Of a stretch of 64,000 bases of DNA, positions 1-64,000 are shown piece after piece (the stretch's first letter is position 1; every line of letters starts with the position of its first letter). The notes under the pieces were generated by a model, which saw nothing but the letters and a program-made list of their open reading frames with translations, searched no databases and was not told the origin of the DNA. A program made the translations under genes and the position numbers. The stretch lies in IMG/VR virus record IMGVR_UViG_3300025030_000011, positions 1-64,000 of that record; one strand, 5' to 3'. The stretch comes from a virus.

Positions 1-258
1 ACAGACGATGCTTATTTCAATGTGCTTAAAGAAGTTTATGCTTCAACAGTAGTAAAAGGCTGGGAATCTAAGAATGAAGCTGGGGAATTTGTAGTAGGTA
101 TTCAAGATAAAACTGGAACAATTCTTCCTTATAACAAAGAAAATGTTGTAATTGGTTTCAATGCAATGCCTTTGCGTCAATTCAAAGATATTGTGAAACA
201 AGCTTCTTCTTTTGCTTTGTTTAGAAAAGGTCAAATTGAGGAAGACATAAAAAACTAA
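1..258 (+). CDS. Tail assembly chaperone, 5' truncated by window edge
   Basis: The reading frame is open from base 1, so the true start lies outside the window; a GTG at 22 is only an internal candidate. The visible product has the pattern of gpG-type tail assembly chaperones (GW near the N-terminus, then a PYNKEN-like segment). It sits directly before the GT-type extension and the tape measure gene, the classical position. Such chaperones coat the tape measure protein during tail tube assembly and are absent from the virion. It ends in TAA right after a slippery heptamer. The function rests on position and frameshift signal more than on sequence. Confidence 0.75.
   Translation, partial: TDDAYFNVLKEVYASTVVKGWESKNEAGEFVVGIQDKTGTILPYNKENVVIGFNAMPLRQFKDIVKQASSFALFRKGQIEEDIKN
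249..255 (+). promoter_or_regulatory. Programmed -1 ribosomal frameshift site (A AAA AAC)
   Basis: The heptamer A AAA AAC lies in the correct X XXY YYZ register with respect to the upstream frame and is followed at once by the zero-frame TAA (256-258). A -1 slip enters the frame of the 270-593 ORF, which is open back to the slip site. This is the standard lambda G/GT-like arrangement. I did not identify a downstream stimulatory structure. Confidence 0.85.
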
Positions 259-593
259 AAAACTTCCTCTTGTGGCAATTAACTTGGGGGAGTAAAATAG
301 AGAGTTTGAAACAGATAGCAAGGGATTCTGGGGAAACCCCCGTGGCCCTTGCTAATCGCCCTAGTTTAAATCAATTCACACAACCTTATTTTGCAGCATA
401 TCAACTTGTAAGAAGGGGGCGTACTTGGACACAGGCTGGCCCTGCTGACATACCGCCCCCTGTTTTGTATCAATACCTCGATGAACAACATATAACAGAT
501 TGGGATGAACGTGCTTTGTTTGTAGATATTATTTATGCGCTTGACGACACGTATTTAGAACATTCCGCTAAAAAGGTGGCACCAAATGGATAA
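255..593 (+). CDS. Tail assembly chaperone frameshift extension (GT-type C-terminal domain)
   Basis: This is the part read after the -1 slip, fused to the upstream chaperone. It has the typical extension pattern: ALANRP, then a PYFAAYQLV segment, a PADIPPPVL segment and an ALDDTYLE end, as in T-domain ORFs of Firmicutes and Gram-negative siphophages. A TTG at 270 with no good ribosome binding site could be called as a start, but expression by frameshifting is far more likely. The 3' end overlaps the tape measure gene by 8 bp, so the two are probably translationally coupled. Confidence 0.8.
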   Translation, partial: LKNFLLWQLTWGSKIESLKQIARDSGETPVALANRPSLNQFTQPYFAAYQLVRRGRTWTQAGPADIPPPVLYQYLDEQHITDWDERALFVDIIYALDDTYLEHSAKKVAPNG

Positions 594-3500
594 CAACTCA
601 ACTGAAACTTTTTTACGTGTAGGAATAGACGGCACTGCCTCTCTTGATGGGGCACGTGTCGTCAAGCGTTCTATCAATGATATAGATGCTGCTGTAAATA
701 AATCAGGACAAAATTGGAAACAATATTATAATCAAAATACAAGTGCTTCTGCCCAAGCTACCCAGGCTATGGGTGGGCATATGAAACAAATTGAGAATAG
801 TGCTAAAGGTGCTTTGGTTTCTATCAAAGACCTTGAAGCAATGTTTGTGCGTCTTATATTCAGGACGGCTGCTATTGCTACTATTTACGGGACTATTTCT
901 CTTATAAAAAAAGGTTTTCAAGAAGGTGTAAAAGCTGTTGAGGAATTTCAAACAGCTATTGTCCAAATTGCAGCAGGATTAACACAAATAGGTATAATAG
1001 GTGGAAAAACTAATTTAGCCGAAACATATAAACAAAGTAAAGAATATGCGCAAGCCCTTGTATTGAAAATGCAGGAAATAGACCCCTTAACTATGGCAAA
1101 TAGTAAGGGGCTTATGTCTATGTTGCAGGTAATGACTAATCAAGGAGTTGTACTTGATATAAATAAAAAGAAACAAGTTGAAGCATTCACTGATATTTCA
1201 AATGCTATAGCGACAATGACTGCTGGGCAAGATCAACAAATGCAGATGTATCAAGAGACAAGGGCTTTACTTTCAGGTCAAGTAAATATGCACGCCCAAG
1301 TTTCTAAAAATTTAGATTTGCAGATTAAACAACAAGGTATTTATAAAGGTGGTTTAAAAGAAGTAGTACAATTAGGAAGAGAAAATAATGATTTGTTGGA
1401 AAGATTAGCTCCTTATTTTGCTGGTCTTAGAGAAGCATCTATGGATATAGCACAACTTTGGACTTCTGTAAAAACTTCTTTTGAAACAGCAATGAATGTT
1501 GTTTTACGTGCTGGGTTTACGTCTGTCGTTAAGGATATGGTAGAAATAGTAGGAGCATTAAATAAATACCTTAAAGAAAATTCTGAAATAATTGGGAAAA
1601 ATATAGCAGAAGCTTGGAAAAATGTAATGGTTGTTATTCAGGTTGTACGTGACAATGCAGATGGCCTTATAACAACTATTAAAGTATTAGCGGAAGGTGC
1701 AAAATTATTTGTAGGTTATTGGTTATTAACTCAAAGCGCAAGCCTTATTGGAGCCATTGGTGCTTGGATTGCAGCTAAAAATGAAATGCTTATTTTGGAA
1801 TTAAAAACACAAGCTGCTATTGATGCGGGTATAGCTGTAGACTTCCGTAAAGGGGCTGGATTAAAAGTAGTAGCTGCTGAACAATTAGCGGTAGCAGAAA
1901 CTAATGTTGCTTTAGCACAATCGGAAGTTGTTTCTATTAATATGAAAATTGCTAATGCTAATGCAACCAGAGCATCTATATTAGTTGATATTGAACAGCA
2001 ATCAATATTAGTAAAACTTATGGCAATGCAAGCAGAACAGTTAGGGATAGAAGCGTTAGTTGCTGAATCTAAAGTACGTAGTATTGCATTACGTATAGAA
2101 GATCAAAAACAAGCTATAATAGCAACAACAGCGTGGAGACAAGAAACAATAGCCAATCTTGAAAGTTTTGGGCTAACAGAATTAGCCCAAGAGCAACAGA
2201 TATTACTTAAAAAAGAACAACTTGCTTTATCACGTAGTATTACAGCATTGACGCAACAAGAAGCAGCAGCCACCATTGCGGCAGCAGAGGCCCAAAATTT
2301 AGCTTCAGTAGCTACAGGTAAACATGCTGCTGCTGATTTATTGTTAACCCAACAAAAAGGACGTTTGTCTGGGGTTAATGCTTTGTTAGCTAAAACTACT
2401 TTAGAAGCTACAGCAGCAACGGTTACAGCGACAGGAGCTACAGAAGCACTCACAGCAGCACAAAAACGTAACACTATAGTCACCAAAGAACAAACATCAG
2501 CTTGGTTTACTTTAGGTAATGTCGTTAATGTATTGATGGCAGCTTGGATAGGTTGGGAAATAGGTTCATTTTTAAATAAGTTTGAAATAGTACGTAAAGC
2601 CGGTGTTGCTATGGTTTATGGTATTATGGGAGCTTGGCATGAACTAGAAACAGCTTGGGATAGATTCAAAGTTACTATCAATCCTTTTGGAGATGAAGAC
2701 GAACAACAAGCTAAGTTAGCCAAAATAACGGCTGATTATAATGCTTGGATGATTAATTTTAAAAAGAACTATAAAGAACAAATGAAAGATGTAGAACAAA
2801 ATCCCGTTGTTAAAGTAGCACAAGCAACAATTACAGCGCCTAAAGGCAATAAAGCTATAGCTGAAGTTGAAACAAGTTTAACAGCAGCAGACAAAGCCTT
2901 CAATCGTATGGTTGATGCCTGGGATAAGTGGAATCAAAAAGCAATTCTTTCTGGTAGAATACAAGATGAATTATATGCGGCTATTGATGCTAATAATGCT
3001 GAATTAGCTTCTGATCTGGCAGAACTTGCAGAATCTAATGATAAAGACGTTGTTATGATGCGAGAACGTTACACAATGCAAGCTAAACTTATAAATCAGA
3101 ATCTTACTTTAACAGCAAATCAAAAAGCAGAACGTACTTTGGAACGTGCAGAACATCAAGCAAGCATGGCCGCATATAAATCTGATTTGGAAGAAAGACG
3201 TTCAGAATTAAAACTTGATTTAGAAGATCGTATTATAATGAACAAAACTTATTATTCTGAAATGGAAGAAAATATACAGAAGTTATCTGAAATTGAAATA
3301 CAAAAAGCTCAAGAAATATTTGATGAAAAGAAGGAGCTGGTTGATAAAGGTTATGCTAACGTAGATGTTAGTTATTCTCACATGCTTAGTTTAATAGCTG
3401 AACAAACTAAAGCAGAGAGTGAATTAAACTCCGTTTCAAACAATATGTATAAAATGTTGAATGAGAATAGCAGGGAAGCGTTAAGAGTGCGTATGAAAGA

Positions 3501-6500
3501 AAAGGATATGCTTGTTGAATTGAAAAACATCACCAACAGCATGTATGGAGACTTGGCATCTACTCAAGCTTCAAAGGTAGGTACTTCATCACTTACAGGT
3601 GAAATTGTTGATCCATTACAAAACCAGCTTGCTATTATTGAGGATGCTCATAACAGAAAACTTAATATGCTCAAAGATGAACAAGACGCAATTATAAGAA
3701 AAGCTGAAACCGAAGTTTTAAGTGTAACTCAAATATCAGAACTGAAAGAACAGGTACGTGCAAAACAAATCGAAATGGACAATGCTGATTCTCAACGTTC
3801 ACAAGATATAGTTTTTGCACATATGGAATCAGCAACAGCAATGTACTCAACTATTCTTGCACAAGCATCAAAAACTTTTCCAAAAATCACAGCTTTAGAA
3901 AGTGCTGGTTATTTGGTGAATAAACAGTATGCTGAAGGTGTAGCACTTGCAGAAGGAAGCATGTTTGCTAAATTTGTAAGTCATTTTAAAGGTAAACTTC
4001 AAATGCAAGCCGATTACTTTGCTGTTGGTAGTGAACTGTTACTAAATTTTTCTGAGATGGAAGATGAATCAAGCCGTAAGGGTTTTGAATCATCGAAAGC
4101 TTTAAATTTAGCTGCTGCAACAATGAGTACAGCCGCCGCCGTTATGAATCAAATGGCTGGTGGTGATCCGTACACAGCATGGGCTAGAGCTAGTGCTGCT
4201 GCAATAATGGGTGCAGCACAAATTGCAAGTATTGCTAATACTTCTTTTGGTGGTGGGTCTGGTTCTGTTTCTGCACCTTCTGGTTCTTTTGCTGGTGGCG
4301 GTGCTTCTGGTGATAGTGGTACAGGCAATATTGGAATTAATACACTTGGGCCTTTGTTATCAGTAAAAGATGGCCAAACAGGTAAACAATTAGATTTAAT
4401 TTCAGAACGTATAGGTAATGCTGCTTTAGCGATGGGACGTTCTGCTGATAGCTTGTTTAATATAGCTGAAGCGTTAAAACCTGATTCGGGTTTGGTTAAA
4501 TCTGCCCCAGGTAAGTATACAGGTTTACAACAAATCACTAGTGGTATTGGTGGAATACTGAGTGGATTCGGTAGAGAGATAAGAACAACAGGTTCAGGTA
4601 TTACAGTAGGTATGGATAGAGGGAATGTAACAGGCAACACATATGTATCTAAAGACAACGGTAACTGGTGGACAGGTTCTAATGCATGGTTAGAATTTGG
4701 TAAATTACCGGCCTTGTTTAAATCTGAATTGCAAGGCGCTCTTACTTCGATGAATGCGGGTTTGCGTAGGGGTTCTGTTTCTTTGGGGGCTAGTGGTGCT
4801 GATTTTGATTATGCTCTTAGCAACACAACAGTAAAAGATATGGGTATTGCTACTGCTGGTAGAAGTGACGATGCTATTTCTAAAGATATTATTGCCGCTT
4901 TTACTAAGATCGGTAACACGCTTATTGAAAAGGTGTTTCCTAACATCATGGAATTTGCTACTTCTGCAAGTGAAACTGCAACTGATGTTTGGACACGTTT
5001 ATCAACAGCAATAATGGATGTAAACTTTGAATTAAGTAAAGTTGGTAAAACTTTACTTTCATCTAGTTTAGCTAATGGCGATTTAGCATTCAGACTTCAA
5101 GAATTAATGGGGGGCGCTGAAGAATTTTCAAAAAGCATAGATACTTATTTCAATAGTATATTTACAGATACAGAACAAAAAGCGGCAACAGCAGCACAAG
5201 CAACTCAACAAGTTAAGATTGCTTTTATTGAAATGGGTTTAGCTGTGCCTACAACAAGAGAGCAATTTAAAGGTTTAGTTAATTCAATGAATTTAACATC
5301 TACTTATGGAGCTTCTACATTTGCAGCTTTAATGGGTATATCTGAAGCATTTGGCATAATGATAGATGCTTCAGATGAAGTGAAAAAAGCGATTGTTGAG
5401 TTTGCAAACGATTTAACTGTGCGTACTTTAAAGTTGGATGGTTTAACTAAAGCTGCTGAATTGTTTTCATTGCGGATAGCCCAAGAAATAGAATACAATG
5501 ATGCTCTTGAAGCTGGTATGGATGTAGCTGCATTAGCAATAGTACAAAACAGAGAATGGGCTGCTGCAATAGCTGATACAACGGGGATAATTACAGATTC
5601 AATCACTCTCCTTATTAATGCTGCAAAAGATTCAGCTTTAGCTATGATCGATGCACAAACAGCAATATTAAACACGATGAAAAATATTAAAACCGGGCCT
5701 CTTGCTCAACTTTCACCAGAAGCAGCATACCAACAAGCCCAAGCATCATTTGCTGCTATTATGAATAAAACGGATATAGATTCACTTAAAGCTTTGCCTC
5801 AAACCGCTACAAGCTTGTTGGAAGCTTCAAAAGCATATAATGCAAGTAGTGTCGGGTATCAGAATGATTTGAATATGGTTCTTGGTGTGTTAGGTAATGC
5901 TGCTGGAATTAACGGTGATTCACCAGTAACACAACTAGACCAACAACTTATTTTGCTTGAAAGTATAAAGCAAGCAATAGTTAAAGGTGATTCTGAAAAT
6001 CTTAGTGCTATTTTAAGCGGTAACGAAGTTGTACCGGCTACAGTAAACGAACAACTTGCTTCATTACTTGGCCCTAATTCAACATTAGCAAGTTTGATTG
6101 GTGCTTGGAATGAAGCAACAGCCGCAAAATTGTTAGCTGAAAAGAAAGAAGTAGCAACAGAAGTATATAACAGAGATTTAAGTAAATTCAATACAGCAAT
6201 GAGTGGAATCAACGATCAATTTACAAGCGGTACAACATCTGCATCTACTTATTTGGAACAACAAAATGCAGCATTAGGTACACTAGGCACATCACATGCT
6301 GCTGCGACAGCATTGGGGGCCACTGTAGGGGCATTACCTACAGTGGGCACAATAGACCCTTCTCTTTTAGCAGCAAGGCAAGCCACAGAACAGGCAACAC
6401 AATCTTTAAGTAACATAGATGCAGCTAAGATTGTACTGGATATGGCTATTGGTTTAACTACAGCAAAAATAATGTGGGATTTGAATAAAGACGGCATTGT

Positions 6501-6918
6501 AACTATTGCGGATGCTTTGTTAGTTATGCAAGGTAAACGTCCGTTAGGTTCAGTGTTAAGCCCAACCGTACCAACATCAGGTTATAATCCAGATGGTTCC
6601 AAAACTATGGTATTTCCTGCTTTTGCTAACGGTGGCTTTCATAGTGGAGGCTTGCGTATAGTTGGGGAACGTGGGCCGGAAATAGAAAACACAGGGGCGG
6701 CACGTTATTGGACTTCTGAACAAACGCAAAAGTTTTTGAGTGGGTCTGCTGACAACAAAAGGATTGAAGAACTATTGGAACAACAAAACAATTCTATTAC
6801 TGCCCAAAATAAACTTTTACAGACACAATTATTGATTACACAAGAACAATTGAAAGAACAACGGCAATCTACTAAATCACAACAAAGCATTGAACAAAAA
6901 ACAAAATTGGTGGCATAA
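586..6918 (+). CDS. Tail tape measure protein
   Basis: 2110 residues, the longest gene in the window. It sets tail length and is ejected with the DNA. The sequence shows long alanine- and glutamine-rich helical and coiled-coil stretches, hydrophobic segments near residues 85-110 and 365-395, and a Gly/Ser-rich linker near residues 1220-1250. The C-terminal segment (FANGGFHSGGLRIVGERGPE) is typical of tape measure C-termini. Near residue 1964 there is a dockerin/EF-hand-like loop with D-x-N-x-D-G spacing. It starts with ATG overlapping the chaperone extension and is followed 2 bp later by the next tail gene. Confidence 0.95.
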   Translation: MDNNSTETFLRVGIDGTASLDGARVVKRSINDIDAAVNKSGQNWKQYYNQNTSASAQATQAMGGHMKQIENSAKGALVSIKDLEAMFVRLIFRTAAIATIYGTISLIKKGFQEGVKAVEEFQTAIVQIAAGLTQIGIIGGKTNLAETYKQSKEYAQALVLKMQEIDPLTMANSKGLMSMLQVMTNQGVVLDINKKKQVEAFTDISNAIATMTAGQDQQMQMYQETRALLSGQVNMHAQVSKNLDLQIKQQGIYKGGLKEVVQLGRENNDLLERLAPYFAGLREASMDIAQLWTSVKTSFETAMNVVLRAGFTSVVKDMVEIVGALNKYLKENSEIIGKNIAEAWKNVMVVIQVVRDNADGLITTIKVLAEGAKLFVGYWLLTQSASLIGAIGAWIAAKNEMLILELKTQAAIDAGIAVDFRKGAGLKVVAAEQLAVAETNVALAQSEVVSINMKIANANATRASILVDIEQQSILVKLMAMQAEQLGIEALVAESKVRSIALRIEDQKQAIIATTAWRQETIANLESFGLTELAQEQQILLKKEQLALSRSITALTQQEAAATIAAAEAQNLASVATGKHAAADLLLTQQKGRLSGVNALLAKTTLEATAATVTATGATEALTAAQKRNTIVTKEQTSAWFTLGNVVNVLMAAWIGWEIGSFLNKFEIVRKAGVAMVYGIMGAWHELETAWDRFKVTINPFGDEDEQQAKLAKITADYNAWMINFKKNYKEQMKDVEQNPVVKVAQATITAPKGNKAIAEVETSLTAADKAFNRMVDAWDKWNQKAILSGRIQDELYAAIDANNAELASDLAELAESNDKDVVMMRERYTMQAKLINQNLTLTANQKAERTLERAEHQASMAAYKSDLEERRSELKLDLEDRIIMNKTYYSEMEENIQKLSEIEIQKAQEIFDEKKELVDKGYANVDVSYSHMLSLIAEQTKAESELNSVSNNMYKMLNENSREALRVRMKEKDMLVELKNITNSMYGDLASTQASKVGTSSLTGEIVDPLQNQLAIIEDAHNRKLNMLKDEQDAIIRKAETEVLSVTQISELKEQVRAKQIEMDNADSQRSQDIVFAHMESATAMYSTILAQASKTFPKITALESAGYLVNKQYAEGVALAEGSMFAKFVSHFKGKLQMQADYFAVGSELLLNFSEMEDESSRKGFESSKALNLAAATMSTAAAVMNQMAGGDPYTAWARASAAAIMGAAQIASIANTSFGGGSGSVSAPSGSFAGGGASGDSGTGNIGINTLGPLLSVKDGQTGKQLDLISERIGNAALAMGRSADSLFNIAEALKPDSGLVKSAPGKYTGLQQITSGIGGILSGFGREIRTTGSGITVGMDRGNVTGNTYVSKDNGNWWTGSNAWLEFGKLPALFKSELQGALTSMNAGLRRGSVSLGASGADFDYALSNTTVKDMGIATAGRSDDAISKDIIAAFTKIGNTLIEKVFPNIMEFATSASETATDVWTRLSTAIMDVNFELSKVGKTLLSSSLANGDLAFRLQELMGGAEEFSKSIDTYFNSIFTDTEQKAATAAQATQQVKIAFIEMGLAVPTTREQFKGLVNSMNLTSTYGASTFAALMGISEAFGIMIDASDEVKKAIVEFANDLTVRTLKLDGLTKAAELFSLRIAQEIEYNDALEAGMDVAALAIVQNREWAAAIADTTGIITDSITLLINAAKDSALAMIDAQTAILNTMKNIKTGPLAQLSPEAAYQQAQASFAAIMNKTDIDSLKALPQTATSLLEASKAYNASSVGYQNDLNMVLGVLGNAAGINGDSPVTQLDQQLILLESIKQAIVKGDSENLSAILSGNEVVPATVNEQLASLLGPNSTLASLIGAWNEATAAKLLAEKKEVATEVYNRDLSKFNTAMSGINDQFTSGTTSASTYLEQQNAALGTLGTSHAAATALGATVGALPTVGTIDPSLLAARQATEQATQSLSNIDAAKIVLDMAIGLTTAKIMWDLNKDGIVTIADALLVMQGKRPLGSVLSPTVPTSGYNPDGSKTMVFPAFANGGFHSGGLRIVGERGPEIENTGAARYWTSEQTQKFLSGSADNKRIEELLEQQNNSITAQNKLLQTQLLITQEQLKEQRQSTKSQQSIEQKTKLVA

Positions 6919-6920
6919 CT

Positions 6921-9380
6921 ATGACTGAGCGAATATATTTAATGATTTTGTCAGGAGTTAACCCAAACACTCTTACAACAGGTTATCACTATTTTAGCAC
7001 TAAAGGGTTTACTTCAGCACCTACAGATACACCAGCAAGTAAATATTTTGTTCCAAGAATAACTAATCCCGGCATGTATCAGCAATCTATGTTCTCCCCC
7101 GGCCAAACCGGGGGAGATTCATCTAGTAATCAAGGATTTTGTGAATTAACAAATGTAGATGGAATTTTAGACAACCTTATTGATTGGGGTTTTGATGGCG
7201 GAGTTTATCAGATATTAGAAGGCCCGGAAGATGGGGACTTAACTGATTTCGTCACAGTTAACTACGGTACAATAAAACAAGTAGAATCTTCTTGGGATAC
7301 AATAACAATCCGATACAGGGATAATGGAGAATTTTTAGATAAACCTGTAATTTTGAATTATTATTTGGGGGATAATGTATTACCTGCTGGATTAGAAGGC
7401 GCGTCTGAATTAAAAGATAAACCTAAACCTAGATTATTTGGGTCAAGAAGAAATATAACACCTATTTGTGTAAATACATCTAAACTAATTTATCAGTATA
7501 ATGATGGAGCATCGTCAAGTGTTGGGGCTGTTCGTGATAACGGCGTGGCTTTAACAGTAGGTGTAAATCATGCTGACTCTACAGCTATGCTTGCTGCAAC
7601 AGTTGCAGCAGGATATTATGACACTTGCCTTACTGAAGGTTTCATCCGTCTGGGTAGTTCTCCTACAGGACTTATTACAATGGATGCTGTTAGCTCTACA
7701 ATTCCAATAGGTCAACAATATAAAGCTTTAGTTGAAGAAAAATTAGCTGTTGGAAGTGTAGTAGAACAATCAATTATAGAATTAGATCGACTTATACCGG
7801 CATCTATAATATGGGGATACTATACAAGTACAAAAATAGATACAACTAAAAATGTATTTGATGCATTGTCTAAAGCAGGTATTTGGTGGGGTTTTGATAA
7901 CTTAGGTAAATTTTGGGCGAAACAACTTATAATCCCAACTTCAACTAATTCTATAACTACATTAAATGTAGATAACAGCGTGTCTATAGAACGTACTGCA
8001 ACAAGTGATAGTGATAAAGGCATGCCTGTTTGGAAAGTTACCTGTAATTACAATCGTAATGAAACCGTACAAACAACTGTTGCAGGTAGTGTAAATGCAT
8101 CATTGTATAATAGCGAGTGGCAAACGGCTATCTATTCAGACGTAACAATTAAAACTTTGCATCCTCTCGCTGAAGAATTGATTGTTGACACCCCTTTCAA
8201 TACCTATGCAGACGCTTTGGCTGAAGCTACAAGACTGTTTAATTTAAAATCCGTAAGAAGGGATAGACTTAAAATTAATTTGCTATACGGGGCAAATGGG
8301 CCACTTGTTTACATTAAAGGAGGATATTGGGAAACTGAAGCTATAAGTGAATTACCTATAGATAGATATAATCATTGCAGTTCAGTGTATCAAAATTATG
8401 TATATGTAATTGGTGGCTTTATTTCAGGTGATAGTACAACTAGCGTTATCAGACTTGACTTAGATAATCCCACAGGGGCTTGGGATGATACAGGGGTCAC
8501 AGATTTACCGTCAAAAAGAATGAATGCAGCAAGCGTTGTATATAACAATTATTTGTACGTTATTGGAGGTACTGACGGTTCTGCTATGAGTGATGTTATC
8601 AGGCTTGATCTAAGTAATCCTACCGGGGCTTGGGATGATACAGGGGTTACTGATTTACCTGTTGCAAAACATTCTTTAGCGGCGGTTGTGCATGACAACT
8701 ATTTATATACAATTGGGGGAACGGGTTTTGCATATTATGACGATGTTATAAGACTTGACTTAGATAATCCTACCGGGGCTTGGAGTTCTATTGGAGATGT
8801 AACAAGCTTACCTGAAACTCGTTGGCTTTTATGCGCAAATATAAATCTTGACTATTTATATGTTGCAGGTGGGTTCGGGCCTGAAGGTGCTTTAACTTCA
8901 GCTATCAGACTTGATCTAAACAATCCTGCTGGGGCTTGGGAGAATTTGGAAGATATGCCGGGGATAGGTAGGATTGGGGCTACTTCTACAATATGTAATG
9001 ATTATTTATATGTTATTGGTGGATGGGATGGAGATGCTGCTTATACTAACAGCGTTATCAGGCTTGATCTAAGTAATCCCACAGGGGCTTGGGATGATAC
9101 AGGTGTTACTGACATGCCAGACGGACGTTACAGGCTTTCTTGTAATACATATAATAAAGCGATATATTCAATTAGTGGAGCAACAGCTACACCAAAAAAT
9201 AATACTTGGAGATTAAGGAGTAATGAAAACCCGGAAGATTATTCACAATTAAATAGTTTAGGTAGGATCATAAATGTCAAAATGCCTAGATATGAGTATA
9301 ATGCAGGCAAGCCTATGAGAATGATTGGGCAAGAAATAAATCATCAAACTAAAGAAATAACTTTAGACCTTTGGGGGTAA
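6921..9380 (+). CDS. Tail/baseplate protein with an inserted kelch beta-propeller
   Basis: 819 residues. Roughly residues 1-460 look like a tail-tip structural protein. Residues of about 465-745 form some five or six kelch-type blades: repeated (Y/L)YVIGG motifs, a VIRLDL strand and a conserved GAWDDTGVTDLP turn. After the propeller the structural fold seems to resume (LGRIINVKMPRYEYNAGKPM to LTLWG-like end), as in baseplate hub modules. The propeller therefore looks like an insertion in a loop of the structural domain. Kelch propellers bind protein or glycan ligands, so host receptor contact is a reasonable inference. The repeat units are also very similar as DNA. Confidence 0.7.
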   Translation: MTERIYLMILSGVNPNTLTTGYHYFSTKGFTSAPTDTPASKYFVPRITNPGMYQQSMFSPGQTGGDSSSNQGFCELTNVDGILDNLIDWGFDGGVYQILEGPEDGDLTDFVTVNYGTIKQVESSWDTITIRYRDNGEFLDKPVILNYYLGDNVLPAGLEGASELKDKPKPRLFGSRRNITPICVNTSKLIYQYNDGASSSVGAVRDNGVALTVGVNHADSTAMLAATVAAGYYDTCLTEGFIRLGSSPTGLITMDAVSSTIPIGQQYKALVEEKLAVGSVVEQSIIELDRLIPASIIWGYYTSTKIDTTKNVFDALSKAGIWWGFDNLGKFWAKQLIIPTSTNSITTLNVDNSVSIERTATSDSDKGMPVWKVTCNYNRNETVQTTVAGSVNASLYNSEWQTAIYSDVTIKTLHPLAEELIVDTPFNTYADALAEATRLFNLKSVRRDRLKINLLYGANGPLVYIKGGYWETEAISELPIDRYNHCSSVYQNYVYVIGGFISGDSTTSVIRLDLDNPTGAWDDTGVTDLPSKRMNAASVVYNNYLYVIGGTDGSAMSDVIRLDLSNPTGAWDDTGVTDLPVAKHSLAAVVHDNYLYTIGGTGFAYYDDVIRLDLDNPTGAWSSIGDVTSLPETRWLLCANINLDYLYVAGGFGPEGALTSAIRLDLNNPAGAWENLEDMPGIGRIGATSTICNDYLYVIGGWDGDAAYTNSVIRLDLSNPTGAWDDTGVTDMPDGRYRLSCNTYNKAIYSISGATATPKNNTWRLRSNENPEDYSQLNSLGRIINVKMPRYEYNAGKPMRMIGQEINHQTKEITLDLWG

Positions 9381-9386
9381 TCATAT

Positions 9387-10262
9387 ATGAGTACAATAAT
9401 GTCTTATCCAGATAGAACTTTATTAGCCACACTATCAGGAGGTTCTTGGAATAGTGCTTACCCTCTAGGTAATATACAAGACGATCAACTTTCAGTTAAA
9501 GCTAGGTCTACAAATGCTTTAACTACTTCCACAATTATTTTAATTGATTTGGGTTCAACAGCAAGAGCTATTAGGTGCTTAGGTTTACTTAGTCATACAA
9601 TTTCTTATGCTGGTACAATAAGGGTTAGGGGGTATTCTGATAGTGGATATACAACATTAGTCACGGATGCTGATACGGGAACGGTTTATGCTTATGACCA
9701 AACATTAGGTTCTGAAATGTCAACAAATTACCCCGATCATTGGATTTATGCGTTTAGTTCTGCTAAAACGGCAAGATATTGGAAAATTGAAATAACTGAC
9801 ACAACTAATGCAGCAGGGTTTGTTGAACTAGGTAGAGTTTGGTTAGGTGAAGGAACTTTAGCTCCAACAGTCTCAATTGCTTATGGAACATCTTTAGGTT
9901 ATGAGTCTAGGGATGTTGTAGTAGAGTCTATAGGCGGAGCTATTTGGGGGGATTCCAAAGCTTCAAGACGTGTAATAGGAGGAACATTTGAAGCATTAAC
10001 AGGGGAAGAACAACGAACAGCTTTGATTATGCAAAAAACTTTAGGTAAAACTGGCGAATTACTTTTTATATTGAATAGTGAGAACACAGCTATAGACATG
10101 CAATTACAATCATTCCCTGCTACTATGCGAAATGTGAATCTTTTGGAATTTTCTTATTTTCAAAATAGTTCAAATAGTATAGATTTTGTAGAAATTCTAA
10201 ATAACAACAATGTTGAATATATAATGGGGGGTGGGGCGTCTGATGTGTATGCTAGGCAATAA
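9387..10262 (+). CDS. Baseplate/distal tail protein, galactose-binding-like domain
   Basis: 291 residues. The first 160 have the look of an F5/8 type C (discoidin) jelly-roll: an early strand pattern, then LIDLGS and a YWKIEITDT segment, which is the usual signature around the bound-ligand face. The C-terminal part is unassigned. It lies between the hub-like protein and the tail fibre with a 6-bp gap to its left neighbour, which supports a tail-tip structural role, perhaps carbohydrate contact. The exact role is uncertain. Confidence 0.6.
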   Translation: MSTIMSYPDRTLLATLSGGSWNSAYPLGNIQDDQLSVKARSTNALTTSTIILIDLGSTARAIRCLGLLSHTISYAGTIRVRGYSDSGYTTLVTDADTGTVYAYDQTLGSEMSTNYPDHWIYAFSSAKTARYWKIEITDTTNAAGFVELGRVWLGEGTLAPTVSIAYGTSLGYESRDVVVESIGGAIWGDSKASRRVIGGTFEALTGEEQRTALIMQKTLGKTGELLFILNSENTAIDMQLQSFPATMRNVNLLEFSYFQNSSNSIDFVEILNNNNVEYIMGGGASDVYARQ

Positions 10263-10274
10263 AAGGAGTTATTC

Positions 10275-11507
10275 ATGAGCATGACAACAATTAAACGTAT
10301 TCAAGTGGCTTTTGATGTTGCAGCAAATTGGGCATCGGTCAATCCAATTTTAGGGAAAGGGGAAATAGGTGTTGAAACTGATGGCAGTTACCCGAAATAT
10401 AAATTAGGAGATGGTGTAACAAATTGGAGTAGTCTCACAAAAGGTTTTTGTCCTGTGGGTGGCCCTGGATCAAATCAGGCATTTAGTATAGGAACACTAA
10501 CTGTTGGCCCAGATAATACTATTCTACAGTATAGAACAGATAATACATCTGCATCAAAATATGTCTTGCAGGCATACCGGGGCAACGGGACTGGCACCAG
10601 CGGCACAATCATCACCACAGGTAATGCTTCCAACGGTGTGGCTTCGATAGGTTTTGGGATTGGAACATCGCTGGTTATTGCTGCGACAGCTACGGGGGCA
10701 ATAGTAACAGGTACACTGTCTACTGGTGCGCTGACTGCGACTTCTGTAGTTACAACAGGGGATGGGCGTGTAGGTTCTGCTACAACTGTTTATAATGCCA
10801 GATTTGAAGTAATCAAAGGGGCGGCTGATGCTTACGTAAATGTCGGAGATGAATTTACAGCGGCAACAGCAAACAAGAATATTGCACTTGGTACAGGTGG
10901 TTATCGTAATGTTCTTACTATAAATGGGCAAACAGGTTCGGTTGCAGCAACTAGGTCAACTACAGGTTTGTTGCTTAACTCCTTTTATAGCTCCAATGCG
11001 TATGCTGCTGCTTCCCTGCTTGTAAACTGCAATACAGGTAATGGCACAATACATTTTTACACTGGTACAGGTTCAGTTGAGACACCTATAGAACGGGTGA
11101 TGATTAGCTCAACAGGTCTTACTGTAGCAGGAGGTGTATTAAGACTATCCCAAGCAACTAATACAACAAATCTTGGTGATAAGCTTGGTAGGGTAGAATT
11201 TCACTCATCCGACAGTTCAACTAATGCAGCAAAAGTCTATGGCTCAGTAAATGTTGTCGCTGATGCTAATTTTGATGGTGTAACTACACGTGGTGTTTAT
11301 ATGGCTTTCCATGTAGGCACACTTGCAACGCCTGATGTAGAATATATGCGACTTTCCTCAACTGGTCTCGCTGTAACAGGTGATGTAAGTGCAACTACAC
11401 TTAGGATTAATACAGCACCATCAACGTCAACAGCAACAGCATCTACACATAAAGTAGCAGTTAACTTAAATGGTACTACATATTATTTACTTGCTACAAA
11501 TGCATAA
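10275..11507 (+). CDS. Tail fibre protein
   Basis: 410 residues, preceded by AAAGGAG. The N-terminus carries the common fibre-attachment pattern in which a NPILGKGEIGVETDG-type segment is followed by KYKLGDG and a W (as in many tail fibres and phage hyaluronidases). The rest is low-complexity, Thr/Gly/Ser-rich repeats consistent with a trimeric beta-helical shaft. The C-terminus ends with a short KVAVNLNGTTYYL strand. It is the last gene of the tail block and the probable receptor-binding fibre. There is no intramolecular chaperone motif that I recognise. Confidence 0.75.
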   Translation: MSMTTIKRIQVAFDVAANWASVNPILGKGEIGVETDGSYPKYKLGDGVTNWSSLTKGFCPVGGPGSNQAFSIGTLTVGPDNTILQYRTDNTSASKYVLQAYRGNGTGTSGTIITTGNASNGVASIGFGIGTSLVIAATATGAIVTGTLSTGALTATSVVTTGDGRVGSATTVYNARFEVIKGAADAYVNVGDEFTAATANKNIALGTGGYRNVLTINGQTGSVAATRSTTGLLLNSFYSSNAYAAASLLVNCNTGNGTIHFYTGTGSVETPIERVMISSTGLTVAGGVLRLSQATNTTNLGDKLGRVEFHSSDSSTNAAKVYGSVNVVADANFDGVTTRGVYMAFHVGTLATPDVEYMRLSSTGLAVTGDVSATTLRINTAPSTSTATASTHKVAVNLNGTTYYLLATNA

Positions 11508-11516
11508 ACACTCTTA

Positions 11517-11565
11517 CCACAGCTAGGCTTATAACCGAAAAGGAGAACCTTACTCCCTGCTGTGG
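11517..11565 (+). other. Intergenic RNA hairpin candidate
   Basis: Between the tail fibre stop and the next start, CCACAGC (11,517-11,523) pairs with GCTGTGG (11,559-11,565), and an inner GGAG/CTCC pair (11,542/11,553) could form a second helix. No U-tract follows, so it is not a standard terminator. It could be an mRNA processing or stability element. Function unknown. Confidence 0.4.
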
Positions 11566-11599
11566 CAATACCCATAAGGACTATCCAAAGGAGATAGAA

Positions 11600-11905
11600 A
11601 TGAAAGTTAATCTGAATGTTCCACTTGTAGCGCTTGATGGAGAAGTAGTAGAGCAAGATAATAAAATTGTTATACTCAATACTTTGTGTATCAACGCTTT
11701 ACTACAATCAGAAGACCCAGCAAATAAGTTTAAATGCTTTACATTGGCAACTAAACTTAATAATGCTACAGGTGGGGGTATTGAGATAACAACCGAAGAA
11801 GGGGCATTTATTAAAGAAATTATAAACAAGTCTCAATATACACCATTAGTTGTTGGTAGGGTTTTTGAAGCTATAGAAGGTAATACAACAATCATTGAGG
11901 GGTAA
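11600..11905 (+). CDS. Conserved-looking phage protein of unknown function
   Basis: 101 residues, with ribosome binding site AAAGGAGATAG before the ATG. No transmembrane segment or catalytic motif is visible. It has the mixed alpha/beta pattern of small phage proteins often found just after tail fibre genes. It sits between the tail fibre and a lipoprotein in the same operon. No function assigned. Confidence 0.7.
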   Translation: MKVNLNVPLVALDGEVVEQDNKIVILNTLCINALLQSEDPANKFKCFTLATKLNNATGGGIEITTEEGAFIKEIINKSQYTPLVVGRVFEAIEGNTTIIEG

Positions 11906-11908
11906 AAA

Positions 11909-12115
11909 ATGAAAAAGATCGTTCTTCTTATAGTCCTATCTGTTGTGCTTTCCGGTTGCATACGCCTTAGGGGTATTGAGCATAGCGTGTACGGCGGGAT
12001 GTCCCGTAGTCATTCAGGCGGGGAGGTGTATTCGGAAAACCCCTCTGGGCATCAAGAGCAGGGTGGTGGTTGGAGCATAGGATCAAAAATCAAAACAATA
12101 TGGGTAGTTAAATAA
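11909..12115 (+). CDS. Small lipoprotein
   Basis: 68 residues. The N-terminus is a lipoprotein signal: MKK, a hydrophobic core, then lipobox LSGC, so the mature protein would start at Cys-17 and be lipid-anchored. The mature part is Gly/Ser-rich and polar. It starts 3 bp after the upstream gene and is the last plus-strand gene before a terminator. Phage lipoproteins can act in superinfection exclusion or lysis. It is separate from the Rz1-like spanin at 55.4 kb, so exclusion is a possibility but unproven. Confidence 0.75.
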   Translation: MKKIVLLIVLSVVLSGCIRLRGIEHSVYGGMSRSHSGGEVYSENPSGHQEQGGGWSIGSKIKTIWVVK

Positions 12116-12117
12116 AA

Positions 12118-12149
12118 AGAAACCCCCTAGATGTTCTTAGGGGGTTTTC
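12118..12149. terminator. Bidirectional Rho-independent terminator
   Basis: AACCCCCTA and TAGGGGGTT (12,121-12,129 / 12,138-12,146) form a 9-bp stem with an 8-nt loop. It is followed by T residues on the plus side and by a T-rich run on the minus side. It lies exactly between convergent gene blocks and can serve both. Confidence 0.9.
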
Positions 12150-12154
12150 TAATA

Positions 12155-12400
12155 TTAATCAAGTTTGATTTTTATTCCAATTAACTTTGCTGCATATAAA
12201 GCTTTTCCAATACTTTCTGCATTTAGGATTTTTTCATATTGGTCTTTAGGTGTATCTTTGAATAAATAAGTATCCCCTTTTATATAGGCCACATACATAT
12301 CTTTATTCATATAGCCTATTTCTTTTATATTACTGCTTTTTACTGGATGCATTACTAATTTTGGTTTTACTTGTTTAGGTTGTTTCTTAGTGGTTCTCAT
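12155..12400 (-). CDS. KTSC domain protein
   Basis: 81 residues. The pattern SSNIKEIGY, then YVAYIKGDTYLF, then a YEKILNAESIGKAL segment matches the KTSC domain (named for its Lys-Thr-Ser-Cys motif; the Cys position is not conserved here). KTSC proteins are small, often tied to nucleic-acid functions, with unclear activity. The start ATG overlaps the upstream TGA as ATGA. The N-terminus (MRTTKK) partly resembles the RTTG tag seen on other proteins of this phage. Confidence 0.7.
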   Translation of the reverse strand: MRTTKKQPKQVKPKLVMHPVKSSNIKEIGYMNKDMYVAYIKGDTYLFKDTPKDQYEKILNAESIGKALYAAKLIGIKIKLD

Positions 12401-12762
12401 AGTCTAATCTCACAATTCATTTCATCTGAAGTTTGGTTAAATTTATCTTTTACAGCTAACCCTAAATCAATCCCAAGTCTAGCTGCTAATAAATCTGCAT
12501 ATATTATAGTATCGGCTAATTCTTTTGAAATTTGGTACTTTAGTGCTTGTATATCTAACTCTAGCATATTTGGTTTATTTTGATAATCTTTTAAATTATC
12601 TGTAATTCTTTTTAGTTTCTTTACCTTATTACAAGTCTCCCCTGCTTCCCCCGCCATAGCACAAGCCCAATCAGTTGGACTCCAATCATCTATAGGATGA
12701 AATATACTTTCACACCTTTTTGTGTTTGTTTCACGTAAACTTTTAAAATCTAAATTATCCAA
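12397..12762 (-). CDS. MazG-like nucleotide pyrophosphohydrolase
   Basis: 121 residues from a TTG at 12,762, chosen because AAAGGAG lies at good spacing upstream; the frame is also open further upstream but lacks a signal there. Visible MazG features are WSPTDWACAMAGEAGE (metal-binding E-x-G-E), then KELADTIIYADLLAARL. MazG family enzymes hydrolyse nucleoside triphosphates to monophosphates; phage versions may tune nucleotide pools or (p)ppGpp. It overlaps the SbcC C-half by 8 bp. Confidence 0.75.
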   Translation of the reverse strand: MDNLDFKSLRETNTKRCESIFHPIDDWSPTDWACAMAGEAGETCNKVKKLKRITDNLKDYQNKPNMLELDIQALKYQISKELADTIIYADLLAARLGIDLGLAVKDKFNQTSDEMNCEIRL

Positions 12763-13354
12763 TTTGCGATACTCCTTTCTTTTTGGAAATTGTGAAAATT
12801 TTATCGGCTGATTCAGCAAGTGTTGTATTGTGTGTAACAAAGATAAACTGTAGTCCCAAACGCTTTGCAATAGACCCCAAAAGTTCACTAGCTTTTTCTT
12901 GATAACATGCACTCACATTTTTAAAAGGTTCATCCAGAAAGAAAATAGGGCGGGTTCTGTTTTGCTTTAAAGACCAAAGAGAAATACGTAAAGCAAATGA
13001 AGCAATATCTATAGCCCCTCCCCCTGAAGCTGAAATAGGTTTTATTCTTTCCCCGGCACGTACAAACCACAAATCACACTCAATTTGTGATCTTCTATTT
13101 TGAAAATCTACCTCAAATTCATAACCATCTTCTTCAAATACAGCTTCTAAAGCAAGTGCTACAAGTGAACTAATTTGGAATTTAAGAGACATTTGTGTAA
13201 GCCTTGCAACCTCCTGAATGATACATTGGGCTTGCTCTAGGTCTTTCATTCGTACCTGAAGCAAACCAAGACGTTCTATAGCTGTTTCTAAAGATGATCT
13301 GCTTTGATTTCTTTCCCCTTTCTTCTGATTCAGTAATGCGGTGTAGTTTCTCAT
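12755..13354 (-). CDS. C-terminal half of an SbcC/Rad50-type ATPase
   Basis: 199 residues. A short coiled coil (about residues 1-70) precedes the ABC signature-like segment (SASGGGAIDIASFALR), Walker B plus D-loop (IFFLDEPFKNV) and the H-switch (FVTHN). No Walker A is present: the N-terminal half is a separate gene at 15,709-16,770. The two together would rebuild one Rad50/SbcC head partnering the SbcD nuclease at 14,638-15,540. The ATG at 13,354 has no obvious ribosome binding site and lies 7 bp after an upstream stop, so coupled translation is likely. Confidence 0.85.
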   Translation of the reverse strand: MRNYTALLNQKKGERNQSRSSLETAIERLGLLQVRMKDLEQAQCIIQEVARLTQMSLKFQISSLVALALEAVFEEDGYEFEVDFQNRRSQIECDLWFVRAGERIKPISASGGGAIDIASFALRISLWSLKQNRTRPIFFLDEPFKNVSACYQEKASELLGSIAKRLGLQFIFVTHNTTLAESADKIFTISKKKGVSQIG

Positions 13355-13360
13355 ATGTTA

Positions 13361-13483
13361 TCACGGCCATTTATATTTGACTAAATATAAAAAATATAAT
13401 CCTAGTACAGCTAAACCTAACACAATTAATACACTTGTTATTTTCAATACTAATATTAGCCCAAGAGGTATTATGATAGTCAT
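13361..13483 (-). CDS. Tiny membrane protein
   Basis: 40 residues from an ATG preceded by GGAG. Almost entirely hydrophobic: one long or two short transmembrane segments, ending in a basic KYKWP tail. It lies in a chain of overlapping small genes between the SbcC halves. Function unknown. Confidence 0.6.
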   Translation of the reverse strand: MTIIIPLGLILVLKITSVLIVLGLAVLGLYFLYLVKYKWP

Positions 13484-13501
13484 TATTTAAAATCTCCTTT
13501 T

Positions 13502-13669
13502 CTATTTAATCGTAAGACGATCATTGATAAGACATTCATTGTTTGTATTATATAAATCAAAAGCACATTTACATTTAATCCAATATTTGCATTTATAACA
13601 AGTTAAATCTTTCATTTTAAGTTCAACTCTAATATCAGTATCGACTATTAATTGTTCACTACCACTCAT
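13502..13669 (-). CDS. Small Cys-rich (zinc-binding-like) protein
   Basis: 55 residues. The centre carries a C-x2-C and C-x-C cluster (CYKCKYWIKCKC) and one further Cys, suggesting a metal site. Its ATG overlaps the end of the upstream coiled-coil gene by 11 bp. One of a group of tiny Cys-rich proteins in this operon. Function unknown. Confidence 0.6.
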   Translation of the reverse strand: MSGSEQLIVDTDIRVELKMKDLTCYKCKYWIKCKCAFDLYNTNNECLINDRLTIK

Positions 13670-13901
13670 AAGATTTCTCCAGTTTTTCGATAGCTAATTC
13701 AATTTCCGTTTCAATCTCTTCTTGATCTTTCTGCAACTTCTTTAATTTGAGTTGTGCTTTTTCTAAAGTAGTTACTCCAAAATCTTCTTTCAATCTTTGT
13801 AATGAGGATTTTAAAGAACCTTCAGCTTTAGCTTTCTCCAACTTTGCATTTCCGATTTCCTCTTTTAAGTCTACCAATCGTTGAATTGTTTTTTCTTTCA
13901 T
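13659..13901 (-). CDS. Small coiled-coil protein, possible SbcC accessory coil
   Basis: 80 residues from the ATG at 13,901, which has GGAG 5-6 bases upstream. The sequence is almost a continuous heptad coiled coil rich in Lys, Glu, Leu and Gln. It lies between the two SbcC-half genes and after SbcD, so it could supply part of the missing coil arm of the split ATPase. It carries no CxxC hook of its own. The role is inference from position and coil character. Confidence 0.65.
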   Translation of the reverse strand: MKEKTIQRLVDLKEEIGNAKLEKAKAEGSLKSSLQRLKEDFGVTTLEKAQLKLKKLQKDQEEIETEIELAIEKLEKSYEW

Positions 13902-13911
13902 ATCATCTCCA

Positions 13912-14460
13912 TCAAAATGGTATATCATCTACAATCTTTAAGCTAATACCTACTTCTGCTATATCCTCTTTATCCCACTTGAACACATCACGTAAGAGTA
14001 TTTTGCACTCCAATTCACTTTGACGTTTTGCTACCCCTAGTTTTCTACAATTATTACGATTAGGCGCAGGACACATAAAACATTTATCTTTTTCTCTATC
14101 ATAATACCAATAAAAAATAACCTCTCTTTCTTTTGTATTTACATATCCTTCTTTATCAATAGTCTTGATTGCTTTACTTTTCTTATTAACTATATTCTTT
14201 TTCAACTTTATGTCTTTTTTCTCAATCCTTGTATAATCCCCAACTGTTGCTTTGCAAAGAGTTATATCTAATTCATCTTTAGTTATATGATTCCAAAATT
14301 GTTTTAGTATTTGTTCATTTGGGCAAGTTATTATAACTGAACAATCTGGAATTTCATCTACTAATAAATAAGCTGAACAACCAATCCAAATTTGAGCACC
14401 TAATTGAAATCCAATTTGACCGTCTATAATCTCAAAAGGTGTTACTTTAGGTTTAACCAT
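13912..14460 (-). CDS. Unknown protein in the SbcCD region
   Basis: 182 residues. A C-x2-C and a later Cys (FMCPAPNRNNC) near residue 130 may form a metal or Fe-S site; otherwise no recognised motif. It overlaps the upstream Cys-rich gene by 8 bp, so it is part of the same translationally coupled chain. The position inside the SbcCD cluster hints at a DNA-repair link, but I cannot name a function. Confidence 0.65.
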   Translation of the reverse strand: MVKPKVTPFEIIDGQIGFQLGAQIWIGCSAYLLVDEIPDCSVIITCPNEQILKQFWNHITKDELDITLCKATVGDYTRIEKKDIKLKKNIVNKKSKAIKTIDKEGYVNTKEREVIFYWYYDREKDKCFMCPAPNRNNCRKLGVAKRQSELECKILLRDVFKWDKEDIAEVGISLKIVDDIPF

Positions 14461-14626
14461 CTACGATACACCCCCTTTCGTATTTAATTTCTGGAGTAAA
14501 GCAAGGACATTCATAAACTTCATTTTTGATATATGCTTCCACTGCTAATTCATTTACTCTTTCTTTAACTTTACAACGCCAACTAACATTACAGCCTTGA
14601 CAAGGTTCTGGGGGTCTTTCTTCCAC
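14453..14626 (-). CDS. Small Cys-rich protein (GTG start)
   Basis: 57 residues from a GTG with AGGAGG at good spacing. Cys pattern: CQGC, a single C, then CPC and a final C, compatible with zinc binding. It lies between SbcD and the next gene. Function unknown. Confidence 0.6.
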   Translation of the reverse strand: MEERPPEPCQGCNVSWRCKVKERVNELAVEAYIKNEVYECPCFTPEIKYERGCIVDG

Positions 14627-14637
14627 TGTTTACCCTC

Positions 14638-15540
14638 CTATTCCAAACATTCATGTATTACTTTTTCTATACTTTTACTTACTTTGTTTTTCTTTAGATA
14701 TAGTTCCAAATTATCTGTGAAGCTTAATCCGATTTCTTTATTATCTTTCAGCTTGCTTACAAAAGCTTCTATTCGTTCATTCTTATCATTCTTTACATCT
14801 ATATGATTTCTGGAAATAACTCCTTTTTCAATTGGGATATAAACTCTTTCAACTTCATTTGTTTTTGCACACCAAAGATATATGCTCGGTTTGTGTTCTA
14901 TTTGATCTGCACGAGTCCTCATAAAGCTACCGCTATTTACTAAAACTTGATTACCTAATACTTCACTAAAGCTTTGGTGATTATCGCCAGATAGAATTAA
15001 ATCGAAGCCCCACATTTTCTTTAATATACTTTTTGCTGTACCTCCTACATTTTCAGCCCCAGGAAAAGGAGGTTTAGATTGATACACAAGATAATGAATT
15101 AAAGCTACTGCTGAATACTCCCCAAATCCTCTGTCTGTTGAAGCTAAAGGAGTGCCCCAAGGAAAGGCTTGATACATCATGCCGTCATTAGCCCAATCAG
15201 AATCTTCAAGCAACAGTTTTATTTTACCTGCATCACTCAATACTTGTATAGAACTTTTTTCAATATCATCTAAACTATGACCTGGTAAATCATGTTGCCC
15301 AGGTATGGCCCAAATTCTATCAGGAAGATTGCGTAAAGCCCAAGCAAGCAAATAAGGACTATTTTTCCATTTATCGAACAAATCTCCAGAACATAGGATA
15401 GGACAATCATATTTTTCTTGTTGTTTTCTTAACCAAGCATATTTTCTTTCTTGTGTTTCCATCCAATTATCTAACCTACAAGGTGGTGCTTTTTCGGTTA
15501 TGTGTAAATCTGCCGTTAAGATAGCTGAAACATTTTTCAT
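14638..15540 (-). CDS. SbcD/Mre11-like metallophosphoesterase nuclease
   Basis: 300 residues. Calcineurin-type motifs appear in order: TADLHI (D-x-H), CSGDLFD (GD), IPGQHD (G-x-HD), then SGDNH and VNSG. This is the catalytic nuclease subunit of the SbcCD / Mre11-Rad50 complex (T4 gp47-like), which processes DNA ends for recombination-dependent replication. Its ATPase partner is encoded in two pieces on either side. Usual SbcD proteins are longer, so the capping region is reduced as in many phage versions. Confidence 0.88.
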   Translation of the reverse strand: MKNVSAILTADLHITEKAPPCRLDNWMETQERKYAWLRKQQEKYDCPILCSGDLFDKWKNSPYLLAWALRNLPDRIWAIPGQHDLPGHSLDDIEKSSIQVLSDAGKIKLLLEDSDWANDGMMYQAFPWGTPLASTDRGFGEYSAVALIHYLVYQSKPPFPGAENVGGTAKSILKKMWGFDLILSGDNHQSFSEVLGNQVLVNSGSFMRTRADQIEHKPSIYLWCAKTNEVERVYIPIEKGVISRNHIDVKNDKNERIEAFVSKLKDNKEIGLSFTDNLELYLKKNKVSKSIEKVIHECLE

Positions 15541-15543
15541 AAG

Positions 15544-15702
15544 TCATTCTTTCTTTTTAAGAGATATAAAGCAAGGGTTGCATATCCCCGGTAAAGTACA
15601 TTTGTCACAAGGTTCACTTCCATCGTCATTAAGCTGATGTTTACAATCACCGCAAGCGTTACAAAAATCTACTAAAGGGCAATCATTCTGGCAATTCATC
15701 AT
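15544..15702 (-). CDS. Small Cys-rich protein
   Basis: 52 residues from tandem ATGATG with AAGGAG upstream. Nine Cys residues in C-x3-4-C and C-x2-C spacing make a metal-binding or rubredoxin-like knuckle plausible. It sits between SbcC-N and SbcD with gaps of a few bases. Function unknown. Confidence 0.6.
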   Translation of the reverse strand: MMNCQNDCPLVDFCNACGDCKHQLNDDGSEPCDKCTLPGICNPCFISLKKKE

Positions 15703-15708
15703 AGCTCC

Positions 15709-16770
15709 TTATTTTCCACAAAGTGGGCAAATCATATTTTCTGGAAATAAATGTTTGTATTCTTTTTCTTTTTCTTCAATCATACTTTCCAAATTATCTG
15801 ATATTTTTTGGTATCTTTGTATGATTGCAATTATATCTTGAAGTTGTTGTATTTCTTTTTGCTGTTCTTTATATTCTGAAATAGATTTTAATACAATACT
15901 TAATTCTTTTTCAGCACTTAATATTTCTTCTGCTGTTTCTATTTTAACTTTATCATGCAAAGCTGATGCAACAATATTTGTGAGATCGTTTACATCTTGC
16001 TCTAAGTCCTCCCAATCTTTTACTTTTTGGATAATCCGCTGTACTTCAAATTCTAAATCTAAAAGCGTCTTTAACTCTTTTATTTTATCTTGTGCTTCAG
16101 TGATCTTATCAATCAATTTCTGAAGGCTTTGGATTGCTGTTAGACCGTCTTTCTCTTCTTCTAGCAACTCCTCATATGCTTTGACTTCCTTTTCAAGTTT
16201 GAGGAGGTATTTAAAGCCTTCCAGTTGACTTTCTAGCTCTGCTATTTGATTCTGTACCGTAATTATATCTCTAGCGTTACTTTGGGTCTTTTTACGGGCA
16301 TTGGAAATAGCTTTGTCTATTATTTCCAAATTAATACACTTGTTAAGAATTTTCCCTACTTCCCCAGGACTTGTGTCTTTAGACAATAAAAATGGAGAAT
16401 CGAATTGCTCTTGTACATTGATTTCATCTATGTTGAGTGCTGTTAAAATATCTTGGGGGATTTCCTGTTTAAAAGCATGATATTCGACTTCCTTCTTTCC
16501 TTCACATAAAATATAGGTATTTTCTTTATCTGTCTTTTCTCTGCTTATTTCAGCATCTTCAAATATCAAATCTACTGCTGTTGATTTACTGCCTCTTCTT
16601 CTAAATCCTTTATCATCACAACGATTGAATAAAGCCCAAGATATTGCACGAAATATGGCTGACTTGCCTGCATCCGTATTGCCTACTAAAGCATTTACAT
16701 TTGGAGATAAAACTAATTCAGTACGTTTATGACTTTGAAATTGGGATAGTAAAACTCTTTTTAGGTGCAT
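15709..16770 (-). CDS. N-terminal half of an SbcC/Rad50-type ATPase, ending at the zinc hook
   Basis: 353 residues from the ATG at 16,770 (AAAGGATT upstream). The N-terminus has the Rad50 pattern LLSQFQSHKRTELVL, then Walker A GNTDAGKS and the following helix. A coiled coil fills about residues 160-340. The protein ends with MICPLCGK, a CxxC zinc-hook motif only a few residues from the C-terminus. Intact Rad50 proteins continue through the return coil to Walker B; here that part is in the separate gene at 12,755-13,354. The 5' end overlaps the zinc-ribbon gene upstream. Confidence 0.85.
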   Translation of the reverse strand: MHLKRVLLSQFQSHKRTELVLSPNVNALVGNTDAGKSAIFRAISWALFNRCDDKGFRRRGSKSTAVDLIFEDAEISREKTDKENTYILCEGKKEVEYHAFKQEIPQDILTALNIDEINVQEQFDSPFLLSKDTSPGEVGKILNKCINLEIIDKAISNARKKTQSNARDIITVQNQIAELESQLEGFKYLLKLEKEVKAYEELLEEEKDGLTAIQSLQKLIDKITEAQDKIKELKTLLDLEFEVQRIIQKVKDWEDLEQDVNDLTNIVASALHDKVKIETAEEILSAEKELSIVLKSISEYKEQQKEIQQLQDIIAIIQRYQKISDNLESMIEEKEKEYKHLFPENMICPLCGK

Positions 16771-16999
16771 TTTTAATCCTTTGCTGTTCTTTATGACAAT
16801 CATCCCAAATTAAACAATCAAAACAAGCTTCATCCCAATCACAATCTTTACCAAATATATGACCAAACTTACATTTATTTTTTTCTGTAAAGCTAAATGA
16901 TTTTCCACAAGTCAAGCAAACACAATGTATTTCATCTCTTTCCTTCAATTCTGATACTTCTTTTATGCAGTTACAATTAGGACAAAATCTAGCGGTCAT
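16727..16999 (-). CDS. Zinc-ribbon protein
   Basis: 90 residues. Two CxxC pairs (FCPNC and CLTC) make an N-terminal zinc ribbon, and a second Cys cluster (CDWDEACFDCLIWDDC) lies near residues 52-68. The 3' end overlaps the SbcC-N start by 44 bp, and the 5' end overlaps the RuvC-like gene by 4 bp. A nucleic-acid or protein-binding role is plausible but not shown. Confidence 0.65.
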   Translation of the reverse strand: MTARFCPNCNCIKEVSELKERDEIHCVCLTCGKSFSFTEKNKCKFGHIFGKDCDWDEACFDCLIWDDCHKEQQRIKNAPKKSFTIPISKS

Positions 17000-17499
17000 A
17001 ATTTAAATCTCCTTGCAAATTCTCCAATTAATATACCATCTGCATCTTTAGAATATAAATGTTTAAATTGCGGGAATAAACGTGTTCCAATGTCAAGACT
17101 TGCTTTCTTTAAAGCTTCACCTTTAACACCTTTAGGTAACATTTCTTTCTGCCATTGCTTTGAATCAATAAACATGTAAGGTATATTTAAAATCTCAAAT
17201 ACAATAATTGTTGCTTCTAAAGCCCGTAAAGCTGAAGCAGTAGCTTGAAACCTTCCCGGATTAACCATAGGTCTTTCAAGTACAACAAAGGGATTCTTTA
17301 CTCTTTCAAGAATGGTATGTAGTTTCACATGATCTATTCTTGTTACATTTCGTTTTTCTTTAGTGTAGTTCAACACACTTATTGTTGGTGTAAGGAAAAA
17401 CTTAGTTAGTGTATCAGACACAATACCTATTGAACCTGATACACCATTATCTATACCTACATAAGTTTTTTGACAGTTTACCGTTGTTGTTCTACTCAT
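16996..17499 (-). CDS. RuvC-like Holliday junction resolvase
   Basis: 167 residues. The RNase H-fold motifs YVGIDNGVSGSIGIV (first catalytic Asp), VVLERP (Glu) and KDADGILIGEFARR (C-terminal acidic pair) match RuvC-like phage resolvases. It would cleave branched DNA arising in recombination or before packaging. It overlaps the UvsX/RecA gene by 8 bp. The N-terminus MSRTTT is a partial version of the RTTG tag. Confidence 0.8.
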   Translation of the reverse strand: MSRTTTVNCQKTYVGIDNGVSGSIGIVSDTLTKFFLTPTISVLNYTKEKRNVTRIDHVKLHTILERVKNPFVVLERPMVNPGRFQATASALRALEATIIVFEILNIPYMFIDSKQWQKEMLPKGVKGEALKKASLDIGTRLFPQFKHLYSKDADGILIGEFARRFKL

Positions 17500-18634
17500 A
17501 ACGCCTCTTTCGATCTAGTTTCAAATTGTCTTCAATAGTTTTCCAGACTTTACCTACTAAATGCTTAAGTTGTGATTCAAAATCTTTATCTTCAATCAGG
17601 TCTATTAATTTATTTCTGGTTAAAGGTTCTTTTGCAAAGTAACCTTTTGTATCAATCTTAGTACCACCTTTCCAAAACTCTTCTTCAATCAGAAAGTCAA
17701 TGCAACTCCCAATGTCGTCAATTCCCATGTCGTAGAAAATTGGAATTTCGACTTCTCTACATTTACCTGTAATCTTATTCTTTGTTACTTTAACAATACA
17801 CTTAACACCAATCACTCTGTTGCCTGTACCTTTTAGTTTACCTCCATTTGCCGTCCAGAGTTCGTGAGTAGCATAAAATTTAAGTGCCTTACCTCCTGAT
17901 CTAGTTTTCTTCTCAAAAGACATTGGGTTAATGTTATCTCTTGTTTGGGATATAATCAAAAGGATTGAATCAGACTTTTCAAGTTTCCCGCAACAGTCTT
18001 TCAGAATATCACTATTCTTTTTAGCTTTTGCCATTCCGTAACTACCTGATACATCTTTTACCGCTTTAGCGTCTTCTCCTTCTTTTGCTTTCTCTAAAGC
18101 CTTTCGTTTCTTTTCATGATTCTTCATAAACTCTTCCATTTTTTTCTGATCTGCTTCAGAATCTAAAGCATCCATAGAATCAAGAATATAAATGAAAGGG
18201 TTTATTTTAGCTAATGCTTTCCTAAGATTAACATGGAAATCTTCAATAGTTTCACTAGGGCAATCTTCACCTTTAAGTATAGCAGGGGGTTCTATTCGTT
18301 TTGCTGTTTTCTTACCAAATAGTTTTGGAATATCAAACATATTTGCATGTTCAGCATCGTCCATAATTAATCTGAAATCATCATAGTCTTCATCATTAGC
18401 AGCTTCAGCAAATGTAGTTAAAGCTAAAAATGTTTTACCTGAAGAACTATCCCCGATAATATTTGCCATTTTACCTTTTTGCCAACCGCAATTAATGTTA
18501 TCGGTTAAGGCAAGATTCAATAATGTGCTTCCTGTGGAAATAAATTCTTCTGTGTTAAAATGTGTATTTTCTACTTCTTTAGTTGCTCTTTTTTCTATTT
18601 GGGATTTTAAACTTGTTCCGCTTGTTCTTCCCAC
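17492..18634 (-). CDS. RecA/UvsX-like recombinase
   Basis: 380 residues from a GTG preceded by AGGGGG. Visible motifs are STGSTLLN, Walker A GDSSSGKT, a MDDAEH acidic segment, Walker B-like IYILDSMDAL and the L2-type ISQTRDNI. Strand exchange for repair and recombination-dependent replication is the expected role, alongside SbcCD, the UvsY-like protein and SSB. A charged insertion (residues about 155-190) separates Walker B from the DNA-binding loops. The N-terminus MGRTSG belongs to the shared tag group. Confidence 0.88.
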   Translation of the reverse strand: MGRTSGTSLKSQIEKRATKEVENTHFNTEEFISTGSTLLNLALTDNINCGWQKGKMANIIGDSSSGKTFLALTTFAEAANDEDYDDFRLIMDDAEHANMFDIPKLFGKKTAKRIEPPAILKGEDCPSETIEDFHVNLRKALAKINPFIYILDSMDALDSEADQKKMEEFMKNHEKKRKALEKAKEGEDAKAVKDVSGSYGMAKAKKNSDILKDCCGKLEKSDSILLIISQTRDNINPMSFEKKTRSGGKALKFYATHELWTANGGKLKGTGNRVIGVKCIVKVTKNKITGKCREVEIPIFYDMGIDDIGSCIDFLIEEEFWKGGTKIDTKGYFAKEPLTRNKLIDLIEDKDFESQLKHLVGKVWKTIEDNLKLDRKRRYE

Positions 18635-18643
18635 AATAACCCC

Positions 18644-18901
18644 CTATTTGTTTTTCCTTTTCTTAGTAACAATATTTTTACGATCATCTAACACAGCTTT
18701 CCCAGAAATAAAGTTTATAAACAACTCTTCAAATATAAACCACTGACAACCTAATCCCCCAGGCTGATGCCCCAACTTATGTTTTAAACACCACTCAATC
18801 AATGTTGGTTTAGTTATATTGATTCCGTATTTTTCAGCTATCAAAATAGCTTCATTCATCTTTATTTTTTTTATTGATTCATATTTAATGTAGTCTAACA
18901 T
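18644..18901 (-). CDS. Small helix-turn-helix protein (excisionase/MerR-like fold)
   Basis: 85 residues; GGGGAAGAC precedes the ATG. The segment AILIAEKYGINITKPTLIEW, followed by a wing-like HQPGG, resembles winged-helix excisionase-type domains. It lies 9 bp before UvsX/RecA and just after a terminator, so it may begin a transcription unit. It could be a regulator or DNA-architecture protein. An internal Met near residue 15 is a possible alternative start. Confidence 0.6.
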   Translation of the reverse strand: MLDYIKYESIKKIKMNEAILIAEKYGINITKPTLIEWCLKHKLGHQPGGLGCQWFIFEELFINFISGKAVLDDRKNIVTKKRKNK

Positions 18902-18934
18902 GTCTTCCCCATTTTTAGTTTTCCTTTAGATATA

Positions 18935-18976
18935 AAAATAGGGATGATACGCTTTAACACATACCACCCCTATTTT
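18935..18976 (-). terminator. Rho-independent terminator (minus strand)
   Basis: A 16-bp stem (18,935-18,950 / 18,961-18,976) with a 10-nt loop. Three of the pairs are G.U wobbles that form only in the minus-strand RNA, and the stem ends in a TTTTTATAT run in that direction. It follows the structured RNA at 19.0-19.1 kb and lies upstream of the HTH gene. Confidence 0.8.
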
Positions 18977-19004
18977 CAGGATACATTTCTTTTGTTAATT
19001 TGAA

Positions 19005-19132
19005 TTACAGGATAAAACTTATATCAACATGCGTGACGGGGTTAAACCCACATTTTCATTTTCGACTAGCTACTTCTTACTAATGTTTATGTCGTGACCG
19101 CCTCCAGCTTGTCCTTGGGTTTTATCCTGTAA
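19005..19132 (-). ncRNA. Structured RNA candidate closed by a perfect 14-bp helix
   Basis: TTACAGGATAAAAC at 19,005-19,018 and its exact complement at 19,119-19,132 close a 100-nt internal region. Inside, on the minus strand, there are two related segments, CGGTCACGACAT and CCGTCACGCAT, and a GGGTTTAACCC hairpin. The region has no ORF and sits between the SSB stop and a terminator, so it is either a 3' UTR structure or a processed small RNA. It does not match any riboswitch class that I recognise. No clear promoter of its own is visible. Confidence 0.6.
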
Positions 19133-19137
19133 ACTGT

Positions 19138-20481
19138 TTACCCTTTAGCTTTTTTGCATTTCTTCCACAAATCACACTCAAAACATTCATCAAATTCATC
19201 ACAGTCTTCTCCAAATGTGCCCTTCTTGACGGGGCATACTTGTTCATCTTCACCTTTAGCTTTGCTTTTGGGCTTTTCTCCAGGTTCTTCCTCTTTAGCT
19301 TTTCTACTACGTTTAGGAGGTTCTTCCTCTTCTTTTTTCTTCTTTTTCTTAGGCGCTTCAGCTATAACAATCGTTACATCTGCGATCTTGAATGTTTGTT
19401 CATCACCATCAGCATCTTCAATTGTAATTTTCTTTGAAGTAAGAGTGGTAACAGTTCCAGTAGCTTCATCACCATCTTCATCTGTTATAGTTACATAAGC
19501 CCCTTCTTCGGGTTCATAGTCTTCAGGCTCCGGTTCTTTCTCTTCACTCTTACGACTACGCTTTGGAGCTTCTTCCTCTTCTTCTACGGCTTTCTTTTTA
19601 CGTTTAGGCGTATCTTCTTCGGGTTCCTCTTCTTTTGCCTTCCTAGAGCGTTTGGGTGCTTCCTCTTCAGGTTCTTCTTTGCTCTTGCGGCTACGTTTAG
19701 GCGGGTCATTGTCTTCTTCATCTTTTTCATCTTCTACTTCAAGGAATATCTTTTCCAGTTCATCATATGATTTAACATCAAGGATTGAATCAAGATCAAA
19801 ACAATCTTCCAAAATATTTTCATCGTAATCACCACGATTTTCAAAATCTATACGATCCGCAAAAGGAAATGGTTTATTGTTAGGCCCATCACCTATTGTT
19901 TTTTCATCAAAACGAATAGTAAGGGTAGCTCCACCTTCAAGCAATGCAAAACCTGATCTATCTTTTCTTGTACTATCCCTAATTTCCTTTTCAAGCAAAT
20001 CACCAACAAGAGGATATGAACTATTCCAAATCTGAATACCTTTCTTTTCTTCTGTTGCATCTGTTATATTAATAATGTTTCTAAGTTCACGTACCCTAGC
20101 TTTCAGTTTACCGGCAAGGGCTTTAGATTCTGCTGTGCCTTCTGCATACAAAGCGGCTCTTGCTTCACAGATAGGGCATTTTTCCCCGATAGTTTTACGG
20201 CAAAGGTATTTTTTGTTCGATGCACCTACTTGGTCATGGGCATATATTAATCGCCTATGAAACAAATCACCTTTTTCCAAACCATCAGGATTGCCTTTAG
20301 GTTTAGTTACTTCATAAGGGATTACATCTATTTCATAAGTACCTTTTTTGGGATTAAAGTATTGAACTTTAGTTTTTTCAGGAATAATTAGGTAGGGATA
20401 AAAACCAGAACTTTCTGCTTCTGCTGCCCTTTGTTTTGTTTTGTCTCTCATTTTCTGGGAACGATCATTACTTTTTGCCAT
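19138..20481 (-). CDS. Single-stranded DNA-binding protein with long polyampholytic tail
   Basis: 447 residues from the ATG at 20,481 (GGAGATATATACTGC upstream). The N-terminal 215 residues resemble phage gp32-type SSBs: FYPYLIIPEKTKVQYF, then a CRK...EKCPIC zinc-type segment. The remainder is low complexity: several PKRSRK blocks alternate with poly-Glu stretches. A small beta domain (AYVTITDEDGDEATGTVTTL) interrupts it, and a Cys-rich end (CPVKKG to CFECDLWKKC) finishes it. SSB tails normally recruit replication partners; the alternating basic/acidic blocks are unusual. Confidence 0.78.
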   Translation of the reverse strand: MAKSNDRSQKMRDKTKQRAAEAESSGFYPYLIIPEKTKVQYFNPKKGTYEIDVIPYEVTKPKGNPDGLEKGDLFHRRLIYAHDQVGASNKKYLCRKTIGEKCPICEARAALYAEGTAESKALAGKLKARVRELRNIINITDATEEKKGIQIWNSSYPLVGDLLEKEIRDSTRKDRSGFALLEGGATLTIRFDEKTIGDGPNNKPFPFADRIDFENRGDYDENILEDCFDLDSILDVKSYDELEKIFLEVEDEKDEEDNDPPKRSRKSKEEPEEEAPKRSRKAKEEEPEEDTPKRKKKAVEEEEEAPKRSRKSEEKEPEPEDYEPEEGAYVTITDEDGDEATGTVTTLTSKKITIEDADGDEQTFKIADVTIVIAEAPKKKKKKEEEEPPKRSRKAKEEEPGEKPKSKAKGEDEQVCPVKKGTFGEDCDEFDECFECDLWKKCKKAKG

Positions 20482-20587
20482 GCAGTATATATCTCCTTTA
20501 GGTAGGTTTGTTTTTAAATTAAATTGGGGTACTCGATGCGAGATAGGCACGTTACTAGTTCCCGACTTTCCCCCAAACTTTACAACC

Positions 20588-20863
20588 TTATTTCTTCTTA
20601 GCTTTTTTCTTTGTTTCCAAAACAACTACCGTTTCTTTAGCTGCTTTGAAATGCAACTTTGATTTAGCCGGGATTTCAACTGAATCACCAGTTGCGGGAT
20701 TACGCCCTGTCCTTGCTTCACTTGTAGTACGTGAAAATGTACCAAAACCACGAATGATTACTTTGTCTCCATCTTCTACAAGTATAAGAATACTATTAAA
20801 TATTTCTTCTACTACGTCTTTCTTTACTCCTGCTTCTTTGCCCAACTCTGCCAATCCAGCCAT
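20588..20863 (-). CDS. HU-family DNA-binding protein
   Basis: 91 residues, the usual HU length. The flank motif GFGTFSRTTSEARTGRNPATG is the canonical beta-arm region with the intercalating Pro. The C-terminus has a lysine-rich tail. It bends DNA and could assist replication initiation, recombination or genome condensation. The ATG is preceded by TTGGAGG. Confidence 0.95.
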   Translation of the reverse strand: MAGLAELGKEAGVKKDVVEEIFNSILILVEDGDKVIIRGFGTFSRTTSEARTGRNPATGDSVEIPAKSKLHFKAAKETVVVLETKKKAKKK

Positions 20864-20894
20864 TGTGTTTCCTCCAAGGGATATAAATTACGTC

Positions 20895-21098
20895 CTAAGA
20901 CGCTTGCTGCATACTTTGTTTAAACATGAAGCTGTAATAACCTTTTGCTTTGTGATTCATCTCTCTCCAAAATTCTTTAGTTCTTTTAAAATGTTTGTCG
21001 TTATACTCCTTTCCTTTACTTTTATAACTATCATCATGCAATGCCCCAAAAGTTTTGATATGGGCTTTCTTCAAAAGCTTTACTGTTTTACCTCGCAT
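20895..21098 (-). CDS. Small basic protein, unknown
   Basis: 67 residues, Lys/His-rich with aromatic residues, AAAAGGAG before the ATG. No recognised domain. It lies between HU and the GC-rich island. Possibly nucleic-acid binding by charge alone. Confidence 0.55.
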   Translation of the reverse strand: MRGKTVKLLKKAHIKTFGALHDDSYKSKGKEYNDKHFKRTKEFWREMNHKAKGYYSFMFKQSMQQAS

Positions 21099-21177
21099 TC
21101 TATCTCCTTTTTAATTGAAATAGTAAATACCCCGCCGCCTAAAGTTTTCGAGCCGTCAAGCGGGTGATGGTATTATG

Positions 21178-21384
21178 TTATGCGGTTCTCGCTACCGTCA
21201 GCGCTGCTGTTATCATATCCAACTCTTCCCACCGGAACGCCCCGGCCATCATCAACCGGCAATCTTCACCGTGTACCATAATGTTTGCACCTTCCAGGCT
21301 GCTCCAGGTGTTGACCGTCACGAAAACACCGTGACCTTTCATTAATATTTCCTTGCTGTCTTTGATGATTGTTTGCAGTTTCAT
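21178..21384 (-). CDS. Small protein on GC-rich island, unknown
   Basis: 68 residues with codon usage much richer in G+C than the neighbours. No transmembrane segment or known motif; the C-terminal half is helical. Its ATG overlaps the stop of the upstream island gene (ATGA). Probably acquired together with it. Confidence 0.55.
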   Translation of the reverse strand: MKLQTIIKDSKEILMKGHGVFVTVNTWSSLEGANIMVHGEDCRLMMAGAFRWEELDMITAALTVARTA

Positions 21385-21539
21385 GCCTTCCTCTTTTTTA
21401 GGTCGTCATACCATCTGATAGCCTCACACTGTTCACACCAGCATTGCCCCCCACGCGGAGGAAATTGAACATGGTCTTGTACGGTCTTTGCCAACTTCAC
21501 TATTTTTCTGAGCAGTGCCAACTCTTCTTTGACAGTCAT
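21381..21539 (-). CDS. Small Cys-containing protein on GC-rich island
   Basis: 52 residues. An amphipathic helix is followed by GGQCWCEQCEA, a C-x-C-x2-C metal-type cluster. The first ATG after the AGGAG (at 21,560) opens a 6-codon leader (MLCGVL) whose TGA overlaps this ATG, so coupled re-initiation is possible. Function unknown. Confidence 0.5.
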   Translation of the reverse strand: MTVKEELALLRKIVKLAKTVQDHVQFPPRGGQCWCEQCEAIRWYDDLKKRKA

Positions 21540-21561
21540 AAAACCCCGCATAACATAATCG

Positions 21562-22119
21562 TTATCTCCTTTTCATTTTATCTTTAATTCTATCTTGTAC
21601 CGATTTACTCTTATCTACTTTCCATTGTTCAATTGCTTCTGGGCCTATATCACGTGGTTCTTGCGGTTCTCCGTTATACTCTTGCCCTCTTAGTCTCACT
21701 TCATTTTCCAAAGCCGATTTCCTAGCTTGGAATGCAAATATTACATTAGTCATAAGGTCTGAATAATACTCAGCTTCAATAGATGCCTTTTTAACCTCCT
21801 TATAATCAGAATGATCTCTATAATATGCTTCCACATTAGGTGCTGTAGGTTTAATACCTTTTCCCATTACTTCTGGGTTTTCATTTGCTTCTTTGATTAA
21901 TTGACTACGCATAGTTTTAACACGTTCATCTGCCAACTTTGCTCTTTTGTTTGCTGAAGCTGCTTCTTTAGCATACTTCATAAATGTTTGGGCATGTGTC
22001 GCAAATTCAAAATCAAGTCTTATCAAATCAATTTCAAGGTCATTTTCATAATCAAACCCTTCTCTCTTACATTCTTTTTCTTCACTTTCTATTTGTTTCC
22101 GTCCTGTTGATCTGGGCAT
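21562..22119 (-). CDS. UvsY-like recombination mediator candidate
   Basis: 185 residues, almost all helical. It resembles a phage family often annotated as a UvsY-like or recombination-mediator protein: a TMRSQLIKEAN segment, then PTAPNVEAYYRDHSDYKEVK (a TE-x2-I-x-A-type motif), then a helix with AFQARKSALENEVRL. It would load the UvsX/RecA recombinase onto SSB-coated DNA. The N-terminus MPRSTGRK belongs to the shared tag group. The assignment is by pattern only. Confidence 0.6.
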   Translation of the reverse strand: MPRSTGRKQIESEEKECKREGFDYENDLEIDLIRLDFEFATHAQTFMKYAKEAASANKRAKLADERVKTMRSQLIKEANENPEVMGKGIKPTAPNVEAYYRDHSDYKEVKKASIEAEYYSDLMTNVIFAFQARKSALENEVRLRGQEYNGEPQEPRDIGPEAIEQWKVDKSKSVQDRIKDKMKRR

Positions 22120-22276
22120 TATTTTTCCTTTCTTGTGCTAATCTATCTTTAATTGCAGTCCAAATAAATGCAGATATATTATCACTTCCAACAAGGTTCT
22201 TCATTTCATCATATTCAGTATCGCTCAATCGGCAAGACACAACATTATATCTAGGGTATTCTTTCATCTTTCCCAA
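22082..22276 (-). CDS. Ribbon-helix-helix-like small protein
   Basis: 64 residues. NVVSCRLSDTEYDEMKNLVG followed by a NISAFIWTAIKDRL helix has the pattern of an RHH (CopG/Arc-like) DNA-binding domain. The TTG at 22,276 has AGGAG 7 bases upstream; the ATG 9 bases further in is less well placed. The 3' end overlaps the UvsY-like gene by 38 bp. Likely a transcriptional regulator. Confidence 0.6.
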   Translation of the reverse strand: MGKMKEYPRYNVVSCRLSDTEYDEMKNLVGSDNISAFIWTAIKDRLAQERKNNAQINRTETNRK

Positions 22277-22288
22277 TTTATTTCTCCT

Positions 22289-22513
22289 TTAACGACAATG
22301 ACAATTATAACAATCAGGTAAAGCCCTTATATGTGAGGCTTGACACAAGTTTGGAGAATCTTCAGGTGTAGGTTTGGTGGGAATAATAATTATCATGATA
22401 CAAAACAGTATCAATACAATTATTATTTGAATGATATTATTTCGGAGTTTTTTTCTTTTGCGTTTTAGTTGTGCTTGGTAAGAGTATTCTCTGGAGAAAT
22501 CTGAAAAGTGCAT
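22289..22513 (-). CDS. Small membrane protein
   Basis: 74 residues from the ATG at 22,513 (AGGAGG 8 bases upstream). A basic stretch (QLKRKRKKLRNN) precedes one hydrophobic segment (IIQIIIVLILFCIMIIII), then a short tail with CYNCHC. Topology would place the N-terminus inside. It is the first gene after a good promoter. Function unknown. Confidence 0.6.
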   Translation of the reverse strand: MHFSDFSREYSYQAQLKRKRKKLRNNIIQIIIVLILFCIMIIIIPTKPTPEDSPNLCQASHIRALPDCYNCHCR

Positions 22514-22558
22514 TTTGAAACCTCCTATAAAAATCAATAAATACAATTCATGTTTACG

Positions 22559-22587
22559 CTTATAATCCTTTGTTATATGACTGTCAA
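22559..22587 (-). promoter_or_regulatory. Sigma-70-type promoter
   Basis: On the minus strand TTGACA (22,582-22,587), a 17-bp spacer and TATAAG (22,559-22,564). It lies in the gap after the clamp loader gene and reads into the membrane protein gene at 22,513 and onward toward HU, SSB and UvsX. Confidence 0.8.
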
Positions 22588-22621
22588 GAAAAAAGTTTAC
22601 AGGGTTAATATTTTTTACAGA

Positions 22622-23536
22622 CTATCCGCAAACTACAGAATAAGCAGCTTTTGTGATACCTACTTTACCTGTATTATATGTATTTTCACTAAAGCAATCT
22701 ATAATTAACCATGCTCTAGGATTGTCACTTTTCAACAAAACTTGGTTACAGTAACCCAAAATTGCATACCTACTTGTTTCTGGTTCTGTTGATAATGTAG
22801 ATATTATTTTAGCAATACTTTCCCATTTAGATTTTGGATCAAGCAATGCTCTACAAAGGTCTATTATTTGTGCTTCAGATTCAGCCGATTGTTCAGCAGC
22901 AGCTAGCATCTCTTTAGAAGGTAGATCAATCACCCTTTCTAATTGCTTCAATGCGGCTCTTGGATGCCCTTGTGCATCGTTTACAATCCTTTTTAATACA
23001 TCAGCCGGGACTTTCTTTTCTTCCCCCTCTACAACCTCTTCCAGCATCTCTAGCATTTCATCGTCTGACAAAGGTTTGACTTCAAATATTGTGCATCTGT
23101 CTTTAAACGTCTTAATCAGTTTTTGCGGGTCTGTGGTTGAAAAAATAAAGAAAGCATGTTCCGGGGGTTCTTCTAAAGTCTTGAGTAAAGCCTCTTGAGA
23201 CTTATCGGTCAAACGATGGGCTTCATCCATGAACCAAATTCTTACATCACCCTTCATAGGCGGATAATGAACATTCTTTGCTAACTCTCTTGCTTCTTCA
23301 ACTTTCCCATATACTGCGGCATCTATTTCTTGAAACTCAAACGGATTACATTTCAAATGATTTGCTACTATACGGCCTAATGAAGTCTTACCACATCCTT
23401 TTGGGCCTGTAAAAAGATACACATGGGGGATAACCTTTTTAGGTTTTTTAAGTATAGTGCCTAATGATGATTTAAGTGCTTTGTTGCCGTATACTTCATT
23501 TAGATTTCTTGGGCGATAATCACTATCTAAAGACAA
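22622..23536 (-). CDS. DnaX/RFC-like clamp loader ATPase
   Basis: 304 residues. AAA+ motifs in order: RPRNLNEVYGN, Walker A GPKGCGKTS, Walker B IWFMDEAHRL (a DExH-type box), sensor 1 STTDPQKL, and the DRC (Ser-Arg-Cys-like) arginine finger. It loads the sliding clamp at 27,335-28,348 for the family B polymerase. Only one clamp loader subunit gene is seen, so it may work as a homo-oligomer or with host subunits. Confidence 0.88.
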   Translation of the reverse strand: MSLDSDYRPRNLNEVYGNKALKSSLGTILKKPKKVIPHVYLFTGPKGCGKTSLGRIVANHLKCNPFEFQEIDAAVYGKVEEARELAKNVHYPPMKGDVRIWFMDEAHRLTDKSQEALLKTLEEPPEHAFFIFSTTDPQKLIKTFKDRCTIFEVKPLSDDEMLEMLEEVVEGEEKKVPADVLKRIVNDAQGHPRAALKQLERVIDLPSKEMLAAAEQSAESEAQIIDLCRALLDPKSKWESIAKIISTLSTEPETSRYAILGYCNQVLLKSDNPRAWLIIDCFSENTYNTGKVGITKAAYSVVCG

Positions 23537-23537
23537 G

Positions 23538-24212
23538 TTAAACCTCCTTATTTATATCATCAAAAATAATAGGCATTTCTTTTTTAAATTCAGCAAGCAA
23601 AGGATACATAAGCCACTGCATTGATTCATCAGCATGGCTATCTGCACGTTGTTTAAATATATGTCTCCATTCTTCCAAATTTGCAGTAAGGATTACTTCT
23701 GTCTTTGCATCATTAGGTAGTATCCCTCTTGCTCTTTCAGGTTTCCAACCCTGCTTAACTAACGTATGATAAGATTCTTCAGCTTGTAACACTTGACTTA
23801 ACCACACTCTTGCACCGTTGCTTGGGGGATTTATATTAATTTCTGATTCATTATGATAAACCCCTTCAGGTATAGCATCATGTAAATAAAATGGTATTAC
23901 ATAAACAATTTCACCGTTATTCTTTTTACTATAATTACAATATCTTTGTGATTCTTGAAGAAAGTGAGCCAACCCATGTCTAACTAATTGGTGGGAGGTT
24001 CCCCTACTACAAATAAACCTAACGGTTGCTTGCTTATGCCTCAATATGGAATAATGATGTTTATCATTAACAATCATATCCATAAATTTTGTAGCTGATT
24101 CTAGGGTTATTCTATCTTCGCTTTTGTAACAATTTCTCCCAAATAATTCTAAATCAGTATAAAGATTTTCTGGGATATACTCAATTTTAAAACTAGGCTT
24201 TACTAACAACAT
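23538..24212 (-). CDS. thyX: Flavin-dependent thymidylate synthase ThyX
   Basis: 224 residues from the ATG at 24,212 (GGGAGAAAG upstream). The ThyX signature region reads RHGLAHFLQESQRY; the family motif RHRx7S is kept except that the third residue is Gly in place of Arg. It makes dTMP from dUMP with methylenetetrahydrofolate and FAD. It overlaps the DUF3310-like gene by 20 bp. Confidence 0.88.
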   Translation of the reverse strand: MLLVKPSFKIEYIPENLYTDLELFGRNCYKSEDRITLESATKFMDMIVNDKHHYSILRHKQATVRFICSRGTSHQLVRHGLAHFLQESQRYCNYSKKNNGEIVYVIPFYLHDAIPEGVYHNESEININPPSNGARVWLSQVLQAEESYHTLVKQGWKPERARGILPNDAKTEVILTANLEEWRHIFKQRADSHADESMQWLMYPLLAEFKKEMPIIFDDINKEV

Positions 24213-24423
24213 TTTCTTTCTCCCTTTTTTGAATTTCACGATTAATATACCAAATAGCTTTTTTCATATCTTCTATCACATCATTTTTTAAATCCGCTCT
24301 CCAAATATATTTGATTGCATTACCTAAGTTGAAACCCATATGTTCAACAACATCAATGCATTCTATCCCAGAAGGATGATTGTTATAATGCTTTGGATGA
24401 TTTACAGGGTCATGTTTACTCAT
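24193..24423 (-). CDS. DUF3310-like small protein
   Basis: 76 residues from the ATG at 24,423, with GGAGGAAAG directly upstream. The pattern VNHPKHY, then GIECIDV, then GNAIKYIWR and an end helix with AIWYINREI fits the DUF3310 family, common in phages and sometimes linked to T7 nucleotide-kinase-type proteins. Its place next to ThyX suggests nucleotide metabolism. Confidence 0.8.
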   Translation of the reverse strand: MSKHDPVNHPKHYNNHPSGIECIDVVEHMGFNLGNAIKYIWRADLKNDVIEDMKKAIWYINREIQKREKENVVSKA

Positions 24424-24560
24424 TCTTTCCTCCATTTCTTTGATAGATTATTTGATATAGCAACTAAAGCAAGAAATTGATAACACCAAATTAAAGTAAA
24501 CCAAAAACTCCATGCAGGATGCTCCATTAACATCTTCAATACAAATTCATAGAAATTCAT
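24420..24560 (-). CDS. Tiny single-pass membrane protein
   Basis: 46 residues from an ATG with GGAGGG upstream. One hydrophobic, Trp-rich segment (WSFWFTLIWCYQFLALVAI) and a basic C-terminus. The TGA overlaps the next start (ATG within GAATGAG). Function unknown. Confidence 0.6.
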   Translation of the reverse strand: MNFYEFVLKMLMEHPAWSFWFTLIWCYQFLALVAISNNLSKKWRKE

Positions 24561-24561
24561 T

Positions 24562-24900
24562 TTAAATCCCTCCTTTTAGAAATTGTGATTTTACATTTAT
24601 ACTTTGATTAAGCATATTAGCACTAAAAAGACGATCTTTTGGAATTTTATCATAAACCTTTACTTGTATCTGTTCTGGAGGCACTATCCATAAATGTAAT
24701 CTTTGTGCATATTCATTATGGTTTAGGTATTCAGATTGTTCCAAATATACATACTTTTTCAAATCCTCTAATAAATCGTCCAATGCTGACATATGCTCAA
24801 ATTTAACTTTCCTACCGTCTAAAGTTAATCTATGCTCAATTAAATCTTCTGGCCGAAAGCTCATTTCCCGACTTACGATCTCCACAGGATAATAGCTCAT
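24562..24900 (-). CDS. Unknown small protein beside the DNA polymerase
   Basis: 112 residues, mixed alpha/beta, no recognised motif. Adjacent by 2 bp to the polymerase gene, so the two are co-translated. No function assigned. Confidence 0.65.
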   Translation of the reverse strand: MSYYPVEIVSREMSFRPEDLIEHRLTLDGRKVKFEHMSALDDLLEDLKKYVYLEQSEYLNHNEYAQRLHLWIVPPEQIQVKVYDKIPKDRLFSANMLNQSINVKSQFLKGGI

Positions 24901-24902
24901 AT

Positions 24903-26798
24903 TTACTCCTTCTGCTTTTTCGTTACAAATAAGTCATAACAACAATTCACATAGTGGTTATAATCAATATCATTAGGCAAGGTTTTAGGTAACGTCATTA
25001 AAGGCTGCGCGTTATCACTACCTCCAACTTTGTTACCTGTTGTTTTATATTCTATGCAACCTTGCGCTTTTGTAGAAATATAAAAACGTACAGCCTTACC
25101 GAGATAAACCCTGTTCTTTACAGCACCCCCATTTACTTGTACTACGGTTAGAAATTTCTTTATATCTTCACATTTCCTTATTGTCTCTTCAAAAGGTATT
25201 CCAAATTTTATATATTCAATCATAGCATCTGAGCACACTTCGTTCATAGGGGTTTTAGCTAATTTTGATTTGCCGAATATACCTTTTCGTGTCACACTTC
25301 CGTCATGTTTAATCCCAAGATAATTATTTATGTCGCGTGAATAAACCCCTATATATTTATCACAAGTTAATTCAAATTCTGTTTCTTTCATCCAACGATT
25401 AATCATTGATTGCATTAAATCTTCTTTGTCTTTAGGACACTTTATAACAATACCGTCTGTATTGCCAGATATTACAGATATTCCTTTACGTTCTAATCTA
25501 TCAATCAACATCAGTATTGCTAGTTGACCTGTAATAGTCACTTGAAGCATTAAATCAGGAGCATACAAGATAGAGTACAATTGACCTAATTTCCCAAAAC
25601 TTCCATTAAGGAGAATTTTAAGTACATCAGCTTTTACTTTATCTCCAATACTTTTTGCTTCAACTCTTTCTGTGACAACCCCCCCATAAAAAGGAATGAA
25701 TGCTTTACCTAATTGTTTTGGATATAAACCGCAATTTAATATAACTTGGGGATAGTAGCTCGTAACATCATATAGAAATATAGAATGATGGTTATTCTCT
25801 GTATGAAAAGCAGACTTCTCCGTACTATGCAAACCACCTTTCCCTGTAGTATATGTTGAACTACCTATTTTTACTTTAAAGCCTTGCAGTTCTTTTGGCG
25901 AAACAGTCTTACCTTTATCATTTATCGTAAAAGGTTTTGAATCGTATATTTCCAAAAGTTCATTCAATCTAGGATTTTTGAACTTTATAAATTTTGGGGT
26001 TTTGTAATGAAATTCTTTTTTACTGAACCCCCCTTTTTCAATTTTCTTTCCTGTTATCTTTTCTACTTCAGCTTTAATTACTGCTTCAGCGATTTGAGCA
26101 TCAGATTTAGAACATAAATCAAGATTATACTTCTTGGACATTACCCGCCTTAGTTCTATTTGCTCAAACCTATCAAGATAAATAAGTTTAGTGTTTATCA
26201 AGTCATTATCGTTATACTCTGAAACATCGTCCATTTGTTCTTCAGTCAATTCAGATTCTTCGGGGTAGGGTAAGTCCTGCATCTTCTCACAATGTAATCT
26301 TCCAGCAAGTAATTTTAGAGATAAATTTGCAGGGCATAACTCTTTCAAGTCGATATGTTTTATATTCAACTTTTCCAAATTATGTTTTTGTTCAAACTGC
26401 CATATCTGTATATCTGTTTTGATTAGTTCATCTGTTGCTTCTTTTAATGCTTTGTTTGATGCTCCTGACAAAGCTAGGTTTAAAAGAGGTATATCAAATC
26501 TATTCCCATTAAATGTAATTATTTCATATCGCTTTAATATTCTTTTGATTAAATCAACATCAAGCGAATATCCTTTTAACCTTTCAAACGCATATATTCT
26601 TTCATCATGTATTCGCATAAACTTGGCAAGGAAATAATTTTGATAACATTCAATGTCAAAGATCATTTGATTTTCTGATAATTCAGGTTTATCTTTTTTA
26701 GGCTTTTTTACTTCATCAGGAAACTTTACTTTAAGCTGTTGTGGTATGGGTTTTCTTTTATTCGATTGCAAACTTGAAGATATAAAGAAACCTTCCAT
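24903..26798 (-). CDS. Family B DNA polymerase with 3'-5' exonuclease
   Basis: 631 residues. Exonuclease motifs: FDIECYQ (ExoI), TFNGNRFD (ExoII) and YNDND (ExoIII, Y-x3-D), all within the first 210 residues. Polymerase motifs: A is DVTSYYPQ near residue 343, B is KILLNGSFGKLGQ near residue 385, and C is GNTDGI near residue 446. In motif C the usual first Asp is Asn, but the catalytic second Asp is kept. The genome also has clamp, loader, helicase and primase, so this is the replicative enzyme. Confidence 0.9.
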   Translation of the reverse strand: MEGFFISSSLQSNKRKPIPQQLKVKFPDEVKKPKKDKPELSENQMIFDIECYQNYFLAKFMRIHDERIYAFERLKGYSLDVDLIKRILKRYEIITFNGNRFDIPLLNLALSGASNKALKEATDELIKTDIQIWQFEQKHNLEKLNIKHIDLKELCPANLSLKLLAGRLHCEKMQDLPYPEESELTEEQMDDVSEYNDNDLINTKLIYLDRFEQIELRRVMSKKYNLDLCSKSDAQIAEAVIKAEVEKITGKKIEKGGFSKKEFHYKTPKFIKFKNPRLNELLEIYDSKPFTINDKGKTVSPKELQGFKVKIGSSTYTTGKGGLHSTEKSAFHTENNHHSIFLYDVTSYYPQVILNCGLYPKQLGKAFIPFYGGVVTERVEAKSIGDKVKADVLKILLNGSFGKLGQLYSILYAPDLMLQVTITGQLAILMLIDRLERKGISVISGNTDGIVIKCPKDKEDLMQSMINRWMKETEFELTCDKYIGVYSRDINNYLGIKHDGSVTRKGIFGKSKLAKTPMNEVCSDAMIEYIKFGIPFEETIRKCEDIKKFLTVVQVNGGAVKNRVYLGKAVRFYISTKAQGCIEYKTTGNKVGGSDNAQPLMTLPKTLPNDIDYNHYVNCCYDLFVTKKQKE

Positions 26799-26876
26799 TT
26801 ATTTACCTCTTTTTCTTAGGTTTCATTTCTTCCAATTCAATATCGTGTAGTTCTTCCGTAATTTATAGTTGCAAAT

Positions 26877-27065
26877 TTACCTTGCATCTTGACACTCCTT
26901 CAAAGGGCAAAATTTAGGTGGTTTTTCATTCCCGACAACTCTTCTATTTTCACCGTATGGGAACTTAACCATAATTTTAGGATTCCCACAAACCGACTTC
27001 TTCCCCATACAAGCATCAACATAACAAGGGCATTCATTACATAATTCAATCAATATAATTTTCAT
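26877..27065 (-). CDS. Small Cys-rich protein
   Basis: 62 residues with AGGAGG before the ATG. Seven Cys residues in CNECPC, C-G-KK-x2-C and CPLKEC arrangement suggest a metal site. Another member of the small Cys-rich set in this operon. The gap 26,799-26,876 holds no supportable gene. Confidence 0.6.
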   Translation of the reverse strand: MKIILIELCNECPCYVDACMGKKSVCGNPKIMVKFPYGENRRVVGNEKPPKFCPLKECQDAR

Positions 27066-27078
27066 AATTATAACCTCC

Positions 27079-27333
27079 TTATTCCGGGATTTCGTTCAAC
27101 ATACCAAAAGCTATTTTAGCTAAAGCAAGGCTAGTTTCTGCAAACATCATTCTACCGTCAGGCAAAGGAATAATGATCCCAACACTTGTCTTGCCTGAAG
27201 TCATACCCTTAGAAAGTGTCCCAATCGTTATTACATTATCATTCGGTACAATCAATACAGCAGATTCAGGCAAATCTTTAAGCGGGTTATTATCGGATTT
27301 ATCAATATCTCTGATTACAGTTAGCATTGGCAT
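27079..27333 (-). CDS. Unknown small protein next to the sliding clamp
   Basis: 84 residues from the ATG at 27,333 (AAAGGAG upstream); the frame is open further upstream inside the clamp gene but without a start signal. Beta-rich with a GMTSGKTSVGIIIPLPDG segment. Starts 2 bp after the clamp gene. No function assigned. Confidence 0.65.
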   Translation of the reverse strand: MPMLTVIRDIDKSDNNPLKDLPESAVLIVPNDNVITIGTLSKGMTSGKTSVGIIIPLPDGRMMFAETSLALAKIAFGMLNEIPE

Positions 27334-27334
27334 T

Positions 27335-28348
27335 TTATTTAGTCTCCTTTTTCTTTTGAAGTAACTTAGCAACATGTTTGAATTGTTTACCTTCAAACAA
27401 CAACATTTTTTTTCCAATAATTATATCACCTTCAGACTTCAAAATAGTTTTTAGAAATTCTGGGGCAATATCAAACTCAATTGCTTCACCGGCGTATTTA
27501 ATCTTTGTGTCTTCTTTAAACCAACCGTTATCACCTTTTGTTGATACTTCTATTTCATTATCATCTATGCTTATAGTTACACGTTCTCCATTTGACATTA
27601 CAGCAGCACGATCAAGAATCTCATTCAAGTTTTTGGGAAATTCTATCTCTTCTCCTTCTACATCAAGAAATTCATCAAAGTCTGGGAAATCATCTTCAAA
27701 CACACGGCATGAAAAAACAATATCTTGGTTAGTTTTAAAATGCAACCAACCCTCTGTTACCGCATATGATTCAAGATCAAGATTAACAAGATTCTTTGCG
27801 CCATTGAAAGGTATTAGCAATTCTTTCATATAACCTTTTTTAGCAACCTTCATTTGGTGTCTTGTGATTCTGTGATTATCGGAAGATTCAACATAGTCAT
27901 TAAACACATGCAGACAAGTTAAAATAGGTTTAGTTGCATCTTTGGAACAAGTGAACAGACAGAATTTAACAGCTTCACAAAATGTTTCAGGAAGTTCTAG
28001 CCAATCCTCTTCTTCAGGTAAGCCCATTTCGTTTATAGGCAAGGTTATCTTATCTTCTAAGCGTAATCCCGCCTTACCGCTTCCCTTGATTTCCAAAGTA
28101 CCTTTTTGTGCCTTCAGTTCAATTTCTGCTTTTGTTGTCTTGTTGAGTAATGACAAAAACTCTTTTGCCGGTACAGCCCCAGTAAAATCAACCTCTATGG
28201 GATGGGAACAAAAGATTTCATCGTTATACGCTACAACATAACCTTCTTCAGTAAATATGAAACAACTTTCTTGTCCTGTAGAAGTTTGGGAAATTCCTGG
28301 CATTACTAATTGAAGAGCTTTTATCAAATTATCCTTTTTTATTTTCAT
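27335..28348 (-). CDS. dnaN: DNA polymerase III beta-like sliding clamp
   Basis: 337 residues from the ATG at 28,348 (GGGGAG upstream). Three-domain beta-clamp pattern: MKIKKDNLIKALQLVMPGI start, DEIFCSHPIE, and DVEGEEIEFPKNLNEILDRAAVM. It tethers the family B polymerase to DNA; the presence of a DnaX-like loader fits. The C-terminus (residues 320-337) is short and Lys-rich. Confidence 0.8.
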   Translation of the reverse strand: MKIKKDNLIKALQLVMPGISQTSTGQESCFIFTEEGYVVAYNDEIFCSHPIEVDFTGAVPAKEFLSLLNKTTKAEIELKAQKGTLEIKGSGKAGLRLEDKITLPINEMGLPEEEDWLELPETFCEAVKFCLFTCSKDATKPILTCLHVFNDYVESSDNHRITRHQMKVAKKGYMKELLIPFNGAKNLVNLDLESYAVTEGWLHFKTNQDIVFSCRVFEDDFPDFDEFLDVEGEEIEFPKNLNEILDRAAVMSNGERVTISIDDNEIEVSTKGDNGWFKEDTKIKYAGEAIEFDIAPEFLKTILKSEGDIIIGKKMLLFEGKQFKHVAKLLQKKKETK

Positions 28349-28551
28349 GCTGGAAATCTCCCCTTCCTGACTTTGCATCCTTTAGTAAAGCACCTAGCAC
28401 AAGGATGATTTTTAGTAATCTCTACAAACTTTTGGAATACAGCGGGGTCTTTTTTACGTTCAACACAAAATACATAAGCATTTACTTCAGGCAAAGCTTC
28501 TTTCATACTTCCTAAGTCTCCTAGATGAATTGGTTTTTTATTCTTACTCAT
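28345..28551 (-). CDS. Small protein with Cys pairs
   Basis: 68 residues. A C-terminal HPCARCFTKGCKVRKG segment gives a C-x2-C-x4-C metal-type knuckle. It overlaps the clamp start by 4 bp. Function unknown. Confidence 0.6.
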   Translation of the reverse strand: MSKNKKPIHLGDLGSMKEALPEVNAYVFCVERKKDPAVFQKFVEITKNHPCARCFTKGCKVRKGRFPA

Positions 28552-28917
28552 TTAATCCCCCTTTGTTTCATATATTATATTAATATCAATAATTTCTTTA
28601 TTTCCTTCACCTATAAACAATTTAAAATAGGCTTGTATCAAAGCCTCCATTGTGTCTCTATGCAAATCAATTGAAGTAACCCTTACATTGTCCTCAATCT
28701 TTACTATGCCTTCTTTAAACTCTTCAAAATGTTCAATACATTCTGGATGGCTGCTGAACATTTTTATTTTGAATGAATTATTGTTTGTGTTTTCAAATAG
28801 TTCTATTTTTCTTTGTTTATCTAATATAAGACCAATAGCTCTAATACAATTGCATTTTTCATTGTCTAGTAAAGTTTTACCACATCTTGAACAACCACCT
28901 AAATCAAAATGGTTCAT
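28552..28917 (-). CDS. Unknown protein with N-terminal zinc knuckle
   Basis: 121 residues. CSRCGKTLLDNEKCNC near the N-terminus looks like a treble-clef/zinc knuckle; the rest is alpha/beta. Overlaps the upstream gene by 4 bp. No function assigned. Confidence 0.65.
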   Translation of the reverse strand: MNHFDLGGCSRCGKTLLDNEKCNCIRAIGLILDKQRKIELFENTNNNSFKIKMFSSHPECIEHFEEFKEGIVKIEDNVRVTSIDLHRDTMEALIQAYFKLFIGEGNKEIIDINIIYETKGD

Positions 28918-29339
28918 TCAACTACACCCCCTGGTATGTATCGAATAGGTTTCAATTCAGCATTTTTAGAAATCTGTTGCTTTTGTTTCCCAGAAATTTT
29001 GACTACTGTGAAGTTAGGTAGGTTCCCCAAATCTTCATTCCTCATTACAGTTTCAACAATGAAATTGACTAAAGAATCATAAACCTTGTTGTAATCTCTT
29101 GCTTTCTGATTTGTTGCATAATCAATGAGGCTATCAAGATAAACAATTTGTTTGGAAACTTGTTTATCTTCAAAAGCTACTTCTTCCAACAATTCTATAG
29201 CTCTTGTGCAAAGGTGAATCATTCCGTTAACGTCCATAAATCTAAGGTGTTTAATTGAATAAGCGAGGATACAACCGAGGACTTGTTTGGGTTTAACTTG
29301 GAGCGGGGTAGGATAGTCATTAACATACAGCTTATACAT
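28914..29339 (-). CDS. Unknown helical protein
   Basis: 141 residues from the ATG at 29,339, with GGAGGG upstream. Predominantly helical with a short basic PxxxxGK-type end; no recognised motif. Possibly part of the DNA-metabolism operon only by location. Confidence 0.65.
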   Translation of the reverse strand: MYKLYVNDYPTPLQVKPKQVLGCILAYSIKHLRFMDVNGMIHLCTRAIELLEEVAFEDKQVSKQIVYLDSLIDYATNQKARDYNKVYDSLVNFIVETVMRNEDLGNLPNFTVVKISGKQKQQISKNAELKPIRYIPGGVVE

Positions 29340-29375
29340 AGTTGAAACCCTCCGTGAAATCATCTAAATTAAATT

Positions 29376-30200
29376 CTAGTGTATCTTTATCAATTTCATA
29401 CCGTATTCGTTTACGCAATTAGGAATAACAACATTTTCTTTTAAAATCAACTTATTTTTTTTAAATTTGCTATAATTTACTTGATGGTGCCATTTATTAA
29501 ACTTCCAAACTACTTTTACTATATCGGGATGTTGTTCTTCCAAAGATTTTGCCATCTTCAATCTTCCATCATCTTTATATAATTCGTCGGTGTTGCCTCC
29601 TTTCATTTGCATTGTCGGTGTTTTATCAGCAAGAAAAGCATTAATCAATATTGTACACCATTTATCTTTTAATACTCTTATTGATAAATCTGTATCTTCA
29701 TTGTATATGCCCCTCCATCTTTGTTCTAAGCTGTTATTTATCAAAATACAACTATAGATGCGGGTATTAAGATAATAAGGCGGTACGGGGTCTGTGGTTT
29801 TGCAGAAATAGTCATAATTGAATCCTGCTAAACCCACATTTGTGTATCGGTCTATAAAATCTTCTGTTGCTTTAAATATTGCACTTGATGTAACTCTAAT
29901 TTTCAAATTATGATTTAATCTATAAAACCCATCTATATTATCATCTAATATCCAATGTCTCTTTGCTCTTCTTGATATTGCATGTTCCCAAACAAAGTTT
30001 CTTGCAGGTATTGAACCTTGTCCTAAATTACTAAAAGGTAAAACTATAATTTTGGAAGAATCAATGTGCTTAACATATTTTTTATATTCTTGGGGTTCAA
30101 TGACTATATGATAAGGCACTTTCATAACTTCTAATGCTTTACTTGTCATTCTTGAATCCCAACGCCCTTTAGAAATAACGTAGATCGGATATTTATTCAT
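29376..30200 (-). CDS. TET-associated-type glycosyltransferase (DNA base modification candidate)
   Basis: 274 residues. The pattern PIYVISKGRW, then IVIEPQEYKKY, then GQGSIPARNFVW and the acidic ILDDNIDGFYRL motif fits the TAGT family, which is predicted to add sugars to modified bases in phage DNA. Later GIYNEDTDLSIR resembles the second acidic/EDxD site of the GT-A fold. No TET/JBP oxygenase or cytosine methylase is visible in the window, so the substrate base is not clear. It could instead glycosylate another target. Confidence 0.65.
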   Translation of the reverse strand: MNKYPIYVISKGRWDSRMTSKALEVMKVPYHIVIEPQEYKKYVKHIDSSKIIVLPFSNLGQGSIPARNFVWEHAISRRAKRHWILDDNIDGFYRLNHNLKIRVTSSAIFKATEDFIDRYTNVGLAGFNYDYFCKTTDPVPPYYLNTRIYSCILINNSLEQRWRGIYNEDTDLSIRVLKDKWCTILINAFLADKTPTMQMKGGNTDELYKDDGRLKMAKSLEEQHPDIVKVVWKFNKWHHQVNYSKFKKNKLILKENVVIPNCVNEYGMKLIKIH

Positions 30201-30447
30201 CTACATACCGCTTAGTTGAATCCATACAATTTTTACCTCTTACTAAAACAGGATGCCAAATTGATTTAGTATTCTTTGTTAATTTCTGTTCAATCAATTT
30301 TGCAAATTCTTGTACTCCTTCTTCACTCTCAAATCTTACAATCAATGTTCGATAAGGTTTTATATTCTTTTGGACAAATTCAGGCATGTTACGCCAATTC
30401 TTTTTCCAATTTTCATCTATTTGGAAAAACCCTTCTTCATTTTTCAT
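30193..30447 (-). CDS. Small protein coupled to the glycosyltransferase
   Basis: 84 residues. TLIVRFESEEGVQEFAKLIEQ, then KTKSIWHP, is a pattern I have seen in phage proteins located next to DNA-modification genes; function unknown. Overlaps the glycosyltransferase by 8 bp, suggesting a joint role. It is preceded by a terminator, so transcription may start nearby. Confidence 0.65.
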   Translation of the reverse strand: MKNEEGFFQIDENWKKNWRNMPEFVQKNIKPYRTLIVRFESEEGVQEFAKLIEQKLTKNTKSIWHPVLVRGKNCMDSTKRYVDE

Positions 30448-30463
30448 ATTTATTACCTCATTG

Positions 30464-30502
30464 ATAAAATAAAGGGGAAGGGCTTTTAAACCGCTTCCCC
30501 TT
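30464..30502 (-). terminator. Rho-independent terminator (minus strand)
   Basis: AAGGGGAAG (30,472-30,480) pairs with CTTCCCCTT (30,494-30,502). On the minus strand the stem is followed by TTTATTTTAT. It separates the charged repeat protein gene from the glycosyltransferase pair. Confidence 0.8.
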
Positions 30503-30513
30503 ATTCCTACTTA

Positions 30514-31503
30514 TTAATCATTAAAGTCATACTGATTTTTCATATTAAGTTTACATACCCCTTCAGCTTCTAATACTGTCAAGGCTACACGTAACCATTC
30601 ATTTGAATAATCTGCAACATATGAACAATCACGTTCTTTGCAATACTTTTTACCAGACCACTCTTTATGCTGTTCAAATGTATGACAACGATTTGTTTTA
30701 ATAGATTCAAGAATCGAATCCATACGCCCGTATGCTTTTGCTTTCTCTTTCTTTGCTGATTTAGGTTTATCTTTTTTAGCAGCAGGTTTAGTGTCTTTTT
30801 TGGGTTTTTCCTCTTCAACCTCTTCTTTAGCTGCCTTGCCCTTTTTAGCGGGTTTTTCTTCCTCTTTTGCTTTAGCACCTTTTTTGGGTTTCTCTTCGGG
30901 TTCAGGTTCTTCTTCCAGTTCAAGTGCTTCAATAATAGCTTCACGCAGTTCTTCAATTTTCTTTTTGGGGAAATCATCTATATCTATATCAAGTTCTTTT
31001 TCTTCAACAAGTGATTTAAGCTGTTTGTAATCCATTTCATTTACTGTTTCAAGCGTAATTTCCTCTTCTTCGGGTTCAGGCTCAGGCTCAACCTTTTTAC
31101 CCTTTTTAGCAGGTTTTTCCAAAGGCAATTCTTCCTGTACTTCTTTTTTACCTTTAGCACCTTTTTTGGGTTTCTCTTCTTCAGGTTCTTCTTCAACTAC
31201 CTTTTTACCTTTAGCTGCTTTCTTAGGTTCTTCTTTTACGGGTTCAAGATCATCTTCAATATTGATACCAAGTGCTTCAATCGTTTTCCTTGCTTCATCA
31301 CTGAAAGGCCCATTTTCTGCATCTTCTGTAAAGTCGCTTTCCCGTACTTCATCCAAATTCTCTTTAATCAATTCGATTAAGTCTTCATCCGACATTTTAC
31401 GTTTGATTACCATTTCAGGGTCAAGCCCCAGAACCGTATTTGCTTCTTCTACCAAAGATTCCAGTTCTTCACGTTCCACTTCTACTTTCACTTTCTTTGC
31501 CAT
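30514..31503 (-). CDS. Lys/Glu-repeat protein with C-terminal folded domain
   Basis: 329 residues. Residues about 95-270 are low complexity, with repeated KPKKGAKGKK, PAKKGK and Glu/Pro runs, like histone H1-type tails. They are interrupted by a small SAP-like helix pair (VNEMDYKQLKSLVEEKELDI). The last 70 residues look like a winged-helix domain with a CHTFEQHKEW segment and paired Cys. It has its own promoter upstream and terminator downstream, so it is probably strongly expressed. A DNA-binding or condensing role is plausible. Confidence 0.7.
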   Translation of the reverse strand: MAKKVKVEVEREELESLVEEANTVLGLDPEMVIKRKMSDEDLIELIKENLDEVRESDFTEDAENGPFSDEARKTIEALGINIEDDLEPVKEEPKKAAKGKKVVEEEPEEEKPKKGAKGKKEVQEELPLEKPAKKGKKVEPEPEPEEEEITLETVNEMDYKQLKSLVEEKELDIDIDDFPKKKIEELREAIIEALELEEEPEPEEKPKKGAKAKEEEKPAKKGKAAKEEVEEEKPKKDTKPAAKKDKPKSAKKEKAKAYGRMDSILESIKTNRCHTFEQHKEWSGKKYCKERDCSYVADYSNEWLRVALTVLEAEGVCKLNMKNQYDFND

Positions 31504-31564
31504 CTGTACTTCCTCCGTTGCTTTGATTTTCCCTCATAGGGGATTTAAATTGTGCTTGGGCCTA

Positions 31565-31592
31565 AACTTAACATATCTGTAAACAGTGTCAA
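31565..31592 (-). promoter_or_regulatory. Sigma-70-type promoter
   Basis: On the minus strand TTGACA (31,587-31,592), 16-bp spacer, TAAGTT (31,565-31,570) preceded by an extended TG. It reads into the Lys/Glu-repeat protein gene about 60 bp downstream. Confidence 0.65.
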
Positions 31593-31605
31593 GTATTATT
31601 TTTAG

Positions 31606-31791
31606 TTATATAAATAATTTTTCAGCTATTTCTTCAAGAGCTTTTTCTTGTTTGCTTGTTATATTAACTTTTGCGCCATGTTGTTTATATCCTTGGGTTC
31701 TATCGAATATTAAACACATTTGAAAATCATCTAATAATTTATAATGCAAATTTGCTTCTTTCAAAATCAACACTAATCTTTTTAATTCCAT
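31606..31791 (-). CDS. Small unknown protein
   Basis: 61 residues from the ATG at 31,791, which is preceded by GGAGG (in-frame codons upstream lack a signal). Two helices around a beta hairpin; no motif. Last gene of the helicase transcription unit. Confidence 0.6.
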   Translation of the reverse strand: MELKRLVLILKEANLHYKLLDDFQMCLIFDRTQGYKQHGAKVNITSKQEKALEEIAEKLFI

Positions 31792-31802
31792 ATATCCTCC
31801 AA

Positions 31803-33329
31803 TTAATAGCTGAATAAGTACGGCTTTCCACAAGCTAAACTTTGCCCAATAGTTACGTTATATGATTCTCTGTATGCATCTTCCCTTGTTACTAAAGGAG
31901 CTACACGACACAATCCTTGATCTTTTTCCTCTTCTGTCTGATTCAATGCATATGCAGCAGTAACATGGGCAAAAATACGTTTATCTTCACTGAAATTGCT
32001 TTTAGTAAGATTTGCAATATAATAACTTGCAGCATCAGCTTGGCTACATGAGATCAAACATAAATGCCTGTCTTGTGATAATCTCCTTGCACGTTTCCAC
32101 TTCTTATTAATTTGATTTCTGCTATCTTCATTCCCTCCTTCACTTGCTGCTATATCCATATAGTCTAAGATTAATACATCGACTATAAAATCTTCCTGTT
32201 CTTCCCATTTCTTTAATTGTGAATCTATCATTGATATAGAACAACTATCACTAGAATGAGTTACAAGTTTAAATCCTTTAGACCTAATCAGCTTTTTATA
32301 TTCAACACCGTTATCATATGCTTCTTTCCAACATAACGGTTCTACTTTCTTTCTTAGATAATACCAAACAGCACCTTTAAAGGGATTTTGCCTTATTTTC
32401 ATTCTTGAACATTCAATACAAGGTATATGTTCATCATAATCATCAAAAGAACCTTTTACCCCGTCCTCATATACCCCACCTTCGCCTTTTCTTTCTTTCC
32501 TATTGCAAATATCTTTTTGATTTAATTCACAATCTAAAACAGGTACTAGAATATCCCCACAGTACTTCTTTAAATCTGACTTTCCTGCTAATGATATGTG
32601 TTGTCTTCTTACATATTGTTTTTCTGACATATCTCCAAGTTGAAATACTGCAACATTACATCTTGCTCTTCTAGCTTGATCTGCAAAGAATTGCATCAGC
32701 CAAGTTTTCCCACGTTTTTCTGGAGCAAGAAAAAATATGAATGAATCCCTAACAAGTTGATCGTTCATCAATTCACCAAGTTTTCCTGGGACTTTAAACA
32801 AAGGTTCTTGTTTTTCCTCAAAAGCTGCTTTAATCACGCTTTCATCGTCTAAAGGGTCTATTCCGTTTGATAGGGTTATCTCTACATGCCTAAATTCATT
32901 TAAAGCGTTCTCAGCCTCTTCCACGTCATTCTGTGATAGACTATGCTCTATGTCTTCAGCTAGGTTTTTCAGACTACGTGCTTTGAAATGAGACACAGCT
33001 TTATCTAAGAGGTAATCGGCATTAAACGAACTATGTTCAAATTCATCTGACAATGTTGCCAAAAACTCTTCTATAAATATTTGTTGTTCAGGATTTGGAT
33101 TTGTTCTAGTCCAATGATTAAATATTTGTTGTATCGCTTTTCCTGGAGCTTTTTCATAGCGTTCATAAAAACGTAAACACCAAGTAGCTATAATTGAAGC
33201 ATAGGATATTTCTAAATAGTCGTGATTATAAATTGGAGTTATATCTCTTAGGAATTGGTCTGATACTATCATCCCACACAAAATTTGCTTTTCTAGCGAA
33301 TGGTCAACCCTGACTCGTTTTACAGGCAC
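31803..33329 (-). CDS. DnaB-like replicative helicase with Cys-rich insertion
   Basis: 508 residues. N-terminal helical domain (VDHSLEKQILCGMI), then the RecA-like motor: Walker A APEKRGKTW near residue 202, QLGDMSEKQ, Walker B VLILDYMDIA and SCSQADA. About 90 residues after Walker A there is an insertion with Cys residues (ILVPVLDC, DICN, IPCIEC and PLCW) that ordinary DnaB lacks; it probably binds zinc. Unwinds the fork; partner loader and primase are nearby. Confidence 0.85.
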   Translation of the reverse strand: MPVKRVRVDHSLEKQILCGMIVSDQFLRDITPIYNHDYLEISYASIIATWCLRFYERYEKAPGKAIQQIFNHWTRTNPNPEQQIFIEEFLATLSDEFEHSSFNADYLLDKAVSHFKARSLKNLAEDIEHSLSQNDVEEAENALNEFRHVEITLSNGIDPLDDESVIKAAFEEKQEPLFKVPGKLGELMNDQLVRDSFIFFLAPEKRGKTWLMQFFADQARRARCNVAVFQLGDMSEKQYVRRQHISLAGKSDLKKYCGDILVPVLDCELNQKDICNRKERKGEGGVYEDGVKGSFDDYDEHIPCIECSRMKIRQNPFKGAVWYYLRKKVEPLCWKEAYDNGVEYKKLIRSKGFKLVTHSSDSCSISMIDSQLKKWEEQEDFIVDVLILDYMDIAASEGGNEDSRNQINKKWKRARRLSQDRHLCLISCSQADAASYYIANLTKSNFSEDKRIFAHVTAAYALNQTEEEKDQGLCRVAPLVTREDAYRESYNVTIGQSLACGKPYLFSY

Positions 33330-33350
33330 AAAGTACCTCCAAGAATTATA

Positions 33351-33932
33351 TTACACTTCAGTTTTTATCAAAGCGATATTGTTTTGATCTAAAATAAACA
33401 TAATTTCATTTTCAACAGTCCTTCTATTTGTTTCAGCATTCTTTTTGAGTATTTCCAACAATGAAGAATCTCTAAGTTCAAAAGTAAGTAATATTTGATT
33501 TATAGAAGATTTACTTTCTACTTTGTTTTCCAGTTGTTCTTTTATTTCTGCTGTTGTTACTATTCTTGGAACTTCAATTATGCTTGATTTATCTCCATCA
33601 CTTAAAAATACAGTAGTTTTTTGTTTAGGTTGTATTTCAATATGCTTTACAGCACTATGACTTTTACAATTTTTAGGCTTACTTGGGCCTTTCTGCTTCA
33701 TATAACAAGTATAACAAAGCCCTTTTGCAACAAGTTGTGTGTTTTCTTTTTTACATGAGGGATTAATGCATGTTCCTTTTTTCGCCATAACAAATTCTCC
33801 TTTTTTAATTCTATTGTCGATCATAACAGGCCCACGCCAACCACAAGAATAACAAGCCGGGGAAAATATTACGCCCCTTAATGTTCTTTCTTCCTCCATG
33901 AAACATAATGAATTACATCTATCACATATCAT
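33351..33932 (-). CDS. Zinc-finger protein with C-terminal helical (RHH-like) domain
   Basis: 193 residues. N-terminal zinc pairs (CDRC and CYSCGW), a second set (CINPSC and CYTC), then a linker and a final helical section (NRRTVENEIMFILDQN) with RHH flavour. A second in-frame ATG at 33,788, with AAAGGAG upstream, could make a shorter product lacking the first zinc finger. A DNA-binding regulator is likely. Confidence 0.65.
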   Translation of the reverse strand: MICDRCNSLCFMEEERTLRGVIFSPACYSCGWRGPVMIDNRIKKGEFVMAKKGTCINPSCKKENTQLVAKGLCYTCYMKQKGPSKPKNCKSHSAVKHIEIQPKQKTTVFLSDGDKSSIIEVPRIVTTAEIKEQLENKVESKSSINQILLTFELRDSSLLEILKKNAETNRRTVENEIMFILDQNNIALIKTEV

Positions 33933-33939
33933 AAAATTC

Positions 33940-34137
33940 CTATTTACTTAAAAATAAAGCTTCTTCAGGCTTAAAACCTGCACTTATAAAAGCATCATAT
34001 TTAGCTTTGCTATGTTTTGCATTTATTTCATAAAATTCCAGCATAGCATTGTATGTTTCATTCATTTCTTTAGTTAATCCCTTAATCATAAATACTTTTG
34101 GAATGTCGGGAAAGACAACTTTAAATTCATTTTTCAT
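33940..34137 (-). CDS. Small unknown protein
   Basis: 65 residues. The last helix (YDAFISAGFKPEEALFL) is a pattern seen at the end of many small phage proteins. Starts by overlapping the broken gene upstream (TGA/ATG). No function assigned. Confidence 0.6.
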   Translation of the reverse strand: MKNEFKVVFPDIPKVFMIKGLTKEMNETYNAMLEFYEINAKHSKAKYDAFISAGFKPEEALFLSK

Positions 34138-34274
34138 TTTATTTCATCCCCATATAACATTTTCAATAATCTGCCAATTTCTATATCTGCTTCAGTAATT
34201 TTATTTGCGGCTAATATAGAAATTGTAACTACTCCAAAGAATATCCCTAATACAAAACAAATAAAATATCACAT
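34134..34274 (-). pseudogene. Small membrane protein gene with TGA as its second codon
   Basis: After GGAGGG and an ATG at 34,274 the second codon is TGA. The frame then runs open for 44 codons to a TGA that overlaps the next start. The encoded product has one transmembrane segment (FICFVLGIFFGVVTISIL) and an EADIEIGRLLKMLYGDE tail typical of small phage membrane proteins. TGG to TGA is the simplest mutation. It may be inactive, restart internally, or reflect a sequence error. Confidence 0.55.
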
Positions 34275-34277
34275 AAC

Positions 34278-34583
34278 TCAACCCTCCTTCAATATGTATT
34301 GAAAATCAGTTTGCCTGTCTTCCCCTCTATTGACACGCTTAATGATACCTCTTCCAAGCAACGCTTGTGCTGTTGGTTTGTACACCGATACCTTAACACA
34401 GGTGAAGGGTAGCTCTAACTTGCTATACAGATACCAAGCGAATGTGGTGCGATCTTGAAATAATTTAAAGTTCTGTTGCATTGCTCCCAAAATTATTTGC
34501 ATATCATCAGAAGGTTCTTTTAGTTTTTCTTTCCTATCCCCAAAAATTACATCACTGAATGTTGCTCCGTTCCTTGTTATCAT
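34278..34583 (-). CDS. Unknown small protein (winged-helix-like)
   Basis: 101 residues. The C-terminal segment (VYKPTAQALLGRGIIKRVNRGEDRQTDF) could be the recognition helix and wing of a winged-helix domain. Overlaps its neighbour by 4 bp. Function unknown. Confidence 0.6.
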   Translation of the reverse strand: MITRNGATFSDVIFGDRKEKLKEPSDDMQIILGAMQQNFKLFQDRTTFAWYLYSKLELPFTCVKVSVYKPTAQALLGRGIIKRVNRGEDRQTDFQYILKEG

Positions 34584-34852
34584 TGTTTCATCCTCATTAT
34601 TTCATTGTATATGTTTTCTGCTTGTTTCAATTCTTTTTGTGCTTGTTCTAGTTTAGTTAGTACTTTAACAAGTATAAATTCATGCGCTTCTTTCCAAGAA
34701 TTAAAATAGTTACCCCAATTTGATCTTATTTTGCGTCTGTGTTTATCACCTTTTACCCAAATAAAAGAATCTGTTTCTCTTTCTACTTCTACAGTTGCTA
34801 TTTTTGCTCCAGGTTTTCCGCAATATACTGATACCACATACATTGTTTTCAT
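34580..34852 (-). CDS. Unknown small protein with C-terminal coil
   Basis: 90 residues. N-terminal beta strands, then a helix with coiled-coil character (KLEQAQKELKQAENIY). Overlaps the helicase loader gene start region by 4 bp; part of the replication operon. Confidence 0.6.
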   Translation of the reverse strand: MKTMYVVSVYCGKPGAKIATVEVERETDSFIWVKGDKHRRKIRSNWGNYFNSWKEAHEFILVKVLTKLEQAQKELKQAENIYNEIMRMKQ

Positions 34853-35496
34853 CGTCTATCCCCTCCTCCCATTTCTATTACTAATCCCAAACCTTTAACT
34901 CTTGAAGCAATCCGTTGACCTAATCTATCTTTAATTTGGTTCAAATCTAAATTGGAAGTAAACACAGTCCTTAATTCATGTGTATATCTTTCATCAAGAA
35001 TTAAATAAATTATGTTTATAACCCAATCTGTTGGCTTTTCAACCCCAATATCATCAATGTATAGATGCTTTACTTTGCTGAATCTTTCTATTATTTCATC
35101 TTCTGTTTCACCTTCATCATTGTTATAAGTTCTTTTTATTCTTTGAAGAAGTTTGGACATAGTTATAAATTCAATTTCATATTCGTTTTTGTTCACATAG
35201 TCATTATGTATTAAAGCTGATGCTAAATGAGTTTTCCCACAACCACTTTCTCCAAAGATGTAGAGGCTTTTAGATTTATCTACATCAGATAAAATCTCTG
35301 TATCAAAATCATCAAGTGTTGCTTTTTTATAAATTGGTGGGAAGTTTATCTTATCTTGAAATTTAATGTAATTCAATTTACGTCTTACTAAAGTGTAATG
35401 GGGTTTACACCAATCACCTTCCATCCCAATAGGTGAAGTTATATGTATGTGACCGTCTTCTTTACAGCCATCATAAGAGCATTGCGGAGATTTCAT
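34849..35496 (-). CDS. DnaC/IstB-like helicase loader
   Basis: 215 residues. An N-terminal zinc finger (CSYDGCKEDGH and DWC) is followed by AAA+ motifs: Walker A GESGCGKTH, Walker B LYIDDIG, sensor TSNLDLNQI and arginine finger region RIASR. It would load the DnaB-like helicase at the origin. Overlaps the initiator gene by 4 bp. Confidence 0.88.
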   Translation of the reverse strand: MKSPQCSYDGCKEDGHIHITSPIGMEGDWCKPHYTLVRRKLNYIKFQDKINFPPIYKKATLDDFDTEILSDVDKSKSLYIFGESGCGKTHLASALIHNDYVNKNEYEIEFITMSKLLQRIKRTYNNDEGETEDEIIERFSKVKHLYIDDIGVEKPTDWVINIIYLILDERYTHELRTVFTSNLDLNQIKDRLGQRIASRVKGLGLVIEMGGGDRR

Positions 35497-36416
35497 TTAG
35501 GCAATCCTTTCGTATTTGTTATACACATGTCAACTTTAGATAAGTTAGTTGGTTCTTCAGATTTATCTTTTTTACTATAATAATTCGGATTAAACCCTTT
35601 TTGTTGAGGATATTGTTTTCTTTGTTTCTTTTCAAACGATTCTTTAAAAAATAAACCAGTCCAACCATTTTTAATCGAATCTTCTATCACCTCTATAATA
35701 CCTTGAATATCTCGCTTGTAATATTTCCTCATGTCGGCAACAATTAATTCTACAGCACGTTCTGTAATGATTGCTTTCTTCTTTTTACGCATTGTTACAT
35801 AACTTATCCACAATGTATTAAATTCTTCATTTTCTATATAAGTTTTTGGGAATTGTCCTAAATATAATTCGTCAATTTTAAATGTATCAATTTTAGAGGA
35901 CTTCTTTTTCTTCACAACTCCCTGCTGATTCTCTTCAATGATTCTTTTCTTTTGAATCTCTTCTATAGGAGCGGTAATTTCTACCGGTCGGATTTGACCT
36001 TTTTTACCGGTCGGATTCGGTAAAAAATACCGGTCGGATTTTGTACTTTCTACCGGTAATTTCTTCCGGTCGGATTCTTCGTGTTCTGATACTTCATCAT
36101 CTTCATCAAAAATATAATGCTTCACAAAAAAGTATTCGTTTGTTCTATGTTGTGCTTTTTCTTCAGGTGTAGGAATAACAACCTTTAGAAAGCCTTTTTG
36201 TTCTAATCCATGTAAAGCGTCCCTTACAGTCTTTTCCGTCAACGCTAATTCAATAGCTATTGTTTTTTGTTTAGGGTAACACGATCTATTCTTACCCATA
36301 AACTGAGCTAGTCTTGCCCAGACTACTTTTTCTACAAGTTTTAAACCTTTATACGTCAATAAACAATTCGGTAACTGGCATCCAAAAAACTTGTTATATG
36401 GATTGAATAATTTCAT
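35493..36416 (-). CDS. Replication initiator with winged-helix domain and internal iterons
   Basis: 307 residues. The N-terminal winged helix (YPKQKTIAIELALTEKTVRDALHGLEQKGFL) is the wHTH_36-type domain of phage and plasmid initiators. The middle (residues about 110-150) is encoded by the iteron array at 35,971-36,076, and the C-terminal domain likely contacts the loader. The gene order initiator, loader matches lambda O/P-type modules, where origin iterons also lie within the initiator gene. Confidence 0.82.
   Translation of the reverse strand: MKLFNPYNKFFGCQLPNCLLTYKGLKLVEKVVWARLAQFMGKNRSCYPKQKTIAIELALTEKTVRDALHGLEQKGFLKVVIPTPEEKAQHRTNEYFFVKHYIFDEDDEVSEHEESDRKKLPVESTKSDRYFLPNPTGKKGQIRPVEITAPIEEIQKKRIIEENQQGVVKKKKSSKIDTFKIDELYLGQFPKTYIENEEFNTLWISYVTMRKKKKAIITERAVELIVADMRKYYKRDIQGIIEVIEDSIKNGWTGLFFKESFEKKQRKQYPQQKGFNPNYYSKKDKSEEPTNLSKVDMCITNTKGLPK
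35971..36076. repeat. Iteron array, probable replication origin
   Basis: The 12-mer ACCGGTCGGATT occurs at 35,983, 36,006 and 36,029, with a 23-bp period. A degenerate copy (ACCGGTAATTTC) sits one more period on at 36,052, and TCCGGTCGGATT follows at 36,065. A longer unit CGGTAATTTCTnCCGGTCGG appears twice (35,972 and 36,054). The 23-bp period puts sites on the same helix face. Position inside the initiator gene supports origin function. The repeated GC-rich core stands out in AT-rich DNA. Confidence 0.8.
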
Positions 36417-36964
36417 TGTTTATTTCTTATAACTTGTTTCAATTTAGTGGATATTTTATATTTTTCTAGTTCTGCTACAGACGCCCAATCTGCATCTTTA
36501 ATAAGTGTTGTGTTTTCGTAAATACTCATTAATTCTTCAACAGTTTCAATTTTATTAAAAGCGTGAACTAAACCTTTTTTAAAATGAGTTACATAATTTT
36601 CATTGTTATTTATAGGTAAACCTAAACATACAATGTCTTTAGTATTTTTTTGTTCTTCAATTACATGCAAACCGTTAAAAAAGCCTTTCAACATAAATTT
36701 TGCATTCAAAGAACATGATTTCATATATTTATTGAGTGATTCATCTAATTCATGTGTATCTGCATGACATTTATTACACAAACACATTAACTCTTCTTTT
36801 GTATAATCCCAAATCATTGCTCCACGTTTGTAAAACGGATGATGTACATGCAACTCTGTTTCTTTGTCACCACATTCTTGACAGGTGTAATTGTGCAACT
36901 CTAAAACTTCTAACCTTTTCTTCTGCCATAACGGATGCTTCATTTGCCGGTGGTAGTTCATCAT
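36413..36964 (-). CDS. HNH endonuclease
   Basis: 183 residues. Zinc pairs CQECGD and CNKCHADTHE enclose the HNH core ELHVHHPFYKRG...EELMCLC. The N-terminus WQKKRLEVLELHNYTC is typical. It may be a homing-type or genome-specific nuclease. It is the first gene after the attenuator-like RNA and overlaps the initiator start by 4 bp, so it is transcribed with the replication genes. Confidence 0.85.
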   Translation of the reverse strand: MMNYHRQMKHPLWQKKRLEVLELHNYTCQECGDKETELHVHHPFYKRGAMIWDYTKEELMCLCNKCHADTHELDESLNKYMKSCSLNAKFMLKGFFNGLHVIEEQKNTKDIVCLGLPINNNENYVTHFKKGLVHAFNKIETVEELMSIYENTTLIKDADWASVAELEKYKISTKLKQVIRNKQ

Positions 36965-36991
36965 TTCTTTCTCCTTTTTTGGGGTTCAACG

Positions 36992-37031
36992 AAAAACCCC
37001 CTAACTACAGGGACAAGCTGCAATTAAGGGG
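36992..37031 (-). terminator. Rho-independent terminator / attenuator upstream of the replication genes
   Basis: 14-bp stem with 7-nt loop and a T5 tract on the minus side. It ends 28 bp before the HNH start. Since no second promoter is visible between it and the gene, readthrough or regulated antitermination would be needed for expression. Confidence 0.8.
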
Positions 37032-37109
37032 TTCTCGTTCTGACTGTCGCAGTTAAGCAACAAATCATATCGTTACACGGCATCTTGTCCATACCGTTTT
37101 ATGTAAGTG
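36992..37109 (-). ncRNA. Leader or small RNA with two complementary hairpin loops and a terminator
   Basis: The minus-strand transcript from the promoter at 37,116 would begin near 37,109. Hairpin A (37,077-37,097) is a 7-bp stem with loop GGACAAG. Hairpin B (36,997-37,031) is a 14-bp stem with loop CTTGTCC, followed by TTTTT, i.e. a Rho-independent terminator. The loops are exact reverse complements, so they could kiss in cis or between molecules. G.U pairs in both stems exist only in the minus-strand RNA. The result is either a roughly 120-nt small RNA or an attenuator controlling HNH, initiator and helicase-loader genes. Confidence 0.75.
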
Positions 37110-37115
37110 TTGCAT

Positions 37116-37144
37116 AACATATACAAAGCTTTTATTAATGTCAA
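37116..37144 (-). promoter_or_regulatory. Strong sigma-70-type promoter
   Basis: On the minus strand TTGACA (37,139-37,144), 17-bp spacer, TATGTT (37,116-37,121). It overlaps no gene and lies 8 bp past the end of the small membrane gene. It drives the kissing-loop RNA. Confidence 0.82.
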
Positions 37145-37151
37145 GCTAAGT

Positions 37152-37274
37152 TTATTTAACTGCAATTCTAGCTAAACCAACAACTATTAAAGCACCTAAT
37201 ACAACAAGTAAACCTATACCCCCTGTGGCTATTGTTACAATACCCAATAGTATAATCCAACCTATAACAGCCAT
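37152..37274 (-). CDS. Tiny hydrophobic membrane protein
   Basis: 40 residues from the ATG at 37,274 (AAGGAAGGTG upstream). Glycine- and valine-rich, with two closely spaced hydrophobic segments around a TGGIG turn. Size and character resemble small holin-like or membrane-perturbing peptides, but its early-operon location is against a lysis role. Function unknown. Confidence 0.6.
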   Translation of the reverse strand: MAVIGWIILLGIVTIATGGIGLLVVLGALIVVGLARIAVK

Positions 37275-37411
37275 TGTCATCACCTTCCTTTCTTATGATA
37301 TGAATTTAGATCAAGGCTATTTCTATTGCTTTCTGTCTCACCAAACAATAATACTTTCTTGCTGCTTTTCCTTTCCCATTATATTTTCGTATAGCAGTTT
37401 TGATGCATCCT

Positions 37412-37513
37412 TTATTCTCTGATAATATTATATTCATTATATATTCGTATTGCTTTATCTGATGTTACTAATAGTTTATTAAATTTATATCCAATTAAAG
37501 ATTGAATTTGCAT
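37412..37513 (-). CDS. Possible 33-residue peptide
   Basis: ATG at 37,513 with AGGAG upstream; short basic product, no motif. A second overlapping frame (37,306-37,437, 43 codons, Lys-rich, with CLVRQK) lacks a ribosome binding site. Only one, or neither, may be real. Confidence 0.35.
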   Translation of the reverse strand: MQIQSLIGYKFNKLLVTSDKAIRIYNEYNIIRE

Positions 37514-37521
37514 ACACACTC

Positions 37522-38034
37522 CTATAATTTTGGTATATTTTGCAATTCTTTAATTATATTATCAGCGTATTTACGTTTTGTAATATCACCTCCATATTGA
37601 TTTAAAGCTTTCTTTATATTACCTTTATTTTCTTTAACTAAATCTTCCAAAATACACTCTGCTTGTAATGCTTGCATAGTTGCGTCATGACTAACATAAC
37701 CGTGTATTTTTGGATTTACTTGCCAAGCTCCTTGATATTGTTTTTTATAACCCCCTTTTCGACTAGTTATAGTTGCTCCTTCTTTTATTGCTATAGCCGC
37801 CATAAGACGTGGAGAATGTGTTTCAAGACAAGCTGTTGCTAATTGTTCTGCTGATTTCACATTAGCTTTTTTAAAATAATTTGTTAATTTTTGATGTTTA
37901 TAATTTATATCGTTATGACATGTAATGCAATTCAATCTACTTTCCACGTATCCTTGCGCCAAAACTAAACAAGGTCTTTCCATCTGTACTGGAGAAATCA
38001 TCAAGAATGAAGATAATAGAATAGTATTTAGCAT
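37522..38034 (-). CDS. Lytic transglycosylase-like (SLT) protein with signal peptide
   Basis: 170 residues. An N-terminal hydrophobic stretch (LNTILLSSFLMISPV) looks like a signal sequence. The C-terminal half (RLMAAIAIKEG, then GAWQVNPKIHG, then ALNQYGGD) matches the SLT/lysozyme-like fold with the catalytic Glu in KEG. Two Cys pairs suggest an exported protein. It lies in the early operon, far from the late lysis genes, so remodelling the wall early in infection is one idea. Confidence 0.7.
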   Translation of the reverse strand: MLNTILLSSFLMISPVQMERPCLVLAQGYVESRLNCITCHNDINYKHQKLTNYFKKANVKSAEQLATACLETHSPRLMAAIAIKEGATITSRKGGYKKQYQGAWQVNPKIHGYVSHDATMQALQAECILEDLVKENKGNIKKALNQYGGDITKRKYADNIIKELQNIPKL

Positions 38035-38046
38035 TAATACTCCTTT

Positions 38047-38976
38047 TTATTTTAGTCCAATGTCTTTCATCAAATAATGTGCTTCACGATCTGGCATATC
38101 ACCGGGGTCTTTATATCCTTCTAATTCCAAGATTTCTACTTTTATCCCCCTTGCTGTTAATAGTGCCGCTAATTTTAATGCTTGCTTTTGGGTAATCTTT
38201 CTTTTCTCTAAAGTTTCTTCAGCATCAAACATAATAAAGACTTGTTTATATCTTGAAGCTAATAAATTTACTTGATACATCGTAAAAGCTATTCCAAATA
38301 AACATACCGCTCCATATCCTAACCTCCACAAATCTGCTCGGCCTTCCACAACTAAACATTTATCACCTCTTGTATGATCTAAACCGTCTAGGATATTTTG
38401 GTGATGTACTGCTTCATTTATTAGTTTACATGCTTTCCAAGGCTTTTCTGCTTTACCTGTTATATCCCTCCCTTGATATGAGACAATTTTACCTTCATAA
38501 TAAATTGGGGCTATTACACGCCACTTATAATCTCCAACAGCTTCTACACATTTTAATCCCCAAAGTTCCTCCAATTCTTCAGGATCAAAATTACGTCCTA
38601 TGAGATAATCTTTAAATCTTTTAGTCAAAGGTTTAGAACCTTCAGGCAACCTACATTCTGAAATAGTCTTTACAGGCTCGTGGTTTGACTGTAGCGGGGT
38701 TTTTATCCTGTTACCCTGTTCACTGTATAGCTCATGTATATCAAACGCTTCTGAAACAGTTACATTCAACAATTCTTGTATGAGGTCTATATGACTATGT
38801 GTTCCACATCTCCAGCATGATAAAGCCCCTGTTGCTAAATGAAATCCTAAGTTTGGGGAATGACTATTGCAGAAACAACAAGATATATTTATCCAGCCTT
38901 GTGTTACTTTTTCACCTTTAGTAAAATACTGGATATTGAAATCAGTGTAAAATTTTATGATATTAAATACTTTCAT
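38047..38976 (-). CDS. DnaG-like primase
   Basis: 309 residues. The CHC2-type zinc finger (CCFCNSHSPNLGFH, then CWRCGTH) lies in the first 60 residues. The TOPRIM core follows: KCLVVEGRADLWRL (Glu), then FIMFDAEET (D-x-E variant of DxD) and a DPGDM end. It lays primers for the replisome. It overlaps the next gene by 14 bp. It is shorter than DnaG because the C-terminal helicase-binding domain is missing. Confidence 0.85.
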   Translation of the reverse strand: MKVFNIIKFYTDFNIQYFTKGEKVTQGWINISCCFCNSHSPNLGFHLATGALSCWRCGTHSHIDLIQELLNVTVSEAFDIHELYSEQGNRIKTPLQSNHEPVKTISECRLPEGSKPLTKRFKDYLIGRNFDPEELEELWGLKCVEAVGDYKWRVIAPIYYEGKIVSYQGRDITGKAEKPWKACKLINEAVHHQNILDGLDHTRGDKCLVVEGRADLWRLGYGAVCLFGIAFTMYQVNLLASRYKQVFIMFDAEETLEKRKITQKQALKLAALLTARGIKVEILELEGYKDPGDMPDREAHYLMKDIGLK

Positions 38977-39148
38977 AGGTATGATTGATTATTGAATAAA
39001 GACCTTTGAGGTCATTTATTGAATTTTTAGCTTTTGTTTTTGTTTTATTTACAGAATGATTTTTCCATAATTTTTTACCTATTTTACAATAATCTACATA
39101 AAATTCATTTTTAAATTCCACTATTCTGACTTTTACTGACTCTTTCAT
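38963..39148 (-). CDS. Small basic unknown protein
   Basis: 61 residues, Lys-rich, with a KVRIVEFKNEFYVDY start. RBS AGGGGG. Overlaps the primase. No motif. Confidence 0.55.
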   Translation of the reverse strand: MKESVKVRIVEFKNEFYVDYCKIGKKLWKNHSVNKTKTKAKNSINDLKGLYSIINHTYESI

Positions 39149-39169
39149 TTATCCCCCTCTTTTTGTCTT

Positions 39170-39334
39170 TTATTTACAAACGCAGATTTCTTGCTTTACT
39201 ACACAAATCACAGGAATGACGCACAGCTTTAATGTATCGGAGGTAGTTGGTTCATGTTCTTCGGCATGAATGCATTTACCTTTACAATTGTGTTTATCGG
39301 CTAAATTACAAACAACTTTTTTAATTTTGTTCAT
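39170..39334 (-). CDS. Small Cys-rich protein downstream of Ser-X cassette 1
   Basis: 54 residues from the ATG at 39,334 (AAAAGGAGAGG upstream). It contains six Cys, two of them in a C-terminal CVCK. An in-frame start at 39,394 (MKDLKLK), placed by the cassette's own ribosome binding site, would add 20 residues, so two forms are possible. Function unknown. Confidence 0.5.
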   Translation of the reverse strand: MNKIKKVVCNLADKHNCKGKCIHAEEHEPTTSDTLKLCVIPVICVVKQEICVCK

Positions 39335-39408
39335 AATCCTCTCCTTTTTATTATTTAATGGTGTTAAAGGTGATTTTAATTTTAAATCTTTCATAGCTTT
39401 ATATCTCC

Positions 39409-39558
39409 TTACCAAGACCTAGACCTAGACCAAGACATAGACCAAGACATAGACATAGACCTAGACCCAGACATAGACATAGACCTAGACCTAGACATAG
39501 ACCCAGACATAGACATAGACATAGACACTTTATTTAATATATGTATTGGTATTAACAT
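39409..39558 (-). CDS. Ser-X dipeptide repeat protein, copy 1
   Basis: 49 residues. GGAGCATAAAGCT precedes the ATG; the leader MLIPIHILNKV is followed by 19 Ser-X units (X = Met, Arg, Gly, Trp). The stop TAA runs directly into GGAGATATAAAGCTATG, the start signal of the next gene. The hexamer unit is TCTNNN. Compare the copies at 40,610, 42,428 and 43,358. Translation is supported by the conserved leader and ribosome binding site rather than by openness alone. Confidence 0.55.
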   Translation of the reverse strand: MLIPIHILNKVSMSMSMSGSMSRSRSMSMSGSRSMSMSWSMSWSRSRSW

Positions 39559-39573
39559 AGCTTTATGCTCCAA

Positions 39574-39786
39574 TCACCTTTTGTGAAATTCTGGGCCGAT
39601 TTTATGTTCATTGATTGCTTGATAAAGTAGTTTAGCATGAACAATGTTTATTGGGCGTAAATTACAACCGTTGTTTATTGATCTTACACAAACACCAGAT
39701 ATTTCAGATAACCTTTCATTTGATAGTTTCTTATCCTTTTTCTTTGCTGCAAGGCAAGGTAGTATAACATATCTAGGTTTATTCAT
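39574..39786 (-). CDS. Small helix-turn-helix protein
   Basis: 70 residues. NERLSEISGVCVRSINNGCNL reads as an HTH (XRE/Cro-like), preceded by a basic KKKDKK segment. Likely a transcriptional regulator; its stop is 3 bp before the cassette 1 ribosome binding site. Confidence 0.55.
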   Translation of the reverse strand: MNKPRYVILPCLAAKKKDKKLSNERLSEISGVCVRSINNGCNLRPINIVHAKLLYQAINEHKIGPEFHKR

Positions 39787-39801
39787 TTATAACCTTTTCT
39801 T

Positions 39802-40401
39802 TCATGTTGTCCTCCTTGATTTCGTTTTAGGTATTTTACAACTTAAATCATAAGTTCCGTTTTTTCTATTCCCTGTACTCCCACAAGAATATTCCCAAGT
39901 TTCTCTATACACGTTTTCATCTTTAATAACAAAACTTTCACAATGAGGGCATTTATCAGAAAGCATGTGATAATTTTGGGCTTGCATTACTTCTTTTCTT
40001 CTGATCGGGTCTATCAATTTAATATATGTTGTACAAAACTTATCTGCGCATTCAACACAAAGCAATACATCTACCCAATAATTCTTTTTTTCGTCTATTC
40101 TTTTGTATTTACAGCTAATAGGAGGGTGTTTCATCCAACCTGCGTTTGGGCCTTCTGGTTCATGATGTTCTGTTTCTGTAGGTCTTTGCTTGCCCGTAGT
40201 TCTTCTACTCTTTTTGGGGGTATCTAGGGCTTTATCTATACCTATTATTGCTTCTTCTTTGTCCTGTACTTCAATTTCGTTTCCGTCAGGTTCAACAGTA
40301 AAATATTTACTGTTATCATACTTTCTGATTTTATAACCCCTGTAATCAATTTCATGATAGGCTGGGACAATTTGTTTTTTTATGCCTGTGGTTCTTGCCA
40401 T
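39802..40401 (-). CDS. Zinc-finger protein with three RTT(G) motifs
   Basis: 199 residues. N-terminal MARTTGIKK, an internal SRRTTGKQ near residue 72 and a C-terminal KSRRTT end repeat the phage's shared tag motif. Between them a CVECADKFC...CPHC zinc-type arrangement lies at about residues 115-155. RBS AAAGGAGG. Role unknown. As the only protein with the motif at N-terminus, middle and C-terminus it is a natural candidate for the system that uses the tag. Confidence 0.65.
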   Translation of the reverse strand: MARTTGIKKQIVPAYHEIDYRGYKIRKYDNSKYFTVEPDGNEIEVQDKEEAIIGIDKALDTPKKSRRTTGKQRPTETEHHEPEGPNAGWMKHPPISCKYKRIDEKKNYWVDVLLCVECADKFCTTYIKLIDPIRRKEVMQAQNYHMLSDKCPHCESFVIKDENVYRETWEYSCGSTGNRKNGTYDLSCKIPKTKSRRTT

Positions 40402-40559
40402 GTTTTTCCTCCTTTTAATATCGGTTGATAAAATGCTTCAGTTTTTATTTTTATCATATCTTGAAATTCTTTTGAATGCTGTACTTCAGCATCGTCAATT
40501 ATTATTTGATTTGTAGTTTTTCCATGTAATGCATATTTCAAAGCATCTATTTGATGGTC
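40380..40559 (-). pseudogene. Orphan reading frame downstream of cassette 2
   Basis: A 59-codon frame without an ATG in register (DHQIDALKYALHGK... to WQEPQA), overlapping the start of the RTTG zinc protein. The ATG at 40,561 is one base out of frame and hits a stop in five codons. The upstream in-frame piece is the 10-codon remnant shared with cassette 4, with its start changed to ACG. This looks like the 3' remnant of a gene whose beginning was replaced by the cassette. Confidence 0.4.
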
Positions 40560-40609
40560 ATTTTATTGTGCTCCTTTTATTTCCAAATCTATCGTAGCTT
40601 TATATCTCC

Positions 40610-40909
40610 TTATATAGACCCAGACCTAGACCTAGACCTAGACCTAGACATAGACATAGGCCTAGACCCAGACCCAGACCTAGACATAGACATAGACCCA
40701 AAGGTAAACCTAGACCTAAACCCAGACCTAGACCTAGACCTAGACATAAACATAGACCTAAAGCCAGACCTAGACCCAGACCTAGACCCAGACCTAGACA
40801 TAGACATAGACCTAGAGCCAGACCTAGACCTAGACCTAGACCTAGACCTAGACCCAGACCTAGACCCAGACCTAGACATATCATTTAATACATGTATTGG
40901 TGCTAGCAT
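40610..40909 (-). CDS. Ser-X dipeptide repeat protein, copy 2
   Basis: 99 residues: leader MLAPIHVLNDM, then about 44 units dominated by Ser-Arg, Ser-Gly and Ser-Met with occasional Phe and Pro. The ribosome binding site GGAG is embedded in the last codons of the SNF2 helicase gene. The stop TAA precedes GGAGATATAAAGCT and an ACG where the other copies have ATG. Longest of the four. Confidence 0.5.
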   Translation of the reverse strand: MLAPIHVLNDMSRSGSRSGSRSRSRSRSRSGSRSMSMSRSGSRSGSRSGFRSMFMSRSRSRSGFRSRFTFGSMSMSRSGSGSRPMSMSRSRSRSRSGSI

Positions 40910-40910
40910 T

Positions 40911-42413
40911 TTATACTCCAATCAAATCATTAAATATTGAAGTTTCATTTTCTTCTACTCCATCCAACGCTTGATCTATAATTTTTGATTTAGCTTCTAA
41001 CTCTTTTAAATTATCTTCATCACAAGTATTAATTCCCACAAAATAATAAGCAAAAATACAATCTGCTAATTGACCAATCCGATTAACTCTGTCTTCAGCT
41101 TGGAGATGTTTAGCAGGACTATGTGAAAGTATTTCAATTGTAGCTGTTGCGCTTGCTGCTGTTAACGTTAAACCCGTGCCTGCTGCTATTATATTTCCAG
41201 ACAATAACTTTATTTTGGGATTATTCTGAAATTCCTCTACAGCTTTATTTCTTTCATTTAAAGACATACCTCCATAAATTCTTACAGTATTATCTTTAAA
41301 TTCTTCATATACTAAATCAACTATTTTTCTATGATTTGCAAATACAACAAGCTTTAAACCACTTTCAAGATAATCTTCTATCCAATTCAATGCTGCTTCA
41401 AGTTTACCTAAAGCTGCTGTCTGGGATAGTTTTTCAGAACGTGATAGATGATCTAATGTCCTATCAGCTTTAATTGCTTTATACACATTCATGTTGTCAA
41501 TTTCAAGCGGTATTGCCGTTCTTATCAATCTAGGTAAATCTTTTAGTACATCACCTTTTAAACGTCTTATCATAATAGCAGATAATTTTTGGAAAAGTTC
41601 TGGTATATTTGTTGCCCCATTCTTAGTCATTCCAAAACCGTTTGCCTTTAAATCACAATACCTTTTTGCAAATTCCCATCTACTTGGGAATAAATTAGGT
41701 TCCACAATATTTATTGCGTTATAAGCATCAATAGGTCTATTCTCTATTAAGGTTCCTGTTACTGCAATTACTTTGGGGATATTTTTGGAAAGTTTTATTG
41801 TTGCTTTTGTTCTAGTTGCTTTAATACTCTTTATGGCTTGAACTTCATCAAGTATCAATATTTTTATTCCTGCTGCTTTTAATACAAGGTGCCAATCAAA
41901 TAAAATATCATAGTTTATTATTATGATACCTGTTTTGGGGATATTCTTTATTTCTTGAAATTTTAAATCACCTGAACCGGATAAATAAACCTCTTGTATA
42001 CTTTTCTTTATTTTGCCTGATACAACATAGACTCTGTTTTCTTCCCTACGTTCTAACCACATAAATGTTTCCTTAGCCCAGTTTAATTTTAATGTTGCAG
42101 GACAAACAACTAAAACTAATCTGTCATTAGGATGTAATTGTAAATAACCCAATGATTGGGCAGTTTTGCCCAGACCCATATCATCCCCAAGAATTGCTCT
42201 TCCTTTTTGTCTATCAATAAAATAAACACCGTCTAATTGATAGTCAAAAAGAGGTTTAGCAATTTTGAGGATATGAAAATCTTTAGGTCTATTTAAAGCT
42301 TTATATTTAATTATCTCTCCTGCTTTATTATAACTGTCTTTAGGCTTGCTGGTTTTAGTTATAGCGGGGTTTTTCTTGTTTAGTAATGCTTTGACTTGCT
42401 TTAAATCTATCAT
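40911..42413 (-). CDS. SNF2-family DNA helicase/translocase
   Basis: 500 residues. Motifs: Q-type FDYQLDGVYF, I GDDMGLGKT, Ia VVCPATLKLNW, II LDEVQAIK (DEVQ rather than DEAH), III TGTLIENRP, IV region ALNWIEDYL, V GTGLTLTAA and VI QAEDRVNRIGQ. This is the SMARCAL1-like branch common in phages; it may reanneal or remodel forks. Its start (MIDLKQV) lies 14 bp after Ser-X cassette 3 with GGAGGTATAAAG as ribosome binding site. Confidence 0.88.
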   Translation of the reverse strand: MIDLKQVKALLNKKNPAITKTSKPKDSYNKAGEIIKYKALNRPKDFHILKIAKPLFDYQLDGVYFIDRQKGRAILGDDMGLGKTAQSLGYLQLHPNDRLVLVVCPATLKLNWAKETFMWLERREENRVYVVSGKIKKSIQEVYLSGSGDLKFQEIKNIPKTGIIIINYDILFDWHLVLKAAGIKILILDEVQAIKSIKATRTKATIKLSKNIPKVIAVTGTLIENRPIDAYNAINIVEPNLFPSRWEFAKRYCDLKANGFGMTKNGATNIPELFQKLSAIMIRRLKGDVLKDLPRLIRTAIPLEIDNMNVYKAIKADRTLDHLSRSEKLSQTAALGKLEAALNWIEDYLESGLKLVVFANHRKIVDLVYEEFKDNTVRIYGGMSLNERNKAVEEFQNNPKIKLLSGNIIAAGTGLTLTAASATATIEILSHSPAKHLQAEDRVNRIGQLADCIFAYYFVGINTCDEDNLKELEAKSKIIDQALDGVEENETSIFNDLIGV

Positions 42414-42427
42414 AGCTTTATACCTCC

Positions 42428-42649
42428 TTACCTAGACATAGACCTAGACCTAGATATAGGCCTAGACCCAGACCCAGACCCAGACCTAGACCTAGACCTA
42501 GACCTAGACCTAGATATAAACCTAGACCCAGACCCAGACCTAGACATAGACATAGACATAGAGCCAGACCCAGACCTAGACCTAGAGCTAGACCTAGACC
42601 TAGACCTAGACCTAGACACATTATTTAATATATGTAATGGTATTAGCAT
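42428..42649 (-). CDS. Ser-X dipeptide repeat protein, copy 3
   Basis: 73 residues: leader MLIPLHILNNV, then about 31 units, mainly Ser-Arg and Ser-Gly, with one Arg-Pro-Ile-Ser break shared with copy 4. The start follows the upstream gene's stop directly with only a weak AAAGGA signal, and the TAA leads into the SNF2 gene's ribosome binding site. Coupling to both neighbours is likely. Confidence 0.5.
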   Translation of the reverse strand: MLIPLHILNNVSRSRSRSRSSSRSRSGSGSMSMSMSRSGSGSRFISRSRSRSRSRSGSGSGSRPISRSRSMSR

Positions 42650-42650
42650 T

Positions 42651-42971
42651 TTATTTTTGTTCCTTTGGTAAAGCATGTGTCCATGAATACACATCGACTA
42701 TACTATTTATACTAACACGTACAGGAACATTAACAGGCTCAACTTCGTCCAATACTCCATCATTTATAGCTTGTGTAAATCTCCCACTATCAGCAATCCA
42801 TGCTGCTTCCTCTAAAAATATAAATTTATCCGTCACTTTAAAAATACGACCTGTCAAATGAAATGTTATAGTGCGAATATAAACACATTCATCTACTATA
42901 AAATCTTCATTGTTGTTTTTCATCAAAGCTTTATAAACTTCCCCACGCACATTCACATTTGATTTTGTCAT
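42651..42971 (-). CDS. Conserved phage protein with AAWIADSGRF signature
   Basis: 106 residues. The arrangement TITFHLTGRI, then EEAAWIADSGRF, EVEPVNVPVRV and a final VYSWTHALP is a recognisable phage protein family of unknown function, all-beta, possibly Sm-like. It often accompanies phage DNA-metabolism genes. RBS AAGGAGAC. Confidence 0.75.
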   Translation of the reverse strand: MTKSNVNVRGEVYKALMKNNNEDFIVDECVYIRTITFHLTGRIFKVTDKFIFLEEAAWIADSGRFTQAINDGVLDEVEPVNVPVRVSINSIVDVYSWTHALPKEQK

Positions 42972-43035
42972 TGTTTCAGTCTCCTTTTGTTTTATGATTT
43001 GATTTTATGTTTATACTTTATTTTATTGTAAAAAG

Positions 43036-43309
43036 CTATTTAATTATTTCAAAACCGTAGTAAAATACCCCAGCACAAATTGTATTATTATTGAATTTTA
43101 TGTCGTATAATTCTGAATATGGGCCTAAATGCATATCTCCTATTATCCCCTAATGATATTTACTATATTCAGAATCTTCTATTTCCCAAAGATAGTATTC
43201 AATTAAAATACTATCCATAAAATTAGCTTGAATAATCCCTATATTCAAAGCCCCCCCCCCATGCTATGTTACATCTTTCTTGATAAATTTCTCCTGCCGT
43301 ATAGTCCAT
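43036..43309 (-). pseudogene. Small gene broken by a 10-G tract and an in-frame amber
   Basis: From the ATG at 43,309 the frame reads MDYTAGEIYQERCNIAWGG... into a run of ten G (plus-strand C at 43,251-43,260). With ten G it terminates soon after. With nine or twelve G the frame would continue through a 50-codon product (ending SEYSKYH). After that TAG the same frame stays open for another 38 codons to 43,036. It could be phase-variable, or simply decayed, or a homopolymer sequencing error. Confidence 0.5.
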
Positions 43310-43357
43310 TTTATTGTGCTCCTTTTATTTCCAAATCTATCATAGCTTTATACCTCC

Positions 43358-43615
43358 CTATATAGACCTAGACCTAGACCTAGATATAGGCCTAGACCCA
43401 GACCCAGACCCAGACCTAGACCTAGACCTAGACCTAGACCTAGATATAAACCTAGACCCAGACCCAGACCTAGACATAGACATAGACCCAAAGCTAAACC
43501 TAGACCTAAACCCAGACCTAGACCTAGACCTAGACATAGACCTAGACCCACACCTAGACCTAGACCAAGATCTAGACATAGACACATTATTTAATATATG
43601 TAATGGTATTAACAT
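43358..43615 (-). CDS. Ser-X dipeptide repeat protein, copy 4
   Basis: 85 residues: leader MLIPLHILNNV, then about 37 units with Arg, Gly, Met, Trp, Phe and Cys at X. GGAGCATAAAGCT precedes the ATG. The stop TAG merges into GGAGGTATAAAGCTATG, which opens a 10-codon ORF shared with copy 2's flank. The central part aligns with both copy 2 and copy 3. Confidence 0.55.
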   Translation of the reverse strand: MLIPLHILNNVSMSRSWSRSRCGSRSMSRSRSRSGFRSRFSFGSMSMSRSGSGSRFISRSRSRSRSRSGSGSGSRPISRSRSRSI

Positions 43616-43696
43616 AGCTTTATGCTCCAATTATTGTTAATTATGAAAACCCCTTGGAATATCCCACGGTTTACATTATAGGATTTTTCATTTTGT

Positions 43697-43759
43697 TTAT
43701 CTCCTTTTAAATAGATAATGCAATATTGCTAGGATGATTAATATTAATATGTATTTCAT
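43697..43759 (-). CDS. Possible 20-residue membrane peptide
   Basis: ATG at 43,759 with AGGAGG upstream encodes a hydrophobic helix (KYILILIILAILHYLF) with a KRR end. Very short, but the ribosome binding site is excellent. The surrounding 43,616-43,790 holds nothing else that I can support. Confidence 0.4.
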   Translation of the reverse strand: MKYILILIILAILHYLFKRR

Positions 43760-43790
43760 TTTGCTTACCTCCTGAAGTTTCCCTGTTTAA

Positions 43791-44924
43791 TCATGTAAAG
43801 CTATGCATTTTTACTAATTCGCCCCAAGGGACAGTTCTTCTTGTGTTTTCAGTAGCTACCCAAAGAACTGGAAAATCAGGTTCATCCCCAAAACTGTCAC
43901 ATTCCAAATCCGTGAGATATACACCACAACATGGTAAATCTTCTTGCTTCATGCTCCATGCTATTGCTGGGGCAAAGTCAGTACCACCACCTCCTTTTGC
44001 ATTCAATTTAACCGGTCTATTTTCGCTTGTAAACTCTTCAACATTAGTCACCCTTGTATCACAGTAAATCACCCTTGCTGTTGTGTTGTACTGCGTCAAA
44101 ATGTCGTCAATTTCACTTGCAAACTGTTTTAAATCTTCTTGGTTAACACTCCCAGACGTATCAACATAAATATCAAGTGGTGGCATTTCATGATTATACA
44201 ATGAAGGAAGGATAAAACCAGTCCCCATATATCTTGTGTTAGGGCGTTTCCACGTATAGTCATTTCTTGCTACTTGTTCCACAAAACGGTGTAAAGCCTC
44301 TCTCCAATTTACTTTTGATTCATTCAAATCTGATATTAATCTTGCAAGACTAGCAGGCAATTTCCCGCAAGCTTTAGCTTGATTTGCTGCTTGTGTTGCT
44401 GCTATTTGCCATTCCTGCTGTTGCAGTTCCTTTTCAGATTGACTTGCTTCTTCTGTTGTTTCGTCATTTCCTGTATAGTCTAGAACCTCTCCAGGAAGCG
44501 GCTTATTATCTTGTTGCTGTTGTTTCTGATACAAAATGTTATATACTTCGTCTGTTGTTTTCCCCAGAAAATCTTTATTATACAAATACTCTCCCGGCAA
44601 AACAAAACCAACATCAAGCAAAATAGGATTAATCACATAATCAGCAGCTTGATTATAAATTTTTGCATCTCTGTTGCCTCTATTTACATGATGCCCAAAC
44701 ACACAGTGTAAAACCTCATGAGCATTCAATGCTTTTGTTTCGTCTAATGTGCATTTTTCGATGAAATCAGCATTGTAAATCAGCTTTATTCCATTCGTCG
44801 CAATTGTTTTGCATAGTTCATTATTTTCTTCGATTTGCAGTTTTAATGCAAGTGTTGCAAAAAATGATTCCTCTAAAATTAATGCTGAACGTGCTTTGAC
44901 AATTTTCTTTAATATTTCATTCAT
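43791..44924 (-). CDS. VWA-like protein with N-terminal metallopeptidase domain (DUF2201-like)
   Basis: 377 residues from the ATG at 44,924 (GGAGGGAT upstream). The N-terminal HEVLHCVFGHH is a zinc metallopeptidase-type HExxH motif. The C-terminal half has the VWA MIDAS-type pattern: IYVDTSGSV, then a T in YCDTRV and an YLTDLECD strand. This family pairs with MoxR AAA+ ATPases; a MoxR gene lies 1.6 kb upstream in the same operon. Chaperone-like remodelling of a target complex is the usual idea. Confidence 0.82.
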   Translation of the reverse strand: MNEILKKIVKARSALILEESFFATLALKLQIEENNELCKTIATNGIKLIYNADFIEKCTLDETKALNAHEVLHCVFGHHVNRGNRDAKIYNQAADYVINPILLDVGFVLPGEYLYNKDFLGKTTDEVYNILYQKQQQQDNKPLPGEVLDYTGNDETTEEASQSEKELQQQEWQIAATQAANQAKACGKLPASLARLISDLNESKVNWREALHRFVEQVARNDYTWKRPNTRYMGTGFILPSLYNHEMPPLDIYVDTSGSVNQEDLKQFASEIDDILTQYNTTARVIYCDTRVTNVEEFTSENRPVKLNAKGGGGTDFAPAIAWSMKQEDLPCCGVYLTDLECDSFGDEPDFPVLWVATENTRRTVPWGELVKMHSFT

Positions 44925-44925
44925 T

Positions 44926-45072
44926 TTATCCCTCCATTGAATTATAAAGATATGATTCTTTAAATGTTGGTTTTCTTGTAATTTCAATAAGTAAAAAATT
45001 AGCTTCAATCCATTCAGGATACCAATATTCTGACGCGCTTTTTGTATTGTAATTTTCTATTTTAATAATCAT
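44926..45072 (-). CDS. Small unknown protein
   Basis: 48 residues from an ATG with GGAGGTATAAAG upstream. Trp/Tyr/Glu-rich (YWYPEWIEANF), no motif. Its stop is 1 bp from the metallopeptidase/VWA start, so they are coupled. Confidence 0.55.
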   Translation of the reverse strand: MIIKIENYNTKSASEYWYPEWIEANFLLIEITRKPTFKESYLYNSMEG

Positions 45073-45112
45073 GGCTTTATACCTCCTTTTTATTGGTTTG
45101 ATACTTCTATAA

Positions 45113-45144
45113 TTTGCTATAACCTATAATCAGACTATAGCAAA
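45113..45144. repeat. 9-bp perfect inverted repeat
   Basis: TTTGCTATA (45,113-45,121) and TATAGCAAA (45,136-45,144) with a 14-nt loop. No T-tract follows on the minus strand; it may be an operator or mRNA hairpin. Confidence 0.4.
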
Positions 45145-45154
45145 CTAACAAATA

Positions 45155-45349
45155 TCAATTCCAGACTTTTTTAATAAAGCGACCTGTGGCATATCGCTTG
45201 ACAATAAACTTTGTTCCACCTCTTGCATAAATATAAATCATACCAATTTTATCATTGTCAATTGCAGATTGTACTTTGTTGAGTGTCGCTTTATTCCCAT
45301 GTTGTTTGACAAGCTTTTTCAGTTCCAGAAAAGTAATCGCAGTTTCCAT
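45155..45349 (-). CDS. Small basic unknown protein
   Basis: 64 residues; RBS AGGAGG. Helical N-terminus (FLELKKLVKQHGNKATLNKV), then beta strands with a basic end. Could bind nucleic acid. No assigned family. Confidence 0.6.
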   Translation of the reverse strand: METAITFLELKKLVKQHGNKATLNKVQSAIDNDKIGMIYIYARGGTKFIVKRYATGRFIKKVWN

Positions 45350-45393
45350 TTTAAATCCTCCTTTAATACATTAAAAGGTTTATTAAGTGACTT

Positions 45394-46275
45394 CTACCCC
45401 ATGAAACCAGACATTTGGTCTAAAATCTTTTGCGCTTGTTTTGCCGCCTCTTTCCTTTCTTTTTTATTATCCCGTAAATCTTGGGGATTTAAATCACAGA
45501 TTTTAACCTCAATCTCCTTTCGCATTTCTTCCAATTTTATATCATCCGTTAAATTCAGTTTTGGCAGCATTTCGACTAATTCCATTACATTACCTATCAA
45601 ACTGTTACGAAAAATAGCATCAGGCTCTTTTAACTTTTCTACAACAGCATTTATTTTATCATAGAGGCGCTGCCAAACGTCCTGCATAGCATTATTTATC
45701 GCCTCTTGTATCCTTGTGTTATTTTGCGCTTGCAAGTTTTCCAATTCTTCCTTTTGGAGTGCCATACGGAAATCTTGTGAGATAGGAAGCGGGATAACAT
45801 TTGTGTCAAAATAAAACTTGTGCCGGAGTGACGACAAAACGGGATAATCATTTTCCTTGTACATTTTACCTAGCTCTTTTTGCGCCTTGATTTTGTGGTT
45901 TTCATATTCCTTCAAAAAGTCGTCTACATTGTTTTGTACTATGCTTTTAAACTTCCTCATTCCTTCCGTATAGTCCAGATAATTCATACTTGTTAGTATT
46001 CTATATCCATCATCCGTCCACGGAAGGGTTTGGGAATAATGAAAAATTCTTGCTTGTGCAATTGCACTAGATATAGCTTTTAATGCCTCTTTAGCAACAA
46101 TTGATTTGTAATATGTCCCACTTCCTGGGAGTGCTTCAAAATCGGTTTGGGCCTGATTTGATACTTCTTTATCTTGTTTTCTACCTATCCATTGGCCAAT
46201 ATTCAATGACACTAGCATTGCTTTTTCTGCTAGTTCATTATGTCCAGTTGCTTGTTTCATATTTGATTTAACCAT
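45394..46275 (-). CDS. Helical partner protein of the MoxR-VWA module
   Basis: 293 residues, all helical. It has a NIGQWIGRKQDK motif near residue 25, SLRHKFYFDTNVIPLP in the middle and a long C-terminal coil. It resembles phage proteins (DUF3150-like by pattern, uncertain) encoded between MoxR-like ATPases and VWA/metallopeptidase proteins, exactly as here. Likely the third component or substrate adaptor. RBS GGGGAGG. Confidence 0.6.
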   Translation of the reverse strand: MVKSNMKQATGHNELAEKAMLVSLNIGQWIGRKQDKEVSNQAQTDFEALPGSGTYYKSIVAKEALKAISSAIAQARIFHYSQTLPWTDDGYRILTSMNYLDYTEGMRKFKSIVQNNVDDFLKEYENHKIKAQKELGKMYKENDYPVLSSLRHKFYFDTNVIPLPISQDFRMALQKEELENLQAQNNTRIQEAINNAMQDVWQRLYDKINAVVEKLKEPDAIFRNSLIGNVMELVEMLPKLNLTDDIKLEEMRKEIEVKICDLNPQDLRDNKKERKEAAKQAQKILDQMSGFMG

Positions 46276-46306
46276 GATTTTATATCCTCCCCTTTATAGT
46301 TTTATT

Positions 46307-46546
46307 TCATTCCCTGTAATCGTTATATATTTCTATTGTATCAGTATGTATAACAATTTGACCATATTCTGATATAAAATTTTGCAATTGTTCAAGTGTA
46401 TTTATTTCAATTTCAGGCAATAAATCATCATTTACAAAAATTTCTCCATCTTCATCTTCATCAAAGATAAAACCAAGTTTATGATATTTTTTTATTTCTT
46501 CCATATTTGTGAATAAAGTTTTACACATAATTAATTTGTATTTCAT
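46307..46546 (-). CDS. Small acidic protein
   Basis: 79 residues with a very acidic centre (FDEDEDGEIFVNDD). Lies between MoxR and its helical partner. Could be a DNA mimic or part of the module; no evidence beyond charge and location. Confidence 0.55.
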   Translation of the reverse strand: MKYKLIMCKTLFTNMEEIKKYHKLGFIFDEDEDGEIFVNDDLLPEIEINTLEQLQNFISEYGQIVIHTDTIEIYNDYRE

Positions 46547-46585
46547 GACTTTGTTCTCCTTTTATTTGAGATAGTTTAAATCAGT

Positions 46586-47566
46586 TTAAATCAATGTATC
46601 TTGATGTTTTGCACTCCAGGCAATAAATGCTTTAGTATTGCAGATTGTTTGATTTTGCTTGACCGAATCCCGTATCATCAAAACTTGGAATTCTGGAGGC
46701 ATTCTATCAGTGAATTTTAGTATACGCTCTATTGTGTTTTGACTTGCCTTGCGTGCAAGTCCCAAAGATAATGCATATATAACTGCCGGTTGTGTTGGCA
46801 TTTCAATAGAATCTGGATTCAACAGTATTGCATCGATGCTGGGAAGTTTTGTGTATATCTGCATGAAACCTATAAACTCCGCCGCATAACCTTCACCAAC
46901 AGCCCCTTTATAAGTTTCAAGTTGTAGATGTGCTGGGATATTCATACCCATTAAAGCTCCCAGACTTTCAACAGTTCTGGGACAAGGATTATTTACTAGA
47001 TCGGCTGTGGGGTTGCCGGAATACATCAAACCCGGCCGGAACTTATTGAATGCTACCAATTCGACAGGTAAATTATCAAGCGCCCATGTATCAATCCAGT
47101 CCTCCATATCAAAGGCGACATGTATAATACTGTCGAATCTTGACTTGATAGGTTCAAGCAATCCAGATACCCCGGCCCGGTCTTCACGCCGATTTGTCGC
47201 ACCTATTACAACTACATTTTTATTGTCCTTTACCCTATCTAGGAATGACATTTGAGCCGCTTGCACTGCCGGAGCACCTTGTCCAATATCATCAGCAAAA
47301 ACAATATGCAGTTTATCAGCATTAAAAATACGTTCTAACTCCCCAAAAGGTTTTATTTCCGGTTTACCGTCAATGATACATGGCAAACCTTTGAAATCTG
47401 TTGGATCACTGATAGAACCGTAAATCACGGTCAAATCAGCATTCAGTTCTTTTTGTACTTCCTTCACAATTGCTGTTTTGCCAATACCTGGGGGGCCAAC
47501 AAGCAATACACGACGACTAGCGTTTATACAGGCTGTTAAAATTGTTTTACAATCTGAAATTTTCAA
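46586..47566 (-). CDS. MoxR-like AAA+ ATPase
   Basis: 326 residues. Walker A GPPGIGKTA, Walker B HIVFADDIGQG, sensor 1 VIGATNR, and an arginine-finger region PIKSRFDS. MoxR ATPases act with VWA proteins as metal-cofactor insertases or complex-remodelling chaperones. The downstream order (acidic protein, helical partner, small proteins, VWA/metallopeptidase) makes a compact RavA-ViaA-like module. Confidence 0.85.
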   Translation of the reverse strand: MKISDCKTILTACINASRRVLLVGPPGIGKTAIVKEVQKELNADLTVIYGSISDPTDFKGLPCIIDGKPEIKPFGELERIFNADKLHIVFADDIGQGAPAVQAAQMSFLDRVKDNKNVVVIGATNRREDRAGVSGLLEPIKSRFDSIIHVAFDMEDWIDTWALDNLPVELVAFNKFRPGLMYSGNPTADLVNNPCPRTVESLGALMGMNIPAHLQLETYKGAVGEGYAAEFIGFMQIYTKLPSIDAILLNPDSIEMPTQPAVIYALSLGLARKASQNTIERILKFTDRMPPEFQVLMIRDSVKQNQTICNTKAFIAWSAKHQDTLI

Positions 47567-47637
47567 GACACACCTCCAAATTTAAGTTTTAAGCCGTTGT
47601 TTTAGCAATCGGCTATATACTGCTATTACTTTTTGAT

Positions 47638-47706
47638 TTAATAGCCTTGACGGATAAACCAGATACATACAATGATACAAATTAAACCACCTATTGACAT
47701 AAACAT
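47638..47706 (-). CDS. Possible 22-residue membrane peptide
   Basis: ATG at 47,706 with GGAGG upstream; one hydrophobic segment (SIGGLICIIVCIWFI). Size is below the usual calling limits. The rest of the gap 47,567-47,709 holds a weak AGCCG/CGGCT hairpin only. Confidence 0.4.
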   Translation of the reverse strand: MFMSIGGLICIIVCIWFIRQGY

Positions 47707-47709
47707 GTT

Positions 47710-47964
47710 TTAAACCTCCTTAGATTTAATATATAGAGCATCCCAAATACCTTCTAACATATAATACATTTCTTTTGCTGTTAATCTGTTATTTATTTCT
47801 CTAACAATATATCCACTACAATTATCAAGAAAATATCCACCAATATTCCATTCCCAGCCTTTTGCATTTCCTACATCTCTAAACTGCCCAAACGGTTTGT
47901 TCAACAGAGTGCAAATTAAAGCTAGTTTTTTGTTTAGCATTTCTTTAGTTATACGATATGCCAT
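47710..47964 (-). CDS. Small unknown protein
   Basis: 84 residues from the ATG at 47,964 (AAAGGAG upstream; an ATG six bases earlier sits too close to it). NKPFGQFRDVGNAKGWEWN and a helix with LTAKEMYYMLEGIWDAL recall phage proteins that end in such a helix. No function. Confidence 0.6.
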   Translation of the reverse strand: MAYRITKEMLNKKLALICTLLNKPFGQFRDVGNAKGWEWNIGGYFLDNCSGYIVREINNRLTAKEMYYMLEGIWDALYIKSKEV

Positions 47965-48051
47965 AACCATCTCCTTTTATTTGGGGTTTGTTGTTTCTAT
48001 CGAATGCCTGAAACCTCATAAATACCAGGCATTCTAACAAGCAACAAACAT

Positions 48052-48747
48052 TTATTTAACAATGTGGTACTTTCCTTTATCATCTTTAGTGATAAATCCT
48101 GTCAATAGAAGTAGTGGGATGCTGGAACTTGTGACAGTATTAACAAATGATTTTCCAGCGTCCCCACTTGTTTTATTTTCATGTTTCATAAATAAATCTT
48201 GGGCACGCTCTATGATTTCCTTTTGAGTACCACCCTTTTTCAATGCATCTACTAATGCATGACTTCTGGAGTATTTATCTTTTTTGACAGGTTTCACTTT
48301 TGCTGCCAGCTTGTCTTTTGCCGCTTGCTTTTCTTTGCTTATAACTTTTTCTTGCTTTACAGGTTTGCTTGCCACTGGTTTTACTGCATCAGGCTTGCTG
48401 GTTTTACCTGTAATGGGTTTTATTTCTTGTCTTCTGTCGTTACCTGCCCTTTTATCCGTAACAGCTTTGGCAGGCTTTACAGGGGTTTTCTTTACGTCTG
48501 TTTTCTTTGTTGCCGGTTTCACGGTTTCTGCTTTAACGGGTTTTACTGTTTTTGAAGGAATAGCGGGATTTGTTTTTTTACCTTTTGCTGTGGTTGTCTT
48601 TTCCATGGTTTCATTCTCCTTTTTGATTTTAGTGTGTAGTTTCTCAATTTCTAATTCTGTCATTTCCCCAAGTTCAAGTTTTGCATTTACTTCTGTCATG
48701 CCGTTTAATACAAAATGCTGATAAACCATTTCTTGGATTTTGTTCAT
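48052..48747 (-). CDS. Lys/Pro-rich repeat protein with C-terminal helical domain
   Basis: 231 residues. Residues about 45-150 consist of TVKPVKAETVKPATKKT-type repeats, strongly basic. The last 75 residues (HALVDALKKGGTQKEIIERA) look like a small winged-helix or SAP-like domain. Architecture parallels the protein at 30,514-31,503. A DNA-binding role is plausible. Confidence 0.65.
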   Translation of the reverse strand: MNKIQEMVYQHFVLNGMTEVNAKLELGEMTELEIEKLHTKIKKENETMEKTTTAKGKKTNPAIPSKTVKPVKAETVKPATKKTDVKKTPVKPAKAVTDKRAGNDRRQEIKPITGKTSKPDAVKPVASKPVKQEKVISKEKQAAKDKLAAKVKPVKKDKYSRSHALVDALKKGGTQKEIIERAQDLFMKHENKTSGDAGKSFVNTVTSSSIPLLLLTGFITKDDKGKYHIVK

Positions 48748-48762
48748 TGCTCCCCCTTCCTT

Positions 48763-48840
48763 TTAGAGTGACTTCCTTACGTTGCTTGCCAGCCGGATCG
48801 TCTCTTTACTGCGTCCAGTTTCAACCTGTTTTTTATTCAT
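48763..48840 (-). CDS. Possible 25-residue basic peptide
   Basis: ATG at 48,840 with AGGAGG upstream; sequence NKKQVETGRSKETIRL is polar and basic. Slightly GC-rich codons. Low certainty. Confidence 0.4.
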   Translation of the reverse strand: MNKKQVETGRSKETIRLASNVRKSL

Positions 48841-48866
48841 CTGGTTTGTTCCTCCTTCCTTTAAAT

Positions 48867-49061
48867 TTACACTTTGTTTGAATAGTAACATTCCAAAAAA
48901 GCATATATTTCTGAATCCCTACATTCGTCACACAACGACGATGAAAAATTATTAGGTTTTAGCTTGCATAATAACCGATAACCTCTTGACGATTGCCCAG
49001 AATGGTAATCCATGAGAAATACCGCTAATTCAAAATAATCTTTCTTATATATTTTTTGCAT
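48867..49061 (-). CDS. Small unknown protein
   Basis: 64 residues from the ATG at 49,061 (GGGGG upstream). CDECRDS near the C-terminus. The frame is open upstream but lacks a start signal there. No function. Confidence 0.5.
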   Translation of the reverse strand: MQKIYKKDYFELAVFLMDYHSGQSSRGYRLLCKLKPNNFSSSLCDECRDSEIYAFLECYYSNKV

Positions 49062-49110
49062 GGTTATGCCCCCTTTTTTATTTAAGTACTCTTTACGGCA
49101 TACAAAACAT

Positions 49111-49311
49111 TTAAGGTTGTATATATTCACATTTTAAAAAAATTGACTCTCCTTTTGCATGTAATCGTGCTTTTTCTTCAGATTTAAATCCACTTTTATG
49201 CAAATCAATAATTACCCCGCAATTACTACAATCAACATTATTTGATTGTATAACTATTGTTGGATAATACCGCCCTTTAAAAACCCTATACGATGTATGT
49301 ATTTTATGCAT
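49111..49311 (-). CDS. Small unknown protein
   Basis: 66 residues from the ATG at 49,311 (AAAGGGG upstream). Beta-rich with a CSNCG pair and a helix (SEEKARLHAKGES). A longer frame to 49,407 has no start signal. No function. Confidence 0.5.
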   Translation of the reverse strand: MHKIHTSYRVFKGRYYPTIVIQSNNVDCSNCGVIIDLHKSGFKSEEKARLHAKGESIFLKCEYIQP

Positions 49312-49391
49312 TTTGATTTCCCCTTTAAACTCCCCGTCAATATTCCGGCCCCTAGGTCCTGTTTGAGATTTGAGCGTTTGCCGCTCGATGT

Positions 49392-49625
49392 TTATTGATA
49401 GTAGCAATCATTTTGATTTATTGCCACAATATTTTGACCACCAAAGTGATTATCAACAAAAATTTCAATATCACCAAACTCATTAATACCGCGGAAATTG
49501 TATTGCTCTCCGGTATACAATAGTTGTTGGCCGTTTCTCCCATAACCTATACAATCGTTAATGATGATAATTACCCGAGTAATGCCGTGATTTGCTAATG
49601 TTGTTATTAATTGTTGTTTTGTCAT
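49392..49625 (-). CDS. Small unknown beta-rich protein
   Basis: 77 residues with GAGGAGG before the ATG. No transmembrane segment. Its ATG overlaps the upstream stop (ATGA). Function unknown. Confidence 0.55.
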   Translation of the reverse strand: MTKQQLITTLANHGITRVIIIINDCIGYGRNGQQLLYTGEQYNFRGINEFGDIEIFVDNHFGGQNIVAINQNDCYYQ

Positions 49626-49777
49626 TGTGTTACCTCCTCAAAGCGTAAATAAAATTTATTCAAATTAAGTTGTTTTGCTGCATTCTTTTCATCAATTGCA
49701 TTTACCTCGGCAATAAAAGAACCTCTTTTTTCTTGAGTGTTACAGGAATTATTAAAAAACACTCTATAGGTTTTCAT
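49622..49777 (-). CDS. Small unknown protein
   Basis: 51 residues; RBS GGAGG. The pattern TYRVFFNNSC...GSFIAEVNAIDEKNAAK is a beta-beta-alpha hairpin fold seen in tiny phage proteins. No function. Confidence 0.55.
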   Translation of the reverse strand: MKTYRVFFNNSCNTQEKRGSFIAEVNAIDEKNAAKQLNLNKFYLRFEEVTQ

Positions 49778-49778
49778 T

Positions 49779-49958
49779 TTAATTACCTCCCAAAGCTTTG
49801 ATTAGTTGCATACCTTCATTTGTTTGTATTGCTCTGCTAACACCCTTTAAGAAATCAGAATCTTTTTTGTAAAGGTAATCAATTGTTTGTTGCTTAACAA
49901 AAATGCCTTTTTCTTTTAGTGCATTTACTATGCTGTCAATAATAATGTTTTTCCTCAT
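49779..49958 (-). CDS. Small helical protein
   Basis: 59 residues; RBS GGAGG. Helices around VNALKEKGIFVKQQ; no motif. Adjacent genes on both sides with 1-bp gaps or overlaps. Confidence 0.55.
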   Translation of the reverse strand: MRKNIIIDSIVNALKEKGIFVKQQTIDYLYKKDSDFLKGVSRAIQTNEGMQLIKALGGN

Positions 49959-49986
49959 TTGTATTACCTCCCTTTTAGTTAGTTGT

Positions 49987-50325
49987 TTATAATGCTTTTA
50001 TGACACTTGTTGACATTTCCGAAAAAACTTCACTGTTGATATTTGTTTTACTTGCTTCAATCATCATATTATAATCAGTTAGGCATTTATAATGACAATT
50101 GACAATAAATGTGTATGTGTAGATTCTGTTTTCGATTTCTTCAATCTTAATTTCTTTGTCATAAATCGCTTGTGATTCTTTGTCATAAATCGTAAAAAAT
50201 ACAGTATTTTTATTTTTTTGATTTAATGTAATAAATTGACCTGTTTCAAAACTCCTGATAAAATAATTTTCTTTTTCAACAAAATATAAATCAATTGCTT
50301 TAATAATTAATTTTTGACTTTTCAT
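49987..50325 (-). CDS. Unknown protein, early operon
   Basis: 112 residues, beta-rich N-terminal half. No recognised motif. As one of the first genes after the control region it may be an early host-takeover protein. Confidence 0.6.
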   Translation of the reverse strand: MKSQKLIIKAIDLYFVEKENYFIRSFETGQFITLNQKNKNTVFFTIYDKESQAIYDKEIKIEEIENRIYTYTFIVNCHYKCLTDYNMMIEASKTNINSEVFSEMSTSVIKAL

Positions 50326-50468
50326 TTTCCCACCTCATTAACACCGTATTGTGTAGCTATCTGCTTTGATTGCTTGTAATTGTCACACGGTATTGCATTA
50401 ATTAATTTGTTATTTTCATAAATATAAAGCATACCGCACGTGCCTAATGTTTTAAATTTAGCATTCAT
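50322..50468 (-). CDS. First gene of the minus-strand operon, unknown
   Basis: 48 residues from the ATG at 50,468 (GGAG upstream). Contains TCGMLYIYENNKLINAIPCD, a beta hairpin. Its TGA overlaps the next ATG. Early, host-directed function possible. Confidence 0.55.
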   Translation of the reverse strand: MNAKFKTLGTCGMLYIYENNKLINAIPCDNYKQSKQIATQYGVNEVGK

Positions 50469-50512
50469 AATAATCTCCTTTTTTGCGCAGGGTGCTAAAC
50501 ATCTTAATATCT

Positions 50513-50540
50513 ATAATACTAGTTATAATTTAGATTGCAA
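50513..50540 (-). promoter_or_regulatory. Probable early promoter
   Basis: On the minus strand TTGCAA (50,535-50,540), 16-bp spacer, TATTAT (50,513-50,518). It lies 45 bp before the first minus-strand gene. Weaker candidate boxes (TTGACA at 50,698) occur further upstream. Confidence 0.5.
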
Positions 50541-51114
50541 CAAAAATCATATATAAAATAAGAATAGTTTGAAAATAAATAAAATATATTCGGCATGAAA
50601 TTTGCCCTCCAAAACTATACCCCGCAAACCTAGTATCCATGCGCCCCAAATCCTAACAGGTTCATAGACGCTATAAAACAAAGTAACTAATACACGTGTC
50701 AACCCCCAACATTAGAACGTCATATAAAGCGAATTTGGAAGCCTAAACATATAATGCAACAATACCTATCAACCTATATTCAAAACTCTTCATATAAACA
50801 AGCAATTAATGTGAAATATATAATCATATAAACTATACAAAATAAATACCCTTTTCCCCACTCAACAATAAAAGCTTATATCTGAAATAAATAACACCAA
50901 AGCCCTGATACAATCCCCAAACCTAATAAGAAATAGAAACAATAAAGAATAAATAACAGCATCCTCCAGAAACAACAAATAAGAATAGTCAAGATATAGA
51001 TAGAAACAATTGTAGATCAATAGAACAAACCCAAACGGATTGTATGACTATCAACAGAGTAACAGAGCATAGAACAGGGATATATAAACAGAGAGTGTAG
51101 AGTATATCAGTTAC

Positions 51115-51166
51115 CCTAAAACCTAAAACCTAAAACAACCTAAAACCTAAAACCTAAAACCTAAAA
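51115..51166. repeat. CCTAAAA heptamer array
   Basis: Seven copies of CCTAAAA, three then four, separated by CAA. The sequence is telomere-like in appearance only; nothing else suggests a linear-telomere function. Confidence 0.85.
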
Positions 51167-51246
51167 TATGCTTACCTCTCCCTAACACGTCCCCAGACCT
51201 GATATGTATATGTGCATAAATAGAGCCGATCAAGCAACACCTACTA

Positions 51247-51592
51247 TATATAGTATTAGCATTCATCCGGTTAACTCTCCCCAGACACACTACATATAGA
51301 ACTATGCAATAAATAAAGGGTTTTTGTGCTCATAAGGACTATTATGACAAGTACGTTCCCAAAGTATTGTATTTACGATTGTTTTCTACGTGTAATAAAA
51401 GGGGGTTTGTTATGCAAGGTTTATGGCCCAAAGCTATCAGAAAAGGCTGGAAATTCCGACGGGGGTAGGGCTGTTGATAACTAGGTGGGGTTACAATACT
51501 CACGTTACAAAATAAACTTAATCTAAAATCAAACTTCCAAAATATTTCCAAATAAAATTTATACCTTTGTATATAGTGTTAGTATTCATACG
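51247..51592 (+). repeat. Pair of 23-bp direct repeats
   Basis: Copies at 51,247-51,269 and 51,570-51,592, starting TATATAGT and ending ATTCATnCG, agree at 20 of 23 positions. Possible protein binding sites. Confidence 0.6.
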
Positions 51593-51651
51593 TTGTACTA
51601 TGAAGTTATTTTGAAAATGGAGGTTCAAAATATTTCCAGAAAAAATTTATA
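51538..51651 (+). repeat. Pair of 26-bp direct repeats
   Basis: Copies at 51,538-51,563 and 51,626-51,651, starting CAAAATATTTCCA and ending AAAATTTATA, agree at 24 of 26 positions, 88 bp apart (near eight helical turns). Candidate operator pair upstream of the late promoter. Confidence 0.65.
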
Positions 51652-51701
51652 TAGGTTTTGTTTTATTTATAAGGGTTGTTTGGTATTTATTTAAACTCTT
51701 A

Positions 51702-51730
51702 TTGACATTCATTTTTAGATATTGTAGTTT
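51702..51730 (+). promoter_or_regulatory. Candidate late promoter
   Basis: TTGACA (51,702-51,707), 17-bp spacer, TAGTTT (51,725-51,730). It reads into the leader hairpin and the late operon. The -10 is imperfect, which fits an activated promoter. Confidence 0.6.
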
Positions 51731-51734
51731 ATCA

Positions 51735-51798
51735 ATCGTATGAGTGTACTACGGTTTAGGCGATTTTGCCCCGGCGAGTTGTAGTAGGTTCATACGAT
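51735..51798 (+). promoter_or_regulatory. Long 5' leader hairpin before the late operon
   Basis: ATCGTATGA (51,735-51,743) pairs with TCATACGAT (51,790-51,798). Two G.U pairs and one mismatch follow, then TACTAC (51,747) pairs with GTAGTA (51,781), and more wobble pairs extend inward to a GGC/GCC tip. The wobbles form only in plus-strand RNA. It ends 19 bp before the first late start codon and could control translation or act as an operator. Confidence 0.65.
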
Positions 51799-51817
51799 AT
51801 TACTTTTGGGAGGATTT

Positions 51818-52042
51818 ATGAAGCACAAGCAAAGTTCTATCCAATTTAAAAAAGCTATGTTAAATGTTGGGTTAGATAGAAAGAAATTAGTAAGTTTAAG
51901 CGGATTGTCTATCTACACAATTAGAGATTGGGAATTAGGGGTACATAAACCTAAAGATTGGGTTTATAAGTTTTTGGAGTTGTATGACAAGTTACAAGAA
52001 GTCAAAAAATTTGTGGGGAGATATGAAAGGAGGATTGAATGA
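51818..52042 (+). CDS. Small HTH regulator
   Basis: 74 residues from the ATG at 51,818 (GGGAGG upstream). VSLSGLSIYTIRDWELGVHKPK is a helix-turn-helix of the Cro/XRE type. First gene of the late operon, so a likely late or autoregulator. Confidence 0.65.
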   Translation: MKHKQSSIQFKKAMLNVGLDRKKLVSLSGLSIYTIRDWELGVHKPKDWVYKFLELYDKLQEVKKFVGRYERRIE

Positions 52043-52179
52043 AGATTGATTTGGTAATACACATTTTGCGTAACCCATTTAAGTACAGTGACGATGTAGT
52101 GAAGGAAGCAAGGTTGTTTGCTGCGGATAAGTTAGAAGGACTCCAAAAGCTAATTAAACAGTTTGGAAAGGAGGATTAA
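52039..52179 (+). CDS. Small unknown protein
   Basis: 46 residues; AAAGGAGG upstream; overlaps the HTH gene stop (ATGA). Helical, charged. Function unknown. Confidence 0.55.
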   Translation: MKIDLVIHILRNPFKYSDDVVKEARLFAADKLEGLQKLIKQFGKED

Positions 52180-52182
52180 AAA

Positions 52183-52638
52183 ATGAAAGCTGTATTTCAA
52201 ACAGTAGTAGACAAAGGGAAGGGTAATTGTGAACAAGCAAATATAGCATCGTTGTTTGATTTGGAATTAAGTCAAGTCCCAAATTTTATTTTGTATCCTG
52301 CTACAAAAGAATTACATTGGTGGAATGTATTTTATTATTTTATATACGGTCTGGGGTATGAAGTTAAAGGTTCAGGCTACCCAGACGCAGAATTGAAATG
52401 TTACTGTAAAGATTTGTCAGATCAACCTACAGTGAACGGTTGTATTGCAGCTAGTGTTAAATCCAGAACTTTTGAAGGTGGGAGTCATGCTGTTATTATA
52501 AATACAACGGGGACAGTGATACACGACCCTAACCCAAATCAAAAGTTTTTGGGAGTAAATGTAATAGAAACAAAAGAATTGTCACACTGGTATTTAATAG
52601 AAAAAATAGAGGTTATACAAAATGAAAATACTAGATAA
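52183..52638 (+). CDS. Predicted papain-like cysteine peptidase fold protein
   Basis: 151 residues. GNCEQANIASLF carries a possible catalytic Cys, and GGSHAVI plus VIHDPNPN supply His and Asp in the order found in papain-like peptidases; the set recurs in a phage family. Substrate unknown. RBS AAAGGAGG. Confidence 0.55.
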   Translation: MKAVFQTVVDKGKGNCEQANIASLFDLELSQVPNFILYPATKELHWWNVFYYFIYGLGYEVKGSGYPDAELKCYCKDLSDQPTVNGCIAASVKSRTFEGGSHAVIINTTGTVIHDPNPNQKFLGVNVIETKELSHWYLIEKIEVIQNENTR

Positions 52639-52828
52639 TTGGACAAGAGATAATAACAAACCTTTGTTGTCTGAAATAGCAATAAATTGTAGTTGCCCTT
52701 GTTGCGGGAATTTACTATGTAGATATGATAACCCAGAAAAACATATGATTTGTCGATATACAAGATGCAACTTGTTCGGAAAGAAATTTAAGATACCTAC
52801 AATAGTCTTGGAAGAAATACAAAACTAG
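52622..52828 (+). CDS. Small zinc-binding-like protein
   Basis: 68 residues. NCSCPCCGNLLCRY and CRYTRCNLF form paired Cys clusters. Overlaps the upstream gene by 17 bp. Confidence 0.55.
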   Translation: MKILDNWTRDNNKPLLSEIAINCSCPCCGNLLCRYDNPEKHMICRYTRCNLFGKKFKIPTIVLEEIQN

Positions 52829-52839
52829 GAGTAAATAAA

Positions 52840-53685
52840 ATGGGGCGTACTACAGGAAATAAAATAAAGAAGAGAGAATTTCCAAAAATTATAAAAAAGA
52901 GTTTAGAGTTCCAAAAAACTATTGACCTGAATAAAGATAAACCTATGCGTGGGGCACATCCAATGGCCCAAAGAAGGATAGACTTGGGGTTGCCTACAAG
53001 GGTTGAAGAAAGAAAGAAGAAATTGGGGTTATCCCCAGAACCTATTTATGATGGGCTTAGATTTCCACACATAGGTTACACACTAAGCAAGGAGTACGGA
53101 TTCACTCAAGCACAATTGGCCCAAGTTTTTGATGTAAAGCTGAATACAGTAGAAGTTTGGATGATTAAACACAAAGAATTTGCAATGATGGTGAGAAAGG
53201 GGAGAGATGAATATGACGGTGCTAATGTAGAGAATGCATTATTGAAAAAATGTTTAGGGTATACCTTTGAAGAAAAATCAATAAAGAGAATAAAGATAAA
53301 AGGTAAAACAGCAGAAGGTTTAGAAGTATCTGTACCGGCCACAGAGATTGTTATGACAACTAAGCATATGTCTCCTGATACAAAAGCAATTATGTTTTGG
53401 TTGCAGAATAGAAATAGTGCTCGTTGGAAAAACATGACTTATATAAAAGCTGATATTGAACAGCATACAAGTCATGTAGAAGTGAATGCAGACATTACCA
53501 ATATGAAATCAGAAGACATAAGAGCATTACGTGACATAATCGTAGCACAACAGCAGAAAGCGATTCCAGAGGAATGTGAGAGGGTTACGAATGCGGATTT
53601 AGACACTATGCTAGATAAGGCAAGAGGGGTTAGAGCTATAGAGGATGCTATCATAGTACCACAAATTGATTATAAGGAGGTATAA
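52840..53685 (+). CDS. Terminase small subunit-like protein
   Basis: 281 residues; starts MGRTTGNKIKK (shared tag). FTQAQLAQVFDVKLNTVEVWMIKH is the DNA-binding helix-turn-helix; ALLKKCLGYTFEEKSIK and a TTKHMSPDTKAIMFWLQNR segment match phage small terminases of the phBC6A51-like type. It recognises the packaging site. It lies 3 kb before the large subunit, with the lysis genes between. Confidence 0.78.
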   Translation: MGRTTGNKIKKREFPKIIKKSLEFQKTIDLNKDKPMRGAHPMAQRRIDLGLPTRVEERKKKLGLSPEPIYDGLRFPHIGYTLSKEYGFTQAQLAQVFDVKLNTVEVWMIKHKEFAMMVRKGRDEYDGANVENALLKKCLGYTFEEKSIKRIKIKGKTAEGLEVSVPATEIVMTTKHMSPDTKAIMFWLQNRNSARWKNMTYIKADIEQHTSHVEVNADITNMKSEDIRALRDIIVAQQQKAIPEECERVTNADLDTMLDKARGVRAIEDAIIVPQIDYKEV

Positions 53686-53686
53686 A

Positions 53687-53986
53687 ATGAAATTAACTGA
53701 TTTAGAACCGGCTTGGTTGTCCCCTGATGTATTTATTTTTAAGAACCCGACAGGTGGAAATGATTATCTTACTTGTAAACGAGTTGTAATGTCATTTAAA
53801 GACCAATATGAATTAATCTATAAACAAAATCCTCAATATATTGGTAAATGTGTTGTTACTACAAAAGCAGATATGGCGTGGAAATTTGAAGGAAATGATT
53901 TTGATGCATTAACAGTAATGCCTAGCATAGATGCAAGTGCTAGTGGAAATTGGCATGGATTTATTACAAACGGTACTATTATATAA
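53687..53986 (+). CDS. DUF6527-like protein
   Basis: 99 residues from the ATG at 53,687 (AAGGAGG upstream). The ending ALTVMPSIDASASGNWHGFI is the hallmark pattern, with an early WLSPDVFIFKNPTGG. Function unknown; seen in phages and near defence islands. Confidence 0.6.
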   Translation: MKLTDLEPAWLSPDVFIFKNPTGGNDYLTCKRVVMSFKDQYELIYKQNPQYIGKCVVTTKADMAWKFEGNDFDALTVMPSIDASASGNWHGFITNGTII

Positions 53987-54000
53987 AAAGGAGGTAAAGA

Positions 54001-54309
54001 ATGTTAGAAGATGTAAAAAGGGTATTCCCAGAAATATGTATTGAGAGTGACGGTAATCCTAACACGACTTCAATAAAAGATGATTCAGGAAATACTATTT
54101 TAAATGTAGCTTCAATAAAATGGGAAATTTCAGCAGAAAATATTGGTGAATTGACTTTGAAAATGTGCAGAAGTAATATTAAAATAAAAGGTGTTCCAAA
54201 ACTTATAAAAATGAGAAAATGGTTTAAAACACAAGAAGTATATCCAACTCATGTTGCTTCTTATCTTAATTCAGGCTGGAAAATAATATATAAAAAGGAG
54301 GTAAATTAG
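54001..54309 (+). CDS. Unknown protein
   Basis: 102 residues; AAGGAGG upstream. Beta-rich, basic C-terminal half. No motif. Confidence 0.6.
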   Translation: MLEDVKRVFPEICIESDGNPNTTSIKDDSGNTILNVASIKWEISAENIGELTLKMCRSNIKIKGVPKLIKMRKWFKTQEVYPTHVASYLNSGWKIIYKKEVN

Positions 54310-54310
54310 T

Positions 54311-54502
54311 GTGGTAATAAAAGTAGAATTAACAAAAAGAGTTGGGAATAGTAACAGTAACATTGATAAGAAGATAACACAAATACATGATGTAAAAGAT
54401 TGGGTTACTTTGTTGAATGCTGTATATCCTTCAATTGTAGAACATCAGCCTGATTTAATAGTATTTAAAAAATCTAAACAGAGAGGAATTAAACACCTAT
54501 GA
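54311..54502 (+). CDS. Small unknown protein (GTG start)
   Basis: 63 residues; the GTG follows the previous stop and is placed by AAGGAGG. Ends in a basic SKQRGIKHL. No motif. Confidence 0.5.
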   Translation: MVIKVELTKRVGNSNSNIDKKITQIHDVKDWVTLLNAVYPSIVEHQPDLIVFKKSKQRGIKHL

Positions 54503-54966
54503 CTAAAAAAGAAGAAGCATGTTTAGCAATGCATTGGGTAGCAACAAATGAATTAGGCGTACATGAAATTCCTGGGCCTGAATCAGAAGCACGTATTATA
54601 GAGTATGATTCACATACTACACTGAAAGCTACTTCAGATAGCACTCCTTGGTGTTCCGCATTTGCTAATTATGTAGCAGACAGAGCAGGAGAACAATATA
54701 AATTTAAAGGTACGCATTCAGCAGCAGCAAGGTCTTGGCTTGATTGGGGTGTTGTTCTAGCTACTCCGGTCAAAGGTTGTATAGTTGTTATAGACAGGAA
54801 GGATGCAAACAATCCTAACGCCGCCCATGTATGTTTTTATGATAGTAATAACGGTAACGGTACTATAAAATGTTTGGGTGGAAATCAAAGTGATAGTGTT
54901 AAGTTTTCCAATTTCCCTACAACTAAAATAATAGCATATCGTGCGCCTAAAGTGGAGGAAGCGTGA
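54499..54966 (+). CDS. Endolysin (CHAP/TIGR02594-type amidase)
   Basis: 155 residues. PWCSAFANYVA carries the catalytic Cys; AAHVCFY gives the His; and the ending LGGNQSDSVKF plus YRAP fits the TIGR02594 family. It would cleave peptidoglycan. No signal peptide, so it needs a holin. Overlaps the holin candidate by 4 bp. Confidence 0.85.
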   Translation: MTKKEEACLAMHWVATNELGVHEIPGPESEARIIEYDSHTTLKATSDSTPWCSAFANYVADRAGEQYKFKGTHSAAARSWLDWGVVLATPVKGCIVVIDRKDANNPNAAHVCFYDSNNGNGTIKCLGGNQSDSVKFSNFPTTKIIAYRAPKVEEA

Positions 54967-55211
54967 ACGGTAGATACTTTTGGAACAAACTTGTAGATCG
55001 GTTTCAAAGATTATGTTTAACGATAGTGAGTAAACAGTGGGTAGTTTTTGGGATAGCAACAGCATTACTTATTTATGATTTTATAGGTGATGAAATTTGG
55101 AGCTTTCAAGCCTGTTTTATCATAGGTGCTAATGTATTCCAGAAATATAAAGGTGTAGGAGATACACCTAAAGCGTATTTAGGTGATACACAATCAAAGG
55201 AGGTTGAATAA
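54963..55211 (+). CDS. Holin candidate
   Basis: 82 residues. One or two hydrophobic segments (WVVFGIATALLIYDFIG, then ACFIIGANVF). It lies between endolysin and spanins, which is the expected place. A second candidate is at 56,477-56,740. Confidence 0.65.
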   Translation: MNGRYFWNKLVDRFQRLCLTIVSKQWVVFGIATALLIYDFIGDEIWSFQACFIIGANVFQKYKGVGDTPKAYLGDTQSKEVE

Positions 55212-55508
55212 ATGTTTAATGTGCAACTACCCTGGAAACAAATAGGATATGGGATGTTGATAGCATTAATAATTGGGATTTTTTATTATTATGTATCGTA
55301 TATCCCAAATAAGCTTGAAGAAGAAAGACTTAAAAATAAAGCATTACAGGAACAGGTAGAAATAGATAAAAAGACAGTCACCCTTCAAACTGATACACAA
55401 AAAGCTAAAGAAAGGATAGATCAAGATGTTTATGCACAACTTTCAACGATACGGTTTAAACCTGTTCCTCATAGGACTGTTATTGTGCCTCATGGGGTGC
55501 GCCGATAA
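55212..55508 (+). CDS. Rz-like inner-membrane spanin
   Basis: 98 residues. N-terminal transmembrane segment (MLIALIIGIFYYYVSY), then a coiled-coil periplasmic part (NKLEEERLKNKALQEQVEID). The Rz1-like gene is nested in another frame over its 3' end. Spanins fuse inner and outer membranes. Confidence 0.75.
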   Translation: MFNVQLPWKQIGYGMLIALIIGIFYYYVSYIPNKLEEERLKNKALQEQVEIDKKTVTLQTDTQKAKERIDQDVYAQLSTIRFKPVPHRTVIVPHGVRR

Positions 55509-55704
55509 GGTTTGCATAAGACCTACATTAGCGTATGAGCCTAATCCTTCTTTAATTGAAGTGGAGACAAACGATGAAGGCGGTTTAGATGAAGAAGAAG
55601 TAAAAGATATGTTAAGTAATTTGGAATTGTATCAAGGGGCTTTAGATAAATGTAACGAAACCTTACTTTTGTATAACTTCAGTATAAAAGGAGATGAACA
55701 ATAA
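55426..55704 (+). CDS. Rz1-like outer-membrane lipoprotein spanin
   Basis: 92 residues; begins inside the Rz-like gene in another frame. Signal and lipobox (FLIGLLLCLMGC), then a Pro-containing, acidic mature part. It is longer than classical Rz1. The pair implies an outer-membrane host. Confidence 0.72.
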   Translation: MFMHNFQRYGLNLFLIGLLLCLMGCADKVCIRPTLAYEPNPSLIEVETNDEGGLDEEEVKDMLSNLELYQGALDKCNETLLLYNFSIKGDEQ

Positions 55705-55839
55705 ATGTCTAACTCTAATATGTTTAATAATGAGACTTGCGGGGATTGTAAGTTTTGTCTGGAAAAAGAATGGTGCTCTTGGTTTCGGCAGAATGTTGAT
55801 TGCTTTCAAGAAAAGTGTAAAGCTTTTATAAGAAGGTAG
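55705..55839 (+). CDS. Tiny Cys-rich protein
   Basis: 44 residues; AAAGGAG upstream. Six Cys (CGDCKFC, C, C, C) suggest a zinc site. Same type as the small Cys-rich proteins of the early operon. Confidence 0.5.
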   Translation: MSNSNMFNNETCGDCKFCLEKEWCSWFRQNVDCFQEKCKAFIRR

Positions 55840-55863
55840 TTAAATACATATAATTGAATATTT

Positions 55864-55897
55864 AAGCCCCTAATGCTTACGGCATTAGGGGCTTTTT
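55864..55897 (+). terminator. Rho-independent terminator
   Basis: 13-bp stem (AAGCCCCTAATGC with GCATTAGGGGCTT) and a T5 tract. It ends the lysis transcription unit before the packaging genes. Confidence 0.92.
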
Positions 55898-56021
55898 GTT
55901 TATAATCATACAAGCTTAACATAATTAATATATTTAACTAAATAAATAATTATATATTTATTTATTTATGTTTGTTATCATTCATACATATACTAAATTT
56001 AAACGGCAAAGGAGTATGTGT
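55898..56021 (+). promoter_or_regulatory. Probable promoter region for packaging/head genes
   Basis: About 120 bp, extremely AT-rich, between the terminator and the next gene. A weak TTGTTA-16-TAAATT pair starts at 55,972. A promoter is expected here, but its exact boxes are uncertain. Confidence 0.35.
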
Positions 56022-56474
56022 ATGCCAAGACCGACTTTTGTAGTTACTGGAAGTATTAGCGTTACAACAACTAAAGTAGGCGCTTTTCAGATAACAACTC
56101 CCGCGACAGGTGTCCCAATTCTTTTAAATCCTACCAAACTATCTTCTTCTAAAGATAACGTAATTGTTACTTTGTTAGAAGACTATTCTTTTACAGATGC
56201 TCTTGAATCTGCTTTAACCCCTCTTGATATTAGACGCGCTGACCCTAGTGAAGCAGCAGATACAGCAGTTAAAGCGTATGTAGATATAACGGCTGTTGCT
56301 GGAGCAGGTGCTTTAACTTTAGATAGTTATTCTTTTGCTGCTGCTTCTGATTCCGTTTCAGTTCATAATTCTTTCGTACTCAAACCTAACACTACATATC
56401 TTCTTGCTATAACAAACAGTAACGCAAATACCGCAGTTTGCAAATATACTTTATCCTTTACTGAGGTTCATTAG
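56022..56474 (+). CDS. Small structural-type protein, unknown
   Basis: 150 residues from the ATG at 56,022 (GGAG 7 bases upstream; an ATG six bases earlier is too close). Ser/Thr/Ala-rich beta protein without cysteine-rich or membrane parts, except for a C-terminal VCKYTLSF strand. Could be a head fibre or decoration-like protein, judged by composition and location only. Confidence 0.6.
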   Translation: MPRPTFVVTGSISVTTTKVGAFQITTPATGVPILLNPTKLSSSKDNVIVTLLEDYSFTDALESALTPLDIRRADPSEAADTAVKAYVDITAVAGAGALTLDSYSFAAASDSVSVHNSFVLKPNTTYLLAITNSNANTAVCKYTLSFTEVH

Positions 56475-56476
56475 TT

Positions 56477-56740
56477 ATGTCTGGAGATAAAGAGCTTATC
56501 CCAAGAGCTAGAACTTTAACTGAAGCGGATATGTTAGCTTTAACAGAGTTACTTAAAAACCAACATAATTGTAGATTTAATAATGTGTCCCCAGAAGAAA
56601 TGGATTTAGTAAAGGATTTATTGAATATATATAAAGAAACACGATCAGAAGTAATTAAATGGATTGTTAAAGGCATCATGTATGCAATTTTGATTATTAT
56701 TGTATTGGGCGCATATTTAAAATTTGGTGTAAAACATTAA
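56477..56740 (+). CDS. Small C-terminal-anchored membrane protein (second holin candidate)
   Basis: 87 residues. Soluble helical N-terminus, then one transmembrane segment (GIMYAILIIIVLGAYLKF). Type-II/III holin-like topology is possible. It lies 12 bp before the large terminase. Confidence 0.55.
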   Translation: MSGDKELIPRARTLTEADMLALTELLKNQHNCRFNNVSPEEMDLVKDLLNIYKETRSEVIKWIVKGIMYAILIIIVLGAYLKFGVKH

Positions 56741-56752
56741 ATTGAGGTAGTT

Positions 56753-58357
56753 ATGGTGAGGACAACAGGGATTAAATCTAATCGTATAATAACACAAGAC
56801 GACACAGCTAATTTTACGATAGACCCTGTGAAAATACAAAGGTTGATGAACACACCTTTAGAAGCTTTAGATAAAGCTTTGGCAGAAAGACATTTAGCAG
56901 AGTTTATCAAACAGCATTGGATATTTATTGACCCACATGATTATGTTCACGGTTGGCACTTAGACGCAATATGCGAACACATGGAAGCAGTTTTTGCAGG
57001 GGAAATACTAAGGTTAATGATTAACATTCCCCCGCGACATATGAAATCGTTGGGTATATCTGTTAGTTATCCTGCTTGGGTTTGGACAAAGAAACCTGAA
57101 ACACAATTTATTACATTCTCTTATGCATCTACTCTCACAATTCGTGACGGTGTTAAATGTAGACGTATTATAGATAGTCCTTTGTATCAATCACGTTGGG
57201 GTCATAAATATCATCTAACAGGAGATCAAAATACTAAGATAAGATTCGATAATGATAAAGGCGGTTATCGAATCAACACGTCTATAGATGGTGTTGGTAC
57301 AGGTGAAGGTGGGGACGTTATTATCATTGACGATGCTAATAACGTAGCTGAAGCAGAATCAGAGATTACAAGGGTAGGAACAAATATATGGTTCGATGAA
57401 ACATTGCAATCACGTTTCAATGACCCCAAAACAGGGGCTTTAGTTTCAATCCAACAAAGAACACATTATGATGATCTTTCAGGTCATATAATGGATAAAT
57501 ATGGAAAGGATTATGTAGGTCTTATCCTTCCTGCCGAATATGAAGTAGAATCAAAAAGAAAAATGGCGTTAAGAACATTCCACGGCTGGAGAGGTGATCC
57601 TAGAACAGAAGAAGGTGAGTTACTTTGGCCGGAACGATTTGGAAAAAAAGAAATAGATAAACTTAAAATAGCTTTGGGGCCGTATGCAGCAGCAGGGCAA
57701 CTCCAGCAAAGACCTTCACCGAGGGAAGGTGGGTTAATCCCTCTTACAAAGTTTCAAAGATATAGTGTAATGCCTGCGATAGAAACTTGGAAAAGACTAT
57801 CTCTTGTATTTGATACAGCGCAAAAGGAAAAAGAGTTAAACGATTATTCAGTATGTCAGGCTTGGGTTGAGACTTCACGGGGCTTATTTCTTCTATTCAT
57901 TTGGCGCAAAAAGTGTCGGTATCCCGAACTAAGGCGCAATGCAAAATCGCTTTGCGAAGAATGGAAGCCCCATGAAGTTTTAATTGAAGATAAATCTTCG
58001 GGTTCTAGTTTAATACAAGATTTGCAGGAATATAAAAAGTTTCCGATTATAGGTATTGATCCTAAGAATATTGATAAGACAATGAGGATGGAAACAGAAG
58101 CAACCGCTATTGAGGCTGGTTTAGTCTGGATTCCTGAAACAGCAGGGGTAGAGATCAACTTAGAGCATAGCGTAAAGCAATGTCTTTGGTTGACAGATTT
58201 TGAAGAAGAATGTGCTCAGTTTCCAATGGGTCAACATGACGATCAAATAGACCCTATGAGTATGTATTTGAAACGAGTTAGAGAAAGACGCCAGAAACAA
58301 CCTCCTGTAGTTGCTCCATTAATAGATGATTTTTCTGGAGAATCCCATTGGAGGTAA
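56753..58357 (+). CDS. Terminase large subunit
   Basis: 534 residues; begins MVRTTGIKSN (shared tag). ATPase: MINIPPRHMKS (Walker A-like), VIIIDDA (Walker B), then QQRTHYDD coupling. Nuclease: LVFDTAQKE, LIEDKSSG and HDDQIDPMSMYL, an RNase H-like fold. Drives packaging through the portal. Confidence 0.93.
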   Translation: MVRTTGIKSNRIITQDDTANFTIDPVKIQRLMNTPLEALDKALAERHLAEFIKQHWIFIDPHDYVHGWHLDAICEHMEAVFAGEILRLMINIPPRHMKSLGISVSYPAWVWTKKPETQFITFSYASTLTIRDGVKCRRIIDSPLYQSRWGHKYHLTGDQNTKIRFDNDKGGYRINTSIDGVGTGEGGDVIIIDDANNVAEAESEITRVGTNIWFDETLQSRFNDPKTGALVSIQQRTHYDDLSGHIMDKYGKDYVGLILPAEYEVESKRKMALRTFHGWRGDPRTEEGELLWPERFGKKEIDKLKIALGPYAAAGQLQQRPSPREGGLIPLTKFQRYSVMPAIETWKRLSLVFDTAQKEKELNDYSVCQAWVETSRGLFLLFIWRKKCRYPELRRNAKSLCEEWKPHEVLIEDKSSGSSLIQDLQEYKKFPIIGIDPKNIDKTMRMETEATAIEAGLVWIPETAGVEINLEHSVKQCLWLTDFEEECAQFPMGQHDDQIDPMSMYLKRVRERRQKQPPVVAPLIDDFSGESHWR

Positions 58358-58360
58358 TAA

Positions 58361-58567
58361 ATGAAATTCAGGGAAGTACAGGTATTGAGAAATAAAACTT
58401 GGTATTTTGAACAATTTGATAATTTACTCAAAGATGATATTTTTTGTTTTGCCGATGCACCAAATAATATATTTCAAGCTACTTCTGAACCTGTACCTAT
58501 AACTGACTTTGACGGTAAACATCGTGGTAATATGAGAATAGAACGAAAATGCTACTTCATGGAGTGA
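58361..58567 (+). CDS. Small unknown protein
   Basis: 68 residues between TerL and portal; beta-rich, no motif. RBS TGGAGG. Confidence 0.55.
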   Translation: MKFREVQVLRNKTWYFEQFDNLLKDDIFCFADAPNNIFQATSEPVPITDFDGKHRGNMRIERKCYFME

Positions 58568-58571
58568 TAAA

Positions 58572-59828
58572 ATGGCCCGTACAACAGGTAAAAAACCGTC
58601 TGCGAATCTTACGGAAATAGGCGGTACAGGTTTACGCGCATTCGGTGGGGTAATAGGTGAAGAATTTTTAAGACAATTACAAGGGGCAAAGGGCTTAAAG
58701 ATTTACAGAGAAATGAGTGATAATGACCCTATTATTGGTTCAATTCTTTTTATCATAGATAAGTTGTTAAGGAATGTAACTTGGAAAGTAAACCCCACCG
58801 ATGATAGCCCGGCAGCAAAAGAAGAAGCTGATTTTGTATCAAGTTGCATGATCGATATGGAACATTCATGGGAAGAATTTATAAGTGAATTACTTTCAAT
58901 GCTTATATACGGTTTTTCATTGCATGAAATAGTTTATAAGATTCGTGAAGACGGAAGAGTGGGGATAGCTAAACTTCCTATACGCGGTCAAGAAACTATT
59001 TGGAGATGGAATACAGATGGATGTATGAGGGATTTTGTTTCTATAGATCAACTCTTACCTACGGGCGGGAGTTTCACAATACCTGCTGATAAATTGTTGT
59101 TGTTTAGAACACAAAGCTATAAAAATAATTTCCAAGGTCGTAGTATTTTACGAAATGCTTTTAGACCCTGGTACTTTAAAAAGAAACTTGAAGAGGTTGA
59201 AGCAATAGGGGCGGAAAGAGATTTAAACGGTTTCCCTGTTGCTTATGTTCCTCCAAATTTACTTTCTGCTAATGCTACTGATGAAGAAAAAGCAACACTA
59301 GCTGCAATTAAACGTATGGTTACAAATGTACGTATAGATGAACAAATGGGAATGGTATATCCTTTAGCATATGACGAAAACAACAATCAGTTGTATAAGT
59401 TTGAACTTATGTCAACATCCGGGACAAGACAGCATGATACAAATTCTATAATTACACGTTACAGTAAAACAATGGCAATGACAGTAGCAGCAGACTTTAT
59501 ATTTTTAGGTTTAGATAAGGTTGGGAGTTTTGCACTTTCGTCGGATAAGACTTCTACATTTTCTATGGCAATGGGGGCATGGCTAAAAGCAATAGCTGCT
59601 GTATTGAATAGAAAGCTTGTCCCTAAACTAATGACGTTAAACGGTGTGCCTAAAGAATTATATCCCCAATTTGTCCCTGGGGATATTGAGAAAGAAGACA
59701 TAGCTACATTTGTAGATGCAATTTACAAACTTGTTGGAGTTGGAGCATTGCAACCTGATGATGATATAGATGCAAAAGCAAGAGAGTTGCTTAATCTTCC
59801 AATTAAGATTTCTAACGGTACAATGTAA
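58572..59828 (+). CDS. Portal protein (DUF935-like)
   Basis: 418 residues; begins MARTTGKKPS (shared tag). Patterns SDNDPIIGSILFIIDKLL, LIYGFSLHEIVY and the FQGRSILRNAFRPWYFKK block are typical of DUF935/Mu gp29-type portals. Dodecameric DNA channel. Overlaps the next gene by 1 bp. Confidence 0.88.
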   Translation: MARTTGKKPSANLTEIGGTGLRAFGGVIGEEFLRQLQGAKGLKIYREMSDNDPIIGSILFIIDKLLRNVTWKVNPTDDSPAAKEEADFVSSCMIDMEHSWEEFISELLSMLIYGFSLHEIVYKIREDGRVGIAKLPIRGQETIWRWNTDGCMRDFVSIDQLLPTGGSFTIPADKLLLFRTQSYKNNFQGRSILRNAFRPWYFKKKLEEVEAIGAERDLNGFPVAYVPPNLLSANATDEEKATLAAIKRMVTNVRIDEQMGMVYPLAYDENNNQLYKFELMSTSGTRQHDTNSIITRYSKTMAMTVAADFIFLGLDKVGSFALSSDKTSTFSMAMGAWLKAIAAVLNRKLVPKLMTLNGVPKELYPQFVPGDIEKEDIATFVDAIYKLVGVGALQPDDDIDAKARELLNLPIKISNGTM

Positions 59829-60826
59829 TGGGAAAGAAGCAGGATGAACAATTAGCAGCTATGCAGCAAGCGGCTGATAGTAAAGTTCCAAAAATAAAAG
59901 CTGCTTTCATAGCTGCTGTAGTAGAAATAAGAGAGACTTTAGCAGAAGCAAAGAAGATAGAAGCGGCTTTAGCAGTGGGGGCTTTTGACGATGCTGTTTT
60001 AGCGACACGTATAGCAGAAATGGATTCGTTACTTTTTGGAATAGGTTTGGGAAACAACGCTTTTGTATTTTCAAATCAACTTACAGAAACATTTAACCTT
60101 GGAGCAACAACGGGCATTAAACAATTACCTGAAGTAATGCAACAAGCAATCGGTTTTGATACTTTAAACAATAGAGCTATAAATGCAATCAAACAAAATA
60201 CTGGAAAAGTAATACAAGAATTAACAGGTAGTAGTAAACAAGCAGTAAGTAATTTAATACAACGTCTGTTGTCAGAGAATATACCTCCTGCAAAGATGGG
60301 ACGTGAAATAAGACAGTTAATAGGTCTAACTGATAGTCAGATGAAGGCTGTAACGAATTTTCGTCTTCAGCTTGAAACCAGAAGCATTCTAGGGTTAACC
60401 CCTCCTGAAGATAGGCGGTTGAATGCAATAGAAGCAGCACAAGTAAGACGACATATGAATCAAGGAACAATGCAACAAGATAAAATAGATGAAATGGTGG
60501 AAAAGTATTATCAAAGATTATTGAACAAACGAGCATTAGATATAGCTAGAACAGAATCTATGCATTCGATTAATCAAGGTCAACAAGAAGCATGGATGCA
60601 AGGATTAGATCAAGGTGTTTTAGATATAAATAAAGATAGAAAATTTTGGTTAACTGCTGGAGATGAAAAAGTAAGAACAACACACAGAGCTATACCAGCT
60701 ATGAATCCTGGGGGAGTACCTATAACAAGTCCTTTTGCCACACCATTTGGATTTGTAATGTCTCCTGGGGATTATAATGTTGGACTTATCAACTGTAGAT
60801 GTTCCGCAATTTTGATTTCAACGTAA
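59828..60826 (+). CDS. Head morphogenesis protein (Mu gpF/SPP1 gp7-like)
   Basis: 332 residues. The C-terminal Mu F domain is clear: ARTESMHSINQGQQEA, WLTAGDEKVRTTHRA and NVGLINCRCSA. Minor capsid or head-assembly role next to the portal. Helical N-terminal half. Confidence 0.85.
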   Translation: MGKKQDEQLAAMQQAADSKVPKIKAAFIAAVVEIRETLAEAKKIEAALAVGAFDDAVLATRIAEMDSLLFGIGLGNNAFVFSNQLTETFNLGATTGIKQLPEVMQQAIGFDTLNNRAINAIKQNTGKVIQELTGSSKQAVSNLIQRLLSENIPPAKMGREIRQLIGLTDSQMKAVTNFRLQLETRSILGLTPPEDRRLNAIEAAQVRRHMNQGTMQQDKIDEMVEKYYQRLLNKRALDIARTESMHSINQGQQEAWMQGLDQGVLDINKDRKFWLTAGDEKVRTTHRAIPAMNPGGVPITSPFATPFGFVMSPGDYNVGLINCRCSAILIST

Positions 60827-60835
60827 GGAGAATAT

Positions 60836-61243
60836 ATGACAGATAAACAGGCAATAATTTTTAAAGGAGAATTTACTGGAGAAGTAGATAAGGTAAATAA
60901 GATTGCTTACGGTTGGGCGTATGTAGCAAAAAAGGGTGATACTCAAATTGTAGATCATTCAGGAGATATTTGGGATATTAAAGAAATTGAAAAAACAGCA
61001 CATGATTTTATAGCATGTCGCACTGGTGGAGAAAGTCATGTGTATAAAGGTGGTGCTGTACTTGTAGAATCCCTTGTATTTTCTGAAGAAGTACAAAAAG
61101 CATTAGGTATTGATCTTGGGAAAATTGGTTGGTTTGTTGGATTTGAAATATTAGACGATGATTTGCTAGAAAAAGTACAGAAAGGAGAACTCTCCATGTT
61201 TTCCATAGGCGGGACTGGAGAAAAGGAGGAAATAAATGGCTAG
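60836..61243 (+). CDS. XkdF-like prohead protease
   Basis: 135 residues. GWAYVAKKGDTQIVDHSGDI, then ESLVFSEEVQKALGI, KIGWFVGFEI and MFSIGGTGE match the XkdF-like putative serine protease domain. In many phages this domain is fused to a longer C-terminal part, which here is the next ORF in another frame, overlapping by 8 bp. Confidence 0.82.
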   Translation: MTDKQAIIFKGEFTGEVDKVNKIAYGWAYVAKKGDTQIVDHSGDIWDIKEIEKTAHDFIACRTGGESHVYKGGAVLVESLVFSEEVQKALGIDLGKIGWFVGFEILDDDLLEKVQKGELSMFSIGGTGEKEEING

Positions 61244-62273
61244 AACTACAGGAGCAAAACATAAACTTAGTAATGTGAAATTGGATGAAATTTCATTCGT
61301 GGGTAAAGGTGATAATCCTGAAGCACATATTATCCTTCTAAAGAATCACCCAAGCATAATATTGAGCCTTGGGAAGAACTATAAGGGTAAAGACAAAGCT
61401 GATGTGCTAAAAAAACATTTTGAAGAATCCAAGAACATACAGAAAGGCGATGGGGATGCCAAACTGTTTCAAGATATAGTTGATGATAAAGTAATCAGAG
61501 ATAAGCTTTGGAATTTAGTTTGGATTTTAGAAGATTCAATTTCATCTATTTCGTATGATGATGAATGTACAAACAAACAGGAAATGATTGAACAGAGTGT
61601 TTCACAATTCAAAGACGCAGTATCACAACTAACAGGAGGTAACACCGTGACGAAAGAAGAATTGGAAAAAGCATTGGAAGTAGAAAAAGCAAAGTCTGCT
61701 GATCTTGAAAAGCAACTTGCTGATGTAAAGAAAGAAAAAGAAGATTTGGAAAAAGCTAAACCTGCACCTGGAGAAGTATGTAAAGCGTGTGGACAGAAAA
61801 TGCCGGAAGTAAAGAAAGAAGAAATTGATAAATCGGCACTTCCTGAAGCAGTAGTAAAACAGCTTGAAGAAATTGAAAAAGAAGCAAAACTCAACAAAGA
61901 AAAGATTGAAAAGTTGGAAGATGAAGCAATTACCAAAGAATGTATTGAAAAAGGTAAAACTGTTTCTGCGATTGGTAAAGCTGAAGTTGTTGGGGATATT
62001 TTTAAACAGGCAAGCAAAGTAAGTAAAGAATTTGCTGAAAGTATCTATAACATTTTCAAAACTGCGGATGCCCGTATCAAAGAAAGTGGATTGTTTAAAG
62101 AAGTTGGTGGTAGTGATGGCGGAGAAGAATTGACAGCTATTGATAGACTGAATAAAGCTGCGGAAGAACATCGTAAAGCTAACCCTACGTTGACAAAAGA
62201 ACAGGCTTGGGATTTTGTATATAAGAACAATACGGAACTGCGTAAAGCGTATCAGGAAGAATCTCGCAAATAA
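61236..62273 (+). CDS. Scaffold-like capsid assembly protein (split from the protease)
   Basis: 345 residues; begins MARTTGAKHKL (shared tag). The following NVKLDEISFVGKGDNPEAHI is the segment that continues the protease domain in XkdF-type fusions (LDEVSLV-x-x-ANP-like). Then comes a long Lys/Glu coiled coil (residues about 130-250) with a CKACGQ knuckle. Expected to act as scaffold during prohead assembly. Confidence 0.7.
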   Translation: MARTTGAKHKLSNVKLDEISFVGKGDNPEAHIILLKNHPSIILSLGKNYKGKDKADVLKKHFEESKNIQKGDGDAKLFQDIVDDKVIRDKLWNLVWILEDSISSISYDDECTNKQEMIEQSVSQFKDAVSQLTGGNTVTKEELEKALEVEKAKSADLEKQLADVKKEKEDLEKAKPAPGEVCKACGQKMPEVKKEEIDKSALPEAVVKQLEEIEKEAKLNKEKIEKLEDEAITKECIEKGKTVSAIGKAEVVGDIFKQASKVSKEFAESIYNIFKTADARIKESGLFKEVGGSDGGEELTAIDRLNKAAEEHRKANPTLTKEQAWDFVYKNNTELRKAYQEESRK

Positions 62274-62300
62274 TATAAAACAAAAGAAAAGGAGAAGAAC

Positions 62301-62957
62301 ATGGCTTTGGAACAACCTGGATTTGAAATTGGTTTCATGGATGCGGCTGCTAGTCTTGCAACAAAACAGTATTACTGCGTAAAAGTTACTGCTGACCATG
62401 CTGTAAATATTTGTACTTCGGCTGGTGAGGATTTTCTTGGTGTACTTCAGGAAACTCCTGCTTCCGGTCAAGCTGCAAGAGTAATGAAGTCTGGTGTAAC
62501 TAAAGTTGTTGTAGGTACGGGTAATCTTACTGCCGGTCAACAGTGGATGGCAGCTAGTGATGGTCGTGCTATTCCAGCAACAGCAGGTCTTGTTGCAGCA
62601 GGTGTTTGTCTTATTGGTGCTACTGTTGGAAAACTTGCTACGGTTACTGTAGGTGAACAGACTGGTGCGGGTGGTGCGCTTGCTACAAACGGTCTTGTTT
62701 CTACTGAAGCTGGTAAGATTATGAAAATGGGTAGTATTACGGTTTCTGCTGCACAAGCTGCTGCAAACACTTGTGTTATTGCAACAGGTCTTACTACTAT
62801 TGCTTTTGCAATTGTCCAAGTTAAAGATACTGGCAATAATGTTGTAACGTCTGATGCCGATGTTACTTTTGCAAACGGTAATCTTACTGTTGCTGATGGC
62901 TCAACTTATAACACCGTTGAAAACTACATTATCACTTATACCGTTTACGGCGTTTAA
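62301..62957 (+). CDS. Capsid decoration/stabilising protein
   Basis: 218 residues. The first 120 fit DUF2190-like decoration proteins (EDFLGVLQE, AARVMKSGVTKVVVG, GRAIPA). The last 90 form a second beta domain (TIAFAIVQVKDTGNNVVTS) that may be a surface domain. Lies between scaffold and capsid. Confidence 0.68.
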   Translation: MALEQPGFEIGFMDAAASLATKQYYCVKVTADHAVNICTSAGEDFLGVLQETPASGQAARVMKSGVTKVVVGTGNLTAGQQWMAASDGRAIPATAGLVAAGVCLIGATVGKLATVTVGEQTGAGGALATNGLVSTEAGKIMKMGSITVSAAQAAANTCVIATGLTTIAFAIVQVKDTGNNVVTSDADVTFANGNLTVADGSTYNTVENYIITYTVYGV

Positions 62958-62989
62958 TAACAAAACAAACATAAAGGAGAATACAACAC

Positions 62990-63958
62990 ATGCCTAATCC
63001 GACTTACCAAAGCACCCATATTGATGTAGCTTTGACGAATATGAGTGTAGCTTACAAACAGAGTGCTTCAAATTTTATTGCAGAACAGGCTTTCCCTAGT
63101 CTCCCTGTACCGAAAGAAACAGGTCTTTACTGGAAATATGAAAAAGGCGCATTCTTCCGTGACGAAGCACGTAAACGGGCACCGGCAACTGAATCTGCTG
63201 GTGGCGGGTTCAAACTTGGGACGGATAGCTATATCACATATCCTTGGGCAATTCATAAAGATGTTACACGTCAAGAACTGGAAAATGCTGATGAAGGTAT
63301 TGATCCATTCAGTGATGCAACTGAATGGTGTATGCAGCAACTCCTTATTCGCCGTGAACGTCTGTTTGTAGACGCTTATATGAAAACTAGCGTTTGGGGA
63401 ACTGATGTTGTAGGTAACACTAACTTTGCTTACTGGAATGATGAAGCAGCTAGTGACCCGGCTGAAGATTTTAAAGTAGCACGTAGAACAATACTCGCTT
63501 CTACGGCGCATAAACCCAATACGCTTATTGTTGGATATGATGTTCATGAAGCACTGAAGAAACACCCTCTTATCACAAAGAACTTCAAATATACTGGTGC
63601 AACTTCTATCACCAATCAGATGATTGCTCAGTATTTTGAACTTGATAAATATCTTGTATCTGAAGCTGTTTATGCCTCTTCGGATGAAACTCTTGATGCA
63701 ACACCTACCATGAATTTCATTACTGGTAAAGATGCATTGCTTTGTTACTCGGTTCCTTCTCCTTCTCTTCTGAAACCGACTGCTGGATATATCTTTACTT
63801 GGAGCGGTCTAACTGGTTTGAATAACGCAGGCATTCTTACTAAACGCATTCCTATGTCTCTTAAAGACGATGCAGAACGTGTTGAAAGTCAAATGAATGT
63901 GGAAATGAAGGTTGTTGCTCCTGATATGGGTTATTTCTTCTCAGGTTGCGTTTCTTAA
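62990..63958 (+). CDS. Major capsid protein
   Basis: 322 residues; RBS AAAGGAG. HK97-fold-type pattern: N-arm with FIAEQAFPSLPVPK, spine helix ELENADEGIDPFSDA...RRERLFVDAYM, and a late LLKPTAGYIFTW strand. Position after protease, scaffold and decoration genes is decisive. Confidence 0.88.
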   Translation: MPNPTYQSTHIDVALTNMSVAYKQSASNFIAEQAFPSLPVPKETGLYWKYEKGAFFRDEARKRAPATESAGGGFKLGTDSYITYPWAIHKDVTRQELENADEGIDPFSDATEWCMQQLLIRRERLFVDAYMKTSVWGTDVVGNTNFAYWNDEAASDPAEDFKVARRTILASTAHKPNTLIVGYDVHEALKKHPLITKNFKYTGATSITNQMIAQYFELDKYLVSEAVYASSDETLDATPTMNFITGKDALLCYSVPSPSLLKPTAGYIFTWSGLTGLNNAGILTKRIPMSLKDDAERVESQMNVEMKVVAPDMGYFFSGCVS

Positions 63959-63977
63959 ATAAGAAAGGAATAATACA

Positions 63978-64000
63978 ATGAGTGCTGGGGAATACGGTGG
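63978..64000 (+). CDS. Start of the next virion gene (truncated)
   Basis: AAGAAAGGAA, then an ATG at 63,978 and MSAGEYG before the window ends. By order it is a head completion or connector gene. Confidence 0.55.

Follow-up and report, generated by a model that had tools for sequence, protein, structure and literature searches.

The window that we analyzed, i.e., a stretch of 64,000 nucleotides that is part of a 68,679-base IMG/VR virus record, contains four (TCTNNN)n arrays, all on the minus strand, and these raise the question of what is being conserved in them: a DNA motif, an RNA or a protein. A pattern of five TCTNNN units matches 62 times in the window compared with 0.00 times in 100 dinucleotide shuffles. 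Each array is the body of an open reading frame (ORF) that begins with an 11-residue leader, continues as Ser-X dipeptides, and reaches its stop codon at the end of the array. These ORFs, the 3′ boundaries of their cassettes and the two genes that lie among them are as follows.

39384-39411, minus strand: 3′ cassette boundary, a stop and then GGAGATATAAAGCTATGAAAGATTT (ribosome binding site and start)
39409-39558, minus strand: Ser-X ORF 4, leader MLIPIHILNKV and 19 units
39412-39525, minus strand: array 1 by coordinate, 19 units
40585-40612, minus strand: 3′ cassette boundary, a degenerate copy with ACG as start codon
40610-40909, minus strand: Ser-X ORF 3, leader MLAPIHVLNDM and 44 units, starting 1 nt past the helicase stop
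40613-40876, minus strand: array 2 by coordinate, 44 units
40911-42413, minus strand: SNF2-family helicase gene between two cassettes (PF00176, E 6e-29)
42403-42430, minus strand: 3′ cassette boundary, ribosome binding site and start of the SNF2 helicase gene
42428-42649, minus strand: Ser-X ORF 2, leader MLIPLHILNNV and 31 units, starting 1 nt past the gene A stop (TAAAATG)
42431-42616, minus strand: array 3 by coordinate, 31 units
42651-42971, minus strand: gene A (type 2), 106 residues, with a predicted Sm/Lsm-like fold (A3 profile, E 6.7e-42)
43333-43360, minus strand: 3′ cassette boundary, then a micro-ORF, MIDLEIKGAQ and a stop
43358-43615, minus strand: Ser-X ORF 1, leader MLIPLHILNNV and 37 units
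43361-43582, minus strand: array 4 by coordinate, 37 units

The Ser frame runs unbroken through all four window arrays, and two of the four ORFs have the same leader, MLIPLHILNNV. A GGAGnATAAAG sequence lies ahead of the start in three cassettes and is missing from the one at 42.4 kb. At the X position Arg, Gly and Met predominate with few Trp, which is absent from the two middle arrays. Each of the four stops runs into a near-identical TAAGGAGnTATAAAGCTATG, which at 42413 is the real ribosome binding site and start of the SNF2 helicase. The description in the first-pass annotation is therefore borne out in its particulars: it had reported four minus-strand arrays with near-constant leaders, mostly with a GGAGnATAAAG-type ribosome binding site, a Ser frame kept throughout, stops that merge into the next ribosome binding site, and an X position limited mainly to Arg, Gly, Met and Trp.

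Only Ser-X ORF 2 occupies the position that is conserved in other phages. The ribosome binding site and start motifs downstream and upstream of a cassette are alike, so that each window cassette is bracketed by a direct repeat. In two of the other three cassettes the beginning of the helicase reading frame is present in degenerate form, and the micro-ORF behind ORF 1 resembles the helicase N-terminus, MIDLKQ. These three cassettes look like copies bracketed by the repeated GGAGnATAAAGCTATG. A near-identical copy of ORF 1 is also present in another phage locus (L124). Besides the SNF2 helicase, the window has a Toprim primase-like gene and others.

Upstream of arrays in other phages the same small gene recurs, in two forms of approximately 85 to 115 residues, and this gene, gene A, is present in the window immediately ahead of ORF 2. 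Type 1 gene A proteins end in IESFGxxK and type 2 proteins in WxHxLPxxQK, and hhalign relates the two profiles to each other (96%, E 1e-9). The window has a single gene A for its four Ser-X genes, with no second copy found in the 68.7-kb record using the A3 profile. In IMG/VR, a search with gene A alone identified 426 relatives of type 2 and 150 of type 1, the type 1 search having used a narrowed profile. Among the distinct, evaluable loci from the best 80 of the 426 type 2 and the best 80 of the 150 type 1 relatives, a Ser-X array is present within 1.5 kb of gene A in 52 of 52 type 1 and 66 of 72 type 2 loci, mostly no more than 100 nt downstream, with the arrays typically starting approximately 35 nt behind the gene. 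We noted seven type 2 loci without an adjacent array. Of the gene A loci in genome assemblies, 9 of 10 have an array. Conversely, 34 of 53 loci found by their array only have gene A nearby, with a further 5 ended by a contig edge. The 600 nt behind gene A contain arrays at a density of 1.85 per kb, compared with 0.061 per kb elsewhere on the same strand. The pairing of gene A with Ser-X genes is therefore strongly supported.

The Ser-X family is widespread and not private to the phage in the window. For example, an IMG/VR scan with five TCTNKG units found mixed TCT[ACGT]GG arrays in more than 50 loci among the matches listed. The gene A/Ser-X pair occurs in 2 of 50,697 deposited phage records, in which a BLAST search with the arrays gave no match, and no plasmid copy of the module was found among 72,556 records. 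Record MW202825 is an example that encodes a type 1 Ser-X protein. Genome assemblies that contain the module are labeled Falkowbacteria, FCB, Bacteroidetes, Bathyarchaeota, Maribacter, Dehalococcoidales, Isosphaeraceae and others, and may include misbinned phage contigs. All sequences are metagenomic, and array lengths may be distorted by assembly. No usable match to either type of gene A was found in Pfam, PHROGs, NCBIfam, PADLOC or PDB sequences; type 1 has a sub-threshold match to NCBIfam MM0924_fam (E 6e-4), and the Ser-X protein tested had no Pfam match. Searches of the open-access literature by peptide strings and by topic found no published description, so that within this literature, and the databases searched, we regard the two-gene module as previously undescribed; the first-pass annotation had known of no described phage system like the arrays.

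We examined the coding frame in 158 arrays with sufficient flanking sequence. Since this set was found by its Ser-X frame, its lack of internal stops is partly by construction, and arrays found on nucleotides alone serve as the unbiased check; in these, the Ser frame stays open as far as the terminal unit, the only place where stops occur. An in-frame ATG lying no more than 45 nt away, followed by an open frame, is present for the Ser frame in 129 of the 158 arrays, compared with 20 and 8 for the other two sense frames, while the antisense frames have such an ATG in 14, 8 and 21 of 159. A stop is located 21 nt or less from the array end in 146 of the 158. Leaders are nearly always short, in frame and begin with ATG, e.g., MIKKSIYKRNIW, MLPLNRK and MVTKRTKYR. 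The coding nature proposed in the first-pass annotation is thus supported, and the check that it had suggested, a look for related arrays in which the Ser frame is broken, returned arrays that keep this frame open. The Leu-Gly frame and the antisense Arg-Pro frame, where changes of the variable base would be synonymous, were rejected because starts are missing.

Codon usage separates the protein from the DNA that encodes it. Among arrays that accompany type 2 gene A, counted with the X residue left unconstrained, the Ser codons are TCG (758), TCT (240), AGC (235), AGT (116) and TCA (60), i.e., gene-A-linked arrays use five of the six, and the X codons are TGG (432), GGG (390), AGG (366) and CGG (118), with the rest rare. 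A single Ser codon dominates each array (median 95% of units) and differs between phages. On gene A trees the Ser codon has changed at least 31 times (type 2) and at least 14 times (type 1), including at least 10 and at least 3 crossings, respectively, between the TCN and AGY boxes. The only DNA motif that AGCNGG and TCGNGG have in common is NGG, so selection acts on the alternation of Ser with Arg, Gly or Trp. Across the family X is one of these three residues, almost always encoded by NGG, because no other codon set lets a single change at the first base convert Trp, Arg and Gly into one another. What is conserved is therefore the protein, (Ser-[R/G/W])n, and not a motif in DNA or RNA. TCTNGG as a conserved DNA unit was rejected, since the Ser codon varies between phages. 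Random mutation of the N base was rejected as well, since arrays carry AGG or CGG and seldom both (AGG only in 101, CGG only in 45, mixed in 18). A diversity-generating retroelement was also rejected, as there is no reverse transcriptase (RVT_1) in the 68.7-kb record.

Within this grammar, the arrays turn over quickly. Two loci with identical gene A proteins (L191 and L194) differ solely by a clean 20-unit deletion, and in another pair (L052 and L071), with flanks that are 99% identical, the arrays are scrambled but equal in length. Ser-X proteins have a median of about 26 units, and the X residues follow one another almost at random, equal neighbors being slightly avoided. Tandem Ser-X copies occur in four loci (L005, L040, L116 and L180), and one of these, L005, has at least 10 cassettes.

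What, then, is gene A? Using AlphaFold with an input alignment of loci sequences only, we obtained models with a pLDDT of 89.5 for the window protein (type 2) and 90.9 for type 1, both with an N-terminal helix followed by a barrel of five to six strands. Nearly all of the top 50 Foldseek matches of both models in the PDB are Sm/Lsm proteins (best E 2.6e-3 and 5.2e-4, probability 1.0), the better matches having a TM score by target of 0.63-0.82 and the best ones an rmsd of 1.6-3 Å. Although the predicted fold resembles that of Sm/Lsm proteins (PF01423), including archaeal SmAP, sequence similarity was not detectable: no match to Pfam LSM was found at the family cut-off or at E 0.05, and in hhalign comparisons with 25 archaeal Sm proteins the probabilities were 0.7 and 2.3%, on par with reversed controls. 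The Sm2 Arg-Gly-like motif is seen in only 17 of 99 type 2 proteins, and the conserved core of gene A is a different one, W-I-A-D-[ST]-G-R-F followed by E-V-E-P or V-Y-E-T-G. With no alignment to archaeal Sm sequences and a rare Sm2 Arg-Gly, we call gene A Sm-like by predicted fold only, and do not regard its membership in the Sm family as proven.

The two proteins also differ in charge, with gene A at about -3 and the Ser-X proteins at about +6 to +9, the latter having Ser at every alternate position, Arg at 26-35% of X positions and a median of seven Trp. Leaders are basic beside type 1 gene A (net charge +3.5) and hydrophobic beside type 2 (+0.4), a difference whose p of 3e-22 ignores shared ancestry and which could be explained by co-inheritance alone. 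The gene neighbors that can be named across the family are RecT, Erf, NinG, RusA, YqaJ, SSB, DNA methylases and a helicase loader, i.e., the module sits in the early recombination and replication gene block.

Based on these features, the reading that we favor, which we hold as plausible but short of probable, is that a phage Sm-like protein and a basic, Trp-rich, disordered repeat protein supplied in trans form a ribonucleoprotein or condensate with RNA or single-stranded DNA. Gene A would provide a small acidic Sm/Lsm-fold protein, and the next gene a leader and about 26 Ser-X dipeptides, with the two made together via translational coupling. A leader that is basic in type 1 and hydrophobic in type 2 may dock on a gene A ring. 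The chain would then be an in-trans counterpart of the RG- and RS-rich tails of eukaryotic Sm and splicing proteins, in which Arg and Trp may act as stickers for nucleic acid and for one another, and Ser and Gly as spacers. Early in infection, the pair would gather phage RNA or single-stranded DNA into such a body. Arrays would change length and order quickly through unit duplication and deletion, and extra cassettes would be copied to other gene starts, as in the window. The acidity of gene A does not suggest direct RNA binding, and Sm-fold proteins serve non-RNA roles too.

Known systems offer partial likenesses. The first-pass annotation had pointed to RS-type low-complexity proteins, and this likeness is supported for the low complexity as such: eukaryotic SR proteins and the RG tails of SmB, D1 and D3 likewise place Ser/Arg or Arg/Gly low complexity beside Sm or RNA-binding domains. 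The Ser-X proteins differ in that one in two residues is Ser and approximately one in seven is Trp, that the ORF is a leader and repeats only, with no RRM, and that they are of phage origin; the resemblance would be convergence in grammar and not homology. Hfq, with its Sm-type core and disordered C-terminal tail, provides a working idea, but here the tail would be a separate protein acting in trans, dipeptide-repetitive and Trp-rich, and we do not claim that gene A is homologous to Hfq.

The main rival is a toxin-antitoxin or self-immunity pair, in which the Arg/Trp-rich Ser-X protein is a membrane- or nucleic-acid-active toxin neutralized by gene A, with some gene A proteins autoregulating through an RHH-like N-terminus. 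As in Type II operons, a small acidic gene lies upstream of a small basic gene, often overlapping or coupled with it; R/W-rich peptides are classic antimicrobials, and the N-termini of a few gene A members have weak matches to DUF7557 (three members, best E 1.5e-3) and VapB (one, E 0.02). Against this, gene numbers are unequal (one gene A to four Ser-X genes in the window, and the 10 or more cassettes of L005), the second protein is repeat only, and we know of no toxin fold made of alternating Ser-X. Moreover, the module is found almost only in phages, in an early DNA-metabolism setting and on no plasmid searched. We therefore regard this explanation as unlikely.

Slightly less likely, in our view, is an anti-defense decoy or sensor trap, in which a fast-varying Ser-X protein, held or presented by gene A, binds or saturates a host defense protein. 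Rapid array turnover, multi-copy cassettes, an accessory-gene position and a phrog_7245 anti-restriction protein family 3 kb from the Isosphaeraceae locus are consistent with it. However, a decoy that tracks its host would be expected to differ, and the grammar is near-constant over hundreds of phages with diverse probable hosts. Compaction of phage or host DNA by a protamine-like Ser-X chain, with gene A as its chaperone, would suit a Ser/Arg-rich, basic protein without a fold and its acidic partner, but we consider it improbable, since a chain of about 60 residues with a net charge of +6 to +9, and with Trp at 28% of X positions, is far less basic than protamines, and the module lies outside the structural and packaging gene blocks.

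A repeat that spreads selfishly or neutrally, or leader peptides that act as attenuators through coupling to the gene behind them, in either case with a functionless product, would account for the copied window cassettes, bracketed by a repeated ribosome binding site and start motif, and for tandem copies elsewhere; as a sole explanation it is very improbable, given that linkage to gene A is near-obligate across hundreds of phages and that the grammar is kept through codon switches, and the coupled leaders that the first-pass annotation had offered as an alternative are unsupported as a general function, since the downstream genes are diverse. That the array acts as RNA, through a hairpin or repeated motif, which the first-pass annotation had also offered, is extremely unlikely as a general function: TCT arrays fold strongly (z -5.6 for the window cassette, -4.2 for L049), but in other phages the arrays at this locus that use TCG, AGC or AGT are no more structured than expected (z +0.25 to +0.8), making the hairpin a by-product, codon boxes switch while Ser stays, no Rfam match was found, and in-frame ATGs strongly favor the Ser frame.

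Returning to the Sm-like protein and its repeat partner, the first-pass interpretation was right in frame, leader and coding, and missed both the widespread family and the predicted Sm-fold partner that is present in the window itself. Two families, neither of them named in Pfam, PHROGs, NCBIfam or PADLOC, are a near-obligate pair in hundreds of uncultured phages. The repeat protein is a natural record that shows unusually cleanly what a low-complexity sequence has to preserve, in that a Ser/Arg/Gly/Trp grammar survives switches of serine codon box while order and length scramble. More tentatively, and with some doubt, these phages may carry a minimal Sm ring and a separate, fast-evolving Ser-[Arg/Gly/Trp] chain that build an RNA-protein condensate in infected cells. 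If true, this condensate would mirror, in prokaryotic viruses, the Sm/RGG/RS logic seen in eukaryotic ribonucleoprotein bodies, and if the pair condenses nucleic acid, virus-built ribonucleoprotein bodies in bacteria would be testable with two small genes.

Six unrelated proteins of the window, the large terminase and the portal among them, begin with M-x-R-[TS]-T-G-x-K, which is encoded by different codons in each; the other loci, 2.28 Mb in all, contain just 3 proteins that start this way. The motif looks like an N-terminal protein tag common to the six, encoded at:

21562-22119, minus strand
39802-40401, minus strand, with further motif copies internally and C-terminally (SRRTTGKQ, KSRRTT)
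52840-53685, plus strand
56753-58357, plus strand
58572-59828, plus strand
61236-62273, plus strand

Elsewhere in the window, an 819-aa protein (6921-9380), probably a tail or fibre protein, contains Kelch-like repeats that are the product of a 150-bp repeat (2.3 copies, 8445-8783).

Two further window genes lie near the S-X cassettes, i.e., the ORFs with a leader and Ser-X dipeptide repeats:

43791-45008, minus strand, DUF2201 VWA/metallopeptidase-like protein
46586-47566, minus strand, AAA (MoxR-like) ATPase

In L122, a locus from another phage contig, a VWA-like gene directly precedes the S-X array upstream. Three other such loci carry tandem S-X cassettes, each array with its own leader and a short constant spacer, and L005 holds more than 12 arrays on a single contig:

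L005, 5575-8946
L180, 3051-3837
L116, 1992-6195

Gene A, the small partner gene of these ORFs, carries an N-terminal extension, KTIEISDETYEKIKDQL, in L166, L139 and many type 2 proteins. Weak DUF7557/VapB matches liken this extension to ribbon-helix-helix antitoxins, and it may be an autoregulatory domain.
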